Of a DNA stretch of 64,000 bases, positions 1-64,000 are shown piece by piece. The position numbers and the translations under genes were made by a program. Location of the stretch: NCBI RefSeq assembly GCF_023806465.1, contig NZ_JAMSLS010000002.1, positions 124,001 through 188,000 of the forward strand, in the 5' to 3' direction. Each line of letters starts with the position of its first letter. The first letter of the stretch is position 1. Under the pieces are notes generated by a model. The model was not told the DNA's origin, searched no databases, and was given only the letters and a program-made list of their open reading frames with translations. The DNA comes from Thermomicrobium sp. CFH 73360 (GTDB lineage: Bacteria > Chloroflexota > Chloroflexia > Thermomicrobiales > Thermomicrobiaceae).

Positions 1-726
1 CCGATCACCCGCACCGTCACCGATGCCGCAGTGTCGCTAGCCGCGATCGCTGGTGTTGACGCCCGTGACCCGCGTACCCGCGACCATCCACTCCGCGACC
101 TGCAAGCAGCCGCCGCAGCAGATCGGATCGAGGGACGTATCGGCATCGTGCGCTCCTTCGGCAGTGAAGAGGCGCTCGCCGAGCCGGCAGTGATTCAGGC
201 CACGAACGCCGCTGTTCAGACACTTGCAGACGCTGGAGCAGAACTCGAGTGGATTGATCTCCCCGAACTTAGCCAGCTTCGTATCCTCAGCGCGACGATC
301 TCGCAGCTTGAAGCTGCCGCAGTGCATGCTTCCACGGCACGCGAGCGCTGGTCGCGATATGGCGACTTCTTCCGGCTCCGCCTCATCGGCTGCTTCGCGT
401 ATCCTTCCTGGGCTTATCTTGCTGCCCAGCGACTGGCCAGGCGTGCACGGACGAGCCTCCAACACATCCTCGATGCGCGGCGCCTTCACTTCCTCGCATT
501 GCCCACCGCTCCATCCGTGGCACCACCGCTCGGCCAGTGGTCGCCGCGCGCGAGCTGGTTGACCTCGCCGTTCAATCTCCTCGGCTGGCCGGTTATCAGC
601 GTGCCGGCAGGCCAAGACGACAGTGGACTCCCGATCGGGCTCCAGCTTGTCGCGCGCCCCTGGCGCGAAGACCTGGTGATCACTGCCGCTCGCATTGTCG
701 AACAAGGAGCGAAGATTGGGTCGTGA
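1..726 (+). CDS. Amidase signature family protein, C-terminal part (5' end outside window)
   Basis: The frame is already open at base 1 and reads [18 protein letters not shown], the segment that follows the catalytic core in amidase-signature enzymes (GatA, indoleacetamide hydrolase, general amidases). It ends with the family's usual hydrophobic tail, including [16 protein letters not shown] and GLPIGLQLV near the end. About 241 residues are visible, so the Ser-Ser-Lys catalytic region lies upstream of the window. An ATG-like start at 31 would only be an internal artefact. The enzyme should hydrolyse a carboxamide in the cytoplasm. Substrate cannot be assigned, and a GatA role cannot be excluded although no gatB or gatC is adjacent. 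Confidence 0.85.
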
Positions 727-1145
727 CGCAAGAGGCCTCAACATCAGGTGACAACACGAGACCTGCCACAGTCGCTGAAGCCGTTCACGCAGCGAGGCGA
801 GAGCTCCACTGGCTACCGGATCCCAGCCAGAACTTCCCCACCGCATCTCAGCGGCTCAAGCAGCATGTGCAGAACGGGAGCGCCCCAGAAGAGGTGCAAA
901 GGCACAATCCGAATCACCTAGAGAAAGAACGCGCCGAATCACGTGAATACGTACGGCCGTGGATAGCCGCGCCCCTCACTGCCTCCTCACGAGATGAGTT
1001 GGGGTGCGAGAATCACCGGACGCCCTTTCCATTTCCAAGGCTGTGGGTCATACTTCAACCGAGCGGTGCTCTTAGCTCGTCCAGAAGAGGATCGTCTCTT
1101 GGCACCGCTCACCGGTCGGTTCGACGAGGGAAAGGGAGGGTCACA
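727..1145. other. Intergenic stretch before sodA
   Basis: About 420 bases between the amidase stop and the superoxide dismutase start. The sod frame is open upstream through this stretch, but the predicted residues have no family resemblance and the strong ribosome site lies just before 1146. No RNA gene or clear terminator was seen. The sod promoter presumably lies here, but no convincing -35/-10 pair was identified. Confidence 0.5.
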
Positions 1146-1763
1146 ATGCCGTACGAACTCCCACCGCTTCCGTACCCCTACGACGCGCTCGAGCCATACA
1201 TCGACGCTCGCACGATGGAGATCCATCACACAGGGCACCACGGTGCTTATGTACGCAACGTGAACGCCGCACTCGAGAAGCATCCGGAACTCCCGGCAAT
1301 GCCGATCGAGGAGCTTTTGCGTCGCATCAACGAGGTGCCAGAAGACATCCGTACGGCCGTGCGCAATAACGGTGGCGGTCATGCGAACCACACCATCTTC
1401 TGGCAGATCATGGGGCCTAATGCCGGCGGGGAGCCAACCGGTGATCTTGCGCAGGCCATCACCGAGACCTTTGGCAGCTTCCAGCAGTTTAAGGAGCAGT
1501 TCTCCGCTGCTGCCGCTGGTGTGTTCGGCTCTGGATGGGCATGGCTGGTACTGGATCAGAATGGAAAGCTCCAGATCATCACCCGGCCCAATCAGGACAG
1601 CCCATACATGGACAACCTTTATCCGGTGATGGGACTCGACGTCTGGGAGCACGCGTATTATCTCAAGTACCAGAACCGGCGGCCGGAATACATCGCGAAC
1701 TGGTGGAACGTCGTGAACTGGGACGCAGTCGCCCAGCGTTACCGCGAGGGGCTGAAGCGCTAA
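1146..1763 (+). CDS. sodA: Superoxide dismutase (Mn/Fe family)
   Basis: Converts superoxide to oxygen and hydrogen peroxide in the cytoplasm. The 205-residue product has the complete family layout. Metal ligands appear at His27, His82, Asp165 and His169 (the DVWEHAYY signature), with the alpha-hairpin N-terminal domain followed by GSGWAWLV and the NQDSPYM segment. Gln in that last segment and Gly near His82 favour a manganese or cambialistic enzyme, but metal choice is an inference. The start was set at ATG 1146 because GGGAGGG precedes it by about six bases, although the frame stays open far upstream. Apparently monocistronic, with a hairpin just past the stop. Confidence 0.97.
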
Positions 1764-1782
1764 ACCGCACCTCCACAGTGAC

Positions 1783-1814
1783 GCGGGCGCCGGGAGCATA
1801 CTCCCGGCGCCCGC
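1783..1814 (+). terminator. GC-rich perfect hairpin after sodA
   Basis: A 14-base-pair perfect stem, GCGGGCGCCGGGAG with its complement, closes a four-base CATA loop 19 bases past the sod stop. There is no T-run on the plus side (only TCTTGCTCT). It also lies just past the stop of the convergent dioxygenase gene, so it may serve both. Confidence 0.7.
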
Positions 1815-1838
1815 ATCTTGCTCTCCCCGGGAGACCGT

Positions 1839-2801
1839 TTATGACTCAACGAGTTCGATTGGTCGCAAGTTTGCTTCGATCTCCGCGCGCAGTGGCTCCA
1901 GGAACGGTGGTAACGAAAGTCTTTCGCCAAGATGCTCAACATCCTCGTCCGTCGTAAAACCTGGACCATCGGTCGCCAATTCGTAGAGTACGCCACCTGG
2001 CTCTCGGAAATAGAGCGAACGGAAGTAATAGCGGTCGATCTGCGGAGTCACTGGTATGCCAGCCCGCGCGATCCGCCCGCGCCAGGCACGATGCGTTGCA
2101 TCGTCCGGCACCCGGAATGCCACGTGATGGACGCCTCCTGCTCCGAGTTGTGCCCGCGGCAGATCCGCACGCTCTTCCACCACGACCACTGTTCCCGGTC
2201 CCCCAGGACCGGTCTCGTAGATTGCCTGACGGAACCCAACAGAGCGCTCTTCTCGTGGCCGGAAGCCGAGGACCTCCGTCAAGACATGTACCGTCGGCTC
2301 GAGAGCCCGGACAACGATCGTCACTCCGAAGATCCCCTTGATCTGGTAGCTTGCTGGCACTGGTGAACGTTCCCAGGGTCGGCCCCCTGGTACACCGCCA
2401 TCAACAACAAGCGCGAGTCGCTGTCCCTCTGGATCGCGGAACAGCAAGGCCTCACACCCCGCATACTCCCCAGGCTCGATCCCAGGAACACTGTGTCGAT
2501 TGAGCCACTCACTCCACCACGCTAGTGCTTCACGGCTGTCAACCCGCAACGCGATGCGGGCGATGTCACCGTGCCCCGGTTGATGTGGCGGAAGATGCGA
2601 CCAGTCGAAGAACGTGACATCCGTCCCTGGACTTCCAACCGCATCGGCATAAAACAGGTGATACGCTGACACATCGTCCTGGTTGACCGTCTTCTTGACA
2701 AGTCGCAGACCGAGTACCCGCGTATAGAAGCGCAAATTCTCGGCCGCTTGTCCAGTGACAGCCGTGACATGATGGATTCCCAACAATGCAAGTTCGTTCA
2801 T
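1839..2801 (-). CDS. Ring-cleaving dioxygenase of the glyoxalase/vicinal oxygen chelate superfamily (MhqO/LinE-like)
   Basis: The protein has about 320 residues and two tandem glyoxalase-type modules. The first begins with GIHHVTAVTG near the N-terminus, and the second carries GGVHHVAF and then GVLYELATDGPGF. The two His positions and the late Glu are the usual ligands for Fe(II) or Mn(II) in type I extradiol dioxygenases. Family members open hydroquinone or catechol-type rings or act on quinone adducts, and MhqO relatives are often controlled by MarR-type regulators. One such regulator lies upstream on the opposite strand. ATG 2801 was chosen because GGGAGGGAGT precedes it and the homologous region begins right after. 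Exact substrate unknown. Confidence 0.88.
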   Translation of the reverse strand: MNELALLGIHHVTAVTGQAAENLRFYTRVLGLRLVKKTVNQDDVSAYHLFYADAVGSPGTDVTFFDWSHLPPHQPGHGDIARIALRVDSREALAWWSEWLNRHSVPGIEPGEYAGCEALLFRDPEGQRLALVVDGGVPGGRPWERSPVPASYQIKGIFGVTIVVRALEPTVHVLTEVLGFRPREERSVGFRQAIYETGPGGPGTVVVVEERADLPRAQLGAGGVHHVAFRVPDDATHRAWRGRIARAGIPVTPQIDRYYFRSLYFREPGGVLYELATDGPGFTTDEDVEHLGERLSLPPFLEPLRAEIEANLRPIELVES

Positions 2802-3534
2802 CTCTGTACTCCCTCCCGGGTAACGACGTATGTCGAGTGTACCGCTCACGCCAGTCGCATGCCGTCCAGTACCCAGCACTACATTGCCCCCTGTTCATGG
2901 CTGTCATGGCGACAGGGGCGAATCAGTCACTCAGTTCCTTGTCCAAAGTGGCATCCCGCTGCTCGCCACACCTGCCCTCGACTGAATCGATGTCAAGGGA
3001 TGCACTCTCCAACCTCCCGGGGGACCATCGCGTCGCTTCGAAGGCAGCGCTCCCTTTCCCACTGCACCGATCGCCATCCGAGCAGCCAGGGAGACACCTC
3101 TCGCGTCGCACCAGAACCAGACGGACACTGTGTTCCCAGCATGCAACAGGCGCTGTATCACGAGCGACGTGTCGTCGATGCAGGCAAGGCAGCCCGGCTC
3201 AAAACCCTCTGCAAGCTCTTCTACGCTCTCTCACCTCGCAGAGTGCCAAACCTTTCAGTATTCTCGCGAGATTGTTTGGTGACCGCCTGCCATCGAGCAG
3301 TGCACCTCATACCGTGAGCTGGTCGCGGCCGCTCATCACGAAGCCGACACCTTCGTGCAGCCTGGGACGACGCATCGTACAATGCCGTTATGGAACCTAG
3401 CCTGATTCGTTTGGGCGCATTTCGGTCATGGTCGCCAAGGAGAATCACCTGCCTAGCACTCGCACCCTGGCGAGCATATGAGTACAATGGCTTCAGCATT
3501 GCTTTCGGATGGTCAGCAAGATGGGATAGAGGGG
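2802..3534. other. Intergenic stretch between divergent dioxygenase and MarR genes
   Basis: About 730 bases. Two overlapping plus-strand open frames of about 190-200 codons cover part of it, but they are rich in Ser, Arg and Pro with no domain-like pattern and no ribosome site. I treat them as chance frames. The TACAAT at 3483-3488 could be a -10 box for the MarR gene. No clear operator palindrome was identified. Confidence 0.45.
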
Positions 3535-4056
3535 ATGGACAAGAAGAATCCTTGCTCACCGATTCCGGTCCGTTCTCGACATCCGGCGGTGCGAGCATGG
3601 ATTTATCTCATGCGCATCGCCTATCGCACCGAGCGGGAGTCCGCCGCACACGCCTACGAGCATGGTCTCACGTTCGCCCAACTCGATGTGATCTTTCACG
3701 TCGGGAAATGTCCCGGCATCACTCAGCAGGAACTTGCGGAGCGGTTGCTCGTGACACCTGGGAATGTCACCCAACTCCTTCAGCGAATGGAGCGTCTTGG
3801 GTTAATCCGCCGTGTCCCTGAAGGACGGGCAAAACGCCTCTACCTGACCGAAAAGGGGCAGGACTATTGCGACCGACTGCTGCCGCGTCAGGAGCAGCTC
3901 CACATCCAGCAGTTCTCGGGCTTGGCGCCAGAAGAACAGGAGCAGCTCCTCCGCTTGCTGATGAAGCTCGATCGCGCGCAGCGGCGAAAAGTTCGCGCGT
4001 TCCGCGAGGCGCAGGAACAGCTCTATCAGGAGCGTTCACACGCCGCAAATGGCTGA
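3535..4056 (+). CDS. MarR-family transcriptional regulator
   Basis: A winged-helix DNA-binding protein of about 173 residues. The segment ITQQELAERLLVTPGNVTQLLQRMERLGLIRR is a textbook MarR recognition helix, and it is followed by the beta-wing RAKRLYLTEKGQ and a C-terminal dimerisation helix. Such proteins usually repress nearby genes and release DNA on binding phenolic ligands or on thiol oxidation. Control of the divergent dioxygenase is plausible but not shown. The frame also opens at 3478, but a possible -10 box (TACAAT, 3483-3488) would place transcription start after that, so ATG 3535 is preferred. The 3' end overlaps the convergent MOSC gene by 31 bases. Confidence 0.88.
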   Translation: MDKKNPCSPIPVRSRHPAVRAWIYLMRIAYRTERESAAHAYEHGLTFAQLDVIFHVGKCPGITQQELAERLLVTPGNVTQLLQRMERLGLIRRVPEGRAKRLYLTEKGQDYCDRLLPRQEQLHIQQFSGLAPEEQEQLLRLLMKLDRAQRRKVRAFREAQEQLYQERSHAANG

Positions 4057-4559
4057 GCGGCTCGCCGCTCAACGAGAATCGGATCACCGGGCTGCACGAT
4101 TCCCGTTCGGAGGACGACCGCGCACACTCCACGCCGCCCGTAGAGCGCCTTAACGAGTTGGGGATGGTACACCCCGACCGTACTACAAGGCTTGTTTTGC
4201 GCTGTCACCTCGAGCACGACCGACGCTCCAATGAGGAGGCGATCACCAGGCTCTAGATCGCTCAGATCCCCCAAACCCTCCACGGTCAGGTTCTCACCCA
4301 GGAAGCCCGGCTCAAGCTGAATTCCGAGCGTCTCATTGACCTCGTCCAACACTTCTTGGGCCACAATGGTGAGTTGACGCGTGTTCGGTTCTGGATCGCC
4401 ACCCTTCTTGTGACGATTTACTGGTCCCGCATGGTAATCCCCAACCACCCCATCCGGGCCGACTTCAATCACCAACCGTCGATACTTCGGCACCCCACCC
4501 TGTGGGCTAGAACAGACCGCTACGACTCGCCCCCGCTTGCCCACTATTGCATCGCTCAT
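4026..4559 (-). CDS. MOSC domain-containing protein
   Basis: A 177-residue MOSC-domain protein (molybdenum cofactor sulfurase C-terminal fold). The characteristic parts are GVVGDYHAG near residue 37, LTIVAQEVLDEV, GFLGENLTVEG, the LEPGDRLLIGASVVLEVT beta region, and the conserved cysteine in NKPCSTVG. MOSC proteins bind molybdopterin cofactors or carry sulfur on that cysteine, and stand-alone members include YiiM and YuaD types. The start codon overlaps the stop of the upstream kinase gene (TGA/ATG sharing bases), so it is probably translated from the same message. The C-terminal end overlaps the MarR gene on the other strand. Confidence 0.88.
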   Translation of the reverse strand: MSDAIVGKRGRVVAVCSSPQGGVPKYRRLVIEVGPDGVVGDYHAGPVNRHKKGGDPEPNTRQLTIVAQEVLDEVNETLGIQLEPGFLGENLTVEGLGDLSDLEPGDRLLIGASVVLEVTAQNKPCSTVGVYHPQLVKALYGRRGVCAVVLRTGIVQPGDPILVERRAAQPFAACERS

Positions 4560-6049
4560 TGTGCTCTTCCCCTCCTCCCAAGTCTGTTGAGTGCCTCCTC
4601 CAAGGCTGTCATTGCTTCACTCATCGCACGATAGATCTCTGTCACCTCGCCGCGCGGCTCGACCCGTCGCCAATCCGTCACATCTGCCCGTGCGAGCTCG
4701 TCGAGTGATCGCCCGGTGACCCGCGCCAGCGCGACGAGCGCTGCCCCCCGCAATGACGCTTCCGGATCTGGTGCGAGCACAAGAGTGTGTCCCACCGCGT
4801 CAGCCACAATCTGCGTCCAACCCGGTGTTCCGAGTAACGCATTTCCGCTCGCAATGAACACGTCAATTCCTGGCTGAATGCGCAGGAGAAGATCAACGAC
4901 GGTCGCGATACGGCAGGCGATCGCCTCGAGCGCAGCACGGAGGATCGTAATGCCATCATGCCCGAGCCGTAATCCAGTCAGCGTTGCGACCGCGTCTACT
5001 GGCCAACGTGGACTTCGCTCCCCGGCAATCGTCGGCACCCAGAGGAGTCCGCTCGCACCAGGCTGCTGTTGGCCAACGAGTTCCCAGAGCTCGGGCTCAG
5101 GAGGAAGGACAAATCGACGGCGGATCCAGTCGACAAGATCACCCCCTTCGCTCAGGGCACCACCAGCAAGGACGAATTCGCTGTCCAATCGGTAGAGCCA
5201 GGTACCCCAGGGCGGTTCGACTGGACGACCACGCCAGAGGACACGCACGGCGCTGGACGTCCCAATCATGATTGTGGCGCGATCAATCCCAATGCCAGCG
5301 CTCCCAACGTTGCTGCACGCACCGTCACCCCACGCCGGGTACCATAACGCCCTGGCGAAGCGTGGCCACCGCTTCCGAAACCGTTCGCTGAGCTCCTGTG
5401 GGGCGTCGTTGATCCGCGGCAACTGCGCCGGATCGATACCAACTCGCTCAGCCGTTTCGTCGTCCCAGGCGAGTCGATGCGTATCGAAAAGCCCTGTCCC
5501 AGACGCCATGGAGAGAGAGGTACACAGGTCACCTGTCCATCGCGCCAGCAAGAAATCGGGGAAGGCGCACCACCACCGGGTCGCGCGCCAGCACTCTGGC
5601 TTTGCTTCCCGTAACCAGGCAAGGCGTGCCACGGGATAACTTGGGTGCAGATAGGCACCGGTTCGGCGATGGTGAGCCTGTGCATCGAGGTCGCGTCGCA
5701 GGCGCTTCGCAACATCGCACGCACGTGTGTCCGCCCACATGGTAACGGAGGTCGTTGGACGCCCCTGTTCATCGATCCCCATGAGGCTGTGCCAGAAGCA
5801 ACTGATCCCGACCGCCGCAACTTGTCCGGTCGCTTTCGCCTGTACGATATCGAGGAGTTCCTCGATCCGCTCTGCGAAGAGGAGGGGATCGAGTTCCGCG
5901 CGCCCGTCCGGCCCCGTCTCCAAGCGATACGCAACCCGGCTCAGTGTTCCCTCAATCAGCTGCCCAGTTCCGTCGAACAGTCCAGCTCGGGCAGAGGAAC
6001 TTCCAATATCCAGTGCGAGCACGGAAAATCCAGCGTCCGCAGCCTGCAC
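4556..6049 (-). CDS. FGGY-family carbohydrate kinase (gluconokinase/xylulokinase-like)
   Basis: A 497-residue sugar kinase of the FGGY (hexokinase/actin-like ATPase) fold. The phosphate-1 loop LALDIGSSSARAGLFD starts near residue 11. ISCFWHSLMGID, VTMWADTRA and the second-lobe segments GDGACSNVGSAG and GTSSAVRVLW follow, and LAGGALSEGGDLVDW and VFIASGNALLGTPGW complete the ATP side. Gluconate or a pentulose is the probable substrate, but I cannot choose between them. Start is GTG 6049, preceded by GAGGGGTGA. It sits six bases after folK and overlaps the MOSC start, so it shares the folate-gene message without an evident pathway link. Confidence 0.9.
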   Translation of the reverse strand: MQAADAGFSVLALDIGSSSARAGLFDGTGQLIEGTLSRVAYRLETGPDGRAELDPLLFAERIEELLDIVQAKATGQVAAVGISCFWHSLMGIDEQGRPTTSVTMWADTRACDVAKRLRRDLDAQAHHRRTGAYLHPSYPVARLAWLREAKPECWRATRWWCAFPDFLLARWTGDLCTSLSMASGTGLFDTHRLAWDDETAERVGIDPAQLPRINDAPQELSERFRKRWPRFARALWYPAWGDGACSNVGSAGIGIDRATIMIGTSSAVRVLWRGRPVEPPWGTWLYRLDSEFVLAGGALSEGGDLVDWIRRRFVLPPEPELWELVGQQQPGASGLLWVPTIAGERSPRWPVDAVATLTGLRLGHDGITILRAALEAIACRIATVVDLLLRIQPGIDVFIASGNALLGTPGWTQIVADAVGHTLVLAPDPEASLRGAALVALARVTGRSLDELARADVTDWRRVEPRGEVTEIYRAMSEAMTALEEALNRLGRRGRAQ

Positions 6050-6055
6050 GGCTGC

Positions 6056-6562
6056 TCACCCCTCGTTCACCCACTCTGGGCCTGCAAGACGACGTACTGC
6101 TGTCGCTCGTTCGCCGAGTGCTTCCATGAGCACGCGCAACGGAACCTCAAACTGGGGATGAATCAGGTCAGGAGCCAGCTCCACCAGCGGGACAAGCACG
6201 AACGACCGCTCGTGCAGCCGCGGGTGAGGCACAACGAGTTCTTCACTCGCCATGACAACCGCATCATAGAGGAGCAGGTCGAGATCAAGCGTCCGTGGGG
6301 CATTTGGGAACAACCGTTGTCGCCCCGCCGCACGCTCGATCTCCAGGAGACGATGCAAAAGCTCTTGCGGCTCGAGCGCTGTCTCCAGGATCACCACCGC
6401 ATTCAAAAACCACGGTTGATCACGATAACCGACTGGCTCGGTCTCATACAGCGATGAGACCGCCGTGACCTGGCCCAAGGTGCGCAGCTGCCCCACGGCT
6501 GTACGGAGTGTCGCCCACCGATCACCAAGATTACTCCCGAGCCCGATGTAGGCTGTCACCAT
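6056..6562 (-). CDS. folK: 6-hydroxymethyl-7,8-dihydropterin pyrophosphokinase
   Basis: Transfers pyrophosphate from ATP to 6-hydroxymethyl-7,8-dihydropterin, the step before dihydropteroate synthase. The 168 residues begin with AYIGLGSNLGDR, followed by SSLYETEPVGYRDQPWFLNAV, the ERAAGRQR loop and APRTLDLDLLLYD with the magnesium-binding Asp pair, then VVPHPRLHERSFVLVPL. All are folK hallmarks. Its start overlaps the end of folP by seven bases, giving the compact folB-folP-folK order. Confidence 0.97.
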   Translation of the reverse strand: MVTAYIGLGSNLGDRWATLRTAVGQLRTLGQVTAVSSLYETEPVGYRDQPWFLNAVVILETALEPQELLHRLLEIERAAGRQRLFPNAPRTLDLDLLLYDAVVMASEELVVPHPRLHERSFVLVPLVELAPDLIHPQFEVPLRVLMEALGERATAVRRLAGPEWVNEG

Positions 6563-7407
6563 GTCCCACGCACCACAGCATCGGTCATGCGCACCACCCG
6601 CACCATCTCACGGACATCGTGCACCCGGACGATGTCGGCACCGTTCGCAATGGAGAGTGCGATCGTCGCTGCCGTGCCCTCTAACCGATCCTCAGGAGGC
6701 GTCCCGAGTACGTACCCGATTGTCCGTTTGCGTGACGTGCCCACGAGGATAGGACGCCCAAGAACCGTCAAGTCGCGCAAACGGCGGAGCAGGAGCAAAT
6801 TGAGTTCCGGCTCCTTCCCGAAGCCGAAGCCAGGATCAATGATGATGTGCTCCCAGCGCACCCCAGCCACAAGAGCTCGCTCGATCCGGATCGCCAGATC
6901 CCGGATCAGGCGCGGAACGAGTTCGTCCGCCCGTTGAATCTCCAGGTCGTGCATGATGACCACCGGTACACCAGCTCGCGCCGCGACAGCGAGCATATCC
7001 GGATCGCCTGCCAGACCGCGTACATCGTTGATCATCGTTGCCCCGGCTAACAGCGCTGCCTCTGCGACGACTGCCTTGTTGGTATCAACGGAGATCGGGA
7101 CATCAGGCAATGCTTCGCGGATCGCTCGGATCGCTGGGATGACGCGCCGGAGCTCCTCTTCGGCCGGTACCGGAATGTGTCCCGGACGGGTCGACTCCCC
7201 TCCCACGTCCAGGATATCGGCACCAGCCTCGACCATCGCCCGAGCTCGGCGGACGACTTCGTCCAGGCGATCGATCAGACCGTCACCGCTGAACGAATCC
7301 GGAGTCACATTGATGATCCCCATAACGAATGTCCGACGTCCCCAGGGCCACTGATCAAACGGTGGGGCATCGACGCGTGGCACCTCCACGGTTGTATTCA
7401 CCATCAC
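6556..7407 (-). CDS. folP: Dihydropteroate synthase
   Basis: Joins p-aminobenzoate to the pterin pyrophosphate to make dihydropteroate, the sulfonamide target. The TIM-barrel protein of 283 residues contains GIINVTPDSFSGDG near residue 30, DVGGESTRPG, SVDTNKAVVAEAAL, the INDVRG strand, IIIDPGFGFGKEPELNL and VGTSRKRTIG. These form the pterin and pABA pockets. A 30-base gap separates it from folB upstream, and it overlaps folK downstream. Confidence 0.97.
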   Translation of the reverse strand: MMVNTTVEVPRVDAPPFDQWPWGRRTFVMGIINVTPDSFSGDGLIDRLDEVVRRARAMVEAGADILDVGGESTRPGHIPVPAEEELRRVIPAIRAIREALPDVPISVDTNKAVVAEAALLAGATMINDVRGLAGDPDMLAVAARAGVPVVIMHDLEIQRADELVPRLIRDLAIRIERALVAGVRWEHIIIDPGFGFGKEPELNLLLLRRLRDLTVLGRPILVGTSRKRTIGYVLGTPPEDRLEGTAATIALSIANGADIVRVHDVREMVRVVRMTDAVVRGTW

Positions 7408-7437
7408 ACGACCTCCGCCGCATCGCTACCAGATGAC

Positions 7438-7812
7438 CTATTCGCCTGCTCGCTCACGTCGAATCTCCACCCCGACACGCTCTAAGACGGCACCGGCGAT
7501 CGGGGGAGACAGTTTCCAGACGCGCACCAGGACGGCGCGGATCGCTGGATAGTCCAGGAGCACTCGCTCAGCAATCGCCTCGGCGACCGTCTCTAGGAGC
7601 TGACGCGCTTCCCCTTCGACGATCGCTTTCACGGTATGGTACAGCGCACCGTAGTTGACCGTCGTTCCGAGCACATCGCTCTGCCCAGCACGAGCCAGGT
7701 CGAGTTCGACCTCCAGATCGACAGCAAACCGCTGACCAAGACGGCGCTCTTCTGGATGCACGCCGTGGTATGCATAGAACTGCATGCCACAGAGCAAAAT
7801 TCGATCACTCAT
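7438..7812 (-). CDS. folB: Dihydroneopterin aldolase
   Basis: Cleaves 7,8-dihydroneopterin to 6-hydroxymethyl-dihydropterin and glycolaldehyde, feeding folK. The 124-residue product has the small T-fold typical of the family. FYAYHGVHPEERRLGQRF at the N-terminus contains the substrate-binding region, VNYGALYHTVKAIVEGE lies in the middle, and LETVAEAIAERVL precedes the final strand. The start directly abuts the stop of the upstream membrane protein gene, consistent with co-transcription. Confidence 0.95.
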   Translation of the reverse strand: MSDRILLCGMQFYAYHGVHPEERRLGQRFAVDLEVELDLARAGQSDVLGTTVNYGALYHTVKAIVEGEARQLLETVAEAIAERVLLDYPAIRAVLVRVWKLSPPIAGAVLERVGVEIRRERAGE

Positions 7813-9093
7813 TCACCGCTCCTCAGTCGACTCGTGCGTACTTGCACGCGGTTTTTGCTCCTCCGGCAACTCAAGAGATGACGTCTGTGACGCTGGAGCA
7901 GAGGACATTGCGGCGACCGCCGTACGCTTCGGGAGACCGATCCCGGAGAACGCCGTCCAGACCATTCCCAGCCCCAGGAGCCCAACAACAAGACTCCACC
8001 AGAAAGTCCAGCCGAATGGGATGGGCAGCATGCGGAAGAGCAACACGACCGTTGTCCCCACGAGCATTATCAGCCAGAGCGTTAACCGCCGCTCAGCGCG
8101 CAGCGCTGGGAATGGCAGCAGTTGGACAAGTGCGATACCGACAAGAACTTGACTCAAATAGAGCACCGCGATGTAGAACCCAAGCACGAAGAGCGCAGCA
8201 GGCAGGCCAACCACGGTGACAGCCAGAACGATCGCCAGGATCGGCACCCCAACCAGCAGGCCGACTCCCCAAAGCAGGCTTGCAAGCGGCGCAACGCGCA
8301 ATGTCTCGGCCACACGCGCTGTCTGACGTGGCAAGGCAAGCACGAGGAGCGTTCCAACAACAAGCGCCCAGGCGAGCCGCAAAAGAACCGTCCCGATCCA
8401 CTCCAACGCCCGACGCGCAAAGCTCTCACGCTCGCGCTGTTCAGCTCCGGGAGTCGGTGTGTACTCCTGCGGTCCAGCGATACGTGCACCCGGTGCGATA
8501 CTGGCGGGCTGCGGCGCGCGATAGCGCAGTGCACCACGCACGTCTGCATGATCACGCAGCTCAACCCGATCAGCCTCGATGTCGATGTCCCCCTCGATCT
8601 GTCCGTTCACAATAAGTGTCCCCACCGTTCCCTTGACTGATCCACGCACCGTGCCATCGATCGTGACCGTACCCGCCCCGATGATCGCCACATCGTGCCC
8701 GATTGTCGCCGTCCGTCCGACGGTCACCGACCCCGCGCCAAGCACCGCGAGATCCCATCCCACGGGTGCCGTGACGTCGATCTCCCCACCGGCCACGCGC
8801 ACGCTGCCAGCGACCGGTCCGGTGACGCGGATGGTTCCAGCTGCTGCCGTGACGTCACCGCCGACGCGCCCACTCACAATGACGGTGGAGCCGGCAGCGA
8901 AGACATCCCGGGTTACCTCACCACCAATCTCGATGGTATTCCCTGCAGCGTAGAGATCGTCGTTGAGTCGCTCGCTGGCTCCAATAACCACTGATGAACC
9001 AGCGAGCAACTCGGCCGCCACCACCCGCCCTGGGAGTACCGCGACGATCGTCACCAACACCAGAGCAATCCAAAATCCTACAGACTTTCGCAT
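7813..9093 (-). CDS. Secreted bactofilin-like beta-helix domain fused to a multi-pass membrane region
   Basis: A 426-residue protein with an N-terminal signal segment (hydrophobic stretch ending VVAAELLAG near residue 28). Residues about 30-200 are made of short repeats of the GGEVTRDVFAAG/SGRVGGDVTAAAG kind, matching the polymer-forming bactofilin-like right-handed beta helix. After a Pro-rich linker, residues about 235-385 form four or more membrane helices, followed by a polar tail. It is probably an envelope protein that displays the beta-helix outside the membrane. Its place at the head of the folate gene run looks like shared transcription rather than shared function. Not a canonical cytosolic bactofilin. 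Confidence 0.75.
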   Translation of the reverse strand: MRKSVGFWIALVLVTIVAVLPGRVVAAELLAGSSVVIGASERLNDDLYAAGNTIEIGGEVTRDVFAAGSTVIVSGRVGGDVTAAAGTIRVTGPVAGSVRVAGGEIDVTAPVGWDLAVLGAGSVTVGRTATIGHDVAIIGAGTVTIDGTVRGSVKGTVGTLIVNGQIEGDIDIEADRVELRDHADVRGALRYRAPQPASIAPGARIAGPQEYTPTPGAEQRERESFARRALEWIGTVLLRLAWALVVGTLLVLALPRQTARVAETLRVAPLASLLWGVGLLVGVPILAIVLAVTVVGLPAALFVLGFYIAVLYLSQVLVGIALVQLLPFPALRAERRLTLWLIMLVGTTVVLLFRMLPIPFGWTFWWSLVVGLLGLGMVWTAFSGIGLPKRTAVAAMSSAPASQTSSLELPEEQKPRASTHESTEER

Positions 9094-9346
9094 TGCAGAC
9101 CTCCCGCTGGCTGGCCCGCCCTTGCCCGATGATACGCGAGCAACGCGACCAGAGCCGTGAGTGGCTCAACCGCCGAATCTCTTCGCTTGTTACCAATCCG
9201 TGAAGGTTCTCCCGACTGCAGCAATACCATGAACGCCCAGAGAGCAGGCGTTCATGCTTGGCGACACACAGTGTCCAGCCACGTTATGACAATGAGGGGG
9301 CTAACAACACACGAGGAGCAAAGCGGGAAGCACCCGGTGAGAAGCC

Positions 9347-9377
9347 GTGGGCCGGCAGTGGAGCACTGCCGGCCCAC
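9347..9377 (-). terminator. GC-rich perfect hairpin after ppdK
   Basis: GTGGGCCGGCAGTG pairs perfectly with its complement across a three-base loop, 22 bases past the ppdK stop on the minus strand. There is no T-run on either side. It may act as a Rho-independent terminator of unusual form, or as a 3'-end stabiliser. Confidence 0.65.
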
Positions 9378-9399
9378 CTGTTCCCGAAATTCTGCGGCG

Positions 9400-12048
9400 T
9401 TAGACGTCACCTTCGCGTACGCCAAGCGCAGCCTGCGCTGCCGCGAGCCGCGCAATCGGTACGCGGTACGGCGATGCTGAGACGTAGTCGAGTCCTACCT
9501 CGTGGCAGAAGCGGATACTTGCCGGATCACCCCCGTGCTCACCGCAGATACCGAGCTTGATGTCCGGCCGAGTAGCTCGCCCACCATCCCGCGCGATTTC
9601 GATAAGCCGGCCCACACCAGCCCGATCTAGCGTCTGGAACGGATCGGCTGGATAGATGCCGTGCTCCAAGTAATACGGCAGGAACCGGCCAGCATCGTCG
9701 CGCGAGATACCGAACGTCATCTGCGTGAGGTCATTGGTGCCGAAACTAAAGAACTCCGCCTCGCGCGCAATCTCGCTGGCTGTCAGGGCTGCGCGTGGCA
9801 CCTCGATCATCGTCCCGACTGAATACGGAATTTCTCTTCCGGCTGCCTCGAACATCTCCCGGGCGACACGATCGATGATCTCGCGCTGGAGCATGAGCTC
9901 GCGCACATCTGAGACCAATGGCACCATGATTTCCGGATGTACTTCGATACCTTCAGCAGCACACTGCAAGGCAGCACGAAAGATGGCGCGGGCCTGCATC
10001 TCGGTGATTTCTGGCGCCGTGATCCCCAGCCGGCAGCCCCGGTGACCGAGCATCGGGTTCGCCTCGGTGAGTGCCTGGACTTTGGCGCGAATCGTCTGGG
10101 GCGCCACTCCAAGTCGCTCCGCCATGGTCGCGATCTCTTCCTCCGTCTTGGGGAGGAACTCATGCAGCGGAGGATCAAGCGTCCGGATGGTGACCGGGAA
10201 ACCAGCCATCGCCTTGAAAATACCGATAAAGTCCTCGCGCTGCATCGGCTCGAGCTTGGCCAAAGCTGCACGCCGCTCTTCGGGCGTCGCGGCCATGATC
10301 ATCTCCCGCATCGCCCAAATGCGGTCGCCCTGGAAGAACATGTGCTCGGTACGACAAAGACCAATCCCTTCGGCCCCAAGCTCCCGTGCTTTGGCAGCGT
10401 CCTCCGGTGTATCCGCGTTCGCGCGCACACGCAGCCGGCGGAACTGGTCTGCCCAACTCAGGAGTTCGGCCAGATCGCCACCCACGCTCGGTGGGATCGT
10501 CGGGACCTCGCCGAGCAGTACCGCGCCCGTCGAGCCATCAATGGTGATCACGTTGCCCCGTCGGACGACAAGGTCACCAACACGAAACTCCTGACGCTCG
10601 TAGTCCACGATGAGTGCCGAACAGCCGACCACGGCCGGTTTTCCGATTCCTCGCGCGACGACTGCGGCATGACTCGTCATGCCGCCCCGTGCGGTCAGGA
10701 TGCCACGCGCGGCCAACATACCGTGGAAATCGTCGGGTGAAGTCTCAAGGCGCACGAGAATGACCGCCTCACCGCGGTCACCAAGCAGCTTCGCCTCGTC
10801 CGCATCAAAGACGACCTTCCCACTCGCCGCACCTGGGCTGGCCGGCAGCCCCTTGGCAATCGGCTCGCCCTTCCAGGAGGGGTCGAGCATTGGGTGGAGG
10901 AGTTGATCGAGATGTTCCGGGGAGACACGCAAGACAGCTTCCTGCGGCTGGATCAATCCCTCATGCACCATGTCAACTGCGATCTTGACCGCAGCTCGTC
11001 CCGTTCGCTTGCCTGTCCGGGTTTGCAGCATCCAGAGCTTGCCGCGCTCGACCGTGAACTCAAGATCTTGCATGTCCCGATAGTGGCGCTCCAGCCGATC
11101 CGCGACTTCGAGCAACTGCTCATATGCCCCACGCAGGAGCGGATCTTTCCCCATCTCCTGGATTGGTTGCGGTGTACGGATACCGGCAACAACATCCTCG
11201 CCCTGCGCGTTTGTCAGGTACTCGCCAAAGATCCCCTTCTCACCAGTGCTCGGATTCCGCGTGAAAGCCACACCAGTCGCCGAGTCAGGCCCGAGGTTGC
11301 CAAAGACCATCGCCTGCACATTGGCTGCCGTGCCGAGATCGTGCGGAATCCCGTGGGCGTTTCGATAGTCAATCGCGCGCCGATTGTTCCACGACTCGAA
11401 CACCGCCAGGATCGCCCGCCGAAGTTGATCAAACGGATCCTGCGGGAAGTCCTCACCAGTTGCGCGACGCACGATCCCTTTATAAATCTCGACCAAGTGC
11501 TTCAGTTGATCGGCTGGGATCTCATAGTCTTGGAGCACGCCGATGTCGCGCTTGAGCTCGTCCAGCGCATCTTCGAACCGCTCCGAAGGAATATCGAGGA
11601 CAACCTTACCAAACATCTGGACAAGACGGCGATAACAGTCGTAGGCAAAACGCTCATTGGCAGTCATCGCCGCCAGACCACGCACTGTTTCATCGGTGAG
11701 TCCGACATTCAGAATGGTATCCATCATGCCTGGCATGGAGAACTTCGCCCCCGAGCGGACCGAAATGAGGAGCGGTTGAGCTGGATCACCGAAGCGGCGT
11801 CCCAACTGTTGCTCGATATCGTGCAGTCCGTCCAGCACTTCTTCCCAGAGCCCCTCCGGCATCCTCCGTCCGCTCTGTAGGTATGCGACGCAGGCACGCG
11901 TACTGACCGTGAAACCGGGTGGCACTGGGAGTCCAATTCGCGTCATTTCGGCGAGATTCGCCCCTTTGCCACCAAGCAGGTCACGCATCTGCGCACTGCC
12001 TTCGCGGAAGAGGTAGACCCAGCGCCGGCCGGTCGCGACGGATACCAT
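9400..12048 (-). CDS. ppdK: Pyruvate, phosphate dikinase
   Basis: Interconverts pyruvate, ATP and phosphate with phosphoenolpyruvate, AMP and pyrophosphate, giving a reversible glycolytic/gluconeogenic step. The protein has 882 residues, the normal family length. The N-terminal ATP-grasp part holds GGKGANLAEMTRIGLPVPPGF and the VSVRSGAKFSMPGMMDT signature of PPDK. The central swivelling domain carries GGMTSHAAVVARGIGKPAVVG with the phospho-His. The C-terminal PEP barrel has GLCRTEHMFF and the catalytic Cys in ICGEHGGDPASI. GGGAGGGAGC precedes the start. The upstream gene pcrA lies 74 bases away on the same strand. Confidence 0.97.
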   Translation of the reverse strand: MVSVATGRRWVYLFREGSAQMRDLLGGKGANLAEMTRIGLPVPPGFTVSTRACVAYLQSGRRMPEGLWEEVLDGLHDIEQQLGRRFGDPAQPLLISVRSGAKFSMPGMMDTILNVGLTDETVRGLAAMTANERFAYDCYRRLVQMFGKVVLDIPSERFEDALDELKRDIGVLQDYEIPADQLKHLVEIYKGIVRRATGEDFPQDPFDQLRRAILAVFESWNNRRAIDYRNAHGIPHDLGTAANVQAMVFGNLGPDSATGVAFTRNPSTGEKGIFGEYLTNAQGEDVVAGIRTPQPIQEMGKDPLLRGAYEQLLEVADRLERHYRDMQDLEFTVERGKLWMLQTRTGKRTGRAAVKIAVDMVHEGLIQPQEAVLRVSPEHLDQLLHPMLDPSWKGEPIAKGLPASPGAASGKVVFDADEAKLLGDRGEAVILVRLETSPDDFHGMLAARGILTARGGMTSHAAVVARGIGKPAVVGCSALIVDYERQEFRVGDLVVRRGNVITIDGSTGAVLLGEVPTIPPSVGGDLAELLSWADQFRRLRVRANADTPEDAAKARELGAEGIGLCRTEHMFFQGDRIWAMREMIMAATPEERRAALAKLEPMQREDFIGIFKAMAGFPVTIRTLDPPLHEFLPKTEEEIATMAERLGVAPQTIRAKVQALTEANPMLGHRGCRLGITAPEITEMQARAIFRAALQCAAEGIEVHPEIMVPLVSDVRELMLQREIIDRVAREMFEAAGREIPYSVGTMIEVPRAALTASEIAREAEFFSFGTNDLTQMTFGISRDDAGRFLPYYLEHGIYPADPFQTLDRAGVGRLIEIARDGGRATRPDIKLGICGEHGGDPASIRFCHEVGLDYVSASPYRVPIARLAAAQAALGVREGDV

Positions 12049-12122
12049 GGCGCTCCCTCCCTCTCTCGATCTCGCCTACTTCCTGTCCTGTTCGACGAGT
12101 CGAACGTCTCGCTCTTTCCTGT

Positions 12123-14462
12123 TTAACCGTCCGTGACGAGCTTGGCAAGACTAGCCAAGAGGATCTTGTTCCCGTGGCGCTTGAACTGCACAGTTACTTC
12201 CTGGTCACCAGCCTGGTCCTTTACCGCGAGCACCACACCATCGCCGAAGATTGGATGGAAAACTCGCTGTCCTGGTACGAACCGTGTCTGTGCTCGAGGC
12301 GGGGTGGGCACCCGCACGCTGCGCTCCGTGCGAGTTTCCCCCGTCGTACCGCGACCTCGGTCAAGACTGCCTGTTCCACGCACTTCCTCGATGACTTCTG
12401 GCGGAAGCGCTTCCAGGAAGTGCGAGGGAAGATTCCGCTCGCGGAGGCCAAAACGGCTGCGCAACTGAGCGTAGCTCAGATACAGACGCTCCTTGGCACG
12501 TGTGATGCCTACGTAGAAGAGTCGTCGCTCCTCCTCCAGCTCTGCCTGACTTTCCAGCGAGCGCGCATGCGGGAGCATCCCCTCTTCTACCCCGATCAAG
12601 AAGACTACAGGAAATTCCAGCCCTTTCGCCGTGTGCAGTGTCATCAGGCTCACATGATCGCCAGCCTGCTGTTCGTCCACGCTCGTCACCAGTGCAGCCT
12701 CTTCCAGGAAGAGTTGCAACCCTTCCCGCGCCGGGAGTTCGTCGTACCGTTCGAGAACCGCGCGGAGCTGGACGAGGTTCTCCCACCGTTCGCGCTCGTT
12801 TGGATCGCTTGCCTCGCGGTACCGCTGTGCGAGTCCGCTCCGCTCCAATGCCAGGTCGTACACTGCACTCAACGGCCGGTCAACCAGAGCTCCTCGCAAC
12901 CGCACCAACTCGCCCCACACCTCGCGCAAGCGTTTGCTGGTCTGAGCAGCAAGCTCCGGCGGCTCGCGATCGAGCTCTCCCACGAGCGCCAGTAAGGCAT
13001 CGGCCGGAGAACGGCCGTGGCGCAGACCCCAGTGCTCCAGCTGCTGCAGTGTCTTCTCACCGATCTTTTGCCCGAGCGTCGTCTCGCTCAACACCCGCCG
13101 CAAGCTGATCCAGTCGTGGGGATTGACCAGCACCCGCAAGAGTGCCAGCGCGTCTTTCACTTCCTTCCGCTCATAGAAGCGGACACCCCCGACAACCTGA
13201 TAGGGGATCTGCCGCCGCACGAGCGCCTCTTCAAGCGGACGGCTCTGGGCATTGATCCGGTAGAGCACGGCAATGTCCTGGTAGCGTGCCTCACCGCGCG
13301 TTACCAACCGCGCGATCTCGGTCGCGACAGTCTCTGCTTCGTGCTGCTCGTCCCAGCAGGCGAAGAGCCGAATCGGTGGTCCCGGAGGGTTCTCGGTCCA
13401 CAACCGCCGCTCAATGCGGAGCCGATTCGCCCGGATGACCGCATCGGCTGCCGCAACAATCTGCGGCGTCGACCGGTAGTTGCGTCCCAAGCGGATGACC
13501 ACGGCATCTGGGAAGTCCCGCTGGAACTCAAGAATGTTCCGGATATCGGCCTGCCGCCAGCTATAGATTGACTGGTCAGGATCGCCGACCGCACACAGAT
13601 TCCGATGGCCCGCTGCCAGCGCTCGTACCAGCAAATACTGCAGGTGATTCGTGTCCTGGTATTCATCGACGAGGAGATACCGCCAGTGTTCCTGATATCG
13701 CGCCAGGACGTCAGGATGCTGGTCAAAGAGCTCCACAACGAGGAGCAGGAGATCATCGAAGTCGACTGCCTGGGCACGCTGGAGCAGCTGTGCATAGCGC
13801 TCGTAGACTCGAGCGGCAACCTCGTCCCAATAGCTCTGCGCCTGCTGCGCGAAAGCACTGGGGGGAAGAAGCAGATTCTTGGCACGGGAGATCGTGCTGA
13901 GCAAGCTCCGCGGCGCAAAGCGCTGCGGGTCGAGACCGAGTTCCTTTAAAGCCTGCTTGACGAGCGCCAGTTGATCATCTTCATCGTAAATCGTGAAGGC
14001 TGGGTCGAGCCCGAGCCGTCCCCCATGGCGTCGAAGAACTCGAACACAGGCACTATGGAAAGTACCAGCCCCCACGAGCTCGGCCGGACCAGTTCCGAGA
14101 AGCCCCTGCAAGCGCTCCTTGACCTCTCGCGCCGCCTTGTTTGTGAAGGTCACAGCAAGGATCTGCTCGGGACGTGCTCGGCCAGTGGCGATCAGATAGG
14201 CCACACGATGTGTCAGCACACGCGTTTTGCCGCTGCCGGGGCCGGCCACGACGAGCACCGGTCCCTCGGTCGTGGTAACCGCTGCCTGCTGCTCCGGATC
14301 AAGCCCGGCGAGGATCCGTTCCGCCTCAGAGCACGCGGTGGCAGCATCCTTGTGGTGCCGGAACGGCCCCTCGTCTTCGCCGCTGCGGTGCGCGTCCCGT
14401 TCAAGCGCTCCCCATCTGTTCGGCGGGGCCGTTCGCTCGGCCTCCCCACGCCCTTCAGGCAT
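12123..14462 (-). CDS. pcrA: ATP-dependent DNA helicase PcrA/UvrD
   Basis: A superfamily 1A 3'-5' helicase used in repair and in removing RecA or stalled complexes. The 779-residue product holds Walker A GPGSGKTRVLTHR, motif Ia FTNKAAREVKERL, Walker B VDEYQDTNHLQY, GDPDQSIYSWRQAD, motif IV RNYRS, TLHTAKGLEF and motif VI FYVGITRAKERLYL. The C-terminus has the PcrA-type Tudor-like module (GQRVFHPIFGDGVVLAV). ATG 14462 was chosen because GGAGG lies eight bases upstream. The frame extends 51 codons further, but those residues do not resemble the family. A charged linker of about 50 residues precedes the helicase core. Confidence 0.95.
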   Translation of the reverse strand: MPEGRGEAERTAPPNRWGALERDAHRSGEDEGPFRHHKDAATACSEAERILAGLDPEQQAAVTTTEGPVLVVAGPGSGKTRVLTHRVAYLIATGRARPEQILAVTFTNKAAREVKERLQGLLGTGPAELVGAGTFHSACVRVLRRHGGRLGLDPAFTIYDEDDQLALVKQALKELGLDPQRFAPRSLLSTISRAKNLLLPPSAFAQQAQSYWDEVAARVYERYAQLLQRAQAVDFDDLLLLVVELFDQHPDVLARYQEHWRYLLVDEYQDTNHLQYLLVRALAAGHRNLCAVGDPDQSIYSWRQADIRNILEFQRDFPDAVVIRLGRNYRSTPQIVAAADAVIRANRLRIERRLWTENPPGPPIRLFACWDEQHEAETVATEIARLVTRGEARYQDIAVLYRINAQSRPLEEALVRRQIPYQVVGGVRFYERKEVKDALALLRVLVNPHDWISLRRVLSETTLGQKIGEKTLQQLEHWGLRHGRSPADALLALVGELDREPPELAAQTSKRLREVWGELVRLRGALVDRPLSAVYDLALERSGLAQRYREASDPNERERWENLVQLRAVLERYDELPAREGLQLFLEEAALVTSVDEQQAGDHVSLMTLHTAKGLEFPVVFLIGVEEGMLPHARSLESQAELEEERRLFYVGITRAKERLYLSYAQLRSRFGLRERNLPSHFLEALPPEVIEEVRGTGSLDRGRGTTGETRTERSVRVPTPPRAQTRFVPGQRVFHPIFGDGVVLAVKDQAGDQEVTVQFKRHGNKILLASLAKLVTDG

Positions 14463-14662
14463 GAGCGGTACCTCCGGTCTGGACGGACACGTTCGGTCGC
14501 CGGTTGCTCCGGCTCGGACTTCGAGGATACTCGGTACGGGCCTCTGTTGCCGCCCGAATTTCGATTCCATCCACGGTCTGGCAACACGTGTGAATGGGAG
14601 AGCCACTACCGCCACCCTGGTTATAGTACGCGTTTCCCCAGAAGCGTTCGCGACCCGCGACT

Positions 14663-14692
14663 TGACAGGGCTCCGGAGACGCGCGTATTATC
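14663..14692 (+). promoter_or_regulatory. Sigma-70-type promoter of the CoA-transferase/selenoprotein operon
   Basis: TTGACA at 14663-14668 and TATTAT at 14687-14692 are separated by 18 bases, 44 bases before the first start codon. This is the best protein-gene promoter in the window and is the likely start of transcription for the genes up to 20567. Confidence 0.75.
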
Positions 14693-14735
14693 GTGACGGT
14701 CGCCGAGTTCATTCGTAAAGGGAAAGATCGAACAG

Positions 14736-15431
14736 ATGGATAGAGTCGTAGCGACCTGCGATGAAGCCGTCGCCGATATTCCAAATGGCGCATTCATCAT
14801 GATCGGTGGATTTGGGCCACCAGGTATCCCGGTGAACCTCGTTCAGGCGCTTCGTCGCCGCCGTTTGCGCGATCTTGTGCTGATCTACTGCGGCGGGGGC
14901 ACAGAGGAGGATGGCATCGGCGGCTTGATCGCCGATGGTGCAGTACGCAAGCTGATCACCTCGTACCCTACCCATCCCGGCGCATCCGCTGTGCGAGAGC
15001 GTTATCTCCGCGAGGAGATCGAGCTTGAAGTCCTTCCCCAAGGGACATTCGTCGAGCGGATCCGTGCAGCCGGAGCCGGTCTCGGCGGGTTCTATACCCC
15101 GACCGGAGTTGGTACCGAACTTGCGGAAGGGAAGGAAGTACGGATCATCGACGGACGTGCGTATCTCTTCGAGTTGCCGCTCCGGGCTGACTACGCATTG
15201 ATCAAGGCCTACCGGGCCGATCGCTGGGGCAACCTGACGTATCGCCGCACGATGCGCAATTTCAATCCGATCATGGCCACGGCAGCGAATATCGTGATCG
15301 CGGAAGTCGATGAACTGGTCCCTGTCGGTGGGCTTTCGCCCGAGGAGATCGAGACTCCATGCATTTTTGTCGATCGAGTAGTCGTGGTGCCACGTGAGGA
15401 AATCCGCCGCGTGGCACGAGAGTCACGGTGA
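14736..15431 (+). CDS. 3-oxoacid/acyl CoA-transferase, subunit A
   Basis: Alpha subunit (231 residues) of a family I CoA-transferase. IPNGAFIMIGGFGPPGIPVNLVQAL near the N-terminus is the usual glycine-rich CoA-binding loop, and GVGTELAEGKEVRIIDGR and ELPLRADYALIKAYRADRWGN match the ScoA/PcaI/GctA type. The enzyme moves CoA between acyl-CoA and a free acid through a glutamyl-CoA intermediate held on the partner subunit. It is the first gene of the operon, 44 bases past the promoter, and subunit B follows after 11 bases. The acid substrate cannot be assigned. Confidence 0.93.
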   Translation: MDRVVATCDEAVADIPNGAFIMIGGFGPPGIPVNLVQALRRRRLRDLVLIYCGGGTEEDGIGGLIADGAVRKLITSYPTHPGASAVRERYLREEIELEVLPQGTFVERIRAAGAGLGGFYTPTGVGTELAEGKEVRIIDGRAYLFELPLRADYALIKAYRADRWGNLTYRRTMRNFNPIMATAANIVIAEVDELVPVGGLSPEEIETPCIFVDRVVVVPREEIRRVARESR

Positions 15432-15442
15432 GGTGGACAGCA

Positions 15443-16135
15443 ATGCCCTTGACTCGTGAGGGAATCGCCTTTCGGATCGCGCGCGACCTCCCTGACGGGA
15501 GTTTCGTGAATCTCGGTGTCGGCATTCCCACACTTGTCGCCCGTTTCGTTCCACCCGATCGGACCATCCTTATTCACAGTGAGAACGGAATCCTGGGAGC
15601 CGGCCCCAAAGCAGCTCCGGGGGAAGAGGATCCGGATCTGGTGAACGCCAACGGCGACTACGTCACGCTCATGCCGGGTGCCAGCCTCTTCGACCATGCC
15701 CTCTCGTTCACGATGATCCGCGGTGGGCATCTGACACACGCTGTGCTCGGTGCGCTTCAAGTCTCGCGTCGTGGGGACCTGGCGAATTGGCGAATACCTG
15801 GGCCGCGCGTTCCTGGGGTCGGTGGGGCGATGGACATCGCCGTTGGTGCACAACAGGTCTGGGTGGCCACGACGCATACCACCGATCAGGGAGAGCCGAA
15901 GATCGTCGAGGAATGCACCTACCCACTTACGGCAGCGCGCTGTGTGCGGCGGATCTACACCGACCTTGCGGTGTTGCGGGTTGAGGGCGAGCACCTTGTC
16001 CTCGAAGAACTCGCTCCCGGCGTGACGGTCGAGGAGGTGCTCCAGCGAACTAGCACACGACTCACCGTGCCGGATGGAGTTCCGACCATGGAAGTCCCAG
16101 CCGAGTTCGCGGGCATCCCGCTGCTCGCCTCCTAA
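15443..16135 (+). CDS. 3-oxoacid/acyl CoA-transferase, subunit B
   Basis: Beta subunit (230 residues). The catalytic glutamate lies in IHSENGILGAGP, preceded by VNLGVGIPTLVARFVP, and the middle contains GGHLTHAVLGALQVS and PGVGGAMDIAVGAQQVWV, all standard for ScoB/PcaJ-like subunits. The frame also opens at GTG 15428 overlapping the subunit A stop, but the GAGGT site and the start of homology favour ATG 15443. It completes the transferase with the preceding gene. Confidence 0.93.
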   Translation: MPLTREGIAFRIARDLPDGSFVNLGVGIPTLVARFVPPDRTILIHSENGILGAGPKAAPGEEDPDLVNANGDYVTLMPGASLFDHALSFTMIRGGHLTHAVLGALQVSRRGDLANWRIPGPRVPGVGGAMDIAVGAQQVWVATTHTTDQGEPKIVEECTYPLTAARCVRRIYTDLAVLRVEGEHLVLEELAPGVTVEEVLQRTSTRLTVPDGVPTMEVPAEFAGIPLLAS

Positions 16136-16195
16136 TACGTGCGTGCGGAAAGTCGAGCCAGACTCGACGTGAAAGGGGAAGGGGAAAAGACAGAG

Positions 16196-16465
16196 ATGAG
16201 TGCTTCGCCGATGATCATCCAGGAAATCGATCGCGCCCTTGATCGGATTAGAGCCGGCCTTGCGCCAGACGGTTTCGAGCTACGGGTTGAACGCGTATCC
16301 GAAGATGGCGTCGTGGAGCTCGTACTCCAGGCTCTCCCCGACGCGTGTCTTGACTGTCTCGTTCCCGATCAGCTGCTACACGCGATGCTGCAACAATGTA
16401 TTGCGCCCGTCTATCCAGAGCTACGCGAGGTGCGGCTCGAGAAGCGGTTGCCAGAGGAGGGATAG
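16196..16465 (+). CDS. Small NifU C-terminal-like protein with CxxC motif
   Basis: An 89-residue protein with the outline of the NifU C-terminal (Nfu) domain. An N-terminal helix (IDRALDRIRAGLAP) leads into two strands with DGVVELVLQ, then the motif ACLDCLVP with two cysteines two residues apart, a helix, and a closing strand REVRLEKR. Nfu domains carry iron-sulfur clusters or act as thiol-redox modules. Start ATG 16196 is preceded by AAGGGGAAAAG. GTG 16139 is possible but has no ribosome site. The stop lies two bases before the selenoprotein start, so the two are probably translated together, which suggests a shared redox role (inference). Confidence 0.65.
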   Translation: MSASPMIIQEIDRALDRIRAGLAPDGFELRVERVSEDGVVELVLQALPDACLDCLVPDQLLHAMLQQCIAPVYPELREVRLEKRLPEEG

Positions 16466-16467
16466 CC

Positions 16468-17037
16468 ATGCCGGTACTTGTCGACCCGACCGGTCAAACG
16501 ACTCAGCTAGTGAAGAGCCGTGCGCCACGCACGAGACGCTCCTTGCGCGGCGCGCGAGTCTGCATGATCGACAACGGGAAGAAGAACGCGGACCTCTTGC
16601 TCCAGGCGATCGGTGCACTCTTGCGCGAGCGCTACGGAGTAGCTGAGGTGGTGATGCACCGGAAGCCGAGCATTTCCGTCCCGGTCGAACCGCAGGTGGT
16701 CGCGGACCTCAAGACCCAGTGCGACATCGCAATCGCTGCGGTCGGTGACTGAGGATCCTGTAGTGCGGCCAGTGTGGCCGATGCGATTCGCTTCGAAGAA
16801 CAGGGTGTACCGGCTGCGGCCATCATCACCGACGCGTTTCGAACCACGGCAGATGCGATGGCACAGACGCAGGGGATGCCGGGTTACCCATACGCCGTGA
16901 TCCCGCACCCCGTGAGTAGTCTGAGCCCAGAGGAAGTGCGACAGCGCGCTGAGCAGGTGCTGCCGGAGGTGTTGCGGCTGCTTGGTATTGAGGAAGGTGT
17001 CGAGGAGGCGGAAGATGAGCGTGCAGCCGACAGCTGA
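16468..17037 (+). CDS. UGSC-family selenoprotein, read through an in-frame UGA at codon 95
   Basis: With UGA at 16750-16752 read as selenocysteine, this gives 189 residues. Residues 29-94 form an alternating strand/helix domain (ARVCMIDNGKKNADLLLQAI, then CDIAIAAVGD). The active motif is U95-G-S-C98, then SVADAIRFEEQGVPAAAIITDAF and PYAVIPHPVSSLSPEE. The same frame continues after the UGA with normal composition, and the downstream half has no ribosome site of its own. GAGGAGG lies seven bases before ATG 16468. The motif matches the UGSC (seleno)protein family, and the region after it recalls the Sec-containing B subunits of glycine and proline reductases (from memory). Proposed role: a thiol/selenol redox or reductase centre. 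The 3' end overlaps the next gene by 23 bases. Confidence 0.88.
16763..16784 (+). promoter_or_regulatory. Candidate bacterial SECIS hairpin
   Basis: CGGCC (16766-16770) pairs with GGCCG (16776-16780) around the loop AGUGU. The stem extends by GUG/UGC past a bulged A. The apical loop lies 19-23 bases after the UGA and contains GU, as in known SelB-binding elements. The elongation complex SelB-GTP-Sec-tRNA would dock here. selA, selB, selC and selD are not in this window. Confidence 0.65.
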
Positions 17038-18067
17038 ACCAACGCTGGAAGCCGTACGGCACGCTCGCGAGGCGATCGAGTACTGCTACGAGCGCAGCTG
17101 GACGGACGGCTTGCCTGTTGTTCCACCAGCTGAGGAGTTCGTGGAAGAGTTCTTGGCTGTCGTCGACCGCGATCCCGAGGAGGTAGTGATCGAGCAGGAA
17201 CATCTTGGTCGCAAGTGCACGGTCCGTCTCGCTGCCGCCAACGCCGTGATGGCCGGTTGCAAGCCAGAATATTTCCCAGTTGTCCTCGCTGCGCTCGAAG
17301 CGCTGAATCGGCTGCCAGGTAGCCGCGGCCTCCTCCAGAGCACGACAGGACAGGCTGTCTTTGTTGTCGTCAACGGTCCCATCAGAAACCAGCTCGGCTT
17401 CAACACAAAGGACAATCTGTTCAGCCCTGGCGACCGCCCCAACGCGACGGTCGGGCGCGCCATTCGGCTGGTGATTATGAACGCGCTCGGCATCCGGCCA
17501 CACGAGTTCGATCAAAGCACACACGGGCAACCGGGGAAGTTCAGCCTCTGCATCGCCGAGAACGAAGAAGAGAGTCCGTGGGATCCACTGCACGTCGAGC
17601 GCGGTTTCGCACGTGACGAGAGCACGGTCACGGTTGGCCTCGTGCGCGGTACGATGCAGGTCGAGCAACGCGACTCCAAAGAACCTGAGGTGATCCTGGA
17701 GACGATTGCCGACTCCATGTCCTACGCCGGAACCTACTTCCCGACACCACGCGGGCATGCTGGGATCGTCGTCATGGGGCCCGAGCACGCGCAGCTCATC
17801 GCCGCGGCAGGCTGGAGCAAAGCGCGGGCCCGCGAGTACCTGTGGGAGCATTTCGGTCGGCCAGCAGGCTTGCTCCGCCGTCTCGCTAAGGGGGCACTGC
17901 TCGATCCTTCACTACCAGACGATGCCTTTGTCCGCTTCGCGCACAGTCCGGAGACAATTCTCATTGTCGTCGCGGGAGCACGAAATGCGGGCATTTCAAC
18001 AGTCTGCCCGACATTTATTGGGCAGCAAGTGACGGTACCGATCCGCATGAAGTCCACGTTCCACTGA
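17015..18067 (+). CDS. Protein of unknown function next to the UGSC selenoprotein
   Basis: A soluble 350-residue protein that I cannot assign to a named family. It opens with a helix containing EYCYERSWTDGLPVVPP, then RKCTVRLAAANAVMAGCKPEYFPVVLAAL with cysteines at 68 and 82. A Gly/Asn-rich middle (VVVNGPIRNQLGFNTKDN, ATVGRAIRLVIMNALG) follows, then a C-terminal part with IVVMGPEHAQLIAAAGWSK. The motifs look conserved rather than random and suggest an enzyme. Start ATG 17015 has GAGGAGG seven bases upstream and lies inside the end of the selenoprotein gene, so translation of the two is coupled. A partner of the selenoprotein is the natural guess, without direct proof. Confidence 0.8.
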   Translation: MSVQPTAEPTLEAVRHAREAIEYCYERSWTDGLPVVPPAEEFVEEFLAVVDRDPEEVVIEQEHLGRKCTVRLAAANAVMAGCKPEYFPVVLAALEALNRLPGSRGLLQSTTGQAVFVVVNGPIRNQLGFNTKDNLFSPGDRPNATVGRAIRLVIMNALGIRPHEFDQSTHGQPGKFSLCIAENEEESPWDPLHVERGFARDESTVTVGLVRGTMQVEQRDSKEPEVILETIADSMSYAGTYFPTPRGHAGIVVMGPEHAQLIAAAGWSKARAREYLWEHFGRPAGLLRRLAKGALLDPSLPDDAFVRFAHSPETILIVVAGARNAGISTVCPTFIGQQVTVPIRMKSTFH

Positions 18068-18113
18068 ACGCCCTTCGCTGTCACGCCAGGTAGAGCACCT
18101 GGAAGGAATCCGC

Positions 18114-18923
18114 ATGACCAGCGAGTATTGGCTGGAAAGCATGCTTGCTGTTGTAACGAGGCCGGGGCAAGGTAAGAACGAGTGCGGAACGCGAATCGCA
18201 CGCGGTCTCGCACGACATGGAGCTCCGGCCGACATCAACGATTTGGCCAAGGAACTCCTGCAAGCGAGACTCGATCAGCCCCGGAGTCGCGGTGACGACA
18301 CCTGGCGGATACCCGGCGAACTCGCTGCTGCTCACGGCGTCCGATATGGCAGTAAGGCTCCTGTGGACGGGCTGTTTCCGGGTGATGAGCGACTCTCGCA
18401 TGTGCACGGTCGTTGTCTGATCGGTGTCAATTGGAACGATCCATTCTCTCCGAACCGAGCAGCGCTCACAAACAGAATTCTCCCCGGACTTGATCATGTC
18501 ATCAGCATCGGCTCGCTGGCGAGGTGGCGAACCGCTTCCCGCGGCCCGATGGACACGACCACGAAGAGCGGCCTCCTCAACCTGACACAGCACATGGTAT
18601 CCGAGGGAGCTTCATTGAGCATGACCATAGGTATCCTGTTGCCAACCGGCATGTTCCGTCCGCGCATCTTTCGGGCCCAACTTGCCCTGTCTTGTCGTGA
18701 GAGCAGTTGTTCGGGGCTGCTCGACTCCGCGGAGAGGGGGAAACTGGTCGCGTCTCCCTGGCGCCGCCACGTGAATGCCGCTTCCGGTATCCCACTCGAT
18801 CGGAGGGGCAGCAACTCAATGAGGAGCATCGTGGAGTCCACGGTCGGCAGCGGAAGGATGAAGGTTGAACTCCACAGGAGCGATTGTCGCAGTCGATCGG
18901 AGGCGAGAGAGAGGAGACGATGA
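18114..18923 (+). CDS. Uncertain ORF filling the gap inside the operon
   Basis: An uninterrupted frame of 269 codons occupies almost the whole 850-base space between two operon genes. In its favour, GGAAGG lies about eight bases before ATG 18114, and its TGA overlaps the ATG of the next gene (ATGA at 18920-18923), as in coupled genes. Against it, the product is rich in Arg and Ser (especially the C-terminal third), has scattered Trp and Cys, and shows no domain I recognise. It may be a fast-evolving gene, a decayed remnant or a chance frame. No minus-strand alternative is more convincing. Confidence 0.3.
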   Translation: MTSEYWLESMLAVVTRPGQGKNECGTRIARGLARHGAPADINDLAKELLQARLDQPRSRGDDTWRIPGELAAAHGVRYGSKAPVDGLFPGDERLSHVHGRCLIGVNWNDPFSPNRAALTNRILPGLDHVISIGSLARWRTASRGPMDTTTKSGLLNLTQHMVSEGASLSMTIGILLPTGMFRPRIFRAQLALSCRESSCSGLLDSAERGKLVASPWRRHVNAASGIPLDRRGSNSMRSIVESTVGSGRMKVELHRSDCRSRSEARERRR

Positions 18924-19738
18924 ATTCACAGCAGTTGTGCAACCTTCACGGTATGGTCGCGCTCGTGACTGGTGCGGGTGGTGGTTCCCGGGGCGGACTC
19001 GGGCCGGTCATTGCGCGTACGCTCGCTCGAGCTGGTGCGAGAGTCGCCGTCAACGATCGTACCGCGGAGTGGACACAGGCAACCGTCGAGGAACTCCGGC
19101 AACTTGGTCTCGACGTCGAAGGTTTTCCAGCTGACGTGGCTGATCCTGAGCAGGCCGATCGCTTGGTGCAGAGCGTGATCGCACGCTTCGGACAATTGGA
19201 CATCCTCGTCAACAAGGCCGAAGCGCACGGCAGCGGTCACCGTTCTGATCAGGTGACGGACGACGAATGGGAACACGCGCTCGCAGTCAACGTGCACGCT
19301 CCGTTCTACCTGAGCCGCGCCGCGGTCCGGCACATGCGGACACGCCGGTTCGGCCGGATCATCAATGTCTCCAATATTTCGGCGATCCGGACAAGCGTGC
19401 TCAACGGGGTTGCCTACGTCGCAACCAAGGAGGCACTGTACGGCTTCACGAGGCATCTCGCAATCGAAGTTGCTCAGCACGGCATCACGGTCAATGCTCT
19501 TCTCCCTGGCTTCATTCTCACGCCAAAACTTGCCGGTGAATGGCCGGCAGAGCGAATTGAGAGGCTCGCAGCGACGGTGCCGGCCTTACGCGCCGGCACG
19601 CCGGACGAGGTAGCAGCACTTGTTGCCTTCCTCGCCAGCCGTGAGGCCGATTACATCACGGGAGCTGCCATCCCGATCGATGGAGCGGTTTCCGTCGTAC
19701 CGGGCGGTCGCGCTGCTCCCGAGTCAGCATTCGTATGA
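18920..19738 (+). CDS. Short-chain dehydrogenase/reductase
   Basis: A 272-residue NAD(P)-dependent oxidoreductase with a Rossmann fold. The nucleotide loop is TGAGGGSRGGLG near the N-terminus, the catalytic Ser lies in INVSNISAIR, and the Tyr/Lys pair in VAYVATKEAL. The PGFILTPK segment follows. The normally conserved NNAG tetrad reads NKAE (in ILVNKAEAHG), which is odd and could change cofactor contacts. The neighbouring paralogue keeps NNA. GAGAGGAG precedes ATG 18920. It probably reduces or oxidises a 3-hydroxyacyl or similar CoA ester with the CoA-transferase. Confidence 0.9.
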   Translation: MNSQQLCNLHGMVALVTGAGGGSRGGLGPVIARTLARAGARVAVNDRTAEWTQATVEELRQLGLDVEGFPADVADPEQADRLVQSVIARFGQLDILVNKAEAHGSGHRSDQVTDDEWEHALAVNVHAPFYLSRAAVRHMRTRRFGRIINVSNISAIRTSVLNGVAYVATKEALYGFTRHLAIEVAQHGITVNALLPGFILTPKLAGEWPAERIERLAATVPALRAGTPDEVAALVAFLASREADYITGAAIPIDGAVSVVPGGRAAPESAFV

Positions 19739-19751
19739 CAGGAGCTGATCG

Positions 19752-20567
19752 ATGGCACGACTAGCAGGTATGGTCGCGCTGGTCACCGGTGCCGGAGGCG
19801 GTGAGATGGGCGGTGGCGGCGCAGGCATCGCCCGTGCTCTTGCCGCAGAAGGTGCTGTGGTTGCAGTGAACGATTTGCACAAGGAGTACGCTCAGGCAAC
19901 TGTCGAGCAGATCATCAGCAGTGGCGGAGAAGCATTCAGCGTACCTGGGGACGTGTCTGACCCTCGACAAGCGACCGCGATGGTGCGGACGGTCATCGAG
20001 CGCTGTGGTCGCCTCGACATCCTGGTGAACAACGCGGCCCGATTGGGTCGCTCTCCAGCCGTCGAGCGGATGTCGGACGACGAGTGGCTCAGCTACCTTG
20101 CAGTGAATCTGTCCGGCCCGTTCTACATGAGTCGTGCTGCCTTGCCGCAGATGATGCAACAGGAATATGGTCGCATCATCAACATTGGCTCGCTGGCAGC
20201 GCTTCGCTCAAGTTTGAACGGTGGTGCTGGATACACGACATCAAAGCGCGGGCTCCTCGGCTTGACACGCCAAATGGCTGCCGAGTTTTACTCGTATAAC
20301 ATCACAGTGAATGCCCTTTTGCCTGCAGGTATTCTGGGAGGTCGCATGCGGGCCGATATGGGGCCGCAGGCGGATGCACTCGTCCGCGCTCGACGCTGGG
20401 CACTTCCGGACGAACTTGGGAAAATCTGCGCCTATCTCGCAAGCCCAGAGGCCCACTTGATCACTGCAGCGGTGATCGTTGTGCCCGGGGTGAACGCGAC
20501 CGGTCTTGGCGATTTTGCCCAGTACCGCGCTATGGCGAAGCAGATCGGCAAAGACATTGGCGAATGA
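19752..20567 (+). CDS. Short-chain dehydrogenase/reductase
   Basis: A second SDR, 271 residues, clearly related to the preceding gene. It has TGAGGGEMGGGGAG for cofactor binding, VNDLHKEYAQATVEQI at the position that usually sets NAD versus NADP preference, ILVNNAARLG, INIGSLAALRSS with the catalytic Ser, and AGYTTSKRGLLGLTRQ with Tyr/Lys. The two genes are 13 bases apart and look like a tandem duplication with divergence. They may form a hetero-oligomer. It is the last gene of the operon, followed directly by a hairpin. Confidence 0.92.
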   Translation: MARLAGMVALVTGAGGGEMGGGGAGIARALAAEGAVVAVNDLHKEYAQATVEQIISSGGEAFSVPGDVSDPRQATAMVRTVIERCGRLDILVNNAARLGRSPAVERMSDDEWLSYLAVNLSGPFYMSRAALPQMMQQEYGRIINIGSLAALRSSLNGGAGYTTSKRGLLGLTRQMAAEFYSYNITVNALLPAGILGGRMRADMGPQADALVRARRWALPDELGKICAYLASPEAHLITAAVIVVPGVNATGLGDFAQYRAMAKQIGKDIGE

Positions 20568-20574
20568 AGAGGAG

Positions 20575-20611
20575 AACGTGGGGCATTCGCCACTCACGAA
20601 TGCCCCGCGTT
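20575..20611 (+). terminator. Hairpin closing the selenoprotein operon
   Basis: AACGTGGGGCATTCG pairs with CGAATGCCCCGCGTT (15 pairs, one G-T) around a seven-base loop, starting seven bases past the stop of the second dehydrogenase. No T-run follows. Confidence 0.75.
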
Positions 20612-20751
20612 CACGACCTGATGACGCCGGCTGCGCACTGCGAGGCTGACCAATCAGCCGCTCACCACCTCTGGTACTGTTAGGGTCTGATCGCTCTCTC
20701 GGTGGAGATCGCCAGCCACGAGGAGCTCGAGTGCGGACCCTTCTGGCTCCA

Positions 20752-20781
20752 TTGACGCAGTGTGCCGTTGCATGGTACACT
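20752..20781 (+). promoter_or_regulatory. Promoter of tRNA-CAU
   Basis: TTGACG (20752-20757) and TACACT (20776-20781) with an 18-base spacer. Predicted initiation is about 10 bases before the mature tRNA. Confidence 0.75.
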
Positions 20782-20797
20782 TTGCCGCGGGTAATGG

Positions 20798-20869
20798 GCC
20801 GGTGTAGCTCAACGGTAGAGCAGGGGACTCATAAGCCCTTGGTTGGTGGTTCGAATCCGCCCACCGGCA
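20798..20869 (+). tRNA. tRNA with CAU anticodon (elongator Met or Ile2)
   Basis: A 72-base cloverleaf. Acceptor GCCGGTG pairs with CACCGGC, discriminator A, CCA not encoded. The anticodon loop is CTCATAA with CAT at 34-36, and the T-arm is GGTGG/CCGCC. The G1-C72 pair excludes the initiator. Pair 31-39 is an A-G mismatch. Met versus lysidine-modified Ile cannot be decided by eye. The tilS gene lies 88 bases downstream on the same strand. Confidence 0.93.
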
Positions 20870-20957
20870 CTCGGCGAGCGGCGCAAGGCGCGCCGCTCGC
20901 CGCATTTCGCCACTCTTTCGGTGGGCACCATGCTTTCGCACTTCGTCCCGAAAGGGG

Positions 20958-22937
20958 ATGACCTTGTCGCGGCAACCCGCCGCACTCAGCGTTCTTCTGC
21001 GAGCCGTCCGCACCGCGCTCGAACGTGCCGGCCTTTCTCCGACGGAGCGGATCATTGTCGGGTTCTCCGGTGGGCCAGACTCCCTTGCTCTCCTTTGGAG
21101 CCTGCACCATTTGGCGCAGCAGGGTCACGGACCAGAGCCGATACCAGTCCATGTGGATCACCGCCTGCAGCCGGGGTCCGGCGCAATGGCCCAACGCGCC
21201 GCCCTCCTTGGAGAAACACTCGGGCTCACGGTCATGGTGCGCCAAGTGGAGGTCTCTGCCTGGCCAGAGTTCCGTGAAGGAGGAGTTGAGGCTGGAGCTC
21301 GGGCAGCGCGCTATGCCGCGCTCGCTGCCGTCGCGCGGGAGCAGGGAACTCCCTGGATTGCGGTCGGGCATACACGTGACGACCAAGCGGAAACACTTCT
21401 CCTCCGCCTCCTGCGCGGTGCTGGCCTGGACGGGCTGGCGGCAATGCGACCCATTACCGAGCTCCAGATACCGCTCAATCCCGCACATCGCGACTTCATG
21501 ACCGTGCATCTCCTCCGCCCTCTGCTTGAGCTGCGGCGTTCCGTTGTCCAAGCAGCGCTCGCCTTGCTGGGATTGGTGCCAATTCAGGACCCGACGAATC
21601 AGCTACTCGCCTACGAGCGCAATGCGATTCGCCAGCGAGTCATCCCCGTCCTTGAGCAACTGCGGCCGAACGTGATCGACACGCTCGCGCAGGTTGCCGA
21701 GCAGCTGCAGGACGAGGTGAGCTTCTTATGGGCCAACGCACTGGAGGCATACCGCCGCGTCGCACGCGAGGACCAGGCATTTGTTGTGATTGACAGAGGA
21801 CGCTATCGCACGCTGCATCCCGCGCTGCAACGCCGTATTCTCCAACTTGCCGTTCGCGCGGGTCAGGATCCGACCTGGTCCTTGCCGCGCGAACGGCTAC
21901 AGGCCCTCTGGAACGCACTTCTGCAGGGCCGGCCGGGTGTACGGATCGAGCTTGGCCGGGGCTTGGGCGCACTGATCAGTTACACTGAGGCTGTCCTCGG
22001 TCCCGCGGATCGGATCGAGGACTACCTGCGACAGCGCTCCGGGCAACCACTGCTGCGACCGGGGACGGTCATCGCAATCCAGGGCGCAACGACGGTGCAA
22101 CTGGAGAACGGGTGGATCCTTTCCATTCGCCAGGCCCCAGCTTCCGGGTGGTTTCTCCGGACCCGGAGACCGGGCGATCGCCTGATTCGACGGCAGGCTG
22201 TGTCACCAGTTCGTTTGCAGGATTGGCTCGTGAATCAGAAAGTCCCGCGCTTTCTACGCGACTGGTTGCCACTCCTCGCAAACGATGGGGACATTTACTG
22301 GATCGTCGGGTCGAACGGCTGGCACTACGAATCCCCCGATGGGACGCTCGTTGTCGACTTGAAACGGAGCGAGGAGGCAAGACAGGTGAGCGAGACAGCA
22401 CAGGCTCCTGCGGGAGAACTTGAGCGGGTGCTCATCGACGAGGCGACTCTGCAGCGTCGGGTGGCTGAACTTGGTGAGGAAATTGCTCGGGAATATCGTG
22501 GAAAGCGTCCCGTGCTCATCGGAGTCTTGACAGGTGCTTTCGTGTTCATGGCGGACTTAGTACGCCACATGCCGATCGAGTTGGACATCGACTTCATGGC
22601 CGTATCAAGTTATGGGCAAGCAACGGTTACTTCTGGCGTTGTGCGTATCATTAAGGATCTCGACCGTCCTATCGAAGGACGGGATGTGCTGCTTGTCGAG
22701 GACATCATTGATAGCGGCCTGACGCTCCAGTACCTCCTCGATGTTCTCCAGCGACGGAACCCCCGTAGCCTGCGGGTGGCGGTTCTGCTCCGGAAGCAGA
22801 AGCCTGGGGCAACACAGGTGCCAGTCGACTGGGTCGGCTTTGATATTCCGGACGAATTTGTCGTCGGCTACGGGCTGGATGCTGCTGGACGATTCCGGAA
22901 CCTGCCCTTCATCGCGGTTTACCGAACCAGCCAATAA
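20958..22937 (+). CDS. tilS-hpt: TilS-HPRT fusion: tRNA(Ile)-lysidine synthetase and hypoxanthine phosphoribosyltransferase
   Basis: One 659-codon frame. Residues about 30-240 are the PP-loop ATPase (IIVGFSGGPDSLALL, HVDHRLQPGS, VGHTRDDQAETLLLRLLRG) that turns C34 of tRNA-Ile2 into lysidine. TilS C-terminal domains follow (WFLRTRRPGDRL). Residues about 476-659 are hypoxanthine/guanine phosphoribosyltransferase, with PRPP loop LLVEDIIDSGLTLQYLL. At the junction, GAGGAGG lies seven bases before an in-frame GTG at 22386, so a free 183-residue HPRT could also be made. The first start is close to its ribosome site (AAAGGGG adjoining ATG 20958), and TTG 20964 is an alternative. Confidence 0.93.
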   Translation: MTLSRQPAALSVLLRAVRTALERAGLSPTERIIVGFSGGPDSLALLWSLHHLAQQGHGPEPIPVHVDHRLQPGSGAMAQRAALLGETLGLTVMVRQVEVSAWPEFREGGVEAGARAARYAALAAVAREQGTPWIAVGHTRDDQAETLLLRLLRGAGLDGLAAMRPITELQIPLNPAHRDFMTVHLLRPLLELRRSVVQAALALLGLVPIQDPTNQLLAYERNAIRQRVIPVLEQLRPNVIDTLAQVAEQLQDEVSFLWANALEAYRRVAREDQAFVVIDRGRYRTLHPALQRRILQLAVRAGQDPTWSLPRERLQALWNALLQGRPGVRIELGRGLGALISYTEAVLGPADRIEDYLRQRSGQPLLRPGTVIAIQGATTVQLENGWILSIRQAPASGWFLRTRRPGDRLIRRQAVSPVRLQDWLVNQKVPRFLRDWLPLLANDGDIYWIVGSNGWHYESPDGTLVVDLKRSEEARQVSETAQAPAGELERVLIDEATLQRRVAELGEEIAREYRGKRPVLIGVLTGAFVFMADLVRHMPIELDIDFMAVSSYGQATVTSGVVRIIKDLDRPIEGRDVLLVEDIIDSGLTLQYLLDVLQRRNPRSLRVAVLLRKQKPGATQVPVDWVGFDIPDEFVVGYGLDAAGRFRNLPFIAVYRTSQ

Positions 22938-23386
22938 CAGGGTCTTCAGCAGGCGTCGCGTCAAACCGTGCTCACCTCTTTCTTTGTCTTCCTCGTTTAC
23001 CGGTGAGCTCGACCCTCACCTTCTGCCCTAGCGACCGCTTTTGGCTACGTCGGTGCACCCAAGAAGCGTTTGTCATCGTCCCGGAATCTCCTTCCTCATG
23101 CAGTACGGCTCGATGCCGACATTACTCTTCGAGGTCTGTACACCAGTGTAGCCCCTCACTGGTGCTGCGGAGGGCAGAAGCTCTGAGACGCGTTGGTTGA
23201 AGGAACCTTTCTGTGGCACTCCTGAAATCCAGGTCGATAGTGCGCTCTCGCCCGTTTGTCTGAGTGACGCCTCGTGAGCGGACGGCGAGGAGAGAAGCGT
23301 CCGGTGGTCGGGCAGTGCTTGCTATAATCGAGACCGCCCGCGACATCGCTCGGCATGGCGGGCCGAGGACAGTGGAGGCTACCCCG
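22938..23386. other. Intergenic stretch before ftsH
   Basis: About 450 bases without a supported gene. It holds the ftsH promoter near its right end. A minus-strand frame of about 140 codons runs across the ftsH start and is a shadow. Confidence 0.5.
23320..23328 (+). promoter_or_regulatory. Extended -10 promoter element of ftsH
   Basis: TGC immediately before TATAAT (23323-23328) forms a consensus extended -10 element, 58 bases before the start codon. No good -35 box is seen, as expected for extended -10 promoters. Confidence 0.6.
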
Positions 23387-25342
<1,956 letters not shown>

Positions 25343-25371
25343 GTTGTGATCCGACGTCGCCAAACTCTGAA

Positions 25372-25401
25372 GGGGTGGGTCGCGGAAACGTAACCCACCC
25401 C
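25372..25401. terminator. Bidirectional hairpin between ftsH and the convergent small gene
   Basis: GGGGTGGGT (25372-25380) pairs with ACCCACCCC (25393-25401) around a 12-base loop, 29 bases past the ftsH stop and six bases past the minus-strand stop at 25408. Only short T-runs flank it. Confidence 0.65.
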
Positions 25402-25407
25402 CCGACG

Positions 25408-25650
25408 TTATTGATCGAGCGGCAACGGGCAATCGACGCGGATGACTTCCTCGTACGAGAGCCAGACGGTCGTAAGCACCGGGCGATACTGATAGTTGTG
25501 AAACAGCCGCTGCGCGTCACGCGCGGTCAAACGGACCAGTCGCCCATTGCAACTCGGCCGTAGGTAGTAACGTCCTTCCTGGTCACGGAATAAGAGTACA
25601 TGCGGTTGGCCGCTGCGCCGGCCGACAAGCTGGAATGAACGCTTCTGCAT
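25408..25650 (-). CDS. Small conserved-looking protein of unknown function
   Basis: An 80-residue basic protein with no recognised domain. It reads as alternating short strands (PHVLLFRDQEGRYYLRPS, then GRLVRLTARDAQRLF) followed by VWLSYEEVIRVDCPL. The start is well supported: GGAAGGAGG lies six bases before ATG 25650. The frame stays open upstream across the tRNA-Ala gene, which is a shadow. It lies 104 bases downstream of tRNA-Ala and may be co-transcribed with it. Possibly a small nucleic-acid-binding or regulatory protein, but that is only a guess. Confidence 0.7.
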   Translation of the reverse strand: MQKRSFQLVGRRSGQPHVLLFRDQEGRYYLRPSCNGRLVRLTARDAQRLFHNYQYRPVLTTVWLSYEEVIRVDCPLPLDQ

Positions 25651-25754
25651 CGGCGGCCTCCTTCCGACCAGCAGCAACCGGCACGCCAGCGAGGTGTGAC
25701 GGACAGAGCATTCGAGTCGGATCGCGGTAGAAGCAAACTGGAACAAAAGAGCGG

Positions 25755-25827
25755 TGGAGGCAGGGGGACTCGAACCCCCGACCTCGACAGTGCGATTGTC
25801 GCGCTCTCCCAACTGAGCTATGCCCCC
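25755..25827 (-). tRNA. tRNA-Ala (CGC)
   Basis: A 73-base cloverleaf. Acceptor GGGGGCA/TGCCTCC contains the G3-U70 wobble that identifies alanine tRNAs. The anticodon stem CGACA/TGTCG closes loop ATCGCAC with anticodon CGC. T-arm GGGGG/CCCCC, discriminator A, no encoded CCA. Confidence 0.97.
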
Positions 25828-25843
25828 ACGTTCGCCATCGAGA

Positions 25844-25873
25844 AGTCTACCCCGCTCATGCACGCAGTGTCAA
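25844..25873 (-). promoter_or_regulatory. Promoter of tRNA-Ala
   Basis: Reading the minus strand, TTGACA (25873-25868) and TAGACT (25849-25844) are separated by 18 bases, 16 bases before the tRNA. Confidence 0.75.
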
Positions 25874-26039
25874 GGCCGACGTTCGTTACTCTTCCAGCCT
25901 GGACTGAAAACAGCCTACGCTGCTCCTCGGCATGCAAGCCGGGAGTGTGCGTAGCGAGCAGCGCACCGTGACGACTTCCTCAACCGATTGCCACGTATTA
26001 CAACGAAGTTTTGTGGTCACCATTTCGTCTGGTCCACCC

Positions 26040-26068
26040 TGGACAAGGGACGGGCAGCTGTGTATACT
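26040..26068 (+). promoter_or_regulatory. Promoter of tRNA-Gly
   Basis: TGGACA (26040-26045) and TATACT (26063-26068) with a 17-base spacer, 18 bases before the tRNA. Confidence 0.75.
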
Positions 26069-26086
26069 GGTGAGCGACAAGGAAAT

Positions 26087-26159
26087 GCGGGAGTAACTCA
26101 GCTGGTAGAGTGCCGGCTTCCCAAGCCGGTTGTCGCGGGTTCGAATCCCGTCTCCCGCT
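26087..26159 (+). tRNA. tRNA-Gly (CCC)
   Basis: A 73-base cloverleaf. Acceptor GCGGGAG/CTCCCGC, anticodon stem CCGGC/GCCGG with loop TTCCCAA (anticodon CCC), T-arm GCGGG/CCCGT. Discriminator T fits glycine. CCA is not encoded. Confidence 0.96.
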
Positions 26160-26167
26160 CCGCTTGT

Positions 26168-26195
26168 CCTGGAACCCGGTAGGTTCCAGGTTTTT
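26168..26195 (+). terminator. Intrinsic terminator of tRNA-Gly
   Basis: CCTGGAACC pairs with GGTTCCAGG around a five-base loop and is followed by TTTTT, eight bases after the tRNA. Confidence 0.92.
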
Positions 26196-26815
26196 GTGTG
26201 CCCAAATCTCGCCTGTACCCTCCACGGAGCTCGCTGACCACTGCGGCCAACCAACGCCGCCTGAGCCCCTCCTGAGCGTCAGCATCCACTGATCCGGACG
26301 GCTTCCTCAATCTCCTACCGCAAAGATCACGTCATCGCCAAAGCGCTCTCGCGTTCCCTTCACCCCGCTCCCGCCAGCACCTTCAGCACAACGACGCGAC
26401 TCGTTCAGTTCTGGTGCACAGCTGCCACGACTGTATCAGAACTCGTCGCGGGCCCCGCTGCGCACGCTGGCAACACCATCACGGACCAATCCTTGTCGGC
26501 GCGGAACGCTCGGCCAATGACTGTGCCCGGATTCAGGCAATCGCCTCGCGGTTGCTAGCAGATCTTCGCCTCGCGGATTGCCCTCGCAGATCTTTGCTTG
26601 CGCGAAGACGATCCTCGGCCTGCAGAATTGAGTGGAAAATGGCTCTCACACGACCGGAACGCCTCGGGGCCAGCCCTGCGAAGAGCAAGGGACTTCCACC
26701 CCGCACCTGCAGCTCTTCCTCCTATGAGGAACCGCCCCCGGTCGCAGAAGGAGGCAAGGCTGGTTACCTCACGCGGGGGCGACTGCGTCTTCCAGCACCT
26801 CGGCTTCCCAATACT

Positions 26816-26939
26816 CACGCTGACGAACACCGTGAACACGAAAGACGAGAGCCCTAGCGTGTTTCTTTGTTCTTTCGAAAGTGCTAGCAGTCGCGCCCCA
26901 ACCCTCGTGTTCCAGCATTGGGTATTCCCAGTCAGCGTG
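26816..26939. repeat. Nested inverted repeat of about 124 bases
   Basis: Three nested arm pairs share one centre: CACGCTGAC (26816-26824) with GTCAGCGTG (26931-26939), GAACACGA (26834-26841) with TCGTGTTC (26905-26912), and CTAGC (26854-26858) with GCTAG (26883-26887). This could be a structured RNA or the remains of a small palindromic element. No terminal target duplication was established. Confidence 0.5.
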
Positions 26940-27160
26940 CGGTGCACTGAGAACCGCTTCCCGTGTGTGCTTGTTCGACAGCGGATTGTCGCAGACGCTG
27001 GCTCGCCACCATGCGCCAAATCAGACAACTGCCTGACATGCACAGTTCTCTGCACATTCACTCTTGCGCATCATAGTCCTGTATGCTCGTTCAGCGCATC
27101 GCCGCAACTCGTGAGGCTTCGACAGTAGTCTTCTCTCTCCCCCGAGCGATCCATTTCGCT

Positions 27161-27255
27161 GTGCAATTCCGTTTTCATTGAGTGCTTACGTTGAGGAAAT
27201 CGCTCGAGCGATCGCAGCAGTCAAACGTGCGATTCCATTTTTATTGAGTGCTTAC
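27161..27255. repeat. Two 29-base direct repeats separated by 37 bases
   Basis: Copy one (27161-27189) and copy two (27227-27255) match at 26 of 29 positions, ending in the identical ATTGAGTGCTTAC. Similarity stops sharply at both borders. The geometry resembles a two-repeat CRISPR remnant, but no third copy, leader or cas gene is visible. Confidence 0.5.
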
Positions 27256-27401
27256 TCATCGCTCACTGGTGACGATCGCAATCCCTTGATGCCTCAAAAT
27301 GCGCCTTTACACACTCTGTGCCATACTCCCAAGGTGAGCACGATGCCGGTGGGCTTACCCTTGATCGCTTGGGGTGGTCGACACAGCGGAGGATCACAGC
27401 C

Positions 27402-28214
27402 ATGACTCAGCCGGTTCTCCTGGTGGCTCGTGACGGCTCCATCGTCACACTCACCTTGAACCGCCCGGCGGTGCGCAACGCACTTGACCGTACTCTTGCT
27501 CATGCTCTTGAGTCGACGGCCCGCGAGCTGGCTCGTGATCAGACGCTCCGCGCGGTCGTCCTGCGCGGAGCACCTCCAGCCTTCTGCGCCGGTGCTGATT
27601 TGAGGGAGCGCCTCGGATTGTCACCGGATGAGCGTGCCGCACACACTGAGGCAATCGCCGCCGCCGTCGAAGCGCTCGCCGATCTTCCAGTTCCCACTGT
27701 GGCCGCAATCAGTGGTGTCTGCCTCGCTGGTGGAGCGGAATTGGCCCTGGCCTGCGACCTGCGCTTCGCTGATACCACCGCGCAGATCGGCTTTCCTGAG
27801 GTCCGGCGTGGAATCTTTCCGGGAGCAGGGGGGATTCTTCGTCTGCCGCTCCTGATCGGTCCAGGTCGAGCAGCAGACTTACTCTTCTCTGGCCGTACGC
27901 TCGACGCCCACGAAGCCTATCAAATTGGCCTTGTTGACCGGCTTTGCCAACCAGATCAGCTCGACGACGCCATCGCCGAATGGCTTGCCGAGCTTCAGCA
28001 GGCAGCGCCAGGCGCAGTACGCGCGGCGAAAGCTGCGCTCCGCCGCGCGCTCACGACCGACGCAGTCACCCTCGCGGATATCCGCTCGCTCCGTCGCTTG
28101 CTGGACGCGAGTCCCGAGTATGAAGAAGGGCTCCGCGCCTTCGCTGAACGTCGCTCCCCACGCTGGAGAAGCACACGTCTCACTCCACCTCGAACGTGGT
28201 CTGAAGATCGTTGA
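27402..28214 (+). CDS. Enoyl-CoA hydratase/isomerase family protein
   Basis: A 270-residue crotonase-fold enzyme acting on acyl-CoA thioesters. LNRPAVRNALDRTL sits near the N-terminus. The oxyanion-hole motifs are FCAGADLRERLGL and ISGVCLAGGAELALACDLRFA, and GFPEVRRGIFPGAGGILRLP carries the position used as catalytic acid in hydratases. Typical of beta-oxidation or amino-acid catabolism, but the chain length cannot be predicted. ATG 27402 is preceded by GGAGG nine bases upstream. The last 35 bases overlap the convergent lipoprotein gene. Confidence 0.93.
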   Translation: MTQPVLLVARDGSIVTLTLNRPAVRNALDRTLAHALESTARELARDQTLRAVVLRGAPPAFCAGADLRERLGLSPDERAAHTEAIAAAVEALADLPVPTVAAISGVCLAGGAELALACDLRFADTTAQIGFPEVRRGIFPGAGGILRLPLLIGPGRAADLLFSGRTLDAHEAYQIGLVDRLCQPDQLDDAIAEWLAELQQAAPGAVRAAKAALRRALTTDAVTLADIRSLRRLLDASPEYEEGLRAFAERRSPRWRSTRLTPPRTWSEDR

Positions 28215-28965
28215 CGACGAGTGTGTAGGCGCCGGGTTCAAGCTCACCCAGATCGACGCTCGTCGTGAACGGACGGAGTACCTGCGCACACATGAGACCC
28301 CGTGGTCGCTCCCACTCCAGCTGCACCGTTACTTCCTTCCCAACAATCGAGATGATCGGGTGTTCCCCAAGCTCAGCACACGCGTCTGGCAGATGCCCCT
28401 GGATCTCAAGAATCACATGACGCGGCCTTTCGTCCACATTTCGTATCTCGACCTGTTCGACAGAGGCGAGTCCGTAGTCCAACGCTCCTGTTCCCGGCTC
28501 ACCCACCGAATTCTCCTCCGGGCGTGGAGAGAGCTCCACGCCATTGAGTTCGACAACGAACCCTCCGTTGACCGCGAATCCGATTGGAATGACCACCTGC
28601 TCATCGCGGAGAACCTGGGCACACATCACACCGAGGGGCCGCTCGCCCCAAACCGCAATGCGGATCCGCATGCCTTCACGGGTGACAGCATAGCGCACCT
28701 CCGTGCATGTGTCCGGAACAGTCAGGTCGACCACCAACTCCGTTTGATGAGTGTCTACCGGATGCAATGTCGCATTGCGAATCGTGACATCGACCCGCTC
28801 CGTGGACGGTGTCGGAGTCGGCTGTTGTGTCGCACCCTGGGTTGGTGAGGAAACAACCGGGTTTCCTTCTCCTGCGGCAGGAACTCTACAAGCAAGGAGT
28901 ACCAAGGATACCGCAAGAAGCAGCGTCAAAGGGACTACTCGTTGACGATCCACCGTTTGTACCAT
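28180..28965 (-). CDS. Lipoprotein with two internal repeats
   Basis: A 261-residue secreted lipoprotein. An N-terminal hydrophobic segment ends in the lipobox LLAC near residue 26, then a Ser/Thr/Pro linker follows. The rest consists of two related modules (about residues 60-150 and 170-261). Each has a D-x-C segment (DTCTEV, DACAEL) followed by ERPLGVMCAQVLR or ERPRGLMCAQVLR and a closing beta region. The paired cysteines suggest one disulfide per module. Function unknown; it is probably anchored on the outer face of the membrane. Confidence 0.82.
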   Translation of the reverse strand: MVQTVDRQRVVPLTLLLAVSLVLLACRVPAAGEGNPVVSSPTQGATQQPTPTPSTERVDVTIRNATLHPVDTHQTELVVDLTVPDTCTEVRYAVTREGMRIRIAVWGERPLGVMCAQVLRDEQVVIPIGFAVNGGFVVELNGVELSPRPEENSVGEPGTGALDYGLASVEQVEIRNVDERPRHVILEIQGHLPDACAELGEHPIISIVGKEVTVQLEWERPRGLMCAQVLRPFTTSVDLGELEPGAYTLVVNDLQTTFEVE

Positions 28966-29111
28966 CTGACCCCCCTTGCACTGTTGTCCAAAACAGAGAC
29001 GAACAGGCAGCAGCGAGAGTTCCCAAAGCGAGAGCCGTAGAGCGCGTAGGCTCCTTGCCCACGCCCCATTTGCGTGCTAGCCTGACCAATCGCGCGGAAG
29101 GAGGCAATGCG

Positions 29112-29969
29112 ATGCATACCCATACGATCACTATCGGCGGCTATACGCTCGAGGCACTGATCGATGTTGAAGGAGTATTCTTTCCCTTATCTATCGTCTT
29201 TCCCAATGTCCCGGAAACTGCTTGGGAGCCTTTCCGCGCATGGTATCCGGACACCGTTTCCGGGTCAGATAAGCTCTACACGCGCGTCGCTTGCTACCTG
29301 ATCCGCGGTTATGGTCGCACCATCCTGGTCGACGCTGGGATCGGGCCCGGACCAGCACCACTCTTTGGCCATGCATGCGGCGCCCTTCTCGACGAGCTCG
29401 CACGCCGCGGTCTCACTCCAGACGTGATCGATACCGTGGTGCTTACGCACTTGCATCCCGATCATGTCGGATGGGCCACGCGAGATGGACAACCCACCTT
29501 TCCCCGAGCTCGCTATATCGTCAGCCATGCCGAGCTAGAAGCGTTCCACCGCGATGACGTCCGGGCAGCGATGCACGCCATCGTTCCAGGGTATCTCGAC
29601 CAGTGCCTCGCTCCACTTGAGGGCGCCGGGGTTCTAGAGCCCGTCGAGGATCCAGTCGAACTCTCCCATGGGCTCAAAGTCGCCCTTGCTCCCGGGCATA
29701 CACCAGGACTGCTGCGAGTGGAACTCGGTGATGCAACGTCTGCCGTCTGGCTGGTGGCTGACGTATTCACCCATCCCGCACAGATCACGTATCCTGAGTG
29801 GTGCTCGGCGTTCGACATGATTCCGGAACTTGCCATCGCGACGAGGAAAGCTGTTGTCGAGCGCGCGACAACCGAGGGAATTCAGATCCTCGCGAGTCAC
29901 TTCCCGCCGGTGCCCGGTCTCCTGCATCAGGATGGGGCGAGCATACGGTGGGAACCAGTGTCGCGTTAG
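29112..29969 (+). CDS. Metallo-beta-lactamase-fold hydrolase
   Basis: A 285-residue MBL-fold hydrolase. The zinc signature THLHPDHVG follows VDAGIGPG and VIDTVVLT. Later ligands are in the VSHAELEAFH, APGHTPGLLRVEL and ADVFTHPAQ segments, and the final His in SHFPPVPG. Similar proteins are lactonases, quorum-quenching enzymes and glyoxalase II-like hydrolases, and I cannot choose among these. ATG 29112 has GGAGG eight bases upstream. The stop overlaps the convergent J-domain gene by four bases. Confidence 0.9.
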   Translation: MHTHTITIGGYTLEALIDVEGVFFPLSIVFPNVPETAWEPFRAWYPDTVSGSDKLYTRVACYLIRGYGRTILVDAGIGPGPAPLFGHACGALLDELARRGLTPDVIDTVVLTHLHPDHVGWATRDGQPTFPRARYIVSHAELEAFHRDDVRAAMHAIVPGYLDQCLAPLEGAGVLEPVEDPVELSHGLKVALAPGHTPGLLRVELGDATSAVWLVADVFTHPAQITYPEWCSAFDMIPELAIATRKAVVERATTEGIQILASHFPPVPGLLHQDGASIRWEPVSR

Positions 29970-30424
29970 GACACGGCAGCAAACAGCTCGCTCACGGCAC
30001 TACTCGCAAGGAGCAGAAGCACCAGCGCAGCGACAAAGATGACAGTCACGGCCAAGAGCTGTACAAAGGCCGCGAGGTCGTACGTGAGTGATGCTCTGCT
30101 CCGACGGCCGGACATCATCCGAGTTCCTGTCGGTCCAGGCCCGGTATACCGTTGGAACAAGAACTCAGCGACAGCACGCTGGCGAAGCTGCTCGTCGTAC
30201 GCTCGTCGTTGCACGGGATCACTCAACACAGCATAGGCCACGTTCAGCAACTTGGCACGCTCTTCCGCGATACGGCGCTGGTCCGGGTCACGAACACGAT
30301 CGGGATGGCAGCGGCGCATCAGCTCGCGATAGGCATACCGGATTTCCTCCGCAGTCGCAGTGACCGGAACACCAAGGACTCGGTAGTAATCAAGCGTGGG
30401 ATCAAAGCCGTTCGCGCTCACCAT
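29966..30424 (-). CDS. Membrane-anchored J-domain protein
   Basis: A 152-residue protein with an N-terminal J domain (DYYRVLGVPVTATAEEIRYAYRELMRRCHPDRV, invariant HPD at about residue 40). A short Arg-rich linker and one C-terminal membrane helix (QLLAVTVIFVAALVLLLLA region) follow. J domains stimulate Hsp70 (DnaK). The tail anchor would bring DnaK to the membrane. It lacks the zinc-finger and substrate domains of DnaJ, so it is a specialised co-chaperone. No dnaK is nearby. Confidence 0.88.
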   Translation of the reverse strand: MVSANGFDPTLDYYRVLGVPVTATAEEIRYAYRELMRRCHPDRVRDPDQRRIAEERAKLLNVAYAVLSDPVQRRAYDEQLRQRAVAEFLFQRYTGPGPTGTRMMSGRRSRASLTYDLAAFVQLLAVTVIFVAALVLLLLASSAVSELFAAVS

Positions 30425-31190
30425 CGCACCAAACCGGCCCTGAGCAGTACCGTCTCGGTTATTCTACTTCTGATAGTCACCTGGAGAGCACTCATCTCGG
30501 CACTCTCACTGACCTGAACAGCCATCGGACGCCTTCCGACATTGATGAACGTCTTAGCGCAGCACAAAGAAAGAGCGGAATACACCACTCACTCCACCAC
30601 AACGCGAGTTGATGCGCCTTTTGCCCAAAACTGAGGCGTAGCGAAAACCCAGCTCATCAGCCTCCAAAGCGCCCACGTGCGTGAGCACGACGGCGAACCG
30701 CCATTGCGTTCTCGCACGGCCGCTCTCGTGTGGCACAGCACCGATCGTCCTCCAGCCCCGAGCGTCAGGCTGGCCGCGTAACACTCCACGTACGACTCCC
30801 GTTCTACCTATCCCGCACGTGCTGCGTTCGGCCTGAGTAGACATCATGTGCTCGGACAGGACCTTTCCAAAGCGGCTTGGCGCGAGGGCCCTCACCCACA
30901 GCTTATCATCTCATCACCTAGTCCCAGACGGCAGATTTCACCTCTTGATCGCCAGTGTGATGAACCGCGCGTGGACTATACTGCGCTGATCCGATCAGAC
31001 GGTAGGGCGTTAGACAAGCTGTCCTAACCGACCCGGCCAAGACACGGCCATCTGTCACCAACGTCTCGCGTGCTGAGCAGAACACTGTTTCTGGTGAACA
31101 CGGTGATCAATAGAGCGGCTAACCGGCTACGCCGGGGCCAGTTGTGCCGAACCACACCCTGCGCGACAATCTCCCGAAAGAGGTGTGGCT
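30425..31190. other. Intergenic stretch of about 760 bases
   Basis: Located between the J-domain gene (minus) and the EamA permease (plus), so it should contain both promoters. No gene, RNA or repeat was recognised. Minus-strand frames of up to 113 codons are rich in Arg, Ser and Trp without a ribosome site. Confidence 0.45.
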
Positions 31191-32126
31191 GTGACGGTAC
31201 CGCCACAGGTTCTCGCCAAAGCGTCACGCTTCGGTGGCCTCGATCCGATTGGAGCCGTTGCGGTTCTCCTCTCCGCTCTTGGCTTCGGAACGCTTGCCAC
31301 CTTGACAAAGGTCGCCTATGCGGAAGGGGTTTCTGTTCCGGCCCTCATCCTCTGGCGCTTCGGGTTCTCGGCGCTCCTCGTTTTCCTGACGCTTCCCCTT
31401 GAATGGTGGCGACGAGGATCTTTGGTCGGAACACAACCGTGGACACGACATCGCATGCTCCTCGTGCTGCTCGCTGTCGCGTGCTTTACCGGCAACACGA
31501 CCCTCTACCTCGTCGCCTTGCAGCGCATCTCAGTCTCCACTGCAGCGATCCTCTTTTACGTTTACCCCCTCCTGGTAGTGGGATTCCGGCTGCTTGGATG
31601 GCGCGAGGTGCCGTCCATCCGCCAACTGATCGCCATCGTCGCCGCGCTTAGTGGCACAGCAATCACGCTCGGCTGGCGCTGGGGTGGGATTGACCCCTTC
31701 GGTGCGATCATGATGATCCTTTCGGCCTCGTTGTATGCCGGTTATATCGTGTTAGCACACCGTGGATTTCGGGATGCCTCACCGGTTGCGGTCACCGCTT
31801 GCATTTTTTCCGCAACGACTCTTTTCGCGCTCCTCTTTGTGTGGTCCAGCACTGAGTCGCTCATGATCACCCTCCCTGCACTGGCACCGGTACTCGGGAT
31901 CGTCGTCTTCGCGACGTTCTTGCCGGTGCAATTGTTCCTCATCGGCACTGTCCGGCTTGGCCCCACTCCGGCAGCCATCCTCGGCACGTTTGAGCCGGTT
32001 GCCTCCGTCCTTGTTGCCGTGCTCACACTTGGTGAACGGCTGAGTGGAGCGCAGCTCGTCGGTGGGCTACTTGTCCTTACAGCTGCGATACTGGTGCGCG
32101 GAGAAGAAGGAAGGAGACTGGAGTGA
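31191..32126 (+). CDS. EamA/DMT-family transporter
   Basis: An inner-membrane permease of the drug/metabolite transporter superfamily with about ten membrane helices in two EamA repeats. The first begins at LSALGFGTLATLTKVAYAEG. The second begins at DPFGAIMMILSASLYAGYIVLAHRG and ends LGTFEPVASVLVAVLTLGERLS, a typical second-repeat signature. Substrate unknown. Two in-frame GTG codons (31185, 31191) follow GAAAGAGGT; the second has the better spacing. It overlaps the peptidase gene by a shared GTGA. Confidence 0.88.
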   Translation: MTVPPQVLAKASRFGGLDPIGAVAVLLSALGFGTLATLTKVAYAEGVSVPALILWRFGFSALLVFLTLPLEWWRRGSLVGTQPWTRHRMLLVLLAVACFTGNTTLYLVALQRISVSTAAILFYVYPLLVVGFRLLGWREVPSIRQLIAIVAALSGTAITLGWRWGGIDPFGAIMMILSASLYAGYIVLAHRGFRDASPVAVTACIFSATTLFALLFVWSSTESLMITLPALAPVLGIVVFATFLPVQLFLIGTVRLGPTPAAILGTFEPVASVLVAVLTLGERLSGAQLVGGLLVLTAAILVRGEEGRRLE

Positions 32127-33469
32127 CCGAGTGGGCGATCGACTGGGCGTCCGTCCGTGACGAGGTGACGCGCCACCTGCAGGCGCTTATTCGGTTCGAA
32201 ACAGTCAATCCACCGGGAAACGAGACAGCGCTCGCAGAGTACCTGGCCACCGTGCTCGAACGCGAAGGGATCCCAGCCGAGGTCATCGAGAGTGCGCCCG
32301 GGCGCGGCAACCTTGTCGCGCGCATCCGTGGGAGCGGTCGGGCACGTCCCTTGCTCCTGATGGCTCACAGCGACGTTGTCAGCGTCGAACGCGAAAAGTG
32401 GACGCGTGACCCGTTCGGCGGTGAACTTGTCAACGGTCGTGTGTGGGGACGCGGAGCAGTTGATACCAAGGGTCTAGTGGCCTGTGAACTCGGTGTGATG
32501 CTGCTTCTGCGACGATTAGGATTGCCACTTGAGCGTGACCTGATCTTCGCTGTCTTTGCAGATGAGGAGGCGGGTAGCCAGTTCGGCGCTTGCTGGATGT
32601 GGCAACACCGGCGCGAACTCATTGACGCCGAGTACGCCATCAACGAAGGAGGCGGGATGGCGCTGGAGCTCGGCGGGCGCCGTTTCTACCTCTGCCAAAC
32701 CGGAGAGAAAGGGGCCGCACGCTTGCGTCTCACCGCGCGAGGCGAGCCCGGACATGCCTCGATGCCAATTCCGAACACGGCAATGCAGCACGCGGCACGC
32801 GCGATTCTCACCCTGAGTACTCATACCTTCCCAACGGTGCTCACACCAACCGTCATTCGGCTTCTCCGAGAACTAGGCGAAGCGCTGGGCAAACCAGTCC
32901 GCGAGCAAATCACAGCTGTGCTTGCCGATCCAACCTGGGAGCGGCTCGCTACACTGCCGCTCGGACCCGCCGAGCGGCGGCTCTTGTACGCGATGACACG
33001 CAATACGGCGGTTCCGACGATCGTGCACGGTGGGCATCGTATCAACGTCATTCCCTCTGAAGTCGTTGTGGAGGTCGATGGCCGGATTCTTCCAGGCCAA
33101 GATCCGGAGGCCTTCGCTGCAGAGGTGCAGCGACTCGTTGGCCCCAACGTTGAGGTCGAGTTGACAAGCCGCGGCCGAGGCCTCGAGGCCGAGCCTGACT
33201 CTCCTCTCTTCCGAACTATTTGCGAGACGATGGCCGAACTCGACCCCGGAGCACGAGTTGTACCCTATCTCGTACCTGGTGGGACCGATGCCAAGTGCCT
33301 GCCAGGAATCAAGGTGTACGGCTTCATGCCGATGCGAGATCACCCCGAGGAATTCGATCTCGCTCATGCTCATGACGAGCGCATTTCCGTTTCGACGCTT
33401 GAGTTCGCCACTCGGGCGCTGTTCGAGATCGTCATGCGGTTCTGCGCTCCACAAGCCAGGAGGCGGTGA
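32123..33469 (+). CDS. M20-family metallopeptidase (ArgE/DapE/carboxypeptidase-like)
   Basis: A 448-residue zinc aminoacylase or peptidase. LLLMAHSDVVSVE and GRGAVDTKGLVA supply metal ligands and the catalytic Asp region, and the catalytic Glu pair is in VFADEEAGS. The lid dimerisation domain (GEKGAARLRLTARGEPGHAS) follows, and the late His ligand is in the C-terminal AHAHDERIS segment. It removes an acyl or amino-acid group from small peptides or N-acyl amino acids. Co-transcription with a permease suggests scavenging. Start is GTG 32123, overlapping the permease stop. Confidence 0.92.
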   Translation: MTEWAIDWASVRDEVTRHLQALIRFETVNPPGNETALAEYLATVLEREGIPAEVIESAPGRGNLVARIRGSGRARPLLLMAHSDVVSVEREKWTRDPFGGELVNGRVWGRGAVDTKGLVACELGVMLLLRRLGLPLERDLIFAVFADEEAGSQFGACWMWQHRRELIDAEYAINEGGGMALELGGRRFYLCQTGEKGAARLRLTARGEPGHASMPIPNTAMQHAARAILTLSTHTFPTVLTPTVIRLLRELGEALGKPVREQITAVLADPTWERLATLPLGPAERRLLYAMTRNTAVPTIVHGGHRINVIPSEVVVEVDGRILPGQDPEAFAAEVQRLVGPNVEVELTSRGRGLEAEPDSPLFRTICETMAELDPGARVVPYLVPGGTDAKCLPGIKVYGFMPMRDHPEEFDLAHAHDERISVSTLEFATRALFEIVMRFCAPQARRR

Positions 33470-34176
33470 TGCCGCTCCTTCTCCTCTTCGATATCGACGG
33501 GACGTTGCTTCGCGCTGGTGACCCGGTACACGCCGAAGCGATGCGACTCGCACTTTTCGAGTTCGTTGGCGAGCCGGTAGCACTCGACGGCATTCCCCTT
33601 GCTGGCATGCTCGACCGGCAGATTGCTCGACTTGCACTCCTGCGCCACGGGCTTGACAATGAGACGATCGAGCACCTCTTGCCCGAAATCTTGCAGCAGA
33701 CAGGGAAACATTACGCAGAGCGTGTCCGTCGCGGTGATCGACGGAGCTGGGTCCTACCGGGCGTACGCGACCTCCTCCCCCGGCTCTGGCAACAAGGGCA
33801 TCTTGCCGGTGTGCTCACCGGCAACACCGAGCTCGTAGCGCGGACGAAGCTGGCCGCTGCAGATCTCGACCAGCTGCTCCCCTTTGGCGCCTATGGCGAC
33901 CAGGCTGAGGAGCGACATTCTCTCGTCGCCCACGCCCGGTTCACAGTGAAGATCCGGTATGGGCTAGATATACCACTTGCACAAACGATTCTGGTCGGTG
34001 ACACCCCACGAGATGTCGCCGCCGCATTGGAGAGTGGCGCAAAGGTCCTTGCTGTCACAACCGGCCGTTTCGGTCCTGAAGAGCTACGTACCGCCGGCGC
34101 GTCGACCGTCCTTCCCGACCTCGCTGACGTCGACCGTGTGCTCGCGACACTGCACGAACTCGCTGCACGTCCGTAA
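33469..34176 (+). CDS. HAD-family hydrolase
   Basis: A 235-residue haloacid-dehalogenase-type phosphatase. Motif I LLFDIDGTLL at the N-terminus supplies the two catalytic Asp residues, motif II is LAGVLTGNTE, and motif IV is ILVGDTPRDVAAALESGA. The cap sits between motifs I and II, as in phosphoglycolate phosphatase-type enzymes. Substrate not assignable. ATG 33469 shares one base with the preceding stop and has GGAGG five bases upstream. Third gene of the permease-peptidase operon. Confidence 0.92.
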   Translation: MPLLLLFDIDGTLLRAGDPVHAEAMRLALFEFVGEPVALDGIPLAGMLDRQIARLALLRHGLDNETIEHLLPEILQQTGKHYAERVRRGDRRSWVLPGVRDLLPRLWQQGHLAGVLTGNTELVARTKLAAADLDQLLPFGAYGDQAEERHSLVAHARFTVKIRYGLDIPLAQTILVGDTPRDVAAALESGAKVLAVTTGRFGPEELRTAGASTVLPDLADVDRVLATLHELAARP

Positions 34177-34319
34177 CTGCACTCAACCGTGCTACCGAGG
34201 TCAGCCGGTAGATGAACACCGAATCCGTTCGCTGCGATGGCGACGCTTGCATCGAGGACGTGCGCACAGGTATCGTCGTGCGGGAACGACACATGCAACC
34301 CTGAGGGAGGGAACCCACG

Positions 34320-34595
34320 ATGGCAGAGACGCATCCGTTCCGACTGCACCCCGACGAAGTGGCCCGCCAGGCGCGCCTCTTCTTCGGTGAACAACTCGGC
34401 CTACCACTGGTACGCGATTTGGCTGGCTTTCTGCGTTTTGAGGACGTGCACGGTTTCGTCGAGATCGACATCCGTGGTGACGCCAACAACCAGTCACGGG
34501 TCACCTTCCAGTACCAAGGCTATGAGCAAGAGGTTCATCAATTTCGCCGTCTTCTCGCCGAGCAGGCTGAAGAAGAAACGCGCCAAGGCGAGTGA
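34320..34595 (+). CDS. Small soluble protein of unknown function
   Basis: A 91-residue acidic protein, probably a small alpha/beta fold (HPDEVARQARLFFGEQLG, then FVEIDIRGDANNQSRVTFQYQGYEQEVHQF). No family recognised. The start has a strong site, GAGGGAGGG, about eight bases before ATG 34320. Composition is protein-like, and a perfect hairpin follows the stop. The 143 bases before it hold no other gene. Confidence 0.7.
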   Translation: MAETHPFRLHPDEVARQARLFFGEQLGLPLVRDLAGFLRFEDVHGFVEIDIRGDANNQSRVTFQYQGYEQEVHQFRRLLAEQAEEETRQGE

Positions 34596-34608
34596 ACGGG
34601 ACGACGAT

Positions 34609-34641
34609 GCTGGTCACGCCGCATGCTGCGGCGTGACCAGC
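34609..34641 (+). terminator. GC-rich perfect hairpin after the small gene
   Basis: GCTGGTCACGCCGCA pairs perfectly with TGCGGCGTGACCAGC around a three-base loop, 13 bases past the stop. No T-run follows. Same design as the hairpins after sodA and ppdK. Confidence 0.7.
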
Positions 34642-34672
34642 GAGTGACTCTGGGCCGAAAGGCAGAGGCGCA

Positions 34673-35428
34673 ATGTTCCCGATCGGTGACGACAACAGCG
34701 GCAGGCAGAGTTTTCCAATCGTCAACACAGTGCTGATCGCAACGAACGTCGTCGTGTTCCTCTACCAGCTTCTCCTGCTTGCCCAGTCCCCACGGCAACT
34801 CGAGGCGTTCGTCTTCAAATACGGAGCCATCCCTTTCGAACTCACGCGTGGCATTGACACGCCACCAACCGTTGACTTCCCGATCTACCTCACGATTTTC
34901 ACGTCGATGTTCCTGCATGGTGGTTTTGCTCACCTAATCGGGAACATGTGGTACCTGTACATCTTCGGCGATAACGTTGAAGACTCGATGGGCCACTTCC
35001 GGTATCTCATCTTTTATCTCCTCGGGGGCGTTGCTGCTGCATGGACACAGACGTTCCTTGATCCATCCTCGCGCATCCCGATGATCGGCGCCTCAGGAGC
35101 GATCTCCGCCGTGATGGGGGCGTACCTTGTGCTGTATCCAGGAGGGCTGGTGCGAACGGTCGCCTTCTTTGGGTTCATACCGATCTTCTTTTACCTTCCC
35201 GCGATCATCCTCATCGGCCTTTGGTTCATCCTCCAGTTCTTCGCCGGCTTGGCATCTCTGGGCGTACCGACCGCCAACACTGGAGGCGTGGCGTACTGGG
35301 CACATATTGGCGGCTTCATCGCCGGGGTCGTCCTCGTCTGGCTCTTCCGGAACCCAGACCGAGTGGAACGACAACGGATCGCACGCCGTATGCATCGCGC
35401 TTTTCAACGACTCGAACGAGGATGGTGA
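34673..35428 (+). CDS. Rhomboid-family intramembrane serine protease
   Basis: A 251-residue membrane protein with six or more helices. HGGFAHLIGNMWYLYIFGDNVED forms the conserved L1/TM2 region. The catalytic Ser141 lies in GASGAISAVMGAY and the partner His211 in YWAHIGGFIAG. A Pro/aromatic segment separates TM4 and TM5. It cleaves transmembrane substrates within the bilayer, but targets cannot be predicted. The last 25 bases overlap the convergent ogt gene. Confidence 0.95.
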   Translation: MFPIGDDNSGRQSFPIVNTVLIATNVVVFLYQLLLLAQSPRQLEAFVFKYGAIPFELTRGIDTPPTVDFPIYLTIFTSMFLHGGFAHLIGNMWYLYIFGDNVEDSMGHFRYLIFYLLGGVAAAWTQTFLDPSSRIPMIGASGAISAVMGAYLVLYPGGLVRTVAFFGFIPIFFYLPAIILIGLWFILQFFAGLASLGVPTANTGGVAYWAHIGGFIAGVVLVWLFRNPDRVERQRIARRMHRAFQRLERGW

Positions 35429-35973
35429 TGATCAGGTGGGACGATACGGGTCGCCCGTTCATGCGCCAGGAGCCACGCTTTGCACGCCAAACCGCCTGCA
35501 TAACCGACGAGCTCCCCGTGTGTTCCGACGACCCGATGGCACGGCACAACAATCGGGAGGGGATTGGCACCGACTGCCGCACCAACGGCGCGTGCCGCTC
35601 TCGGACGCCCCAGATCACGAGCCAACGCCGCATATGACCGTGTTTGTCCGTACGGGATCGCCTGGACAAGTTCCCACACGCGAAGTTGGAAGGGCGTTCC
35701 CAAGAGATCGAGCGACAGATCGAAGCGGTCTCGGGCCCCTGCAAAGTACTCTGCTAGCTGTTGCACAGCGTGCGCTAGGAACGTATCGCTCTCACCTGGG
35801 GCAATCGTCATCTTTCCGGAAGCACCGAGTTGCCGCTCAATTCTGCTCTTCAGCTGCGCCGCATTGCTCCCTGGCAGCACCAGACCAAGGAGCCCCCGTC
35901 GCCAGCTATAGAGACGAATCGGTCCGATTGGACTCTCGAACTCCGTCCAGAGGACTACCTCGTTCGCTCGCAC
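35404..35973 (-). CDS. ogt: Methylated-DNA-protein cysteine methyltransferase
   Basis: Single-use repair protein that moves methyl groups from O6-methylguanine to its own cysteine. It has 189 residues. The C-terminal domain carries FQLRVWELVQAIPYGQTRSYAALA and the acceptor Cys145 in VPCHRVVG, followed by GYAGGLACKAWLLAHE. The N-terminal domain is short, as in Ogt. It is the last gene of a minus-strand run after the YibE/F gene (10-base gap). Confidence 0.96.
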   Translation of the reverse strand: MRANEVVLWTEFESPIGPIRLYSWRRGLLGLVLPGSNAAQLKSRIERQLGASGKMTIAPGESDTFLAHAVQQLAEYFAGARDRFDLSLDLLGTPFQLRVWELVQAIPYGQTRSYAALARDLGRPRAARAVGAAVGANPLPIVVPCHRVVGTHGELVGYAGGLACKAWLLAHERATRIVPPDHHHPRSSR

Positions 35974-35983
35974 GTGAGCGACC

Positions 35984-37141
35984 TCAATAGTGCTGATGCG
36001 CGTGCTGGTGCAGTTGCTCCCTCACCCTTTCGGCCGGTGTCCGCACTGCCAGCCAGGCTGCAAAACCAGTGGTCAGCGGCACAGCCGCGATCAATCCCAG
36101 ACTCCCCACCAATGTCTGCACAATCTCTTGAGCGACGATCTCGCGATTAACCGTCCAGAGCAGTGGCTCGTCGAGTTGGCTGAAGAGCAGGAGCAGTGGC
36201 AGTGCTGCACCAGCGTACGCAAGGACGAGTGTGTTCACCGTGGCCGCAATGTGGTCGCGGCCGACCCGCACGCCGGCAGAAAAGAGCTCCCAGCCGCTAA
36301 GAGCCGCGTTAGCACGCCGCAACTCGAAGACGAGTGAGCTCTGCGACACAGTAATATCGTCAAGAACACCGAGTGCACCGACGAGCATTCCAGCGAGCAG
36401 CAAACCGCGCGGACTCACGGCACGGTCACCAAGCACGACTTGGAGAAAGCTCGATTCCTCATCTGCCAAACCGGTTAATCCCGCAGCTTCAGAAAAGAGC
36501 GCGGCAAGAAGGCCTGTCAGAAGGAGGCTCACACTCGTACCGGCCATCGCAGCAAGCGACATGCGTCCAACACCATGCGTGAGGAACAAGGTGACTGTGA
36601 AGACGACAAACGACACGGCGATCGCTACCGGCACCGGCGGGTACCCGCGAAGAATGAGCGGCACCAGAACCCAATTCAGGACGACGAAGGTGAACCCGAG
36701 GCCGAGAAGGGCCCGCAGCCCTTTCCACCGCCCGAGCGCCACGATCGCCCCGGCAAAGAGGACAGCCAGCACTGCGAGCGGCGTCGAGCGGTCGCGATCC
36801 AAGAGGGTATAGGCACGGCTGCCATCTGGACCGGTTGAGACAGAGACATACAAGCGATCGCCCGGCAGGAAACGCTGCCCAGCAGTGTTCAGATCACGGA
36901 CACCGATCGTGATCTCGACCCTCTTCCCTTTCTCAGGGCCACTCGTCAACTCCACGACCAAGCGCTGGTACGGCTGTGTCACCGGGCCAACTGTCGTGAC
37001 CCCCTCCTCAAGTATCTGGACAACCCGTGCCGTGACAGTGTGGGTTGACGCCTGGTTACCCGGCGTTTGCGCACGAATCACCGCCGTATGTGCGAACCAC
37101 CAACACAGCAGGACAGCGAGAATGAGCCACCGCACACGCAT
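35984..37141 (-). CDS. YibE/F-family membrane protein
   Basis: A 385-residue membrane protein. An N-terminal signal/anchor segment is followed by a beta-rich extracytoplasmic domain (residues about 35-110, with GPEKGKRVEITIG and FLPGDRLYVSV). About seven membrane helices follow, including GALGVLDDITVSQSSLVFELRRAN, the hallmark region of YibE/F proteins. Biochemical function is not established for the family. It is 12 bases after the ABC permease gene and 10 before ogt. Confidence 0.9.
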   Translation of the reverse strand: MRVRWLILAVLLCWWFAHTAVIRAQTPGNQASTHTVTARVVQILEEGVTTVGPVTQPYQRLVVELTSGPEKGKRVEITIGVRDLNTAGQRFLPGDRLYVSVSTGPDGSRAYTLLDRDRSTPLAVLAVLFAGAIVALGRWKGLRALLGLGFTFVVLNWVLVPLILRGYPPVPVAIAVSFVVFTVTLFLTHGVGRMSLAAMAGTSVSLLLTGLLAALFSEAAGLTGLADEESSFLQVVLGDRAVSPRGLLLAGMLVGALGVLDDITVSQSSLVFELRRANAALSGWELFSAGVRVGRDHIAATVNTLVLAYAGAALPLLLLFSQLDEPLLWTVNREIVAQEIVQTLVGSLGLIAAVPLTTGFAAWLAVRTPAERVREQLHQHAHQHY

Positions 37142-37153
37142 CCGGGATCGCCC

Positions 37154-40135
37154 TCACTCATAGCGCAACGCCTCGACGATCGACACCCGCGATGCCTGGC
37201 GTGCTGGGACATAGGCCATCAACAGGGCCACGCCCAACGCGAGGCCGCTGAAGAAGAGCAGTTGCCCCCACGGAATCACCAGCGAGAACCCTTCGAGCCC
37301 ACCAGCCAAATCTTGTTCTCCAGTGACAACGTTCCGCGCTAGCAGCACCCCGAGGAGAGCACCACCAACGATCCCGGCACTGGTGACCAATGCCGATTCC
37401 AGGAGAAAACCGAGCGCCACCATCGCTCGCCGATACCCAATTGCTCGCAGTGCGCCGATCTGGTGCCGCCGTTCAATCACAGCACGATAGGAGACCACCC
37501 CAAGCGCGGCAATACCAACGATCAACCCGAGTGCCATAAACCCCTGAATGATGCGGATGAAACCGCGGATAATCCCGGTCGCACGACCGATCACGTCCGC
37601 TGTCGCCTCAGCCTGTGCACCATACGGAAGCAGCGCCGCTTCGACGTGCCGCGCGAAACTGCGCGCGTCGCTGCCCGGTATCAGCCGCACCGAGTATTCG
37701 ATTGAGGATGGATGCCCGAAGACCCCACCGACGGTTGACTCCGAGACAAAGATGCCGAACAGTGACGAAACACGCCCGTCAATCACGCCAATCACACGGA
37801 CCGTGGTTGTCTCCCCGCTGGCATTGTCACGGAGCTCGAGTTCGAGCGGCTGGAGTACCCCATCTTCACCCCGGAGCTCCGGCAGATAGAGATTCGCTGG
37901 ATCACCACCCCGCTGTTGCAACACGTTTGCGTCCACTATTGCAAGTGAAGGATCGCGGGCCACGGCTTCCCAAGCCGCCCGGTCGGTCGCGTACTCTGTA
38001 CTACGGAGCTGGAGTGGCGCGTCCACATTCCGAGCAAAGTCCATATCGATTCCGCGTACCGGATAGCGCGCCCAGTCAGCTTCACCCACTGGCCGTACGC
38101 CCACGCGCGGCCAAGGGACGCTGAACGCGCGGCCAGTGGCGCTTATCTGGCTGGTATCGATACCCTCGTCTTGTAGGACTTGGAGTAGGTCGGGGATCGG
38201 CGCAACTCCGATCTGTGAGATCTCGACGTCCCAACCGGCATCGGCGTACTCACCGGTGAAGAGCGCGACGACATTAGCGTAAATCGTCGACATCACCACA
38301 AGCGCAAAGACGATCAAGCTGAACATCGCGACCGTGAGGCCTGTCCGCCCGCGCGAGGCCATCGGGTAAGCCACGGCAATCCGCACCGCCGGAAGCCAAC
38401 GGCGGAAGGCACGGCCCAACCGCCCCACAAGCCCGACGGCGACTTCGATATTCCACACCAGGAACACCGTCAGCGCAGCGACCATCATCAGCCCAGAAAG
38501 GACAAAGAGCTCGAAACCACCGCTCATGGAACCGAAGAGCCGCTCATGCCATGCATCTGGCAGAAGCCAGTAGACGAGCACCAGCAGTGCGGCCACGCTG
38601 TAGAGTGGTCGTGGCGGCACACCGAAGCGCCGAAGCACCGCTGCCAAGCTCAGCGGGAGAAGCGACATGCCAAGTCCGAACCAGCCGAGACTTTCCCGCG
38701 CAAGACCAAGCCAGCACAACCCCGCACCTGCAATCGTCCCTAGTACCCCTGCAACGAGCCAGCGCCGACTCGCCCGCGGGAGTTGCGGTTCTGGAAGATC
38801 ACGGACAGCCGCTACGATATTCAGTCGGCTCACCCGCCACGCCGCAACGACAACAGTAACGTACGTCACGACGATGCCCAAGAGATAGGCCAGGACCACA
38901 TCGCGTAAGCGCCAGGACGGCTCGATCGTGAAAAACTCACCAACCAGCTGTCCCATAAAGCCTGCAATCGCGTAGGCCACAGCAACTCCCGCCACTGCGC
39001 CAACCAGAGCAGAGATCAGGTTGTAGCCCATTCCCTCGAGGGCAAAAAGCGCCACCAGATGCCAGCGCTTCATCCCAAGCGCGCGCATCGTTCCCATTTC
39101 GGTCTTTCGCTCGGCAGCAAGGAGCGAGAAGATCAAGAAGATGAGCAAGATTCCGGCTGCCACCGAAAACGTACCGGAAAGCAGAAACAGGTTCGTGAAA
39201 GCCTCACCCGCCTGCTCGGCTTGCTGAACCGCTCGCTGCTTCACCGCAACCGCACGATAGGGAGTCTCGGCCAGAACGTCATTCACGGCTGCGGTCACTG
39301 CTTCGCTGTCTGCAAGCCCATCGCGATTGCTCAACGCGACAAAGCTCACTTGACCAGAGATGCCGAGCAACTGCTCAGCTCGAGTGAGCGAGATGACCAG
39401 TCCGCCGGCATCGCCCACATTCAACGTACCGGTCAAGAAGCTGTCCGGAGCAATCGCCGCGACCCGTACCTGCAATGGTTGCCCGGCGAGGAAGAGCTGG
39501 AGCTCGTCGCCAATTTCTGCATCCAGGCGCTTGGCAGCCTCAGCGCCGAGCACGACCTCATCAGCAGCAAGACGTGCCAGATCGAGTTGACGGCCTTCAC
39601 GGTCGGTCAATCCTCCGATTGCAGCAAGCCGTTCCGGCGGGACGCCCATCAAATTCAGCGCCGGCTCACTCTGTTTGGTCCTGAGGTCAATTGCCGCCAC
39701 CGGCTGCCAGAGCACCGGCACGACGGCGTCCAGCCGTGGTTCGCGCTCGCGCAAGCGGTCGAGTTCATCCCCGACTGTGGAAGGCAAATAGACGCCCGGC
39801 TGTGGGCCAGCAAAGCGCGTATCACCGCTCGCTTGGACAACAAGTTCATCGACCGGACCAGTGAGCCGGAGTACCTGGCCGGTAATGCTCTCTTGAAGAG
39901 TCGTCCCGGTAGTCAGGGACGCAGAGAAGATCAGCGTGCTCAGCATGAGCCCAAGCACGATTAAGACCGTCTGTACTGGCCGCCGTGGGATGTTGCGCAG
40001 CGCCATCCGCCCCAGGACAGGGCGCCAGAGCCACAGGCCACCAGTCAGCACAAGGACGACCGCGAAGGCACCGATCAGAATGCGCAGCACGAGGTCGAGC
40101 GAGACGCCAAAAATCTCGTTCACCAGGCACCTCAC
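37154..40135 (-). CDS. FtsX/MacB-type ABC transporter permease, duplicated
   Basis: A 993-residue permease with two FtsX domains. Each half has one N-terminal membrane helix, a large extracytoplasmic domain, and a three-helix bundle ([18 protein letters not shown] in the first half, [18 protein letters not shown] near the C-terminus). It ends [17 protein letters not shown], the usual coupling tail. Such permeases move lipids or lipoproteins, or transmit mechanical signals. GTG 40135 overlaps the ATPase stop; GTG 40123, with GAGGT upstream, is an equally plausible start. Confidence 0.93.
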
Positions 40136-40890
40136 TCTCCACCATCGGCTACCTGAAGCTGCACCAGGCCGTCATCAATGATGATGCCATCACGCATGTG
40201 GATAATACGGTCACACATTGCCCCGATCCGAGGATCGTGCGTCACAATGACGAACGTCTGCCCGTTCTCTTGATTTAAGCGTCGCATCAGTGCCATCACC
40301 TCGTCGGCTGTTTCGGTATCAAGGTTCCCGGTCGGTTCGTCAGCCCAGATAATGTCGGGCTGGTTCACGAGTGCCCTGGCAATGGCAACGCGCTGTTGCT
40401 GGCCACCGGACAGCTCCGCCGGCTTATGCCCAGCCCGATCGACAAGGCCGACCTGTTCAAGCACTTGCATTGCGCGGCGTCGTGCCTCGCTTGGACGGGC
40501 CCCTGCCAGCAGCGCTGGAAGTTCCACGTTCTCGAGTGCAGTCAATACGGGAATCAAGTTGAACAGCTGAAACACAAATCCCATATGCCGCGCGCGGAAC
40601 CCCGATCGGACATCGTCCGGTAACTTCGCGAGCTCCTTCCCCGCGATGAGAATCCGGCCCTCATCGATCGTGTCCAGACCGGAAAGACAATTCAGGAGGG
40701 TAGTCTTGCCACTCCCTGACGGTCCCATCACCGCAACCATCTCGCCCCGGTAGACCGTGAGCGAGACACCACGCAACGCGGGAACCTTGACCCGTCCAGT
40801 GTCGTAGACCTTGACAACACCCGTTGCTTCGACGATGGGCACTCGCTCACGTTCACTTGTCGAGCCGAGAGGATGCAGCACTGTCGCCAT
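40132..40890 (-). CDS. ABC transporter ATP-binding protein (LolD/MacB-like)
   Basis: A 252-residue ATPase. Walker A is [18 protein letters not shown], the Q-loop follows in [21 protein letters not shown], signature motif [15 protein letters not shown], Walker [13 protein letters not shown], and the switch His in VIVTHDPRI. The [11 protein letters not shown] region is typical of the MacB/LolD/FtsE-type exporters that pair with FtsX permeases, and such a permease follows with overlapping codons. ATG 40890 was chosen over the longer frame because GGGAG precedes it. Confidence 0.95.
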
Positions 40891-41089
40891 TGTGTGGTCT
40901 CCCTTCGCCAGGCGCACCGCGCCAGAACAGGGAGATGGTACCACGATCAAGTCCACACGCCGAATCGGTCACTCCGAGGAAACACCGTACTGAGGCCTCC
41001 TTGCGATACCTGCGCCTCATGACTCGCAGGCGGGCCGTCTCTCCCTTCTGTGTTGGATGGGAAAAACCATCGTGGAGGGCGAGCAGCGG

Positions 41090-41623
41090 TCATTTTCGCC
41101 GTTCCTGAGAAACCCGGCGAAACTCCTCTGCACGCTCGACGACATCCTCGATCCGTCGGTCAAATCCGGACCACGGAATGACGAGCGGTGTGCCGTGCCG
41201 CTGGATCGCCTCCTCGGCAGCCTCTCGCTGATCAGGCGGCAGATCAACGATAAAGCGCTGTGGACGATAGACGAGGATGACCAAGATCGGCTGGCGTCCG
41301 ACAACTTTCCCTTCGACTCGCTTGACCTCTTCCCACCTCAGCCGCCCAACTCGCACCGGCGATCCACGATCCACAATTCCTTCTTCATCCACTTCAATGA
41401 CGGGTGTGCGTTCAAACCCGAACAGGACGGCGAAAGCCGCCGCGAATCCGAAGAAGATTGCCATCGAGACAGCGAAAAGGCGCTCAAGTCCTGTCTCTGC
41501 ATTGAGCGCGAACCAGACCGCAGCGACAGCGAGCACGGCAGCAACCACCGCGGTCACGAAGGCGCGGAGGCGACTCCGGCGTACCACCAGTGGTTCGAGT
41601 GTGTCGGTCGACTTCGACTCCAT
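41090..41623 (-). CDS. STM3941-like membrane protein
   Basis: A protein of about 177 residues with two N-terminal membrane helices (AFVTAVVAAVLAVAAVWFAL and VSMAIFFGFAAAFAVLFGF). A cytoplasmic PH-like domain follows, with IEVDEEGIVDRG and RLRWEEVKRVEGKVVGRQPILVI. This layout matches the STM3941 family of unknown function. Two ATG codons (41644, 41623) are possible. The second has GGGGAC eight bases upstream and is used here. A frame running 124 codons further upstream overlaps the M42 peptidase gene and is rejected. Confidence 0.7.
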   Translation of the reverse strand: MESKSTDTLEPLVVRRSRLRAFVTAVVAAVLAVAAVWFALNAETGLERLFAVSMAIFFGFAAAFAVLFGFERTPVIEVDEEGIVDRGSPVRVGRLRWEEVKRVEGKVVGRQPILVILVYRPQRFIVDLPPDQREAAEEAIQRHGTPLVIPWSGFDRRIEDVVERAEEFRRVSQERRK

Positions 41624-41756
41624 CCTGACCGTCCCCAAGGGCATTGGCACGATGATTGTCACGCCCAATGCCAGACGGAGCAAGCACCAATACTCCCCCT
41701 GACAGCGTGCCTTCGCCGCGGTATCCTCGCTCCGTAACCGAGAGGATTGTCGCCGG

Positions 41757-42812
41757 ATGTTGCCAATGCGTGAGCGGATCGCTGAACTCCTCACAGAACT
41801 CATGGCTTTGCCCGCACCCACCGGCCGCGAAGAGCCGGTGCTTGCTTGGTTGGAGCGAGCATGGGCTCCGCACGTCGAACGACTCTGGCGGAGTCGCGTT
41901 GGGAACGTGCTTGCTTTCGTGGGCGGTGCCGGACCGCGGTTGCTGTTGACTGCCCATGCCGATGAACTGAGCTTCGTCGTCCGCTCGATTGATCCAAGTG
42001 GGCTCCTCTGGCTCACTACGGGGCAAGTCCGCGGGGAGCCGCAGGAGCGCTTCCCGGTTGGTCAACCGGCGCTCGTCCTTGGGCGCGATACCACCGTTGA
42101 GGGGATTTTTGTGCTCGCCACTGGACACGTGGTGCCGGAGGAGCGCCGTCAGAAGCCGGTCACCTTCGCCGATCTCTTTGTCGATATCGGAGCAAGTTCT
42201 CGTCAGGAGGTGCTCGCACGCGGCATCACCGTCGGGGCAAGTGTGATTTGGAATCCTCCCGCGCGACGGTTGGGCACGCGGATCTACGGGAAGGCCATCG
42301 ATGATCGCGCTGGCCTGGCACTCCTCACCGCACTGGTGGAGCGGCTCGATCACCAGCAGCTCGGTTGCGCCCTCTATCTCGCCGCCACTGTCCAGGAGGA
42401 GAACGGTCTGCTCGGCGCGAGTTCGCTGCGAGCGGATATCGACGTCGACTGGGCCGTGGCCCTCGATGTTGGTCTCGTTGGCGATCTTCCGACCGTCGGT
42501 GAGCAGTGGATGCCCGCAGTGCTGGGGGGTGGTCCACAGCTCGTCCACAAGGATGCTGCCACACACTACGATCAGCGGCTGCTCTGGCGACTCGCTGATC
42601 TCGCAGTTCGGAACGGACTACCCGTTCAGCATGTCGTGTTCGATCGCTACGGAAGTGATGGCGCGGCGCTGATCCGCCAGGGTATACCCACCGCACTCCT
42701 GACGGTCGGCACACGCCACACACATGCACCGTTCGAGGCTGTCGACCTTACGGACCTGGAAGCGACACTGCTCCTGCTGGAAGCGCTCGTCCGCAATGGG
42801 CTAGCCGAGTAA
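41757..42812 (+). CDS. M42-family metallopeptidase (glutamyl aminopeptidase/endoglucanase-like)
   Basis: A 351-residue two-zinc aminopeptidase of the TET type. LLTAHADELSF gives the first His/Asp ligands, YGKAIDDRAGLALL the bridging Asp, and VQEENGLLGAS the catalytic Glu pair. LDVGLVGDLP and the late His in GTRHTHAPFEAVD complete the sites. M42 enzymes form dodecamers that trim peptides after the proteasome-like proteases. The gene stands alone and ends at a strong hairpin. Confidence 0.92.
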   Translation: MLPMRERIAELLTELMALPAPTGREEPVLAWLERAWAPHVERLWRSRVGNVLAFVGGAGPRLLLTAHADELSFVVRSIDPSGLLWLTTGQVRGEPQERFPVGQPALVLGRDTTVEGIFVLATGHVVPEERRQKPVTFADLFVDIGASSRQEVLARGITVGASVIWNPPARRLGTRIYGKAIDDRAGLALLTALVERLDHQQLGCALYLAATVQEENGLLGASSLRADIDVDWAVALDVGLVGDLPTVGEQWMPAVLGGGPQLVHKDAATHYDQRLLWRLADLAVRNGLPVQHVVFDRYGSDGAALIRQGIPTALLTVGTRHTHAPFEAVDLTDLEATLLLLEALVRNGLAE

Positions 42813-42815
42813 GAC

Positions 42816-42887
42816 ACGATCGCACGAGAGACGGGCGGGTGGGCCGTGCCACTATCCGCCCGTGCGCTCATGCGACGCTGCGATCGT
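42816..42887. terminator. Two-step nested hairpin between convergent genes
   Basis: ACGATCGCA (42816-42824) pairs with TGCGATCGT (42879-42887). Inside, ACGGGCGG (42831-42838) pairs with CCGCCCGT (42856-42863). Located between the M42 stop and the FabL-like stop, so probably bidirectional. TTTC follows on the plus strand. Confidence 0.65.
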
Positions 42888-42903
42888 TTCTCACGATCGT
42901 CCG

Positions 42904-43695
42904 TTAGGGAACGAGTGCCTCACCCCCATCGACGCGAATGACATTGCCAGTGATCCAGGTCAGTCCCGGAGTACTCAAGACACGGATGGCCCGGGCGACG
43001 TCCTCGGGGCTCGTCAGACGCCCACTGGGATTTCGCCGTTCTGCCTCGCGCAGCATCTCATCAGCGCCGGGGATCTTCGCCTGCGCTGGCGTTGGCGTCA
43101 CCCCTGCCTGGATGGCATTGACAGTGATCCCGTAGCGAGCCAGTTCCACAGCCAGCTGGCGCACATGAGCCTCCAGTGCTGCCTTCGCCGCTGACACAGG
43201 CCCGTACCCACGCCACACGCGCGTTGAGCCCTCGCTGGTCATGGCGAAGATCCGCGCGTCGCGGTCGAAGAGTCCGGCATGGAACAGGTCTTGCGTCCAA
43301 TAGACGAGGGAGTTTGCCATGACGTCAAGCGTCATCTCCAGCTGTTTTTGCGAAACTTCTTGCCCCGGATCCTCGTCGATATACGGACGTAACGTTCCGA
43401 AGGCCAGCGAGTGCATCAGGACACGGACGCGGGCACCGCGCTCTTTGAGCGCCTCGGCCACTTGCCGTCGTGTCTCCGCATCCGCAGCGTTCGCATTCAC
43501 GAACAACGCTTCAACTCCGGCCGCTTCGACGTCGGCCTTGACCGCTTCGGCCATCGGAAGCGTCGCCCGGCGATCCAGGTGGACACCGCAGACATGCATA
43601 CCAGCGCGAGCGAGCTCCCGTGCCGTCGCCGCACCGAACCCGCTCGACGCCCCAAGGATCACCGCCCAATAGCCTGTGAAGCCTTCGTTCCCCAT
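42904..43695 (-). CDS. Enoyl-ACP reductase-like SDR (FabL type)
   Basis: A 263-residue SDR of the enoyl-ACP-reductase branch. The cofactor loop is ILGASSGFGAATARELA, and LMHSLAFGTLRPY corresponds to the SLA motif of FabI/FabL. EGSTRVWRGYGPVSAAKAALEAHVRQLA holds the catalytic Tyr and Lys region, and VIRVDGGEALV closes the fold. The Ser-Gly glycine pattern favours FabL over FabI. Likely role: final reduction in fatty acid elongation with NADPH. ATG 43695 is preceded by GAAGGG; the longer frame adds eight unrelated residues. Confidence 0.8.
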   Translation of the reverse strand: MGNEGFTGYWAVILGASSGFGAATARELARAGMHVCGVHLDRRATLPMAEAVKADVEAAGVEALFVNANAADAETRRQVAEALKERGARVRVLMHSLAFGTLRPYIDEDPGQEVSQKQLEMTLDVMANSLVYWTQDLFHAGLFDRDARIFAMTSEGSTRVWRGYGPVSAAKAALEAHVRQLAVELARYGITVNAIQAGVTPTPAQAKIPGADEMLREAERRNPSGRLTSPEDVARAIRVLSTPGLTWITGNVIRVDGGEALVP

Positions 43696-43762
43696 GCTGC
43701 CCTTCCCGTTTTCTACCACCCGCTTCCTTCGGCTCGAGTATCGGCACCAACAGCGACCGGCG

Positions 43763-45472
43763 TCAACTCACGTTCCCTTTCTGCATCTGTCCACGCGCTT
43801 CAGGTACAAAGCGCACGCGCACCAGCGTCCCCCCACCTGGCGCCGGGCCGATCTCCAGCTCACCGCGAAGATCGACCTCTGCGAGCGTTCGAGCGATCTG
43901 CAATCCCAAGCCCCGTTCGCGCAAAGGATCGAAGCCAGCTGGTAATCCTCGTCCATCGTCTTCGACCTCAAGGACAGCACGCTCTCCTTCGCTCCGTACC
44001 CGAACGCTCAGCCGTCCCCCTGAACGGTCAGCAAAACCGTGTCGCACCGCATTGGTGACGAACTCGTTCAGCAGGAGCGCGAGCACGGTCGTCTGCCGCG
44101 AGGAGACAGCAACGTCGTTTCCGTCCACCGACCACTGGACAGCCAGTTCGTCACCATACAGCGAATGAACCGCCTGGGTCACCACAATACGTGCCAACTC
44201 GACAAGTGGCACTTCTGGGAGTTCACGACCGCTCAGAAGATCATGGACGACGGTCAAGCTGCGGATCCGGCTCACCGCATCCTGTAAAACTGCTCGTGCT
44301 TCGGGACCAGCTCGCCGGGCCTGGAGTGAGAGGAGCGCTGCAACCGTCTGGAGGTTGTTGCGCACGCGATGGTGCAACTCGCGGAGGAGCGTCGATGCCC
44401 GTGCCAACCCACGCCGTGCCTCCTCATAGAGCTCCGCGTTCTCGATGGCGATTGCGGCGGTATCGGTGAAGGCGTGCAACAGGCCTGTCTGCTCCGGAGC
44501 TGGCCGACCGGCGGAGTACAGCAAACACAGCGCACCAACCGCACGGCGGCCTGTGATCATGGGAAGGACGTACACTGCGAAGTCTCTACCAATCGGATCT
44601 CGCCACACTGCTGCTCCGCCGTCAAGGACGTCATGAACGGCTGACCGAAGAGGCTGCTCCAGTTCACTCGCCTCGCGTGCAAACCATTCTGCCGGAGCGG
44701 CGCGAAGGAGCTCCAACTCACCGCTTGCACGTGACTGCCGATAAATGGCGACTCCTCTCGCGCCGGACAGCTCAAGCGCTCGCGCGGCAATCGTCCCCAG
44801 CAACTCCCCAAGATCGAGCGTCGAGGCGATGGCGCGCCAGAGTTGCTGCAAGAGTTCCAACTGCGCGATGCGCCGCCGCAGTTCTGCATCTGTCTCGCGA
44901 TAAAGCAGTGCGTTCTCGATCGCGATGGCGATCTCACCCGCCGCTGTCTCCAAGAAGTCGATCTCCTCGGGCCAGAACTCACGCGGCTCCAGCGTCAGGA
45001 CGTTCAGTACGCCAAGCAGGCGTCCCGGTTGGCGGGAGAGGAGTGGCACCGAGACCTGACTGGCAAACGGCCGGTCATCGACGTGCGGATAGTCAACGTA
45101 GGCGGGATGACGAGGTGCATCGAAAGCGATCTGCAGGCGTCGGGTCAGGGCAGCCTGTCCGGTGATCCCAACGCCAAGCGGCAAGGTGAACCGCCCTGGT
45201 CGATCAGGAGCAATACCGTAGACCGCCCGCAGAGTCAACGTGCCGGAGGATTCGTCATAGAGGAAAATTCCGCAGGAGTCGACCCGCATCGTCTCACGGA
45301 GCACGCGCGTCACCGTGCTGAGCATCTCGTCCAAATCGAGACTGCTCGTTGCCGCGCGCGTGATCCAGTGAAGCGCTTGCAACCGACCAACCGGCCCGGC
45401 CAGCACGCGCCGGCTCGGGTCAACTGGCGCCTTCAAAAGTTCGGCAAGTGTTTCCCATTCGTTGTCCAACAT
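43763..45472 (-). CDS. GAF-domain sensor histidine kinase (HisKA_2 type)
   Basis: A soluble 569-residue kinase. Two GAF domains cover about residues 45-195 (with DSCGIFLYDESSGTLTLRAVYG) and 215-365 (GARGVAIYRQ). The phosphoacceptor region ELHHRVRNNLQTVAALLSLQ is of the HisKA_2/HWE-like type, and the ATPase domain has NEFVTNAVRHGF and the G box DDGRGLP. There are no membrane helices, so it should sense a small molecule or redox state in the cytoplasm. No response regulator gene is adjacent. Start ATG 45472; the longer frame runs into the divergent herA gene. Confidence 0.92.
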   Translation of the reverse strand: MLDNEWETLAELLKAPVDPSRRVLAGPVGRLQALHWITRAATSSLDLDEMLSTVTRVLRETMRVDSCGIFLYDESSGTLTLRAVYGIAPDRPGRFTLPLGVGITGQAALTRRLQIAFDAPRHPAYVDYPHVDDRPFASQVSVPLLSRQPGRLLGVLNVLTLEPREFWPEEIDFLETAAGEIAIAIENALLYRETDAELRRRIAQLELLQQLWRAIASTLDLGELLGTIAARALELSGARGVAIYRQSRASGELELLRAAPAEWFAREASELEQPLRSAVHDVLDGGAAVWRDPIGRDFAVYVLPMITGRRAVGALCLLYSAGRPAPEQTGLLHAFTDTAAIAIENAELYEEARRGLARASTLLRELHHRVRNNLQTVAALLSLQARRAGPEARAVLQDAVSRIRSLTVVHDLLSGRELPEVPLVELARIVVTQAVHSLYGDELAVQWSVDGNDVAVSSRQTTVLALLLNEFVTNAVRHGFADRSGGRLSVRVRSEGERAVLEVEDDGRGLPAGFDPLRERGLGLQIARTLAEVDLRGELEIGPAPGGGTLVRVRFVPEARGQMQKGNVS

Positions 45473-45591
45473 GGCGCATCGTCCAGCCTTCAGTGTTCCC
45501 CTCCATGGTACAATCCGCTGCGCGGACGCGTCTGCATGCGAACGGACGTGGTGTGGTGCAGCTCGACGGACAAAGAGGAACCGCGAGCCCA

Positions 45592-47175
45592 ATGCTGGCC
45601 CAGGAACTGCTCGGTGTTGTGACCGACGGGAGTTTTAGTCAAGGTCTTCGGGTGCGATTGCTTGACCCTGCCGCGGTCGAGCGGCTGCGTGTCGGAAGCT
45701 TCGTCGTCGTCGAGGGGGACGAACACCGGTACTTTGGCATGGTAACCGACCTCGCACTGGCGACGACCGACTCCGCCCTCACTGCCGATCCGCCGTTACA
45801 CTCTCCCTTCCTGCATCGTGTGCTCCGCGGCACGCATGCCTACGCCACTGCCGAGATTCGCCCCTCACTCGTACTCCAGGCAGGCAGCGAGCAGCCGCAA
45901 CCGGCACGAACAATCCCTCCGCATTTTGCCCGCTTGCGCCAGGCAACCGCCGAGGATTTTGCCTGTGTCTTTGGCCGGGAAGACGCGACCCACTTCGCGC
46001 TTGGCACCCCACCCGCGATGGATATTCCTGTGCCCCTCGATCTGGAGGAACTTGTCAAGCGCTCCAATGGCGTCTTCGGGCAGAGTGGAAGTGGCAAGAG
46101 CGTTTTAACACGTCTCTTGCTTGCTGGTCTGATCTTGACCGACTGTGTCTCCGTCCTCCTCTTCGACATGCATAACGAGTATGCGCGTGCACCGAGTGAT
46201 CAGCCAGAGCTCATTGGACTCGCCGAGTTGTTTGGTACCACACGTGTGCAGGTCTATACGCTCGACGACCGCACCGATCGGAGTGCAGCGGCGCGGACGA
46301 TCCAGATTGGCCTTGACCAGATTGAGCCAGAAGACATCGAGCTCCTCGCCGAAGAGCTCAACCTCAACCCCACTTTCGCCACAGTAGCCCACCATCTTCG
46401 CGCCAGTTTTGGGAAAGGCTGGATCAGAAAGACGCGCGAACTCGACGCTGACGGCGTCAAGGAGTTCTGTGCCCGCACCGGCGTCGCCGAGTCCTCAGTG
46501 AACGCCTTGCGAAGCAAACTGGCACGCCTCGTGCAACGTCCCTACATGCAGGAGTCGCTCGACACATCTATCATCGACGAGATCATTGCCAAACTCCAGA
46601 AAGGTACGCACATCATCGTCCAGTTCGGGCGCTACGATTCCTTCCTTGACTATATGCTGGTCGCGAATCTTCTCACTCGGCGTATCCACGAGCGCTATAC
46701 CGAGGAGGTGCTCGAGGCACAGCGGTTCGGGAGCGAGATGAGCATCCGCCCGCTGGTCATCGTGCTTGAAGAAGCGCACAAGTTCCTCACACCGGAGGCT
46801 GCGCGCCAGTCGATCTTCGGGACTATCGCTCGCGAAATGCGCAAATACCGTGTCACACTCCTGATCGTCGACCAGCGTCCTTCGAGCATCGACCGTGAGA
46901 TCCTCTCCCAGCTCGGTACCAAGATCATCGGCCCATTGAGTGATCAGCAGGACATCGAAGCGGTTCTCACCGGCGTGGCCGATCGTTCCGGGCTCCGCAA
47001 TCTCCTGGCCAATTTGAGTCCACGCCAGGAGTGCGTGATCGTCGGTCATGCGGTCCGTATGCCGGTCGCGATCCGCACACGTGAATATCGCCGTCACGAG
47101 CTCCTTGATCTTGTTCGCGCTCGAACCGGGAAAGCGACCGATGAGAGTCGGCTGCGACTACTGATCGGTGAGTGA
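45592..47175 (+). CDS. herA: HerA-like DNA translocase/ATPase (DUF87)
   Basis: A 527-residue hexameric-type ATPase. The N-terminal HAS-barrel begins GVVTDGSFSQGLRVRLL. Walker A is GQSGSGKS at 163-170, followed by LLFDMHNEYA. Walker B is VIVLEEAHKFLTPEA, and the arginine-finger region lies near DQRPSSIDREILSQLGTKI. HerA proteins translocate DNA during end resection. ATG 45592 matches the family N-terminus, and an extended -10 (TGGTACAAT, ending 45514) lies upstream. An Mre11-like nuclease follows directly, but nurA is absent. Confidence 0.9.
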   Translation: MLAQELLGVVTDGSFSQGLRVRLLDPAAVERLRVGSFVVVEGDEHRYFGMVTDLALATTDSALTADPPLHSPFLHRVLRGTHAYATAEIRPSLVLQAGSEQPQPARTIPPHFARLRQATAEDFACVFGREDATHFALGTPPAMDIPVPLDLEELVKRSNGVFGQSGSGKSVLTRLLLAGLILTDCVSVLLFDMHNEYARAPSDQPELIGLAELFGTTRVQVYTLDDRTDRSAAARTIQIGLDQIEPEDIELLAEELNLNPTFATVAHHLRASFGKGWIRKTRELDADGVKEFCARTGVAESSVNALRSKLARLVQRPYMQESLDTSIIDEIIAKLQKGTHIIVQFGRYDSFLDYMLVANLLTRRIHERYTEEVLEAQRFGSEMSIRPLVIVLEEAHKFLTPEAARQSIFGTIAREMRKYRVTLLIVDQRPSSIDREILSQLGTKIIGPLSDQQDIEAVLTGVADRSGLRNLLANLSPRQECVIVGHAVRMPVAIRTREYRRHELLDLVRARTGKATDESRLRLLIGE

Positions 47176-47185
47176 GGGCTGGGAA

Positions 47186-48460
47186 ATGACCTTACGACTC
47201 TTGCACTTTGCAGACCTTCATTTAGGAGTCGAAACGCACGGCCAGTTTCGGCCGGAACTCGGCTACAGCTCGCGTGTCCAAGATTTCCTCAACGCGTTCG
47301 ATCAGGTCATCGAGACCGCGCTTACCGAGCGCGTCGATGCCGTTCTCTTCGCCGGAGACGCGTTCAAGAATGCCGAGCCAGGCCCGACGCTGCAGCGTCA
47401 CTTCGCCGCCCGGATTCAGCGACTCCTCGCTGCCGCTATCCCCACTGTCCTCTTGGTCGGGAACCATGATCGCCCGCGGAGCCCGTCCCGGTCAACGCCG
47501 ATGGACATTTATGCAGCTCTCCAGCTCCCCGGCATCATCGTCGCCAGCCGGCCTGACTTTCTGAGGGTGCAGACGCGGCACGGGTTGCTCCAGATCGTGG
47601 CTCTTCCCTGGATGCCGATGCGTCAGCTCCTTGCAGACGACGAACTCAGAGCGTTACCGGAGCACGAGTTTGAGCGCCGCTTCCGAGAGATAATCAGTGC
47701 AAACGTGCAGGCTCTTCTGACTGCGCTCGATCCGGCTCACCCAGCTATCTTCCTTGCACACCTCACGATGGAGGGAGGACGCTTGGGAAGCGAACGCAAC
47801 GTGCTCTTGGGAAACGACCCGCTGTTCGCCCTCGACGAACTCGGACTCGACCGTGCACCAATCGATTATGTGGCACTGGGACACTTGCACTCGCATCAGG
47901 TTATCCATCACCAGCCCCCAGTCATTTACGCTGGGAGCATTGAGCGTATTGACTTCGGCGAGGAGCGTGAGGAAAAGGGCTGTATCATCGTCTCTATTGA
48001 GCCGGGTACTCATCCACGCCAGGTGACGTGGGAGTTCCGCCCACTGCGTACGCGCGCGATGTGCACCGTCCGGTTCGAGGTGACCAGTGAAAACCCGATG
48101 GAGCAGATCCGTTCCGTCTTGGAACGTCGCGCTAGCGAACTTCGCGACGCGATCGTCCGCCTCTTTGTGGTCGCCGCTCCCGAGAGAGCCACTGGGATTC
48201 GCACCAACGAGATCCGCCGTTGGCTACTCGAACTCGGGGCAACCTACGTCGCCGGAATCGTGGTCGAGACCGAGCGCAGCATCCGGCCCCGCGTGGACGT
48301 CACACGCGAGACCCGGAACGATCCGGTTGCGTTACTCGAACGCTGGGTACGGCTCCGCCAATTATCCGACGAGTTCGCGAACGCCGTTCTGTCCCGCGGC
48401 CGCGAAATCATCGAGCGAGTGGAGGCAAACGACTTCCTCAAAGACAAGGTCGCCGATTAG
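47186..48460 (+). CDS. Mre11/SbcD-like DNA repair exonuclease
   Basis: A 424-residue metallophosphoesterase. RLLHFADLHLG gives the first metal ligands, LFAGDAFKN the bridging Asp, LVGNHDRP the Asn-His pair, IFLAHLTMEGG and VALGHLHSHQ the last ligands, and a cap domain follows. Mre11/SbcD nucleases trim DNA ends and open hairpins, usually with the SbcC/Rad50 ATPase, which is not adjacent. Coupling to HerA (10-base gap) suggests HerA powers the nuclease here (inference). ATG 47186 has GAGGG upstream. The end overlaps the convergent peptidase gene by four bases. Confidence 0.92.
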   Translation: MTLRLLHFADLHLGVETHGQFRPELGYSSRVQDFLNAFDQVIETALTERVDAVLFAGDAFKNAEPGPTLQRHFAARIQRLLAAAIPTVLLVGNHDRPRSPSRSTPMDIYAALQLPGIIVASRPDFLRVQTRHGLLQIVALPWMPMRQLLADDELRALPEHEFERRFREIISANVQALLTALDPAHPAIFLAHLTMEGGRLGSERNVLLGNDPLFALDELGLDRAPIDYVALGHLHSHQVIHHQPPVIYAGSIERIDFGEEREEKGCIIVSIEPGTHPRQVTWEFRPLRTRAMCTVRFEVTSENPMEQIRSVLERRASELRDAIVRLFVVAAPERATGIRTNEIRRWLLELGATYVAGIVVETERSIRPRVDVTRETRNDPVALLERWVRLRQLSDEFANAVLSRGREIIERVEANDFLKDKVAD

Positions 48461-50433
48461 AGATAGGTCTGGAACCAACGCAGCTCTTGCTCGAGGTGTT
48501 CGATCCGGTGACGTGGGCGACCACTGCGCGTGAGGTTGTGTCCTTCACCGGGGAAACGCACAAGTTCCACCGTGCGGCCAAGTCGGCGTAGCCAGGCGAA
48601 GAGTTGCTCGGCCTGTTCGATCGGGCAGCGCCAGTCCTCCTCTGCATGAAGTAAGAGAAGCGGTGTCCGGATGTTCGGCGCGTAGGTGAGCGGAGAGAGG
48701 CGCCGATAGCGCTCCGGATCCTCCCAGGGTGTCGCTCCGAGTTCCCACTCGTTGAAGTAGACACCGATGTCACTCGTCCCATACATACTGAGGAGATTGG
48801 AGACACAACGCATCGAAACGGCCGCCTTAAAGCGGTCAGTATGCCCGATGATCCAGTTTGTCATGTAGCCACCGTACGACCCTCCACAGACGCCCAGTCG
48901 TTCCGGATCCACCCATCCCTGGGCCAGCACGGCATCAACGACAGCCATGAGATCAGGCATGTCCGCCTCGCCCCATGCACCGCGCGTACAGGCAAGAAAC
49001 TCCTCTCCATACCCTTGGCTCCCGCGTGGATTTGCGTAGACAACCGCAGAGCCACGAGCTGCGAGCACCTGGAACTCGTGGCAATAGACCCAGCCATACA
49101 TCGCGTGCGGGCCACCATGGATGGACAAGACAAGCGGACAGCGCTCCCCTTCTGACATTCCGATCGGTCTCATCACCCAGGCATGGACCAGCTGCCCGTC
49201 GCTCGGGCTTGGCACCCACAGCTCTTCAGGTGTTGCGAGATCAACCTCGCACTTCCACTCAGCATTGGGATCGAAGAGTGGCCTCGCTTCGCTCCCGTCT
49301 GCTGCCAAAAGCCAGACCGTCCCCGGATCATGCGGATCAGCAACCGTTGCGGCAATCCACCGCCCGTCCGCGTTGAGGCTGAAATCAAGGACGCGTCGCT
49401 GGCCAGCGAACAGACAGTCAGGGCTTCCTCCTTCCACCGGGAAACGGTAGAGATGCACCGCCCCACGTTCACTCACCTGCGCATAAATCCATCGCCCATC
49501 CGGTGACCAGGCGAGCCCAGGGCGCGTCGGACCGAATGCATCAGTCAAGAGCGTATCTTCCAGTGTCGCATCGAACCCCTCCGTGAGGCACAGGAGTTCA
49601 TCGCCATCGGGCTTAACCGTCCAGAGCCGCTTGTGCCGAGCCGAACCTGCCCAAGCCTCCAGGTGGCCGACGGCAGCAATCCTGTGTCCGTCCGGCGACC
49701 AAACGGGGCGCTGCAGCGCCACGTGGCTTCCTGCCACGACCGGCCGGAGTTCACTCACCTGTCCTTCCGCATCGAGTGCCAGGAGCCAGAGCTCATTCGC
49801 TGCATTCCACTCACGCTCCGACGTCCGGTTCGACACAAAGACAAGGGCTTTGCCGTCAGGTGACCAGGCTGGCCAATCGTCATCCCAGCCGCCGTCAGTC
49901 AGTCTGCGAACTTGACTATCCCGCAGGTCAACAAGCCAGAGGTGACTACGCCGTTCGTGCAGAAATCCGCGTTGCCCATCAAAGCGATAGTGCAACGCAG
50001 TGAGCCGCACCACGTCGGTCTCCGGCTCCGGCTTCCCCTCGGCCTGCACTGCTCGCGTGACCACCACCAGGCGCTCACCGTCCGGTGCCCAAGCGAAACT
50101 CGTCACCGGTTCGGCAAAGCGCGTCAGCTGACGCGCCTCGCCGCCATGGCGCGGGATCACCCAGAGTTGGTCACTGCCTGACCGGTCAGACACGAATGCA
50201 AGCCAATCGCCGCGGGGAGACCAGCGCGGCAGTGTGTCTCGATCTGTTCCCGCAGTGAACGGCCGCGGCGACTGGCCAGCACGATCAACCAACCAGATCG
50301 CTGACCGGTATTTATCAGCTGCAAGATCCATGACGCTGACAACACAAGCGATCTCGCTTCCGTCCGGCGAGATTTGCGCATCGCTGACCAGACGCAGTGT
50401 CGCCAAATCGTTCGGTTGCACCCGCCGCGGCAT
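48457..50433 (-). CDS. S9-family prolyl oligopeptidase-like peptidase
   Basis: A 658-residue serine peptidase. The first 390 residues form a beta-propeller built from WSPDG/WSPRG repeats (WSPDGKALVFVSNRT, WSPDGHRIAAVG, WSPDGRWIYAQ). The C-terminal alpha/beta hydrolase has LSIHGGPHAMYGW for the oxyanion hole, GGSYGGYMTNW with the nucleophile Ser, LLLHAEEDWRCP with Asp, and GEGHNLTRSG with His. Acylaminoacyl-peptidase or dipeptidyl peptidase activity on short peptides is likely. No signal peptide, so cytoplasmic. Confidence 0.95.
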   Translation of the reverse strand: MPRRVQPNDLATLRLVSDAQISPDGSEIACVVSVMDLAADKYRSAIWLVDRAGQSPRPFTAGTDRDTLPRWSPRGDWLAFVSDRSGSDQLWVIPRHGGEARQLTRFAEPVTSFAWAPDGERLVVVTRAVQAEGKPEPETDVVRLTALHYRFDGQRGFLHERRSHLWLVDLRDSQVRRLTDGGWDDDWPAWSPDGKALVFVSNRTSEREWNAANELWLLALDAEGQVSELRPVVAGSHVALQRPVWSPDGHRIAAVGHLEAWAGSARHKRLWTVKPDGDELLCLTEGFDATLEDTLLTDAFGPTRPGLAWSPDGRWIYAQVSERGAVHLYRFPVEGGSPDCLFAGQRRVLDFSLNADGRWIAATVADPHDPGTVWLLAADGSEARPLFDPNAEWKCEVDLATPEELWVPSPSDGQLVHAWVMRPIGMSEGERCPLVLSIHGGPHAMYGWVYCHEFQVLAARGSAVVYANPRGSQGYGEEFLACTRGAWGEADMPDLMAVVDAVLAQGWVDPERLGVCGGSYGGYMTNWIIGHTDRFKAAVSMRCVSNLLSMYGTSDIGVYFNEWELGATPWEDPERYRRLSPLTYAPNIRTPLLLLHAEEDWRCPIEQAEQLFAWLRRLGRTVELVRFPGEGHNLTRSGRPRHRIEHLEQELRWFQTYL

Positions 50434-50507
50434 AACCCTGCACCGCTCCTTTCACGACCGTTCGCAGGCCGTACAAGCTCTCGACACTTCCTGCGGGAAC
50501 TCGTAGG

Positions 50508-51686
50508 TTATGTCCGCCCTTCAAGCCCCTTCTCACGCAACACCAACTCCCGGAGCTGCCGTAGTATTGCCGAGCGACGCTCCGTATACTCCGCCTCGTC
50601 TAATTCTCCGGCCGCCCGCGCCTCATCAAGCCGATTGAGCTCGGCGGCCAGCTGGAGCCGCTCGTCCGAGACTCGATCGCCATCGTCCGGGCTGACGGCG
50701 GGCGATCGCCGTCTCCGCAGCGCGAGGAAGGCCAAGGTGCTAGCCGCGATGACGCCAAGGAGCCCCACTGCAATGGCGATGCTCGGCCCGAGCGGTAAGT
50801 CAAGCAAGAACCCTGTCCGTGGCAAACCGCTCACCTGCACCACGTGCGTGTCACCGACGACCGGCGCATCGACCGCAAGCACGCGATAAGTCACGCCGCT
50901 GACTTCAACCGTTCCCGTGTCGATCAAGCTGCGCGAACTCAAGCGGTATGTTCCATCGCGGACGAGCACGCGGAGCGTTCCAGTCGGCATCGCTGTACCG
51001 ATGGCAAGCGTCGCGCGTGTTCCTTCATAGCGAACGGTGTAACTCAACACCACCGTCTGCTGACCGGGTGGTAGTGGGCCAGTCGTCAGGAGCACACCAT
51101 TTTCAAGGCGCGGTTGCCCATAGTTAAAGCCAGGTTGCGGGCTAATCTCCTGCGCTCCCTGAGGGAGAGGAATTCGCAAAACGACACCGTTTGTGTCACC
51201 AAGATAGGTACGGTCGCCACCATTCTCGACGATGACAATATCCATCACGTCGACCGCGCGGAGTTCTGGTGATGCGCCAGCGATGACAATCGACCGGGAG
51301 TTCACGCGCACCGCGTTCGCATCGTTCGTCGTGTCGTACACGGTGAGCTCAACAGTCTGCTGCGGCTGTTGGTTGAGCTGCACCATCGGGCTGACGTACT
51401 CTACCCCGGCATAGCGCACCACAAGGAGATACGCGTCCTGATCACCGGTTGCGAGCCCCTCAAACGCGAACGAGCCGTCTTGACCAACCTGCGCCTGACG
51501 TTCCTCCGCGAGTTGCATGCCGGTGAAGTGGCGAAGTGTCACCGTCAGACCAGCGACGCTTCCCCCACCGGGCGTCCCGTTCTGGACACGACCGGAAATC
51601 GTCCCAGTCTCTTGAGCTTGGGCACTACTCCATGTGACCGCAAGCAGGGCAAAGACACAGAAGAAGACCGCGTGCCGAAACCGCAC
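50508..51686 (-). CDS. Exported protein with carboxypeptidase-like domain, membrane anchor and SHOCT-like tail
   Basis: A 392-residue protein with a clear signal peptide (cleavage likely after SSAQAQ). A beta-rich region follows (TISGRVQNGTPGGGSVAGLTV, typical of carboxypeptidase-regulatory-like Ig folds). A late membrane helix (IAIAVGLLGVIAASTLAFLA) leads to a charged tail, RLDEARAAGELDEAEYTERR, like SHOCT or CcmI-type oligomerisation motifs. Most of it therefore faces outward. Function unknown. GTG 51686 with AAGGAG upstream. It lies 43 bases downstream of glcF and may be transcribed with it. Confidence 0.8.
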   Translation of the reverse strand: MRFRHAVFFCVFALLAVTWSSAQAQETGTISGRVQNGTPGGGSVAGLTVTLRHFTGMQLAEERQAQVGQDGSFAFEGLATGDQDAYLLVVRYAGVEYVSPMVQLNQQPQQTVELTVYDTTNDANAVRVNSRSIVIAGASPELRAVDVMDIVIVENGGDRTYLGDTNGVVLRIPLPQGAQEISPQPGFNYGQPRLENGVLLTTGPLPPGQQTVVLSYTVRYEGTRATLAIGTAMPTGTLRVLVRDGTYRLSSRSLIDTGTVEVSGVTYRVLAVDAPVVGDTHVVQVSGLPRTGFLLDLPLGPSIAIAVGLLGVIAASTLAFLALRRRRSPAVSPDDGDRVSDERLQLAAELNRLDEARAAGELDEAEYTERRSAILRQLRELVLREKGLEGRT

Positions 51687-51729
51687 CGCTCAGACTCCTT
51701 TTTGTCTCCTCGACCGGACCTGGACAACC

Positions 51730-53079
51730 TTAGTCGGCAGCGACCGGAAGGGCACGTGCTGCCGGCACCGTTGCCGCTGTGTACGCGCGATCCAAGACTT
51801 CGATGAGATGGAGCACCGGAACGCGCAAGCCACGCGCCCGAAGCCCCGCCTCAAGCTGGAGCATACACCCTGGGTTGGCCGAGACAATCACCTCTGCCCC
51901 GGTGGCAAGCGCGTTGTCCAGTTTGCGTTCCAGCAATGCTGACGCCATATCCGGTTGGAGCAGGTTGTAGATCCCCGCCGAGCCACAACAGAGTGCTGAT
52001 TCAGCCATCTCCACGAGCCGGAGCTGGGGGATCGCGCGCAGGAGCACGCGCGGCTGCTGGGTGATCCGCTGGGCATGCGCAAGGTGACAAGGCTCCTGGT
52101 ATGTCACGGTCCAGGGCAGCGCTCCCGGTTGAGCCGTCAATCCACGCTCGACCAGGAACTCCAGCACATCACGCACTTTGGCAGCGAGCGCTCGCGCCCG
52201 CTCCGCGTAGCGGTGATCGTGATTGAGGAGCTCCGGGTACTCCTTCAGCATCGCACCACAACCAGCGGCATTAACAATGATCGCATCCAGGTACGGAGAC
52301 TCGAGCGCCTCGATATTACGGCGCGCCAACTCGCGACCGAGCTCCGGCTCACCACTATGCACGTGAAGAGCGCCGCAGCACTGCTGGCCGGAGACAAGGA
52401 CAACATCGAACCCGTTTCGGGTCAGCACGCGGATTGTCGCCTCGTGGACATGCGCATAGGCCGTGCTCATCACACAGCCGGTGAAGAGCGCTACCCGACC
52501 GCGCCGCTCGCTTTCCGCTGGGAAAAAACGCCCATCAGGCACGACAAACTGTTCCGGGATGGTCGGAAGCATTGCTTCAGCATGCTCCAGGCCCAAAACA
52601 CGGAGAGCACCACTACGTCGGACAAGCATCCGCAAGGGGCTCCGCTGATACCAACGCAGGAGTTTGTTCGCCGCCCGGAACAGCCGCATGTCGCCGAGCA
52701 GGACACGGAATCCAATGATGCGGAAGAGCCTCTCCCGCAGTGACTGCGGACGATGTTGCACGAGCTGCGCCCGCGATGCTTCCAGAATCTGCCCGTAATG
52801 CACGCCACTCGGGCACACCGCTTCACAGGCACGACAGTTCAGGCAGAGGTGCATTTCCTCAGCAAAGACCGGATCGAGCAGGTCGAGTCGCCCCTCGGCA
52901 ACCGCCTTCATGAGCCAGATCCGCCCACGAGGCGACGAGCGCTCCCGCCAGGTCATTCGGTAGGTCGGACAGGAAGGCAAGCAAAACCCGCAGTGCACGC
53001 ACTGGCGGATGAGGTCGAATGACGGTACGTCGCGGCCGCTGAATCCGCGCACACGCGTCGACTCCGGCACGGTCACCAT
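51730..53079 (-). CDS. glcF: Glycolate oxidase iron-sulfur subunit
   Basis: A 449-residue iron-sulfur subunit. Two 4Fe-4S motifs lie at Cys 27, 30, 33, 37 and Cys 79, 82, 85, 89. Two CCG domains follow, with SGQQCCGALHVHSGE and AESALCCGSAGIYNLL, the heterodisulfide-reductase-type cluster sites. It passes electrons from the flavin subunits to the membrane quinone pool. ATG 53079 has AGGAGG six bases upstream; a longer frame is unrelated. Third gene of glcDEF. Confidence 0.95.
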   Translation of the reverse strand: MVTVPESTRVRGFSGRDVPSFDLIRQCVHCGFCLPSCPTYRMTWRERSSPRGRIWLMKAVAEGRLDLLDPVFAEEMHLCLNCRACEAVCPSGVHYGQILEASRAQLVQHRPQSLRERLFRIIGFRVLLGDMRLFRAANKLLRWYQRSPLRMLVRRSGALRVLGLEHAEAMLPTIPEQFVVPDGRFFPAESERRGRVALFTGCVMSTAYAHVHEATIRVLTRNGFDVVLVSGQQCCGALHVHSGEPELGRELARRNIEALESPYLDAIIVNAAGCGAMLKEYPELLNHDHRYAERARALAAKVRDVLEFLVERGLTAQPGALPWTVTYQEPCHLAHAQRITQQPRVLLRAIPQLRLVEMAESALCCGSAGIYNLLQPDMASALLERKLDNALATGAEVIVSANPGCMLQLEAGLRARGLRVPVLHLIEVLDRAYTAATVPAARALPVAAD

Positions 53080-53101
53080 GGTCGCCTCCTGTCCATCCGC
53101 G

Positions 53102-54397
53102 TCAGAGCAGAGCGATGAACCGACCCGGATTGAGCGTCCGCTCCGGATCGAACGTTTCCTTGAGTCGCCGCATGACCGCCACACCCTCGGGATGCCGTCC
53201 AAAAACGTCGTATCCGGCCTTGACATCCCCTGGCGCGGCGAGCATGGTCGCGTGCCGGCCGTACCCAGCCAGGCGCGTCCACGCACCACGGAGTTCCTCG
53301 ACCGTCCCCGCCACGGTCACGTAAGCCAGTCCACTTCCCACATCCAGGACCGCATCCTCCAAGGCTGAACCCCACTCGGTCACCAGCTGGGCAGCGAGTT
53401 CGCCGAGTTGCGATGGCAATTCCCCGATGCGCACCCGCATCACGTTGGCGAGCGGTGTTGCGCCCAGCTTTCCCTGCAGCGATGACCAGAAGCGGAGCGT
53501 CTCCTCGTGCTCGAGGATGCGGGCATCACTTGTCGCGGAGGCGGCTGTCTCACGCAACCGCTCGGCCTGTCGCAGCACAGCACCCTCTGGCCCTTCACAC
53601 CGTGCGGCCAGTGTCCATCGCGCCATCCCAATGAACCGCTCCGCCGTGACCGGAGCGAGTACGACAAGTGCGGTTGGGGCGAGCTGGGAACCGCGCACAG
53701 CGAGCGCGCCTTCCATCGCCTCCTCAAGCGAGGGGAAAGCAACAAGGAGCGTTCGCTGTGCTTCCGGCGACGGCAACAGCTTGAAGTTGGCGCGGACGAT
53801 GACGCCAAGTGAGCCGAGCGCACCGAAGTGCAGCCGCATCATGTCATAACCGGAGACGTTCTTGACCACCATCCCGCCCCCGCGGGCAAGAGTACCGTCC
53901 GGCAGCGCGACGGTGATCCCGATGATCAGATCTCGCAGACTGCCGTACCCAAAACGCCGAGGGCAGCCGAGACCGGTTGCCACCAGCCCACCAATGGTGA
54001 TCCGCTCCGGGTCATCGGCATCAAGCGGGAGCATCTGGCCGTGCTCGCTGAGGATCGCAGCAAGACGCGCAAGCGTGCAGCCCGCCTGCACCCCGATGGT
54101 GAGATCGTCTGGCTCGTAGTCGACAACTGCCGCCAGCCCCCGGAGATCGAGCGCCACATCGTAGCGCTCCGGAAGATTGCCGAGTCCCATCTGCCCGCCG
54201 CCACCCCACGGGACCAAGGCCAGTCCAGCGGCCGCACAGAGCGCGAGCGCTTCCGCGACCGTCTCTGGCGAGGCGAGTTCAAGCGCGAGGCGCGGAGGTA
54301 TACCGTCGACGATATAGTTCGAGGGATCAGAGGATCTCCCGAGTTCCTCAAGGCGCTGGAGTGCCGTGTCCGGCGCAAGCCGTGTCGTTCCTGTCAT
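53102..54397 (-). CDS. glcE: Glycolate oxidase FAD-binding subunit
   Basis: A 431-residue FAD-binding protein of the vanillyl-alcohol oxidase fold. LVPWGGGGQMGLGNLP is the pyrophosphate loop, TIGGLVATGLGCPRRFGYGSLRDLIIG the second FAD contact, and GGGMVVKNVSGYDMMRLHFGALG a GlcE-typical segment. It ends TFDPERTLNPGRF. It is shorter than GlcD and lacks part of its substrate site. It lies 11 bases after glcD and 22 before glcF. Confidence 0.94.
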   Translation of the reverse strand: MTGTTRLAPDTALQRLEELGRSSDPSNYIVDGIPPRLALELASPETVAEALALCAAAGLALVPWGGGGQMGLGNLPERYDVALDLRGLAAVVDYEPDDLTIGVQAGCTLARLAAILSEHGQMLPLDADDPERITIGGLVATGLGCPRRFGYGSLRDLIIGITVALPDGTLARGGGMVVKNVSGYDMMRLHFGALGSLGVIVRANFKLLPSPEAQRTLLVAFPSLEEAMEGALAVRGSQLAPTALVVLAPVTAERFIGMARWTLAARCEGPEGAVLRQAERLRETAASATSDARILEHEETLRFWSSLQGKLGATPLANVMRVRIGELPSQLGELAAQLVTEWGSALEDAVLDVGSGLAYVTVAGTVEELRGAWTRLAGYGRHATMLAAPGDVKAGYDVFGRHPEGVAVMRRLKETFDPERTLNPGRFIALL

Positions 54398-54408
54398 CCT
54401 GCCTCACC

Positions 54409-55869
54409 TCAGACGTATTCCAGGCCGAAGCGCTGCGCCAGCGCCTGCTGACGGAGCAGCGCCACCTCACCACAGCGGAATCCGGTCGGCAACACCTTCT
54501 CGGGGTTAAAGAGTTCGCGTGGATCGAAACTCCGTTTGAGTCCGGCCATCGCGCAGAGGTCTTCCGTCGTGAAGACGAGCGTCATGTAGTCGCGCTTCTC
54601 GAAGCCGATACCGTGCTCCCCGGAGAGGGTGCCCCCGACATCAACGCAGTAACGGAGGATCTCGGTCGTGCACTCGAGCACCCGCTCCACCTCGCCGGGA
54701 CGGTGCCGGTCAAAGAGGACCAAAGGATGCAGATTCCCGTCCCCGGCATGGAAGACGTTGGCTATAGAGAGGCGGTACTCGCGACTAAGCTCCTCGACCC
54801 GCCGCATCGTGGCAGGTAGCTTCGTGCGCGGGACAGTCGTGTCGACAAGGTAGTAGTTGGGCGCAAGACGTCCCATCGCACCGAATGCCGATTTGCGGCC
54901 CAGCCAGAGGAGGTCGCGCTCCTCCTTCGTGCGCGCGACGCGGACTTCCCAAGCGCTGTGCTGCCGGCAGAGCTCGGCGACTCGACCCGTGTTCTCTGCA
55001 ACAATTTCTTGTAATCCATCCAGTTCGACAAGGAGCACGGCCCCCGCTTCCCGTGGATAGCCGGCATGGAACGCGTCTTCCACCGCCTTGATGGTCAGCT
55101 GATCCATCATCTCGAGCGCAGCCGGTAGCACACCTGCCGCAATAATCGCCGAGGTCGCGTGTGAGGCTGACTCAATATCCGGGAATGCAGCAAGAAGGAC
55201 ACTGACCCCCTCCGGCAGGCGCGTGAGGCGGACCATCACCTTGGTGACAATGCCAAGCGTGCCTTCCGAGCCGACTAAGACACCTGTGAGATCGACCCCC
55301 GGTGTTTCGGGTACCGGCCCCCCAGTCCAGATCCGCTCGCCATCCGGAAGGACGACTTCGAGTCCTAGGATATGGTTCGTTGTCACCCCGTATTTCAGAC
55401 AGTGCGGCCCACCGGAGTTGTTCCCGACGTTACCGCCAATCGTGCAGGCACGCTGAGAGGCCGGGTCCGGTGCGAAGAAATAGCCACGCGGCTGGAGCGC
55501 AGTACTGAGCTCCAGGTTAATAACACCTGGCTCCACGATCGCGTACCCATCTCGTTCATTGACCTCGAGAATGCGGTTCATCCGAGTAAGGACAATCAGT
55601 ATGCCACCGCGTAGCGCCAGAGCACCGCCAGCAAGACCGGTACCAGCGCCCCGTGGAATAACTGGCAGCCCGACCTCGTTGGCCAGCCGGACGACCGCAC
55701 TAACTTGTTCTGCTGTCCGTGGCAGTACCGTAAAGTCCGGCCGGTGATGGCCAGCAAACACCTCGTCCGAGGCGTCGTACTCGTAGACCAGGAGCTCGTC
55801 CGGATCATCGAGCAACCCATCGGGCCCGACGATCTCGAGCAAACGGGTACGGATCGCTGCACGGTCCAT
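54409..55869 (-). CDS. glcD: Glycolate oxidase catalytic FAD subunit
   Basis: Oxidises glycolate (or D-lactate) to glyoxylate (or pyruvate) with FAD. It has 486 residues. IPRGAGTGLAGGAL binds FAD pyrophosphate, TIGGNVGNNSGGPHCLKYGVT is the GlcD signature, VGSEGTLGIVTKVMVRL follows, and the active-site segment is NVFHAGDGNLHPLVLFD with GGTLSGEHGIG. ATG 55869 lies eight bases after GGAGG and is preferred to the ATG six bases earlier. First gene of the operon. The D-lactate versus glycolate choice cannot be decided, but the complete D-E-F set favours glycolate. Confidence 0.94.
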   Translation of the reverse strand: MDRAAIRTRLLEIVGPDGLLDDPDELLVYEYDASDEVFAGHHRPDFTVLPRTAEQVSAVVRLANEVGLPVIPRGAGTGLAGGALALRGGILIVLTRMNRILEVNERDGYAIVEPGVINLELSTALQPRGYFFAPDPASQRACTIGGNVGNNSGGPHCLKYGVTTNHILGLEVVLPDGERIWTGGPVPETPGVDLTGVLVGSEGTLGIVTKVMVRLTRLPEGVSVLLAAFPDIESASHATSAIIAAGVLPAALEMMDQLTIKAVEDAFHAGYPREAGAVLLVELDGLQEIVAENTGRVAELCRQHSAWEVRVARTKEERDLLWLGRKSAFGAMGRLAPNYYLVDTTVPRTKLPATMRRVEELSREYRLSIANVFHAGDGNLHPLVLFDRHRPGEVERVLECTTEILRYCVDVGGTLSGEHGIGFEKRDYMTLVFTTEDLCAMAGLKRSFDPRELFNPEKVLPTGFRCGEVALLRQQALAQRFGLEYV

Positions 55870-56256
55870 GGGCATGTCCTCCTGCGGGTCCGCTCCCACT
55901 CCGGCGCGAGGTACCGAGTCGACGCCGAAAGTTGACTCAAGTATGCGCCGCGACCGAATGCGACGCAATCGTCTGCCAGCGCGAGCAGTGGGCGCTCGTC
56001 AGTCTGATTGGGAAAGTGCCGAGGAACCTACCCACCCACCGGCCCCACCAGCCCCGATTCTTGAGGCAAGTAAGAGAACTACAACGCGAGAGGATGTTCG
56101 GCAGGTCAGTCGGCGGCAAAACACGCTAGACTCACGCATTGAGGGGTCAGATCTCCGCAGCTTTGTTGCCTGGGGACAGCCACCAGAAGACGGGCAGGCT
56201 GGTTCGCTGGATACACTGCGGAGAGCAAACCGTGACGACGTAGGAAGGAGTGATCC
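55870..56256. other. Divergent intergenic stretch
   Basis: About 390 bases between glcD (minus) and the EVE gene (plus), expected to hold both promoters. No operator palindrome or gene was recognised. Confidence 0.5.
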
Positions 56257-56736
56257 GTGTCGGCTGGACAGTACTGGATCCTCGTCGGCTCACCGGAGAA
56301 TCTTGAGGCAACGCGCGCCCACGGTTTTCGTCTCCAAGGCTTTAAGTCGCGACATCGCAAGAAGGCCGAATCGATGCGACCGGGCGACCGTTTGGTCTAT
56401 TACGTCACTGGTGTGCAAGGGTTTGCTGCGACTGTGACGGTGACCTCGGACGCCTTCGAGGATCACACACCGATCTGGACGAGTCGCGGCCCAAAGAAGG
56501 CGAGCGAAGACTACCCCTGGCGCGTTCAGATCGAGCCCGATATCGTCCTGCCACCCGGCCTAACTGTTCCGGCAGAACAACTCGCACCCCTGCTTGAACA
56601 CACCCAAAAGTGGCCACCCGAGCACTGGCGGCTCGCTTTCCAAGGTCAGCTGCATCGCATTAGTGAACGCGACTTTACTTTGATACGCCAGGCGCTTGCC
56701 CAGGCTGCTGCAGTGAGCGAAGGGGTGCAACGATGA
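56257..56736 (+). CDS. EVE-domain (PUA-like) protein
   Basis: A 159-residue protein of the EVE fold. YWILVGSPENLEATRAHGFRLQGF at the start, PGDRLVYYVTGVQGFAATVTVTS, YPWRVQIEPDIVLP and the late WRLAFQGQLHRISERDFTLI match the family. EVE domains bind modified nucleobases in DNA or RNA and are frequent near restriction or RNA-modification genes, though none is seen here. Start GTG 56257 has GGAAGGAG five bases upstream. First gene of a three-gene run. Confidence 0.9.
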   Translation: MSAGQYWILVGSPENLEATRAHGFRLQGFKSRHRKKAESMRPGDRLVYYVTGVQGFAATVTVTSDAFEDHTPIWTSRGPKKASEDYPWRVQIEPDIVLPPGLTVPAEQLAPLLEHTQKWPPEHWRLAFQGQLHRISERDFTLIRQALAQAAAVSEGVQR

Positions 56737-57083
56737 AACGAGCCGTCCGTTTGGCCAAAGCACTGTCCATCGCCTTGCTCACAATGGTCGTCAGTATCGC
56801 AATCCCGGGTTTGCACTTCGTGCTCGGTCCACTCTCACCATTGCTTGGCGGCTTTGTCGCTGGCGCCGTCTGCCGACTCCGCGGGGAAGAAGCCGTGCTG
56901 CTTGGCGTGTTCGAGGCACTCCTCGCTGGTATTGGCGTTGGTATTCTCCTCCCGGATCTTGCTCACCTGACTCTTGGTGTGGCAACGCTCTGGTTCTTCG
57001 GTCTTTTTGCAGCAGTGTACGCTGGCCTCTTGGGCGGCGTTGCCGCCTACATCAGCGGAAGACAAGCACGAACACGTGGCTAA
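56733..57083 (+). CDS. Small membrane protein of unknown function
   Basis: A 116-residue hydrophobic protein with about three membrane helices (residues 8-30, 52-75, 84-108), Gly/Ala-rich, with a basic tail. Its start overlaps the EVE stop (ATGA). No family recognised; it resembles the small membrane proteins of unknown function found in many archaea and Chloroflexota (impression only). Confidence 0.72.
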   Translation: MKRAVRLAKALSIALLTMVVSIAIPGLHFVLGPLSPLLGGFVAGAVCRLRGEEAVLLGVFEALLAGIGVGILLPDLAHLTLGVATLWFFGLFAAVYAGLLGGVAAYISGRQARTRG

Positions 57084-57102
57084 CATCCGGAGGAGTCGAC
57101 CA

Positions 57103-57327
57103 ATGGGATATTGCCCACGTTGCGGTGAACACTCTCCTTATCGGGAGGACGATCTGAACCAGCTCGCCGAGTTTCCGCCGGTTCGGATACCGATCGGTTC
57201 ACGAATCGTCCCGCTTCCGGCTGATCTTGAAGATGGAGCGATGATCCGCTACGCTGGCTGCCTCTTCACTGTCCGGCGGAGCGGCGACCGGTACGAGCTC
57301 CTCTTGGCACGGGTCGGTCACAGCTGA
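57103..57327 (+). CDS. Small zinc-ribbon-like protein
   Basis: A 74-residue protein that begins MGYCPRCGEHSPYREDD, with a CPRC knuckle, and has a third Cys later (YAGCLFTVRR). The rest looks like a small beta barrel. GGAGG lies eight bases before ATG 57103. The frame runs on upstream through the membrane protein gene as a shadow. Probably a minor nucleic-acid or metal-binding protein; only half of a canonical zinc site is evident. Confidence 0.65.
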   Translation: MGYCPRCGEHSPYREDDLNQLAEFPPVRIPIGSRIVPLPADLEDGAMIRYAGCLFTVRRSGDRYELLLARVGHS

Positions 57328-57737
57328 GCAAGGGCTTACCAACGGCCCGTGCCGCTTTCTCCTCAAGCAGCCAAAGTCTGGTCGGCGGCGCCTTGCGGTC
57401 TGTGCACGCGTTTCCGGCACGAACGACCGTGATACGTTGTCGCGCCCGTGCACACACGCGTGGTTCGCCGGCATAGCCACGCGGAGGAGTGCGTCAGCTG
57501 CCCACAAGAGAGCACTCGTTCCACTTCTGCTCTCGCAGTCATCAGACCGGGAGCGCGAGCGCCTCGCGCCCCGGTGGGCAGCCATCGCGGGATCATACGA
57601 ACATGGTGCGGCACGAAACCCATCTTTTGCAACGTCATCGCCGCGGGCACGCCAGCACAAACGCTGATACAGAAAGAGCTATGCAGATGCGAGGAGGAGA
57701 TCGCCGCTGCAAACGCCATCCGACGGCAAGTGACAAG
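57328..57737. other. Intergenic stretch before ssrA
   Basis: About 410 bases between the small zinc-ribbon gene and the tmRNA terminator. Open frames here overlap the tmRNA gene and have no ribosome site. Nothing else seen. Confidence 0.45.
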
Positions 57738-57762
57738 AAAAACCCCAGCCGAAGAGCTGGGG
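57738..57762 (-). terminator. Intrinsic terminator of ssrA
   Basis: On the minus strand, CCCCAGC pairs with GCTGGGG around a six-base loop and is followed by TTTTT. It begins eight bases past the tmRNA 3' end. Confidence 0.93.
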
Positions 57763-57769
57763 TACAGCA

Positions 57770-58123
57770 TGGTGGAGATGGGGGGAGTCGAACCCCCGTC
57801 CAGAGCGTTCAGCCGAGGATCTCCTACAGGCTTAGTCGGTGTTCTCCTGTCGCTGCCGGGCTCCCACCGACAGGATCCCGGTCAGCCGAGCCAGATCAGA
57901 CTTGACCTCGCCCGCACTGGCGCTTGGACGAGGGGCACCCCGGCCTTGCGACGCCCGCTCCGAACCCGCCGGGGAGGGGTTCGGGCAGACGTGGCTGCGT
58001 TAATTACGCAGCCAGAGCGAGTTCGCGCTCGCCAGTTACTTTGCTGCCCCTTTTTACGAGTTCCTGGGCGACCTCGGCCTGCAATCCCCGCACCTACGGC
58101 CCTGTCGAATCCAGTCATCCCCA
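57770..58123 (-). ncRNA. ssrA: Transfer-messenger RNA (tmRNA)
   Basis: Rescues stalled ribosomes by trans-translation with SmpB. The 354-base RNA starts GGGGATGACTGGATTCGAC, and its first seven bases pair with CATCTCC near the 3' end, which is followed by an encoded CCA. The T-arm reads GGGGGTTCGACTCCCCCC. The tag frame (58033-58004) encodes GERELALAA with resume codon GGC, and its stop lies in the loop of the hairpin GGCTGCGT/ACGCAGCC. Typical pseudoknot-rich GC stems surround it. Confidence 0.96.
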
Positions 58124-58695
58124 CGAGCCGTACTTGCGAGCGCATCAACCATTATAGCCAACCAGACACCCATCGCACAAGTGCCCCCCGTGCTCACAGG
58201 CTCGTCAACGGCCACGGGTAGGCATTGCTTGCTCCCTCCGATCTGAACGGGGAAGAGGCTCGATCAGGGCAACCGTCTCGCCGACCACGTTGTGTCTTCG
58301 CGAGGCGCAGGTGCAACGCCGTTGAGGCAGGTGTTCCATTGAAGCCGTTGTTTTTCCGGGGCCGCGACCCGACCAGAGTCTTGCCCGCTCAGAGTTCCGC
58401 GATCAGAGCCCCATCACCGTTGCACTCCTGCCTCCCATCCGATCCCGAAGCCGCCCCTCGTCCAAACCCACTCCGGTGATACTTCGTCCTGTACTGCGGA
58501 AACGGATTGCCGTACGTCCCGCCTACGCTTCGCACGTACTACACACGATGATTGACCATGACCGAAAAAGTGACCCACCCGCAATCGTACCGACCCCGGT
58601 GCCTCACCGGGCTGGTGAATGGAGACGGCGCAGAGGTTCCTATGCCATTCACCAAGGAAGAGGGATCCACACTCATCCGGTGCATCAAAGACGCA
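58124..58695. other. Stretch between ssrA and smpB
   Basis: About 570 bases. It holds the ssrA promoter and a seven-pair hairpin (CCCGGTG/CACCGGG, 58595-58611) about 85 bases past the smpB stop that may end the smpB message. No supported gene. Confidence 0.5.
58151..58180 (-). promoter_or_regulatory. Promoter of ssrA
   Basis: Minus strand: TTGTGC (58180-58175) and TATAAT (58156-58151) with an 18-base spacer, giving a short leader of about 20 bases to be removed from the tmRNA precursor. Confidence 0.7.
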
Positions 58696-59172
58696 TCACC
58701 GCGGACGGAGCGCTCGCTCAATCTCACGCCGCGCCTCACGCTCAGCGATCGCCTCTCGCTTGTCATACTGCTTCTTGCCACGAGCCAGTCCGAGGTCGAC
58801 CTTCGCCAGACCTCGTCGGATGGCGAGTCGCAGCGGCACCAGGGTATACCCCCGCTTCTCCAGCTTGCCCCGCAGGTAATCGAGTTCGTGCTTGTGGACA
58901 AGCAGCTTGCGTGGCCGTGTGGGATCGTGCTGGTGCTTTCCACTCGCCCCGGGATAGGGACTGATGTGCATCCCGATGAGCCAAAGCTCACCATTTTCGA
59001 TACGGGCGTAAGCATCCCGAAGATTCACTCGCCCCGCCCGAATCGACTTAATCTCCGACCCTGTGAGCTGGATGCCTGCTTCCAGCTCCTCCTCGATGAA
59101 GTAGTCGTGGTATGCCTTCCGGTTGACTGCGATAACCTTTTCCGCTTCGCGGCTCTTCGTCTCCTTGCTCAT
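58696..59172 (-). CDS. smpB: SsrA-binding protein SmpB
   Basis: Small RNA-binding protein that carries tmRNA to stalled ribosomes. It has 158 residues: [31 protein letters not shown] at the start, [34 protein letters not shown], and a basic tail [19 protein letters not shown] that mimics a codon-anticodon helix. ATG 59172 matches the family start. The longer frame adds 28 unrelated residues. It sits upstream of ssrA on the same strand, the order seen in many bacteria. Confidence 0.97.
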
Positions 59173-59625
59173 GTTCCCATCATACCTCGCCGAGGCGCGT
59201 GTTGACAGACACCACACTGCGGCAAGGCGAACTCTGGCGGACAAATGGTGCGCCACTCTTGTCCCCGGAACGGTGCAAACTCAACTGCCAGTCAGTACCT
59301 CCACCCCGCGCACCTCTACCGCAGGAGAAGTTTAGATCCGTCCGCCTCCTCAATCGCTCGGGATCGATACCGGAAAGCGGTGGAATGATGAGGAACGCGC
59401 ACACTTGGCGCCTGACTTCAGATCCACCGGAGTTCCTCGTGCCGTCCTGCCGCGAGGCACGCATCCACCGGGGCACTATCACGGTCTCCACCCTAAGAAC
59501 CTCAATCCCTCTGGGAGCTTCGGCATCGCTCTTCACAAGCGAGTCTCAGAATCACGGCCAACGCGCTCGGGTCGACGACTGCAGCCCGGTTGCGCCTTCA
59601 CCGCATCCGGGTACACTAGGGCGGG
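59173..59625. other. Divergent intergenic stretch
   Basis: About 450 bases between smpB (minus) and a methyltransferase (plus). Frames on both strands lack ribosome sites. TACACT about 13 bases before ATG 59626 could be a -10 box, implying a very short leader. Confidence 0.45.
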
Positions 59626-60435
59626 ATGCAGGGGACGACCGACCCGTACGAGATGATCGCCGAGTATTACGACCTCGAATTCGCCGACTTCACAGCAGAT
59701 GTCGAGGTCTATCTGGCCTTTGCCCAACGGACCGGCGAACCGATCCTCGAGATTGGCTGCGGGACAGGCCGGTTGCTGCTTCCGCTAGCCCAAGCCGGTT
59801 ACCAGGTAGATGGGGTTGATCGGTCACCGGCCATGCTAGCCCGTGCAGCGGAGCGGCTCAAAGCAGCTGAGCTGCAGAGTGTTCGCCTCTTCCAGACTGA
59901 CGCCGAGGATTTGCACCAACTTTCTGACGAGAGCTATCGCTTGGCAATCGTGGCGCTGAATGGTTTCCTGCACCTCCCAAATCGTGCCGCGCAGCAGCGA
60001 GCTCTTGCGGAGCTCCACCGCGTCCTACAGACCGGTGGACTCCTCTTGCTTGACGTTCTTCATCCCACGCCCCACCAACTTCGCGCCCTCGAGCAGCCTC
60101 TCGCCTGGGATGCATCCTGGGACTTACCCGATGGTAGCCGACTCGACCGCTTCACGAGCCGCACCGTTCACCCGGCCGAGCAAATGATCGTCACCACCTT
60201 GTTCTACGACCGCACAGACAAGACGACCGGGCAGGTGACGCGCCAGGTGGCACGCTACATCCTCCGCTACGTTCATCGCTTCGAACTGGAACTCTTACTC
60301 GAACTCGCTGGTTTTGCCATCGAGGCGATTTACGGGTCGTACGAGCTCGAGCCTCTTTCCGACGAGAGTCCACAGATGCTCGTCGTCGCCGAGCGGCGGC
60401 CTCGCTCGGTATACTCGCTCCGCGTCGAGACATGA
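59626..60435 (+). CDS. Class I SAM-dependent methyltransferase
   Basis: A 269-residue methyltransferase. AEYYDLEFADFTADVEVYLAFA leads into motif I ILEIGCGTGRLLLPLAQAG. VDGVDRSPAMLARA, FQTDAEDL and LAIVALNGFLHL cover motifs II-IV, and GGLLLLDVLHP follows. The C-terminal half is a beta-rich cap. Substrate unknown; similar proteins act on small molecules. The next gene, a sugar epimerase-like protein, starts 22 bases after the stop. Confidence 0.88.
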   Translation: MQGTTDPYEMIAEYYDLEFADFTADVEVYLAFAQRTGEPILEIGCGTGRLLLPLAQAGYQVDGVDRSPAMLARAAERLKAAELQSVRLFQTDAEDLHQLSDESYRLAIVALNGFLHLPNRAAQQRALAELHRVLQTGGLLLLDVLHPTPHQLRALEQPLAWDASWDLPDGSRLDRFTSRTVHPAEQMIVTTLFYDRTDKTTGQVTRQVARYILRYVHRFELELLLELAGFAIEAIYGSYELEPLSDESPQMLVVAERRPRSVYSLRVET

Positions 60436-60457
60436 AGGTCCGACGGAGGCGAAAACG

Positions 60458-60913
60458 GTGATCCACGGTGTGGAGATTAAGCGGTTGGTCACGCATGTCG
60501 ACGAGCGCGGCTCGCTCACCGAACTCATTCGTTGCGATGATCCGTTCTTTGAGAAGTTTGGGCAATGCTACGTCTCGGTCTCCTGGCCTGGGGTCATCCG
60601 CGCCTGGCACTGGCACAAGAAGCAGACCGACTATTTCGTCTGCGTCAAAGGGATGATCAAGGTACCGCTCTTTGACCTCCGGGAGGACTCGCCAACCTAC
60701 CGCGAACTCAACGAGTTCTATCTCGGTGACGATAACCGGATCGTCCTCAAGATTCCACCGGGAGTGGCCCATGGCTTCAAGAACATCGGGACTGAACCCT
60801 GCTACCTGCTCAACTTCCCTACCGAGCCGTACGATCCGGAGAATCCGGACGAATATCGCCTGCCGTATGACACGCCCGAAATCCCGTATTCCTGGGACAT
60901 CAAGTACCGCTGA
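60458..60913 (+). CDS. dTDP-4-dehydrorhamnose 3,5-epimerase-like cupin
   Basis: A 151-residue RmlC-like cupin. DERGSLTELIRCDDPFF, CYVSVSWPGVIRAWHWHKKQTDYFVCVKG with the catalytic-type His, LFDLREDSPTY, and IPPGVAHGFKNIG fit the sugar 3,5-epimerase family. It is shorter than RmlC (about 180), so it may be a different nucleotide-sugar or hexose epimerase. GTG 60458 has GGAGG eight bases upstream. It may work with the upstream methyltransferase in sugar modification, though aroA follows in the same run. Confidence 0.85.
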   Translation: MIHGVEIKRLVTHVDERGSLTELIRCDDPFFEKFGQCYVSVSWPGVIRAWHWHKKQTDYFVCVKGMIKVPLFDLREDSPTYRELNEFYLGDDNRIVLKIPPGVAHGFKNIGTEPCYLLNFPTEPYDPENPDEYRLPYDTPEIPYSWDIKYR

Positions 60914-60922
60914 GGGCAGCCT

Positions 60923-62227
60923 GTGGTGATCACACGCTCTTATCCAGACCGCCTCGAGATTCGGCCAGCCGAACGTCCAGTCGATGTGGTTGTTCAGCTT
61001 CCCGGCTCAAAGAGCCTGACCAACCGAGCCCTCGTCCTCGCCGCACTCGCGGACGGCACGAGTGTCCTCGAAGGGGCGCTTCTCAGTGAGGATAGCCTGG
61101 TTATGGTCGAGTCGCTCCGGCGGCTCGGCATTTCGGTCGAGGTCGATGAGACCTCTGAGCGGATGATCGTGGCCGGACAGGGAGGAGCAATTCCCGCTCA
61201 AAGGGCGGAACTCTTCGTTGGCAATTCCGGAACAACGGCGCGGTTCCTCACCGCAGTGGTCGCACTCGGACACGGCGACTACGTCGTGGACGGGGTACCG
61301 CGCATGCGTGAGCGGCCAATCGAGCCCCTCCTCGATGCACTGCGGCAGTTGGGTGTGGACGCCGTCTCACTGGCTGGTACCGGGTGCCCTCCGGTACAGG
61401 TGCGGGCACGCGGAATTGCGGGCGGCACCGTCCGGATGCGCGGGGATGTTTCAAGCCAGTACCTCAGTGCACTCCTGATGGTCGGACCGTACACGCGGGA
61501 GGGGTTACGGATCGAACTGGAGAGCGAGCTCGTCTCGATCCCGTACGTTGAAATGACGCTCGCCGCGATGGCCGACTTTGGCGTGCGCGCCTGGCGCGAG
61601 AGCGACCGCGTCTTCGTCGTCCCTGGAAAACAGCGCTATCATGCTCGAACGTATCCCATCGAGCCCGATGCCTCGGGAGCCTCATACTTTTTTGCCCTCG
61701 CAGCAGCGACGGCCGGCCGCGTCAAGGTGCCGCATCTTGGTAGTCGCTCGCTCCAAGGCGATGTGCACTTTGTCGACCTGCTCGAACGGATGGGTTGCCA
61801 GGTGATCCGTGAACCGGACGCGATCACTGTCATCGGGCAACGCCCGCTCCGTGGCATTGAGGCGGACATGAACGCTATCTCCGATACTGTCCCAACTCTG
61901 GCAGCCCTCGCCCCGCTCGCCGATGGGCCAGTGATGATCCGAAACGTGCAGCACATCCGCTACAAGGAGACAGATCGCATTGCTGCAGTTGCGAACGAAC
62001 TCCGTCGGCTCGGTCAAGAGGTTGACGAGTATCCGGATGGCTTGCGGATCACCCCACGGCCCGTTCGTCCCGCTATCGTCCACACGTACCACGACCACCG
62101 CATGGCGATGAGCTTCGCCGTGCTTGGCTGCGCGGTGCCCGGGATTGTGCTCGATGATCCCGGTTGTGTCGCCAAGACTTTCCCTGACTTCTTCGAGCGA
62201 CTCTGGGCAGCCTTAGGCGCCCGCTAG
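60923..62227 (+). CDS. aroA: 3-phosphoshikimate 1-carboxyvinyltransferase (EPSP synthase)
   Basis: Joins phosphoenolpyruvate to shikimate-3-phosphate in aromatic amino acid synthesis. It has 434 residues with two inside-out barrels. [20 protein letters not shown] binds shikimate phosphate, [16 protein letters not shown] binds PEP (the glyphosate region), followed by [34 protein letters not shown] and [19 protein letters not shown]. Start GTG 60923 (GTG 60926 also possible). Its end overlaps aroC, on the opposite strand, by four bases. Confidence 0.97.
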
Positions 62228-63291
62228 ACGCGTGCTGCGCGATTCATCAGATAGCAGTCAGCGAGGACGAGTAGCAACATCGCCTCTGCGACCGGAACGA
62301 CACGCGGGCAGATTGAGGGATCGTGTCGCCCTTCGACGACGATGGTCCGCTCGTTGCCAGAGATGTCCACTGTCCGCTGCGGGCGCGCGATCGACGATGT
62401 CGGCTTGACCGCGAGCCGCACGACAATCTCTTCACCGGTGGAAATACCGCCCAACATCCCGCCGGCATGATTCGTCAGCGTCCGCACCCGCCCGTTTTCT
62501 ATCACAAAGGGATCGTTGTGCTCATGGCCGTAGAGCCGCGCCGCAGCAAAGCCATCCCCAATCTCGACGCCCTTTACTGCCGGGATGCTGAGCATCGCAT
62601 AACCGATCAGCGCATCGAGTTTGTCCATTGTCGGCTCACCGAGCCCTGGCGGTACGTTCACCGCCCGCACCTCGACGATGCCACCGACGCTTGTCTTCTG
62701 TTCCTTCGCCTCAAGGATGGCCGCAACCATCTTCTGTGCGGCGACTGGGTCAGGGCACCGTACCGGGTTGCGATCAATCTCCTCACGGTCGAACGTTTCA
62801 ATCGTGATGCCAGCGAGCTCCCGGACGAACGCAAAGACTTCAACCCCTGCCACCGACCGCAGGAGCTGCCGAGCGATTGCTCCTGCCGCAACCCGGCCCC
62901 AGGTCTCCCGAGCACTCGAGCGTCCGCCACCGCGGTGATCGCGATGCCCGTACTTGACCCAGTAGGTGTAATCGGCATGCCCGGGACGGAAGACATCGCG
63001 CAAGGGCTCGTACTTGCTCGAGTCCGCATCGGCATTGTAGGTAATCAGGGAGATTGGAGCCCCAGTGGTCTTCCCCTCAAAAACGCCGGAGAGGATCGTC
63101 ACCCGATCGCGCTCTTGGCGCGGCGATGTGACCTCGCTTTGTCCTACTCGACGACGGTCAAGGTCACGTTGAATGAGTTCCTCATTTAATTCCAGCCCAG
63201 CTGGACAACCATCGACTATAACACCCAAGGCTGGACCGTGCGATTCACCCCAGGTCGTCACCCGGAAAAGTCTGCCGAACGTGCTGCCCAT
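62224..63291 (-). CDS. aroC: Chorismate synthase
   Basis: Removes phosphate from EPSP to give chorismate, using reduced FMN. It has 355 residues: [28 protein letters not shown] at the start, [36 protein letters not shown] with the FMN-site Arg and His, then HEHNDPF and [25 protein letters not shown]. Convergent with aroA, so the two consecutive pathway genes are not one operon but share a 3' end. Confidence 0.97.
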
Positions 63292-63324
63292 TGTCTCTCT
63301 ACCCCTCCATCCGGTCTGCCCGAC

Positions 63325-64000
63325 TCACGTACCACCCGGATCCGCGAGCCAGCGCCCGTAGATCTGATAATCCAGCTCCGGTACGCGCCGGAAGCCGAAC
63401 CGCTCGTAAAGCCGACGGCTACGCTGATTGCTCCCCTGGGTACTGAGTGCGATCCGATGAGCTCCGCGCGCCGCCAGGACACGTACTGCCCACACCAACG
63501 ACTCGTATCCGTACCCTTGCCCTTGGTAGAAGGGTGACACAGCAAGCCGATCCAAATGTCCCCAACCGCGCAGACGCGTAACACCCACGTAGCTCACTGG
63601 CGTCCCGTCGCGTTCGCGGCCAAGATAGACGTCGACACGTGGGTCACTCATGTACTCGTCGAATTCCTCTACGCTGTTCCACCACAGCCAGTCGAATGCC
63701 TCGTGATCGAGGTCGAGCAGTTCTCCCAGCGTAAACGGATCATCTGCATCCACCCGCTCAAAGCGCAACCGTGATGGACCTGGTGGTACGGTGTAAAGCA
63801 CCATCTCGTACACGAAGATTTCCTCGAGCAGCTCGAAACCCGTCCGCTCATAGAACACCGGTGGACGCCGCTCGTATTGTTGCGCGGAGACGAGCAGTTG
63901 CTTCCCTTGTGCAGTCGCAACATCAGCAAGCGCATCAATCAACTGATAGGTGAGTCCGCCACTGGTCACTTCGAGAAGTGCGACAATCTCTTCGCGATGC
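63325..64000 (-). CDS. Tandem GNAT acetyltransferase, C-terminal part (5' end outside window)
   Basis: At least 225 residues are visible, and the frame is still open at base 64000. The last domain is a full GNAT fold (RFERVDADDPFTLGELLDLD, then HLDRLAVSPFYQGQGYGYESLVWAV for acetyl-CoA binding, RSRRLYERFGFRRV). Upstream residues (VFYERTGFELLEEIFVYEMVL) are the end of a second GNAT domain, so the protein has two. A GTG at 63969 would cut into that domain and is not the true start. Substrate unknown. It lies 33 bases after aroC on the same strand. Confidence 0.88.
   Translation of the reverse strand, partial: HREEIVALLEVTSGGLTYQLIDALADVATAQGKQLLVSAQQYERRPPVFYERTGFELLEEIFVYEMVLYTVPPGPSRLRFERVDADDPFTLGELLDLDHEAFDWLWWNSVEEFDEYMSDPRVDVYLGRERDGTPVSYVGVTRLRGWGHLDRLAVSPFYQGQGYGYESLVWAVRVLAARGAHRIALSTQGSNQRSRRLYERFGFRRVPELDYQIYGRWLADPGGT

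Follow-up and report, generated by a model that had tools for sequence, protein, structure and literature searches.

A UGSC-family gene with an in-frame UGA, its companion gene and a candidate multi-component redox enzyme in Thermomicrobium sp. CFH 73360

Background

The selenocysteine (Sec) form of the UGSC family was first reported in 2008, with a suggested thioredoxin-like fold (PMC2398784). The family (PF24696, NF041046) is marked by a U-G-S-C motif whose first position is Sec or Cys, and the protein analysed here matches it over the full length. The Global Ocean Sampling paper contains a UGSC/Unknown_1 fusion, in which a UGSC domain is joined to a second conserved domain (PMC2398784). A published function for UGSC was not found in our literature search.

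Another described system with Sec at the same place is GrdB (of glycine/sarcosine/betaine reductase) and PrdB, family PF07355. The Sec half, in which they resemble UGSC, comprises a strand, a UGSC/UGTC loop, a helix, E-x-x-G-[IL]-P and then [IV]-x-H-P. UGSC differs in that only about 90 columns align, the protein is half the size, PF07355 is not matched and the partner looks unrelated.

Here we analyse a UGSC gene of Thermomicrobium sp. CFH 73360. The window (the whole stretch of DNA analysed) comprises 64,000 nucleotides, and all features named below lie on its plus strand. The gene is a member of the family catalogued since 2008 and is recognised by current annotation models; the protein itself is no different from described members. 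What looks new is its near-obligate companion; the analysis adds a frequent Nfu-like protein, a flavodoxin-like predicted fold and a putative remote kinship with GrdB.

Results and discussion

The gene and its in-frame TGA

The UGSC gene (16468..17037) begins with ATG 16468 behind the ribosome-binding site AGGAGG (16455..16460) and encodes 189 amino acids when its TGA is read through. The sole in-frame stop before 17035 is the TGA at 16750-16752 (codon 95); the terminal TGA occupies 17035-17037. A first-pass annotation, made from the sequence alone, had given exactly these positions for the start, the single interruption and the end, and its reading of the motif as GD-U-GSC is equally correct (residues 93-98, GDUGSC). 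The UGA would thus supply Sec95, the first position of U-x-x-C, a placement that follows the Sec/Cys column of the homologues; the second position is Cys98 (codon 16759-16761), the putative resolving residue.

Similar-sized stretches or frame pairs separated by TGA occur 51 times in the window, so the geometry of the reading frames alone is no evidence for Sec. The evidence lies in homology, as the joined protein exceeds the curated cut-offs of two family models across the TGA. It matches PF24696 ('UGSC family') with 212.7 bits (cut-off 25; residues 4-173, model positions 2-171 of 172) and NF041046 ('UGSC family (seleno)protein') with 167.8 bits (cut-off 125; residues 28-172, model positions 2-146 of 147). 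The earlier proposal of a UGSC-type (seleno)protein with Sec or Cys at this place is borne out by these matches and by the Sec and Cys homologues described below.

The TGA is found at the same place, with the frame kept, in four same-genus genomes compared with the window. Downstream of it the dN/dS ratio is about 0.02-0.05 against three of these genomes (dS 1.3-2.0) and 0 against the closest one (dS 0.05), and in the same-genus comparison it is lower than upstream. These ratios indicate that the segment beyond the TGA is under strongly purifying selection.

Sec and Cys homologues

In a sample of 400 genomes from the window's phylum, the UGSC family is present in 41 genomes with 88 matches in total. 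Exactly one in-frame TGA is seen in 83 of the 88 matches (two of the remaining five are fragments), a recurrence that removes the earlier worry about a sequencing error at this codon. In an alignment of 19 proteins (that of the window plus 18 phylum relatives) a single column holds the TGA, and both U95 and C98 are invariant. Three genomes (G209, G222 and G379) hold seven or eight UGSC paralogues each, nearly all with an in-frame TGA, which is an unusually high number for a single selenoprotein family.

Cys-form relatives were found at 164 loci in a scan of bacterial genomes. The best 80 of these are nearly all actinobacterial and align mostly across residues 1-176 of the UGSC protein. All 65 aligned actinobacterial Cys forms have Cys at the Sec95 column; this residue was required by the search pattern, and its frequency is therefore no evidence. 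Full-length homology is independent of that pattern, so the existence of full-length Cys homologues does count. The database comparison that had been proposed for the fused protein thus yielded full-length relatives of both kinds, TGA forms within the phylum and Cys forms in actinobacteria, and none of the relatives found ends at residue 94, as the first-pass annotation had considered. The second Cys of UxxC is retained in nearly all members. A scan of viral contigs returned no relatives of the UGSC protein.

Sec machinery and SECIS hairpin

The host genome (99.7% complete) contains selA, selB, selC and selD, and the objection that the Sec machinery might be missing falls away. Both selB and selD score above their cut-offs, and selC encodes a tRNA-Sec with anticodon UCA. 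The host selD (L015 1501-2436, C1:322736) has an in-frame TGA of its own in the stretch SCAGUAGK near the protein start, and its product is probably a selenoprotein as well. Across the phylum selB is above cut-off in 306 of the 400 genomes, a distribution too broad to discriminate.

Just 3' of the UGA we find a bacterial SECIS hairpin core (16766..16780, CGGCC-AGUGU-GGCCG) with a 5-bp stem (16766-16770/16776-16780) and the loop AGUGU. Across 23 phylum Sec genes 97.4% of the stem cells are paired (13-58% for slid controls), compensatory changes occur at four of the five stem pairs and the GU of the loop is invariant. The geometry comprises a stem of 5-6 bp, a loop A-GU-GU or GUG and a loop start 18-19 nt past the UGA. 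It fits the bacterial SECIS model of a 2026 review, which has G at loop position 1 or 2 and the loop 16-37 nt past the UGA (PMC13188914).

The minimum free energy of the region is -14.3 for 45 nt. Raw values of this kind fail to distinguish Sec genes from Cys genes (p = 0.94); after normalisation by codon shuffles the Sec genes have a mean z of -1.2 against 0.0 for the Cys homologues (p = 7e-6). An Rfam search over 6 kb gave no SECIS or other RNA above threshold.

Taken together, the family match across the TGA, the Sec machinery, the dN/dS ratios and the covarying SECIS make it almost certain, as judged from sequence comparison, that the gene encodes a genuine selenoprotein with Sec95 inserted at the UGA, as originally proposed.

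The companion and other neighbours

In the window's genus the gene order is kept: CoA-transferase A, CoA-transferase B, Nfu-like, UGSC, companion and SDRs. The CoA-transferase subunits A (14736..15431; TIGR02429, 280 bits) and B (15428..16135; TIGR02428, 295 bits) lie upstream and two SDR-family dehydrogenases (18926..19738 and 19752..20567; both PF13561/PF00106) downstream, all conserved in the genus. Between the companion and these SDRs the window has a further intact frame (18114-18923, plus strand), which aligns from end to end with a sister genome's SDR at 38% identity. Here the Tyr of the SDR YxxxK site is lost (MDTTTK against YTTAK); the counterpart in a near relative (L029) is in the same state, and that in L028 is a normal SDR. 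From its sequence, this SDR is probably decaying or non-catalytic.

The companion gene (17015..18067) encodes 350 amino acids and shares its first 23 bases with the end of the UGSC gene. The protein matches no family in Pfam or NCBIfam; its conserved residues include D31-G32-L33-P34, C82 and the stretch ENEEESPW. A homologue is adjacent or near in 77 of the 80 actinobacterial loci (the best 80 of 164), mostly directly downstream and overlapping by a few bases, and 28 of the 32 phylum loci examined have one within their short flanks, several of them as fusions. In one of these (L026) the N-terminal part is UGSC and the C-terminal part is 40% identical to the companion over 229 residues (E = 6e-37); L058, L059 and L060 are further UGSC-companion fusions. 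They resemble the UGSC/Unknown_1 fusion in joining a UGSC domain to a second conserved domain.

In the fusion proteins L026 and L059, U-S-T-C replaces U-G-S-C. The L058 fusion (1336-3321) starts with a Tat-like motif (SRRDFL) and an LSGC that resembles a lipobox, which suggests an exported lipoprotein with Sec. Tandem duplicates are also seen: L117 has a second UGSC-companion pair in the locus, and L079 a second companion.

Among the 400 phylum genomes UGSC is present in 41 and the companion in 41, with both in 40 (table 40/1/1/358; UGSC only in G322, companion only in G166). The association is strong by Fisher's test (p = 8.5e-53), a test that ignores phylogeny and sampling. One same-genus genome (G004, 99% complete) has neither gene. 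Synteny, fusions and co-occurrence together argue that UGSC and the companion very probably function as partners, the companion being a subunit or domain; that it is the substrate-binding subunit is our guess.

Directly upstream of UGSC lies the gene for a small Nfu-like protein (16196..16465, 89 amino acids) with a C-x-x-C-L motif (CLDCLVP), which joins the UGSC-companion pair in the window's genus. Its likeness to the Nfu/NifU C-terminal domain (PF01106) consists of a weak match over the whole domain and the CxxC motif; it differs by a score below the cut-off (20.5 bits against 27), by the CxxCLVP context and by its UGSC/companion neighbourhood. Homologues occur at 41 of the best 80 of 164 actinobacterial loci, mostly right behind the companion and all with C-x-x-C-L conserved; near the other loci of this set, almost half, there is none, and the short flanks examined at distant phylum loci did not reveal the gene either. 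On balance we regard the protein as a functional component of the module, and a role as electron donor or cofactor carrier is plausible.

For the wider surroundings of the same 80 actinobacterial loci we used frame-aware gene calls, as plain clustering of open reading frames was swamped by spurious high-GC frames. A relative of NDMA-dependent alcohol dehydrogenase is near 41 loci, followed by IclR-type regulators (32), amidohydrolase_2 (30), SDRs (29), aldehyde dehydrogenases (27) and oligopeptide-type ABC transporters (about 25); these are raw counts that carry no background control. The gene content suggests that UGSC loci serve the catabolism of an organic substrate.

Predicted fold and possible remote kinship with GrdB

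The UGSC model (pLDDT 90.7) is a parallel five-strand alternating alpha/beta structure, a flavodoxin-like Rossmannoid, with Sec95 between the hydrophobic strand 87-91 and helix 96-111. The fold matches listed are receiver, TIR, PurE, FMN-reductase and flavodoxin-like proteins, none clearly above the rest. The predicted fold does not appear to fit the thioredoxin-like proposal (PMC2398784). The companion was modelled with similar confidence (pLDDT 90.8); a structure search (Foldseek, VIA) gave no clear relative, only weak mixed matches to fumarase, cyclic amide hydrolase and chorismate mutase (best Z 6.1). Searching the PDB sequences with the UGSC, companion and GrdB profiles revealed no relative.

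With hhalign, about 90 columns of UGSC can be aligned to the Sec-bearing part of GrdB (P = 4.1e-6, probability 87%), so that Sec is paired with Sec and HP with HP. When the Sec/Cys column is masked P is 8.8e-5 (probability 60%), against 0.028 for the best of 60 shuffled profiles. No match to PF07355 was obtained among 66 UGSC proteins at E values up to 5. The GRDB model PF07355 apparently stops right before the Sec codon, leaving the post-UGA half of GrdB uncovered; in the loci with PF07355 matches (L141-L144) the read-through extends into a further conserved stretch. The first-pass annotation had compared a segment of the protein with the B subunits of glycine/proline reductase. What stands of this is a putative remote relationship between the Sec halves of UGSC and GrdB, which has support from the profile comparison; membership in PF07355 is unsupported.

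A candidate mechanism and its alternatives

The reading that best accounts for these results is a multi-component redox enzyme, and as a whole we consider it probable. The SECIS hairpin would recruit SelB and the Sec-tRNA, by which the UGA would be decoded as Sec95. UGSC would be the catalytic redox subunit (selenol or thiol) of a two- or three-component enzyme, with Sec95, paired with Cys98, at the N-terminus of a helix within its flavodoxin-like fold, and the companion would bind the substrate and complete the active site. If the chemistry parallels that of GrdB/PrdB, the selenolate might attack a substrate held by the partner, after which Cys98 would resolve the intermediate; the Nfu-like CxxC protein, as dithiol donor, may then re-reduce the selenenylsulfide. 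Such GrdB-like nucleophilic chemistry is a tentative proposal, drawn by analogy, and the substrate, the chemistry and the electron donor of the module are likewise what we infer.

A stricter version would make the protein a GrdB/PrdB-like reductase that performs reductive C-N or C-X cleavage on a substrate carried by a pyruvoyl-type partner. The profile relation of the Sec halves, which extends to the Sec/Cys position and the HP segment, speaks for it, whereas PF07355 is not matched and the companion, which matches no Pfam family, has no match to a glycine/proline reductase subunit. Moreover, the Stickland reductases are anaerobic, while many UGSC hosts are actinobacteria and the named genera among these include aerobes. 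We think this version unlikely.

Of similarly low probability is a selenol/thiol carrier or transferase that is no net reductase, for instance in a seleno- or thioester activation that feeds the CoA-transferase and dehydrogenases. Such a role would suit the neighbouring CoA-transferase, NDMA-dependent alcohol dehydrogenase, aldehyde dehydrogenase and SDR genes, but there is no acyltransferase signature, and the nearly universal conservation of the second Cys in UxxC suits a redox cycle.

The UxxC motif is typical of thiol oxidoreductases, and UGSC might accordingly be a free-standing thiol:disulfide or peroxide-detoxifying selenoprotein with the thioredoxin-like fold assumed in the 2008 metagenome paper, its neighbours being incidental. 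This is hard to reconcile with a high-confidence predicted five-strand flavodoxin-like Rossmannoid, with a near-obligate and at times fused companion and with operons of catabolic rather than stress type, and we judge it improbable as well.

Finally, a true stop or a sequencing error at the TGA (leaving two short genes or one broken gene) is extremely improbable: TGA-separated pairs are common by chance, as the 51 in the window illustrate, but this reading is refuted by a TGA at the same place in most phylum relatives and in four further same-genus genomes, by the dN/dS of 0.02-0.05 past it, by the SECIS covariation and by the Sec machinery.

Conclusions

Within the multi-component redox enzyme favoured here, the partner module appears to be undescribed in the literature searched, barring a possible overlap with the UGSC/Unknown_1 fusion (PMC2398784). 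A more specific picture, which we put forward tentatively, is that UGSC, the companion and the Nfu-like protein make up a selenoenzyme that is so far undescribed, occurs as Cys versions in actinobacteria and is distantly related to GrdB in its catalytic half; with NDMA-dependent alcohol dehydrogenases, SDRs and CoA-transferases it may serve to catabolise an organic substrate.

With a near-obligate, sometimes fused partner and a small CxxC protein, UGSC now belongs to a small, defined group, two or three proteins in all, which is open to co-purification and assay. The Cys forms in culturable actinobacteria make the module testable without Sec machinery.
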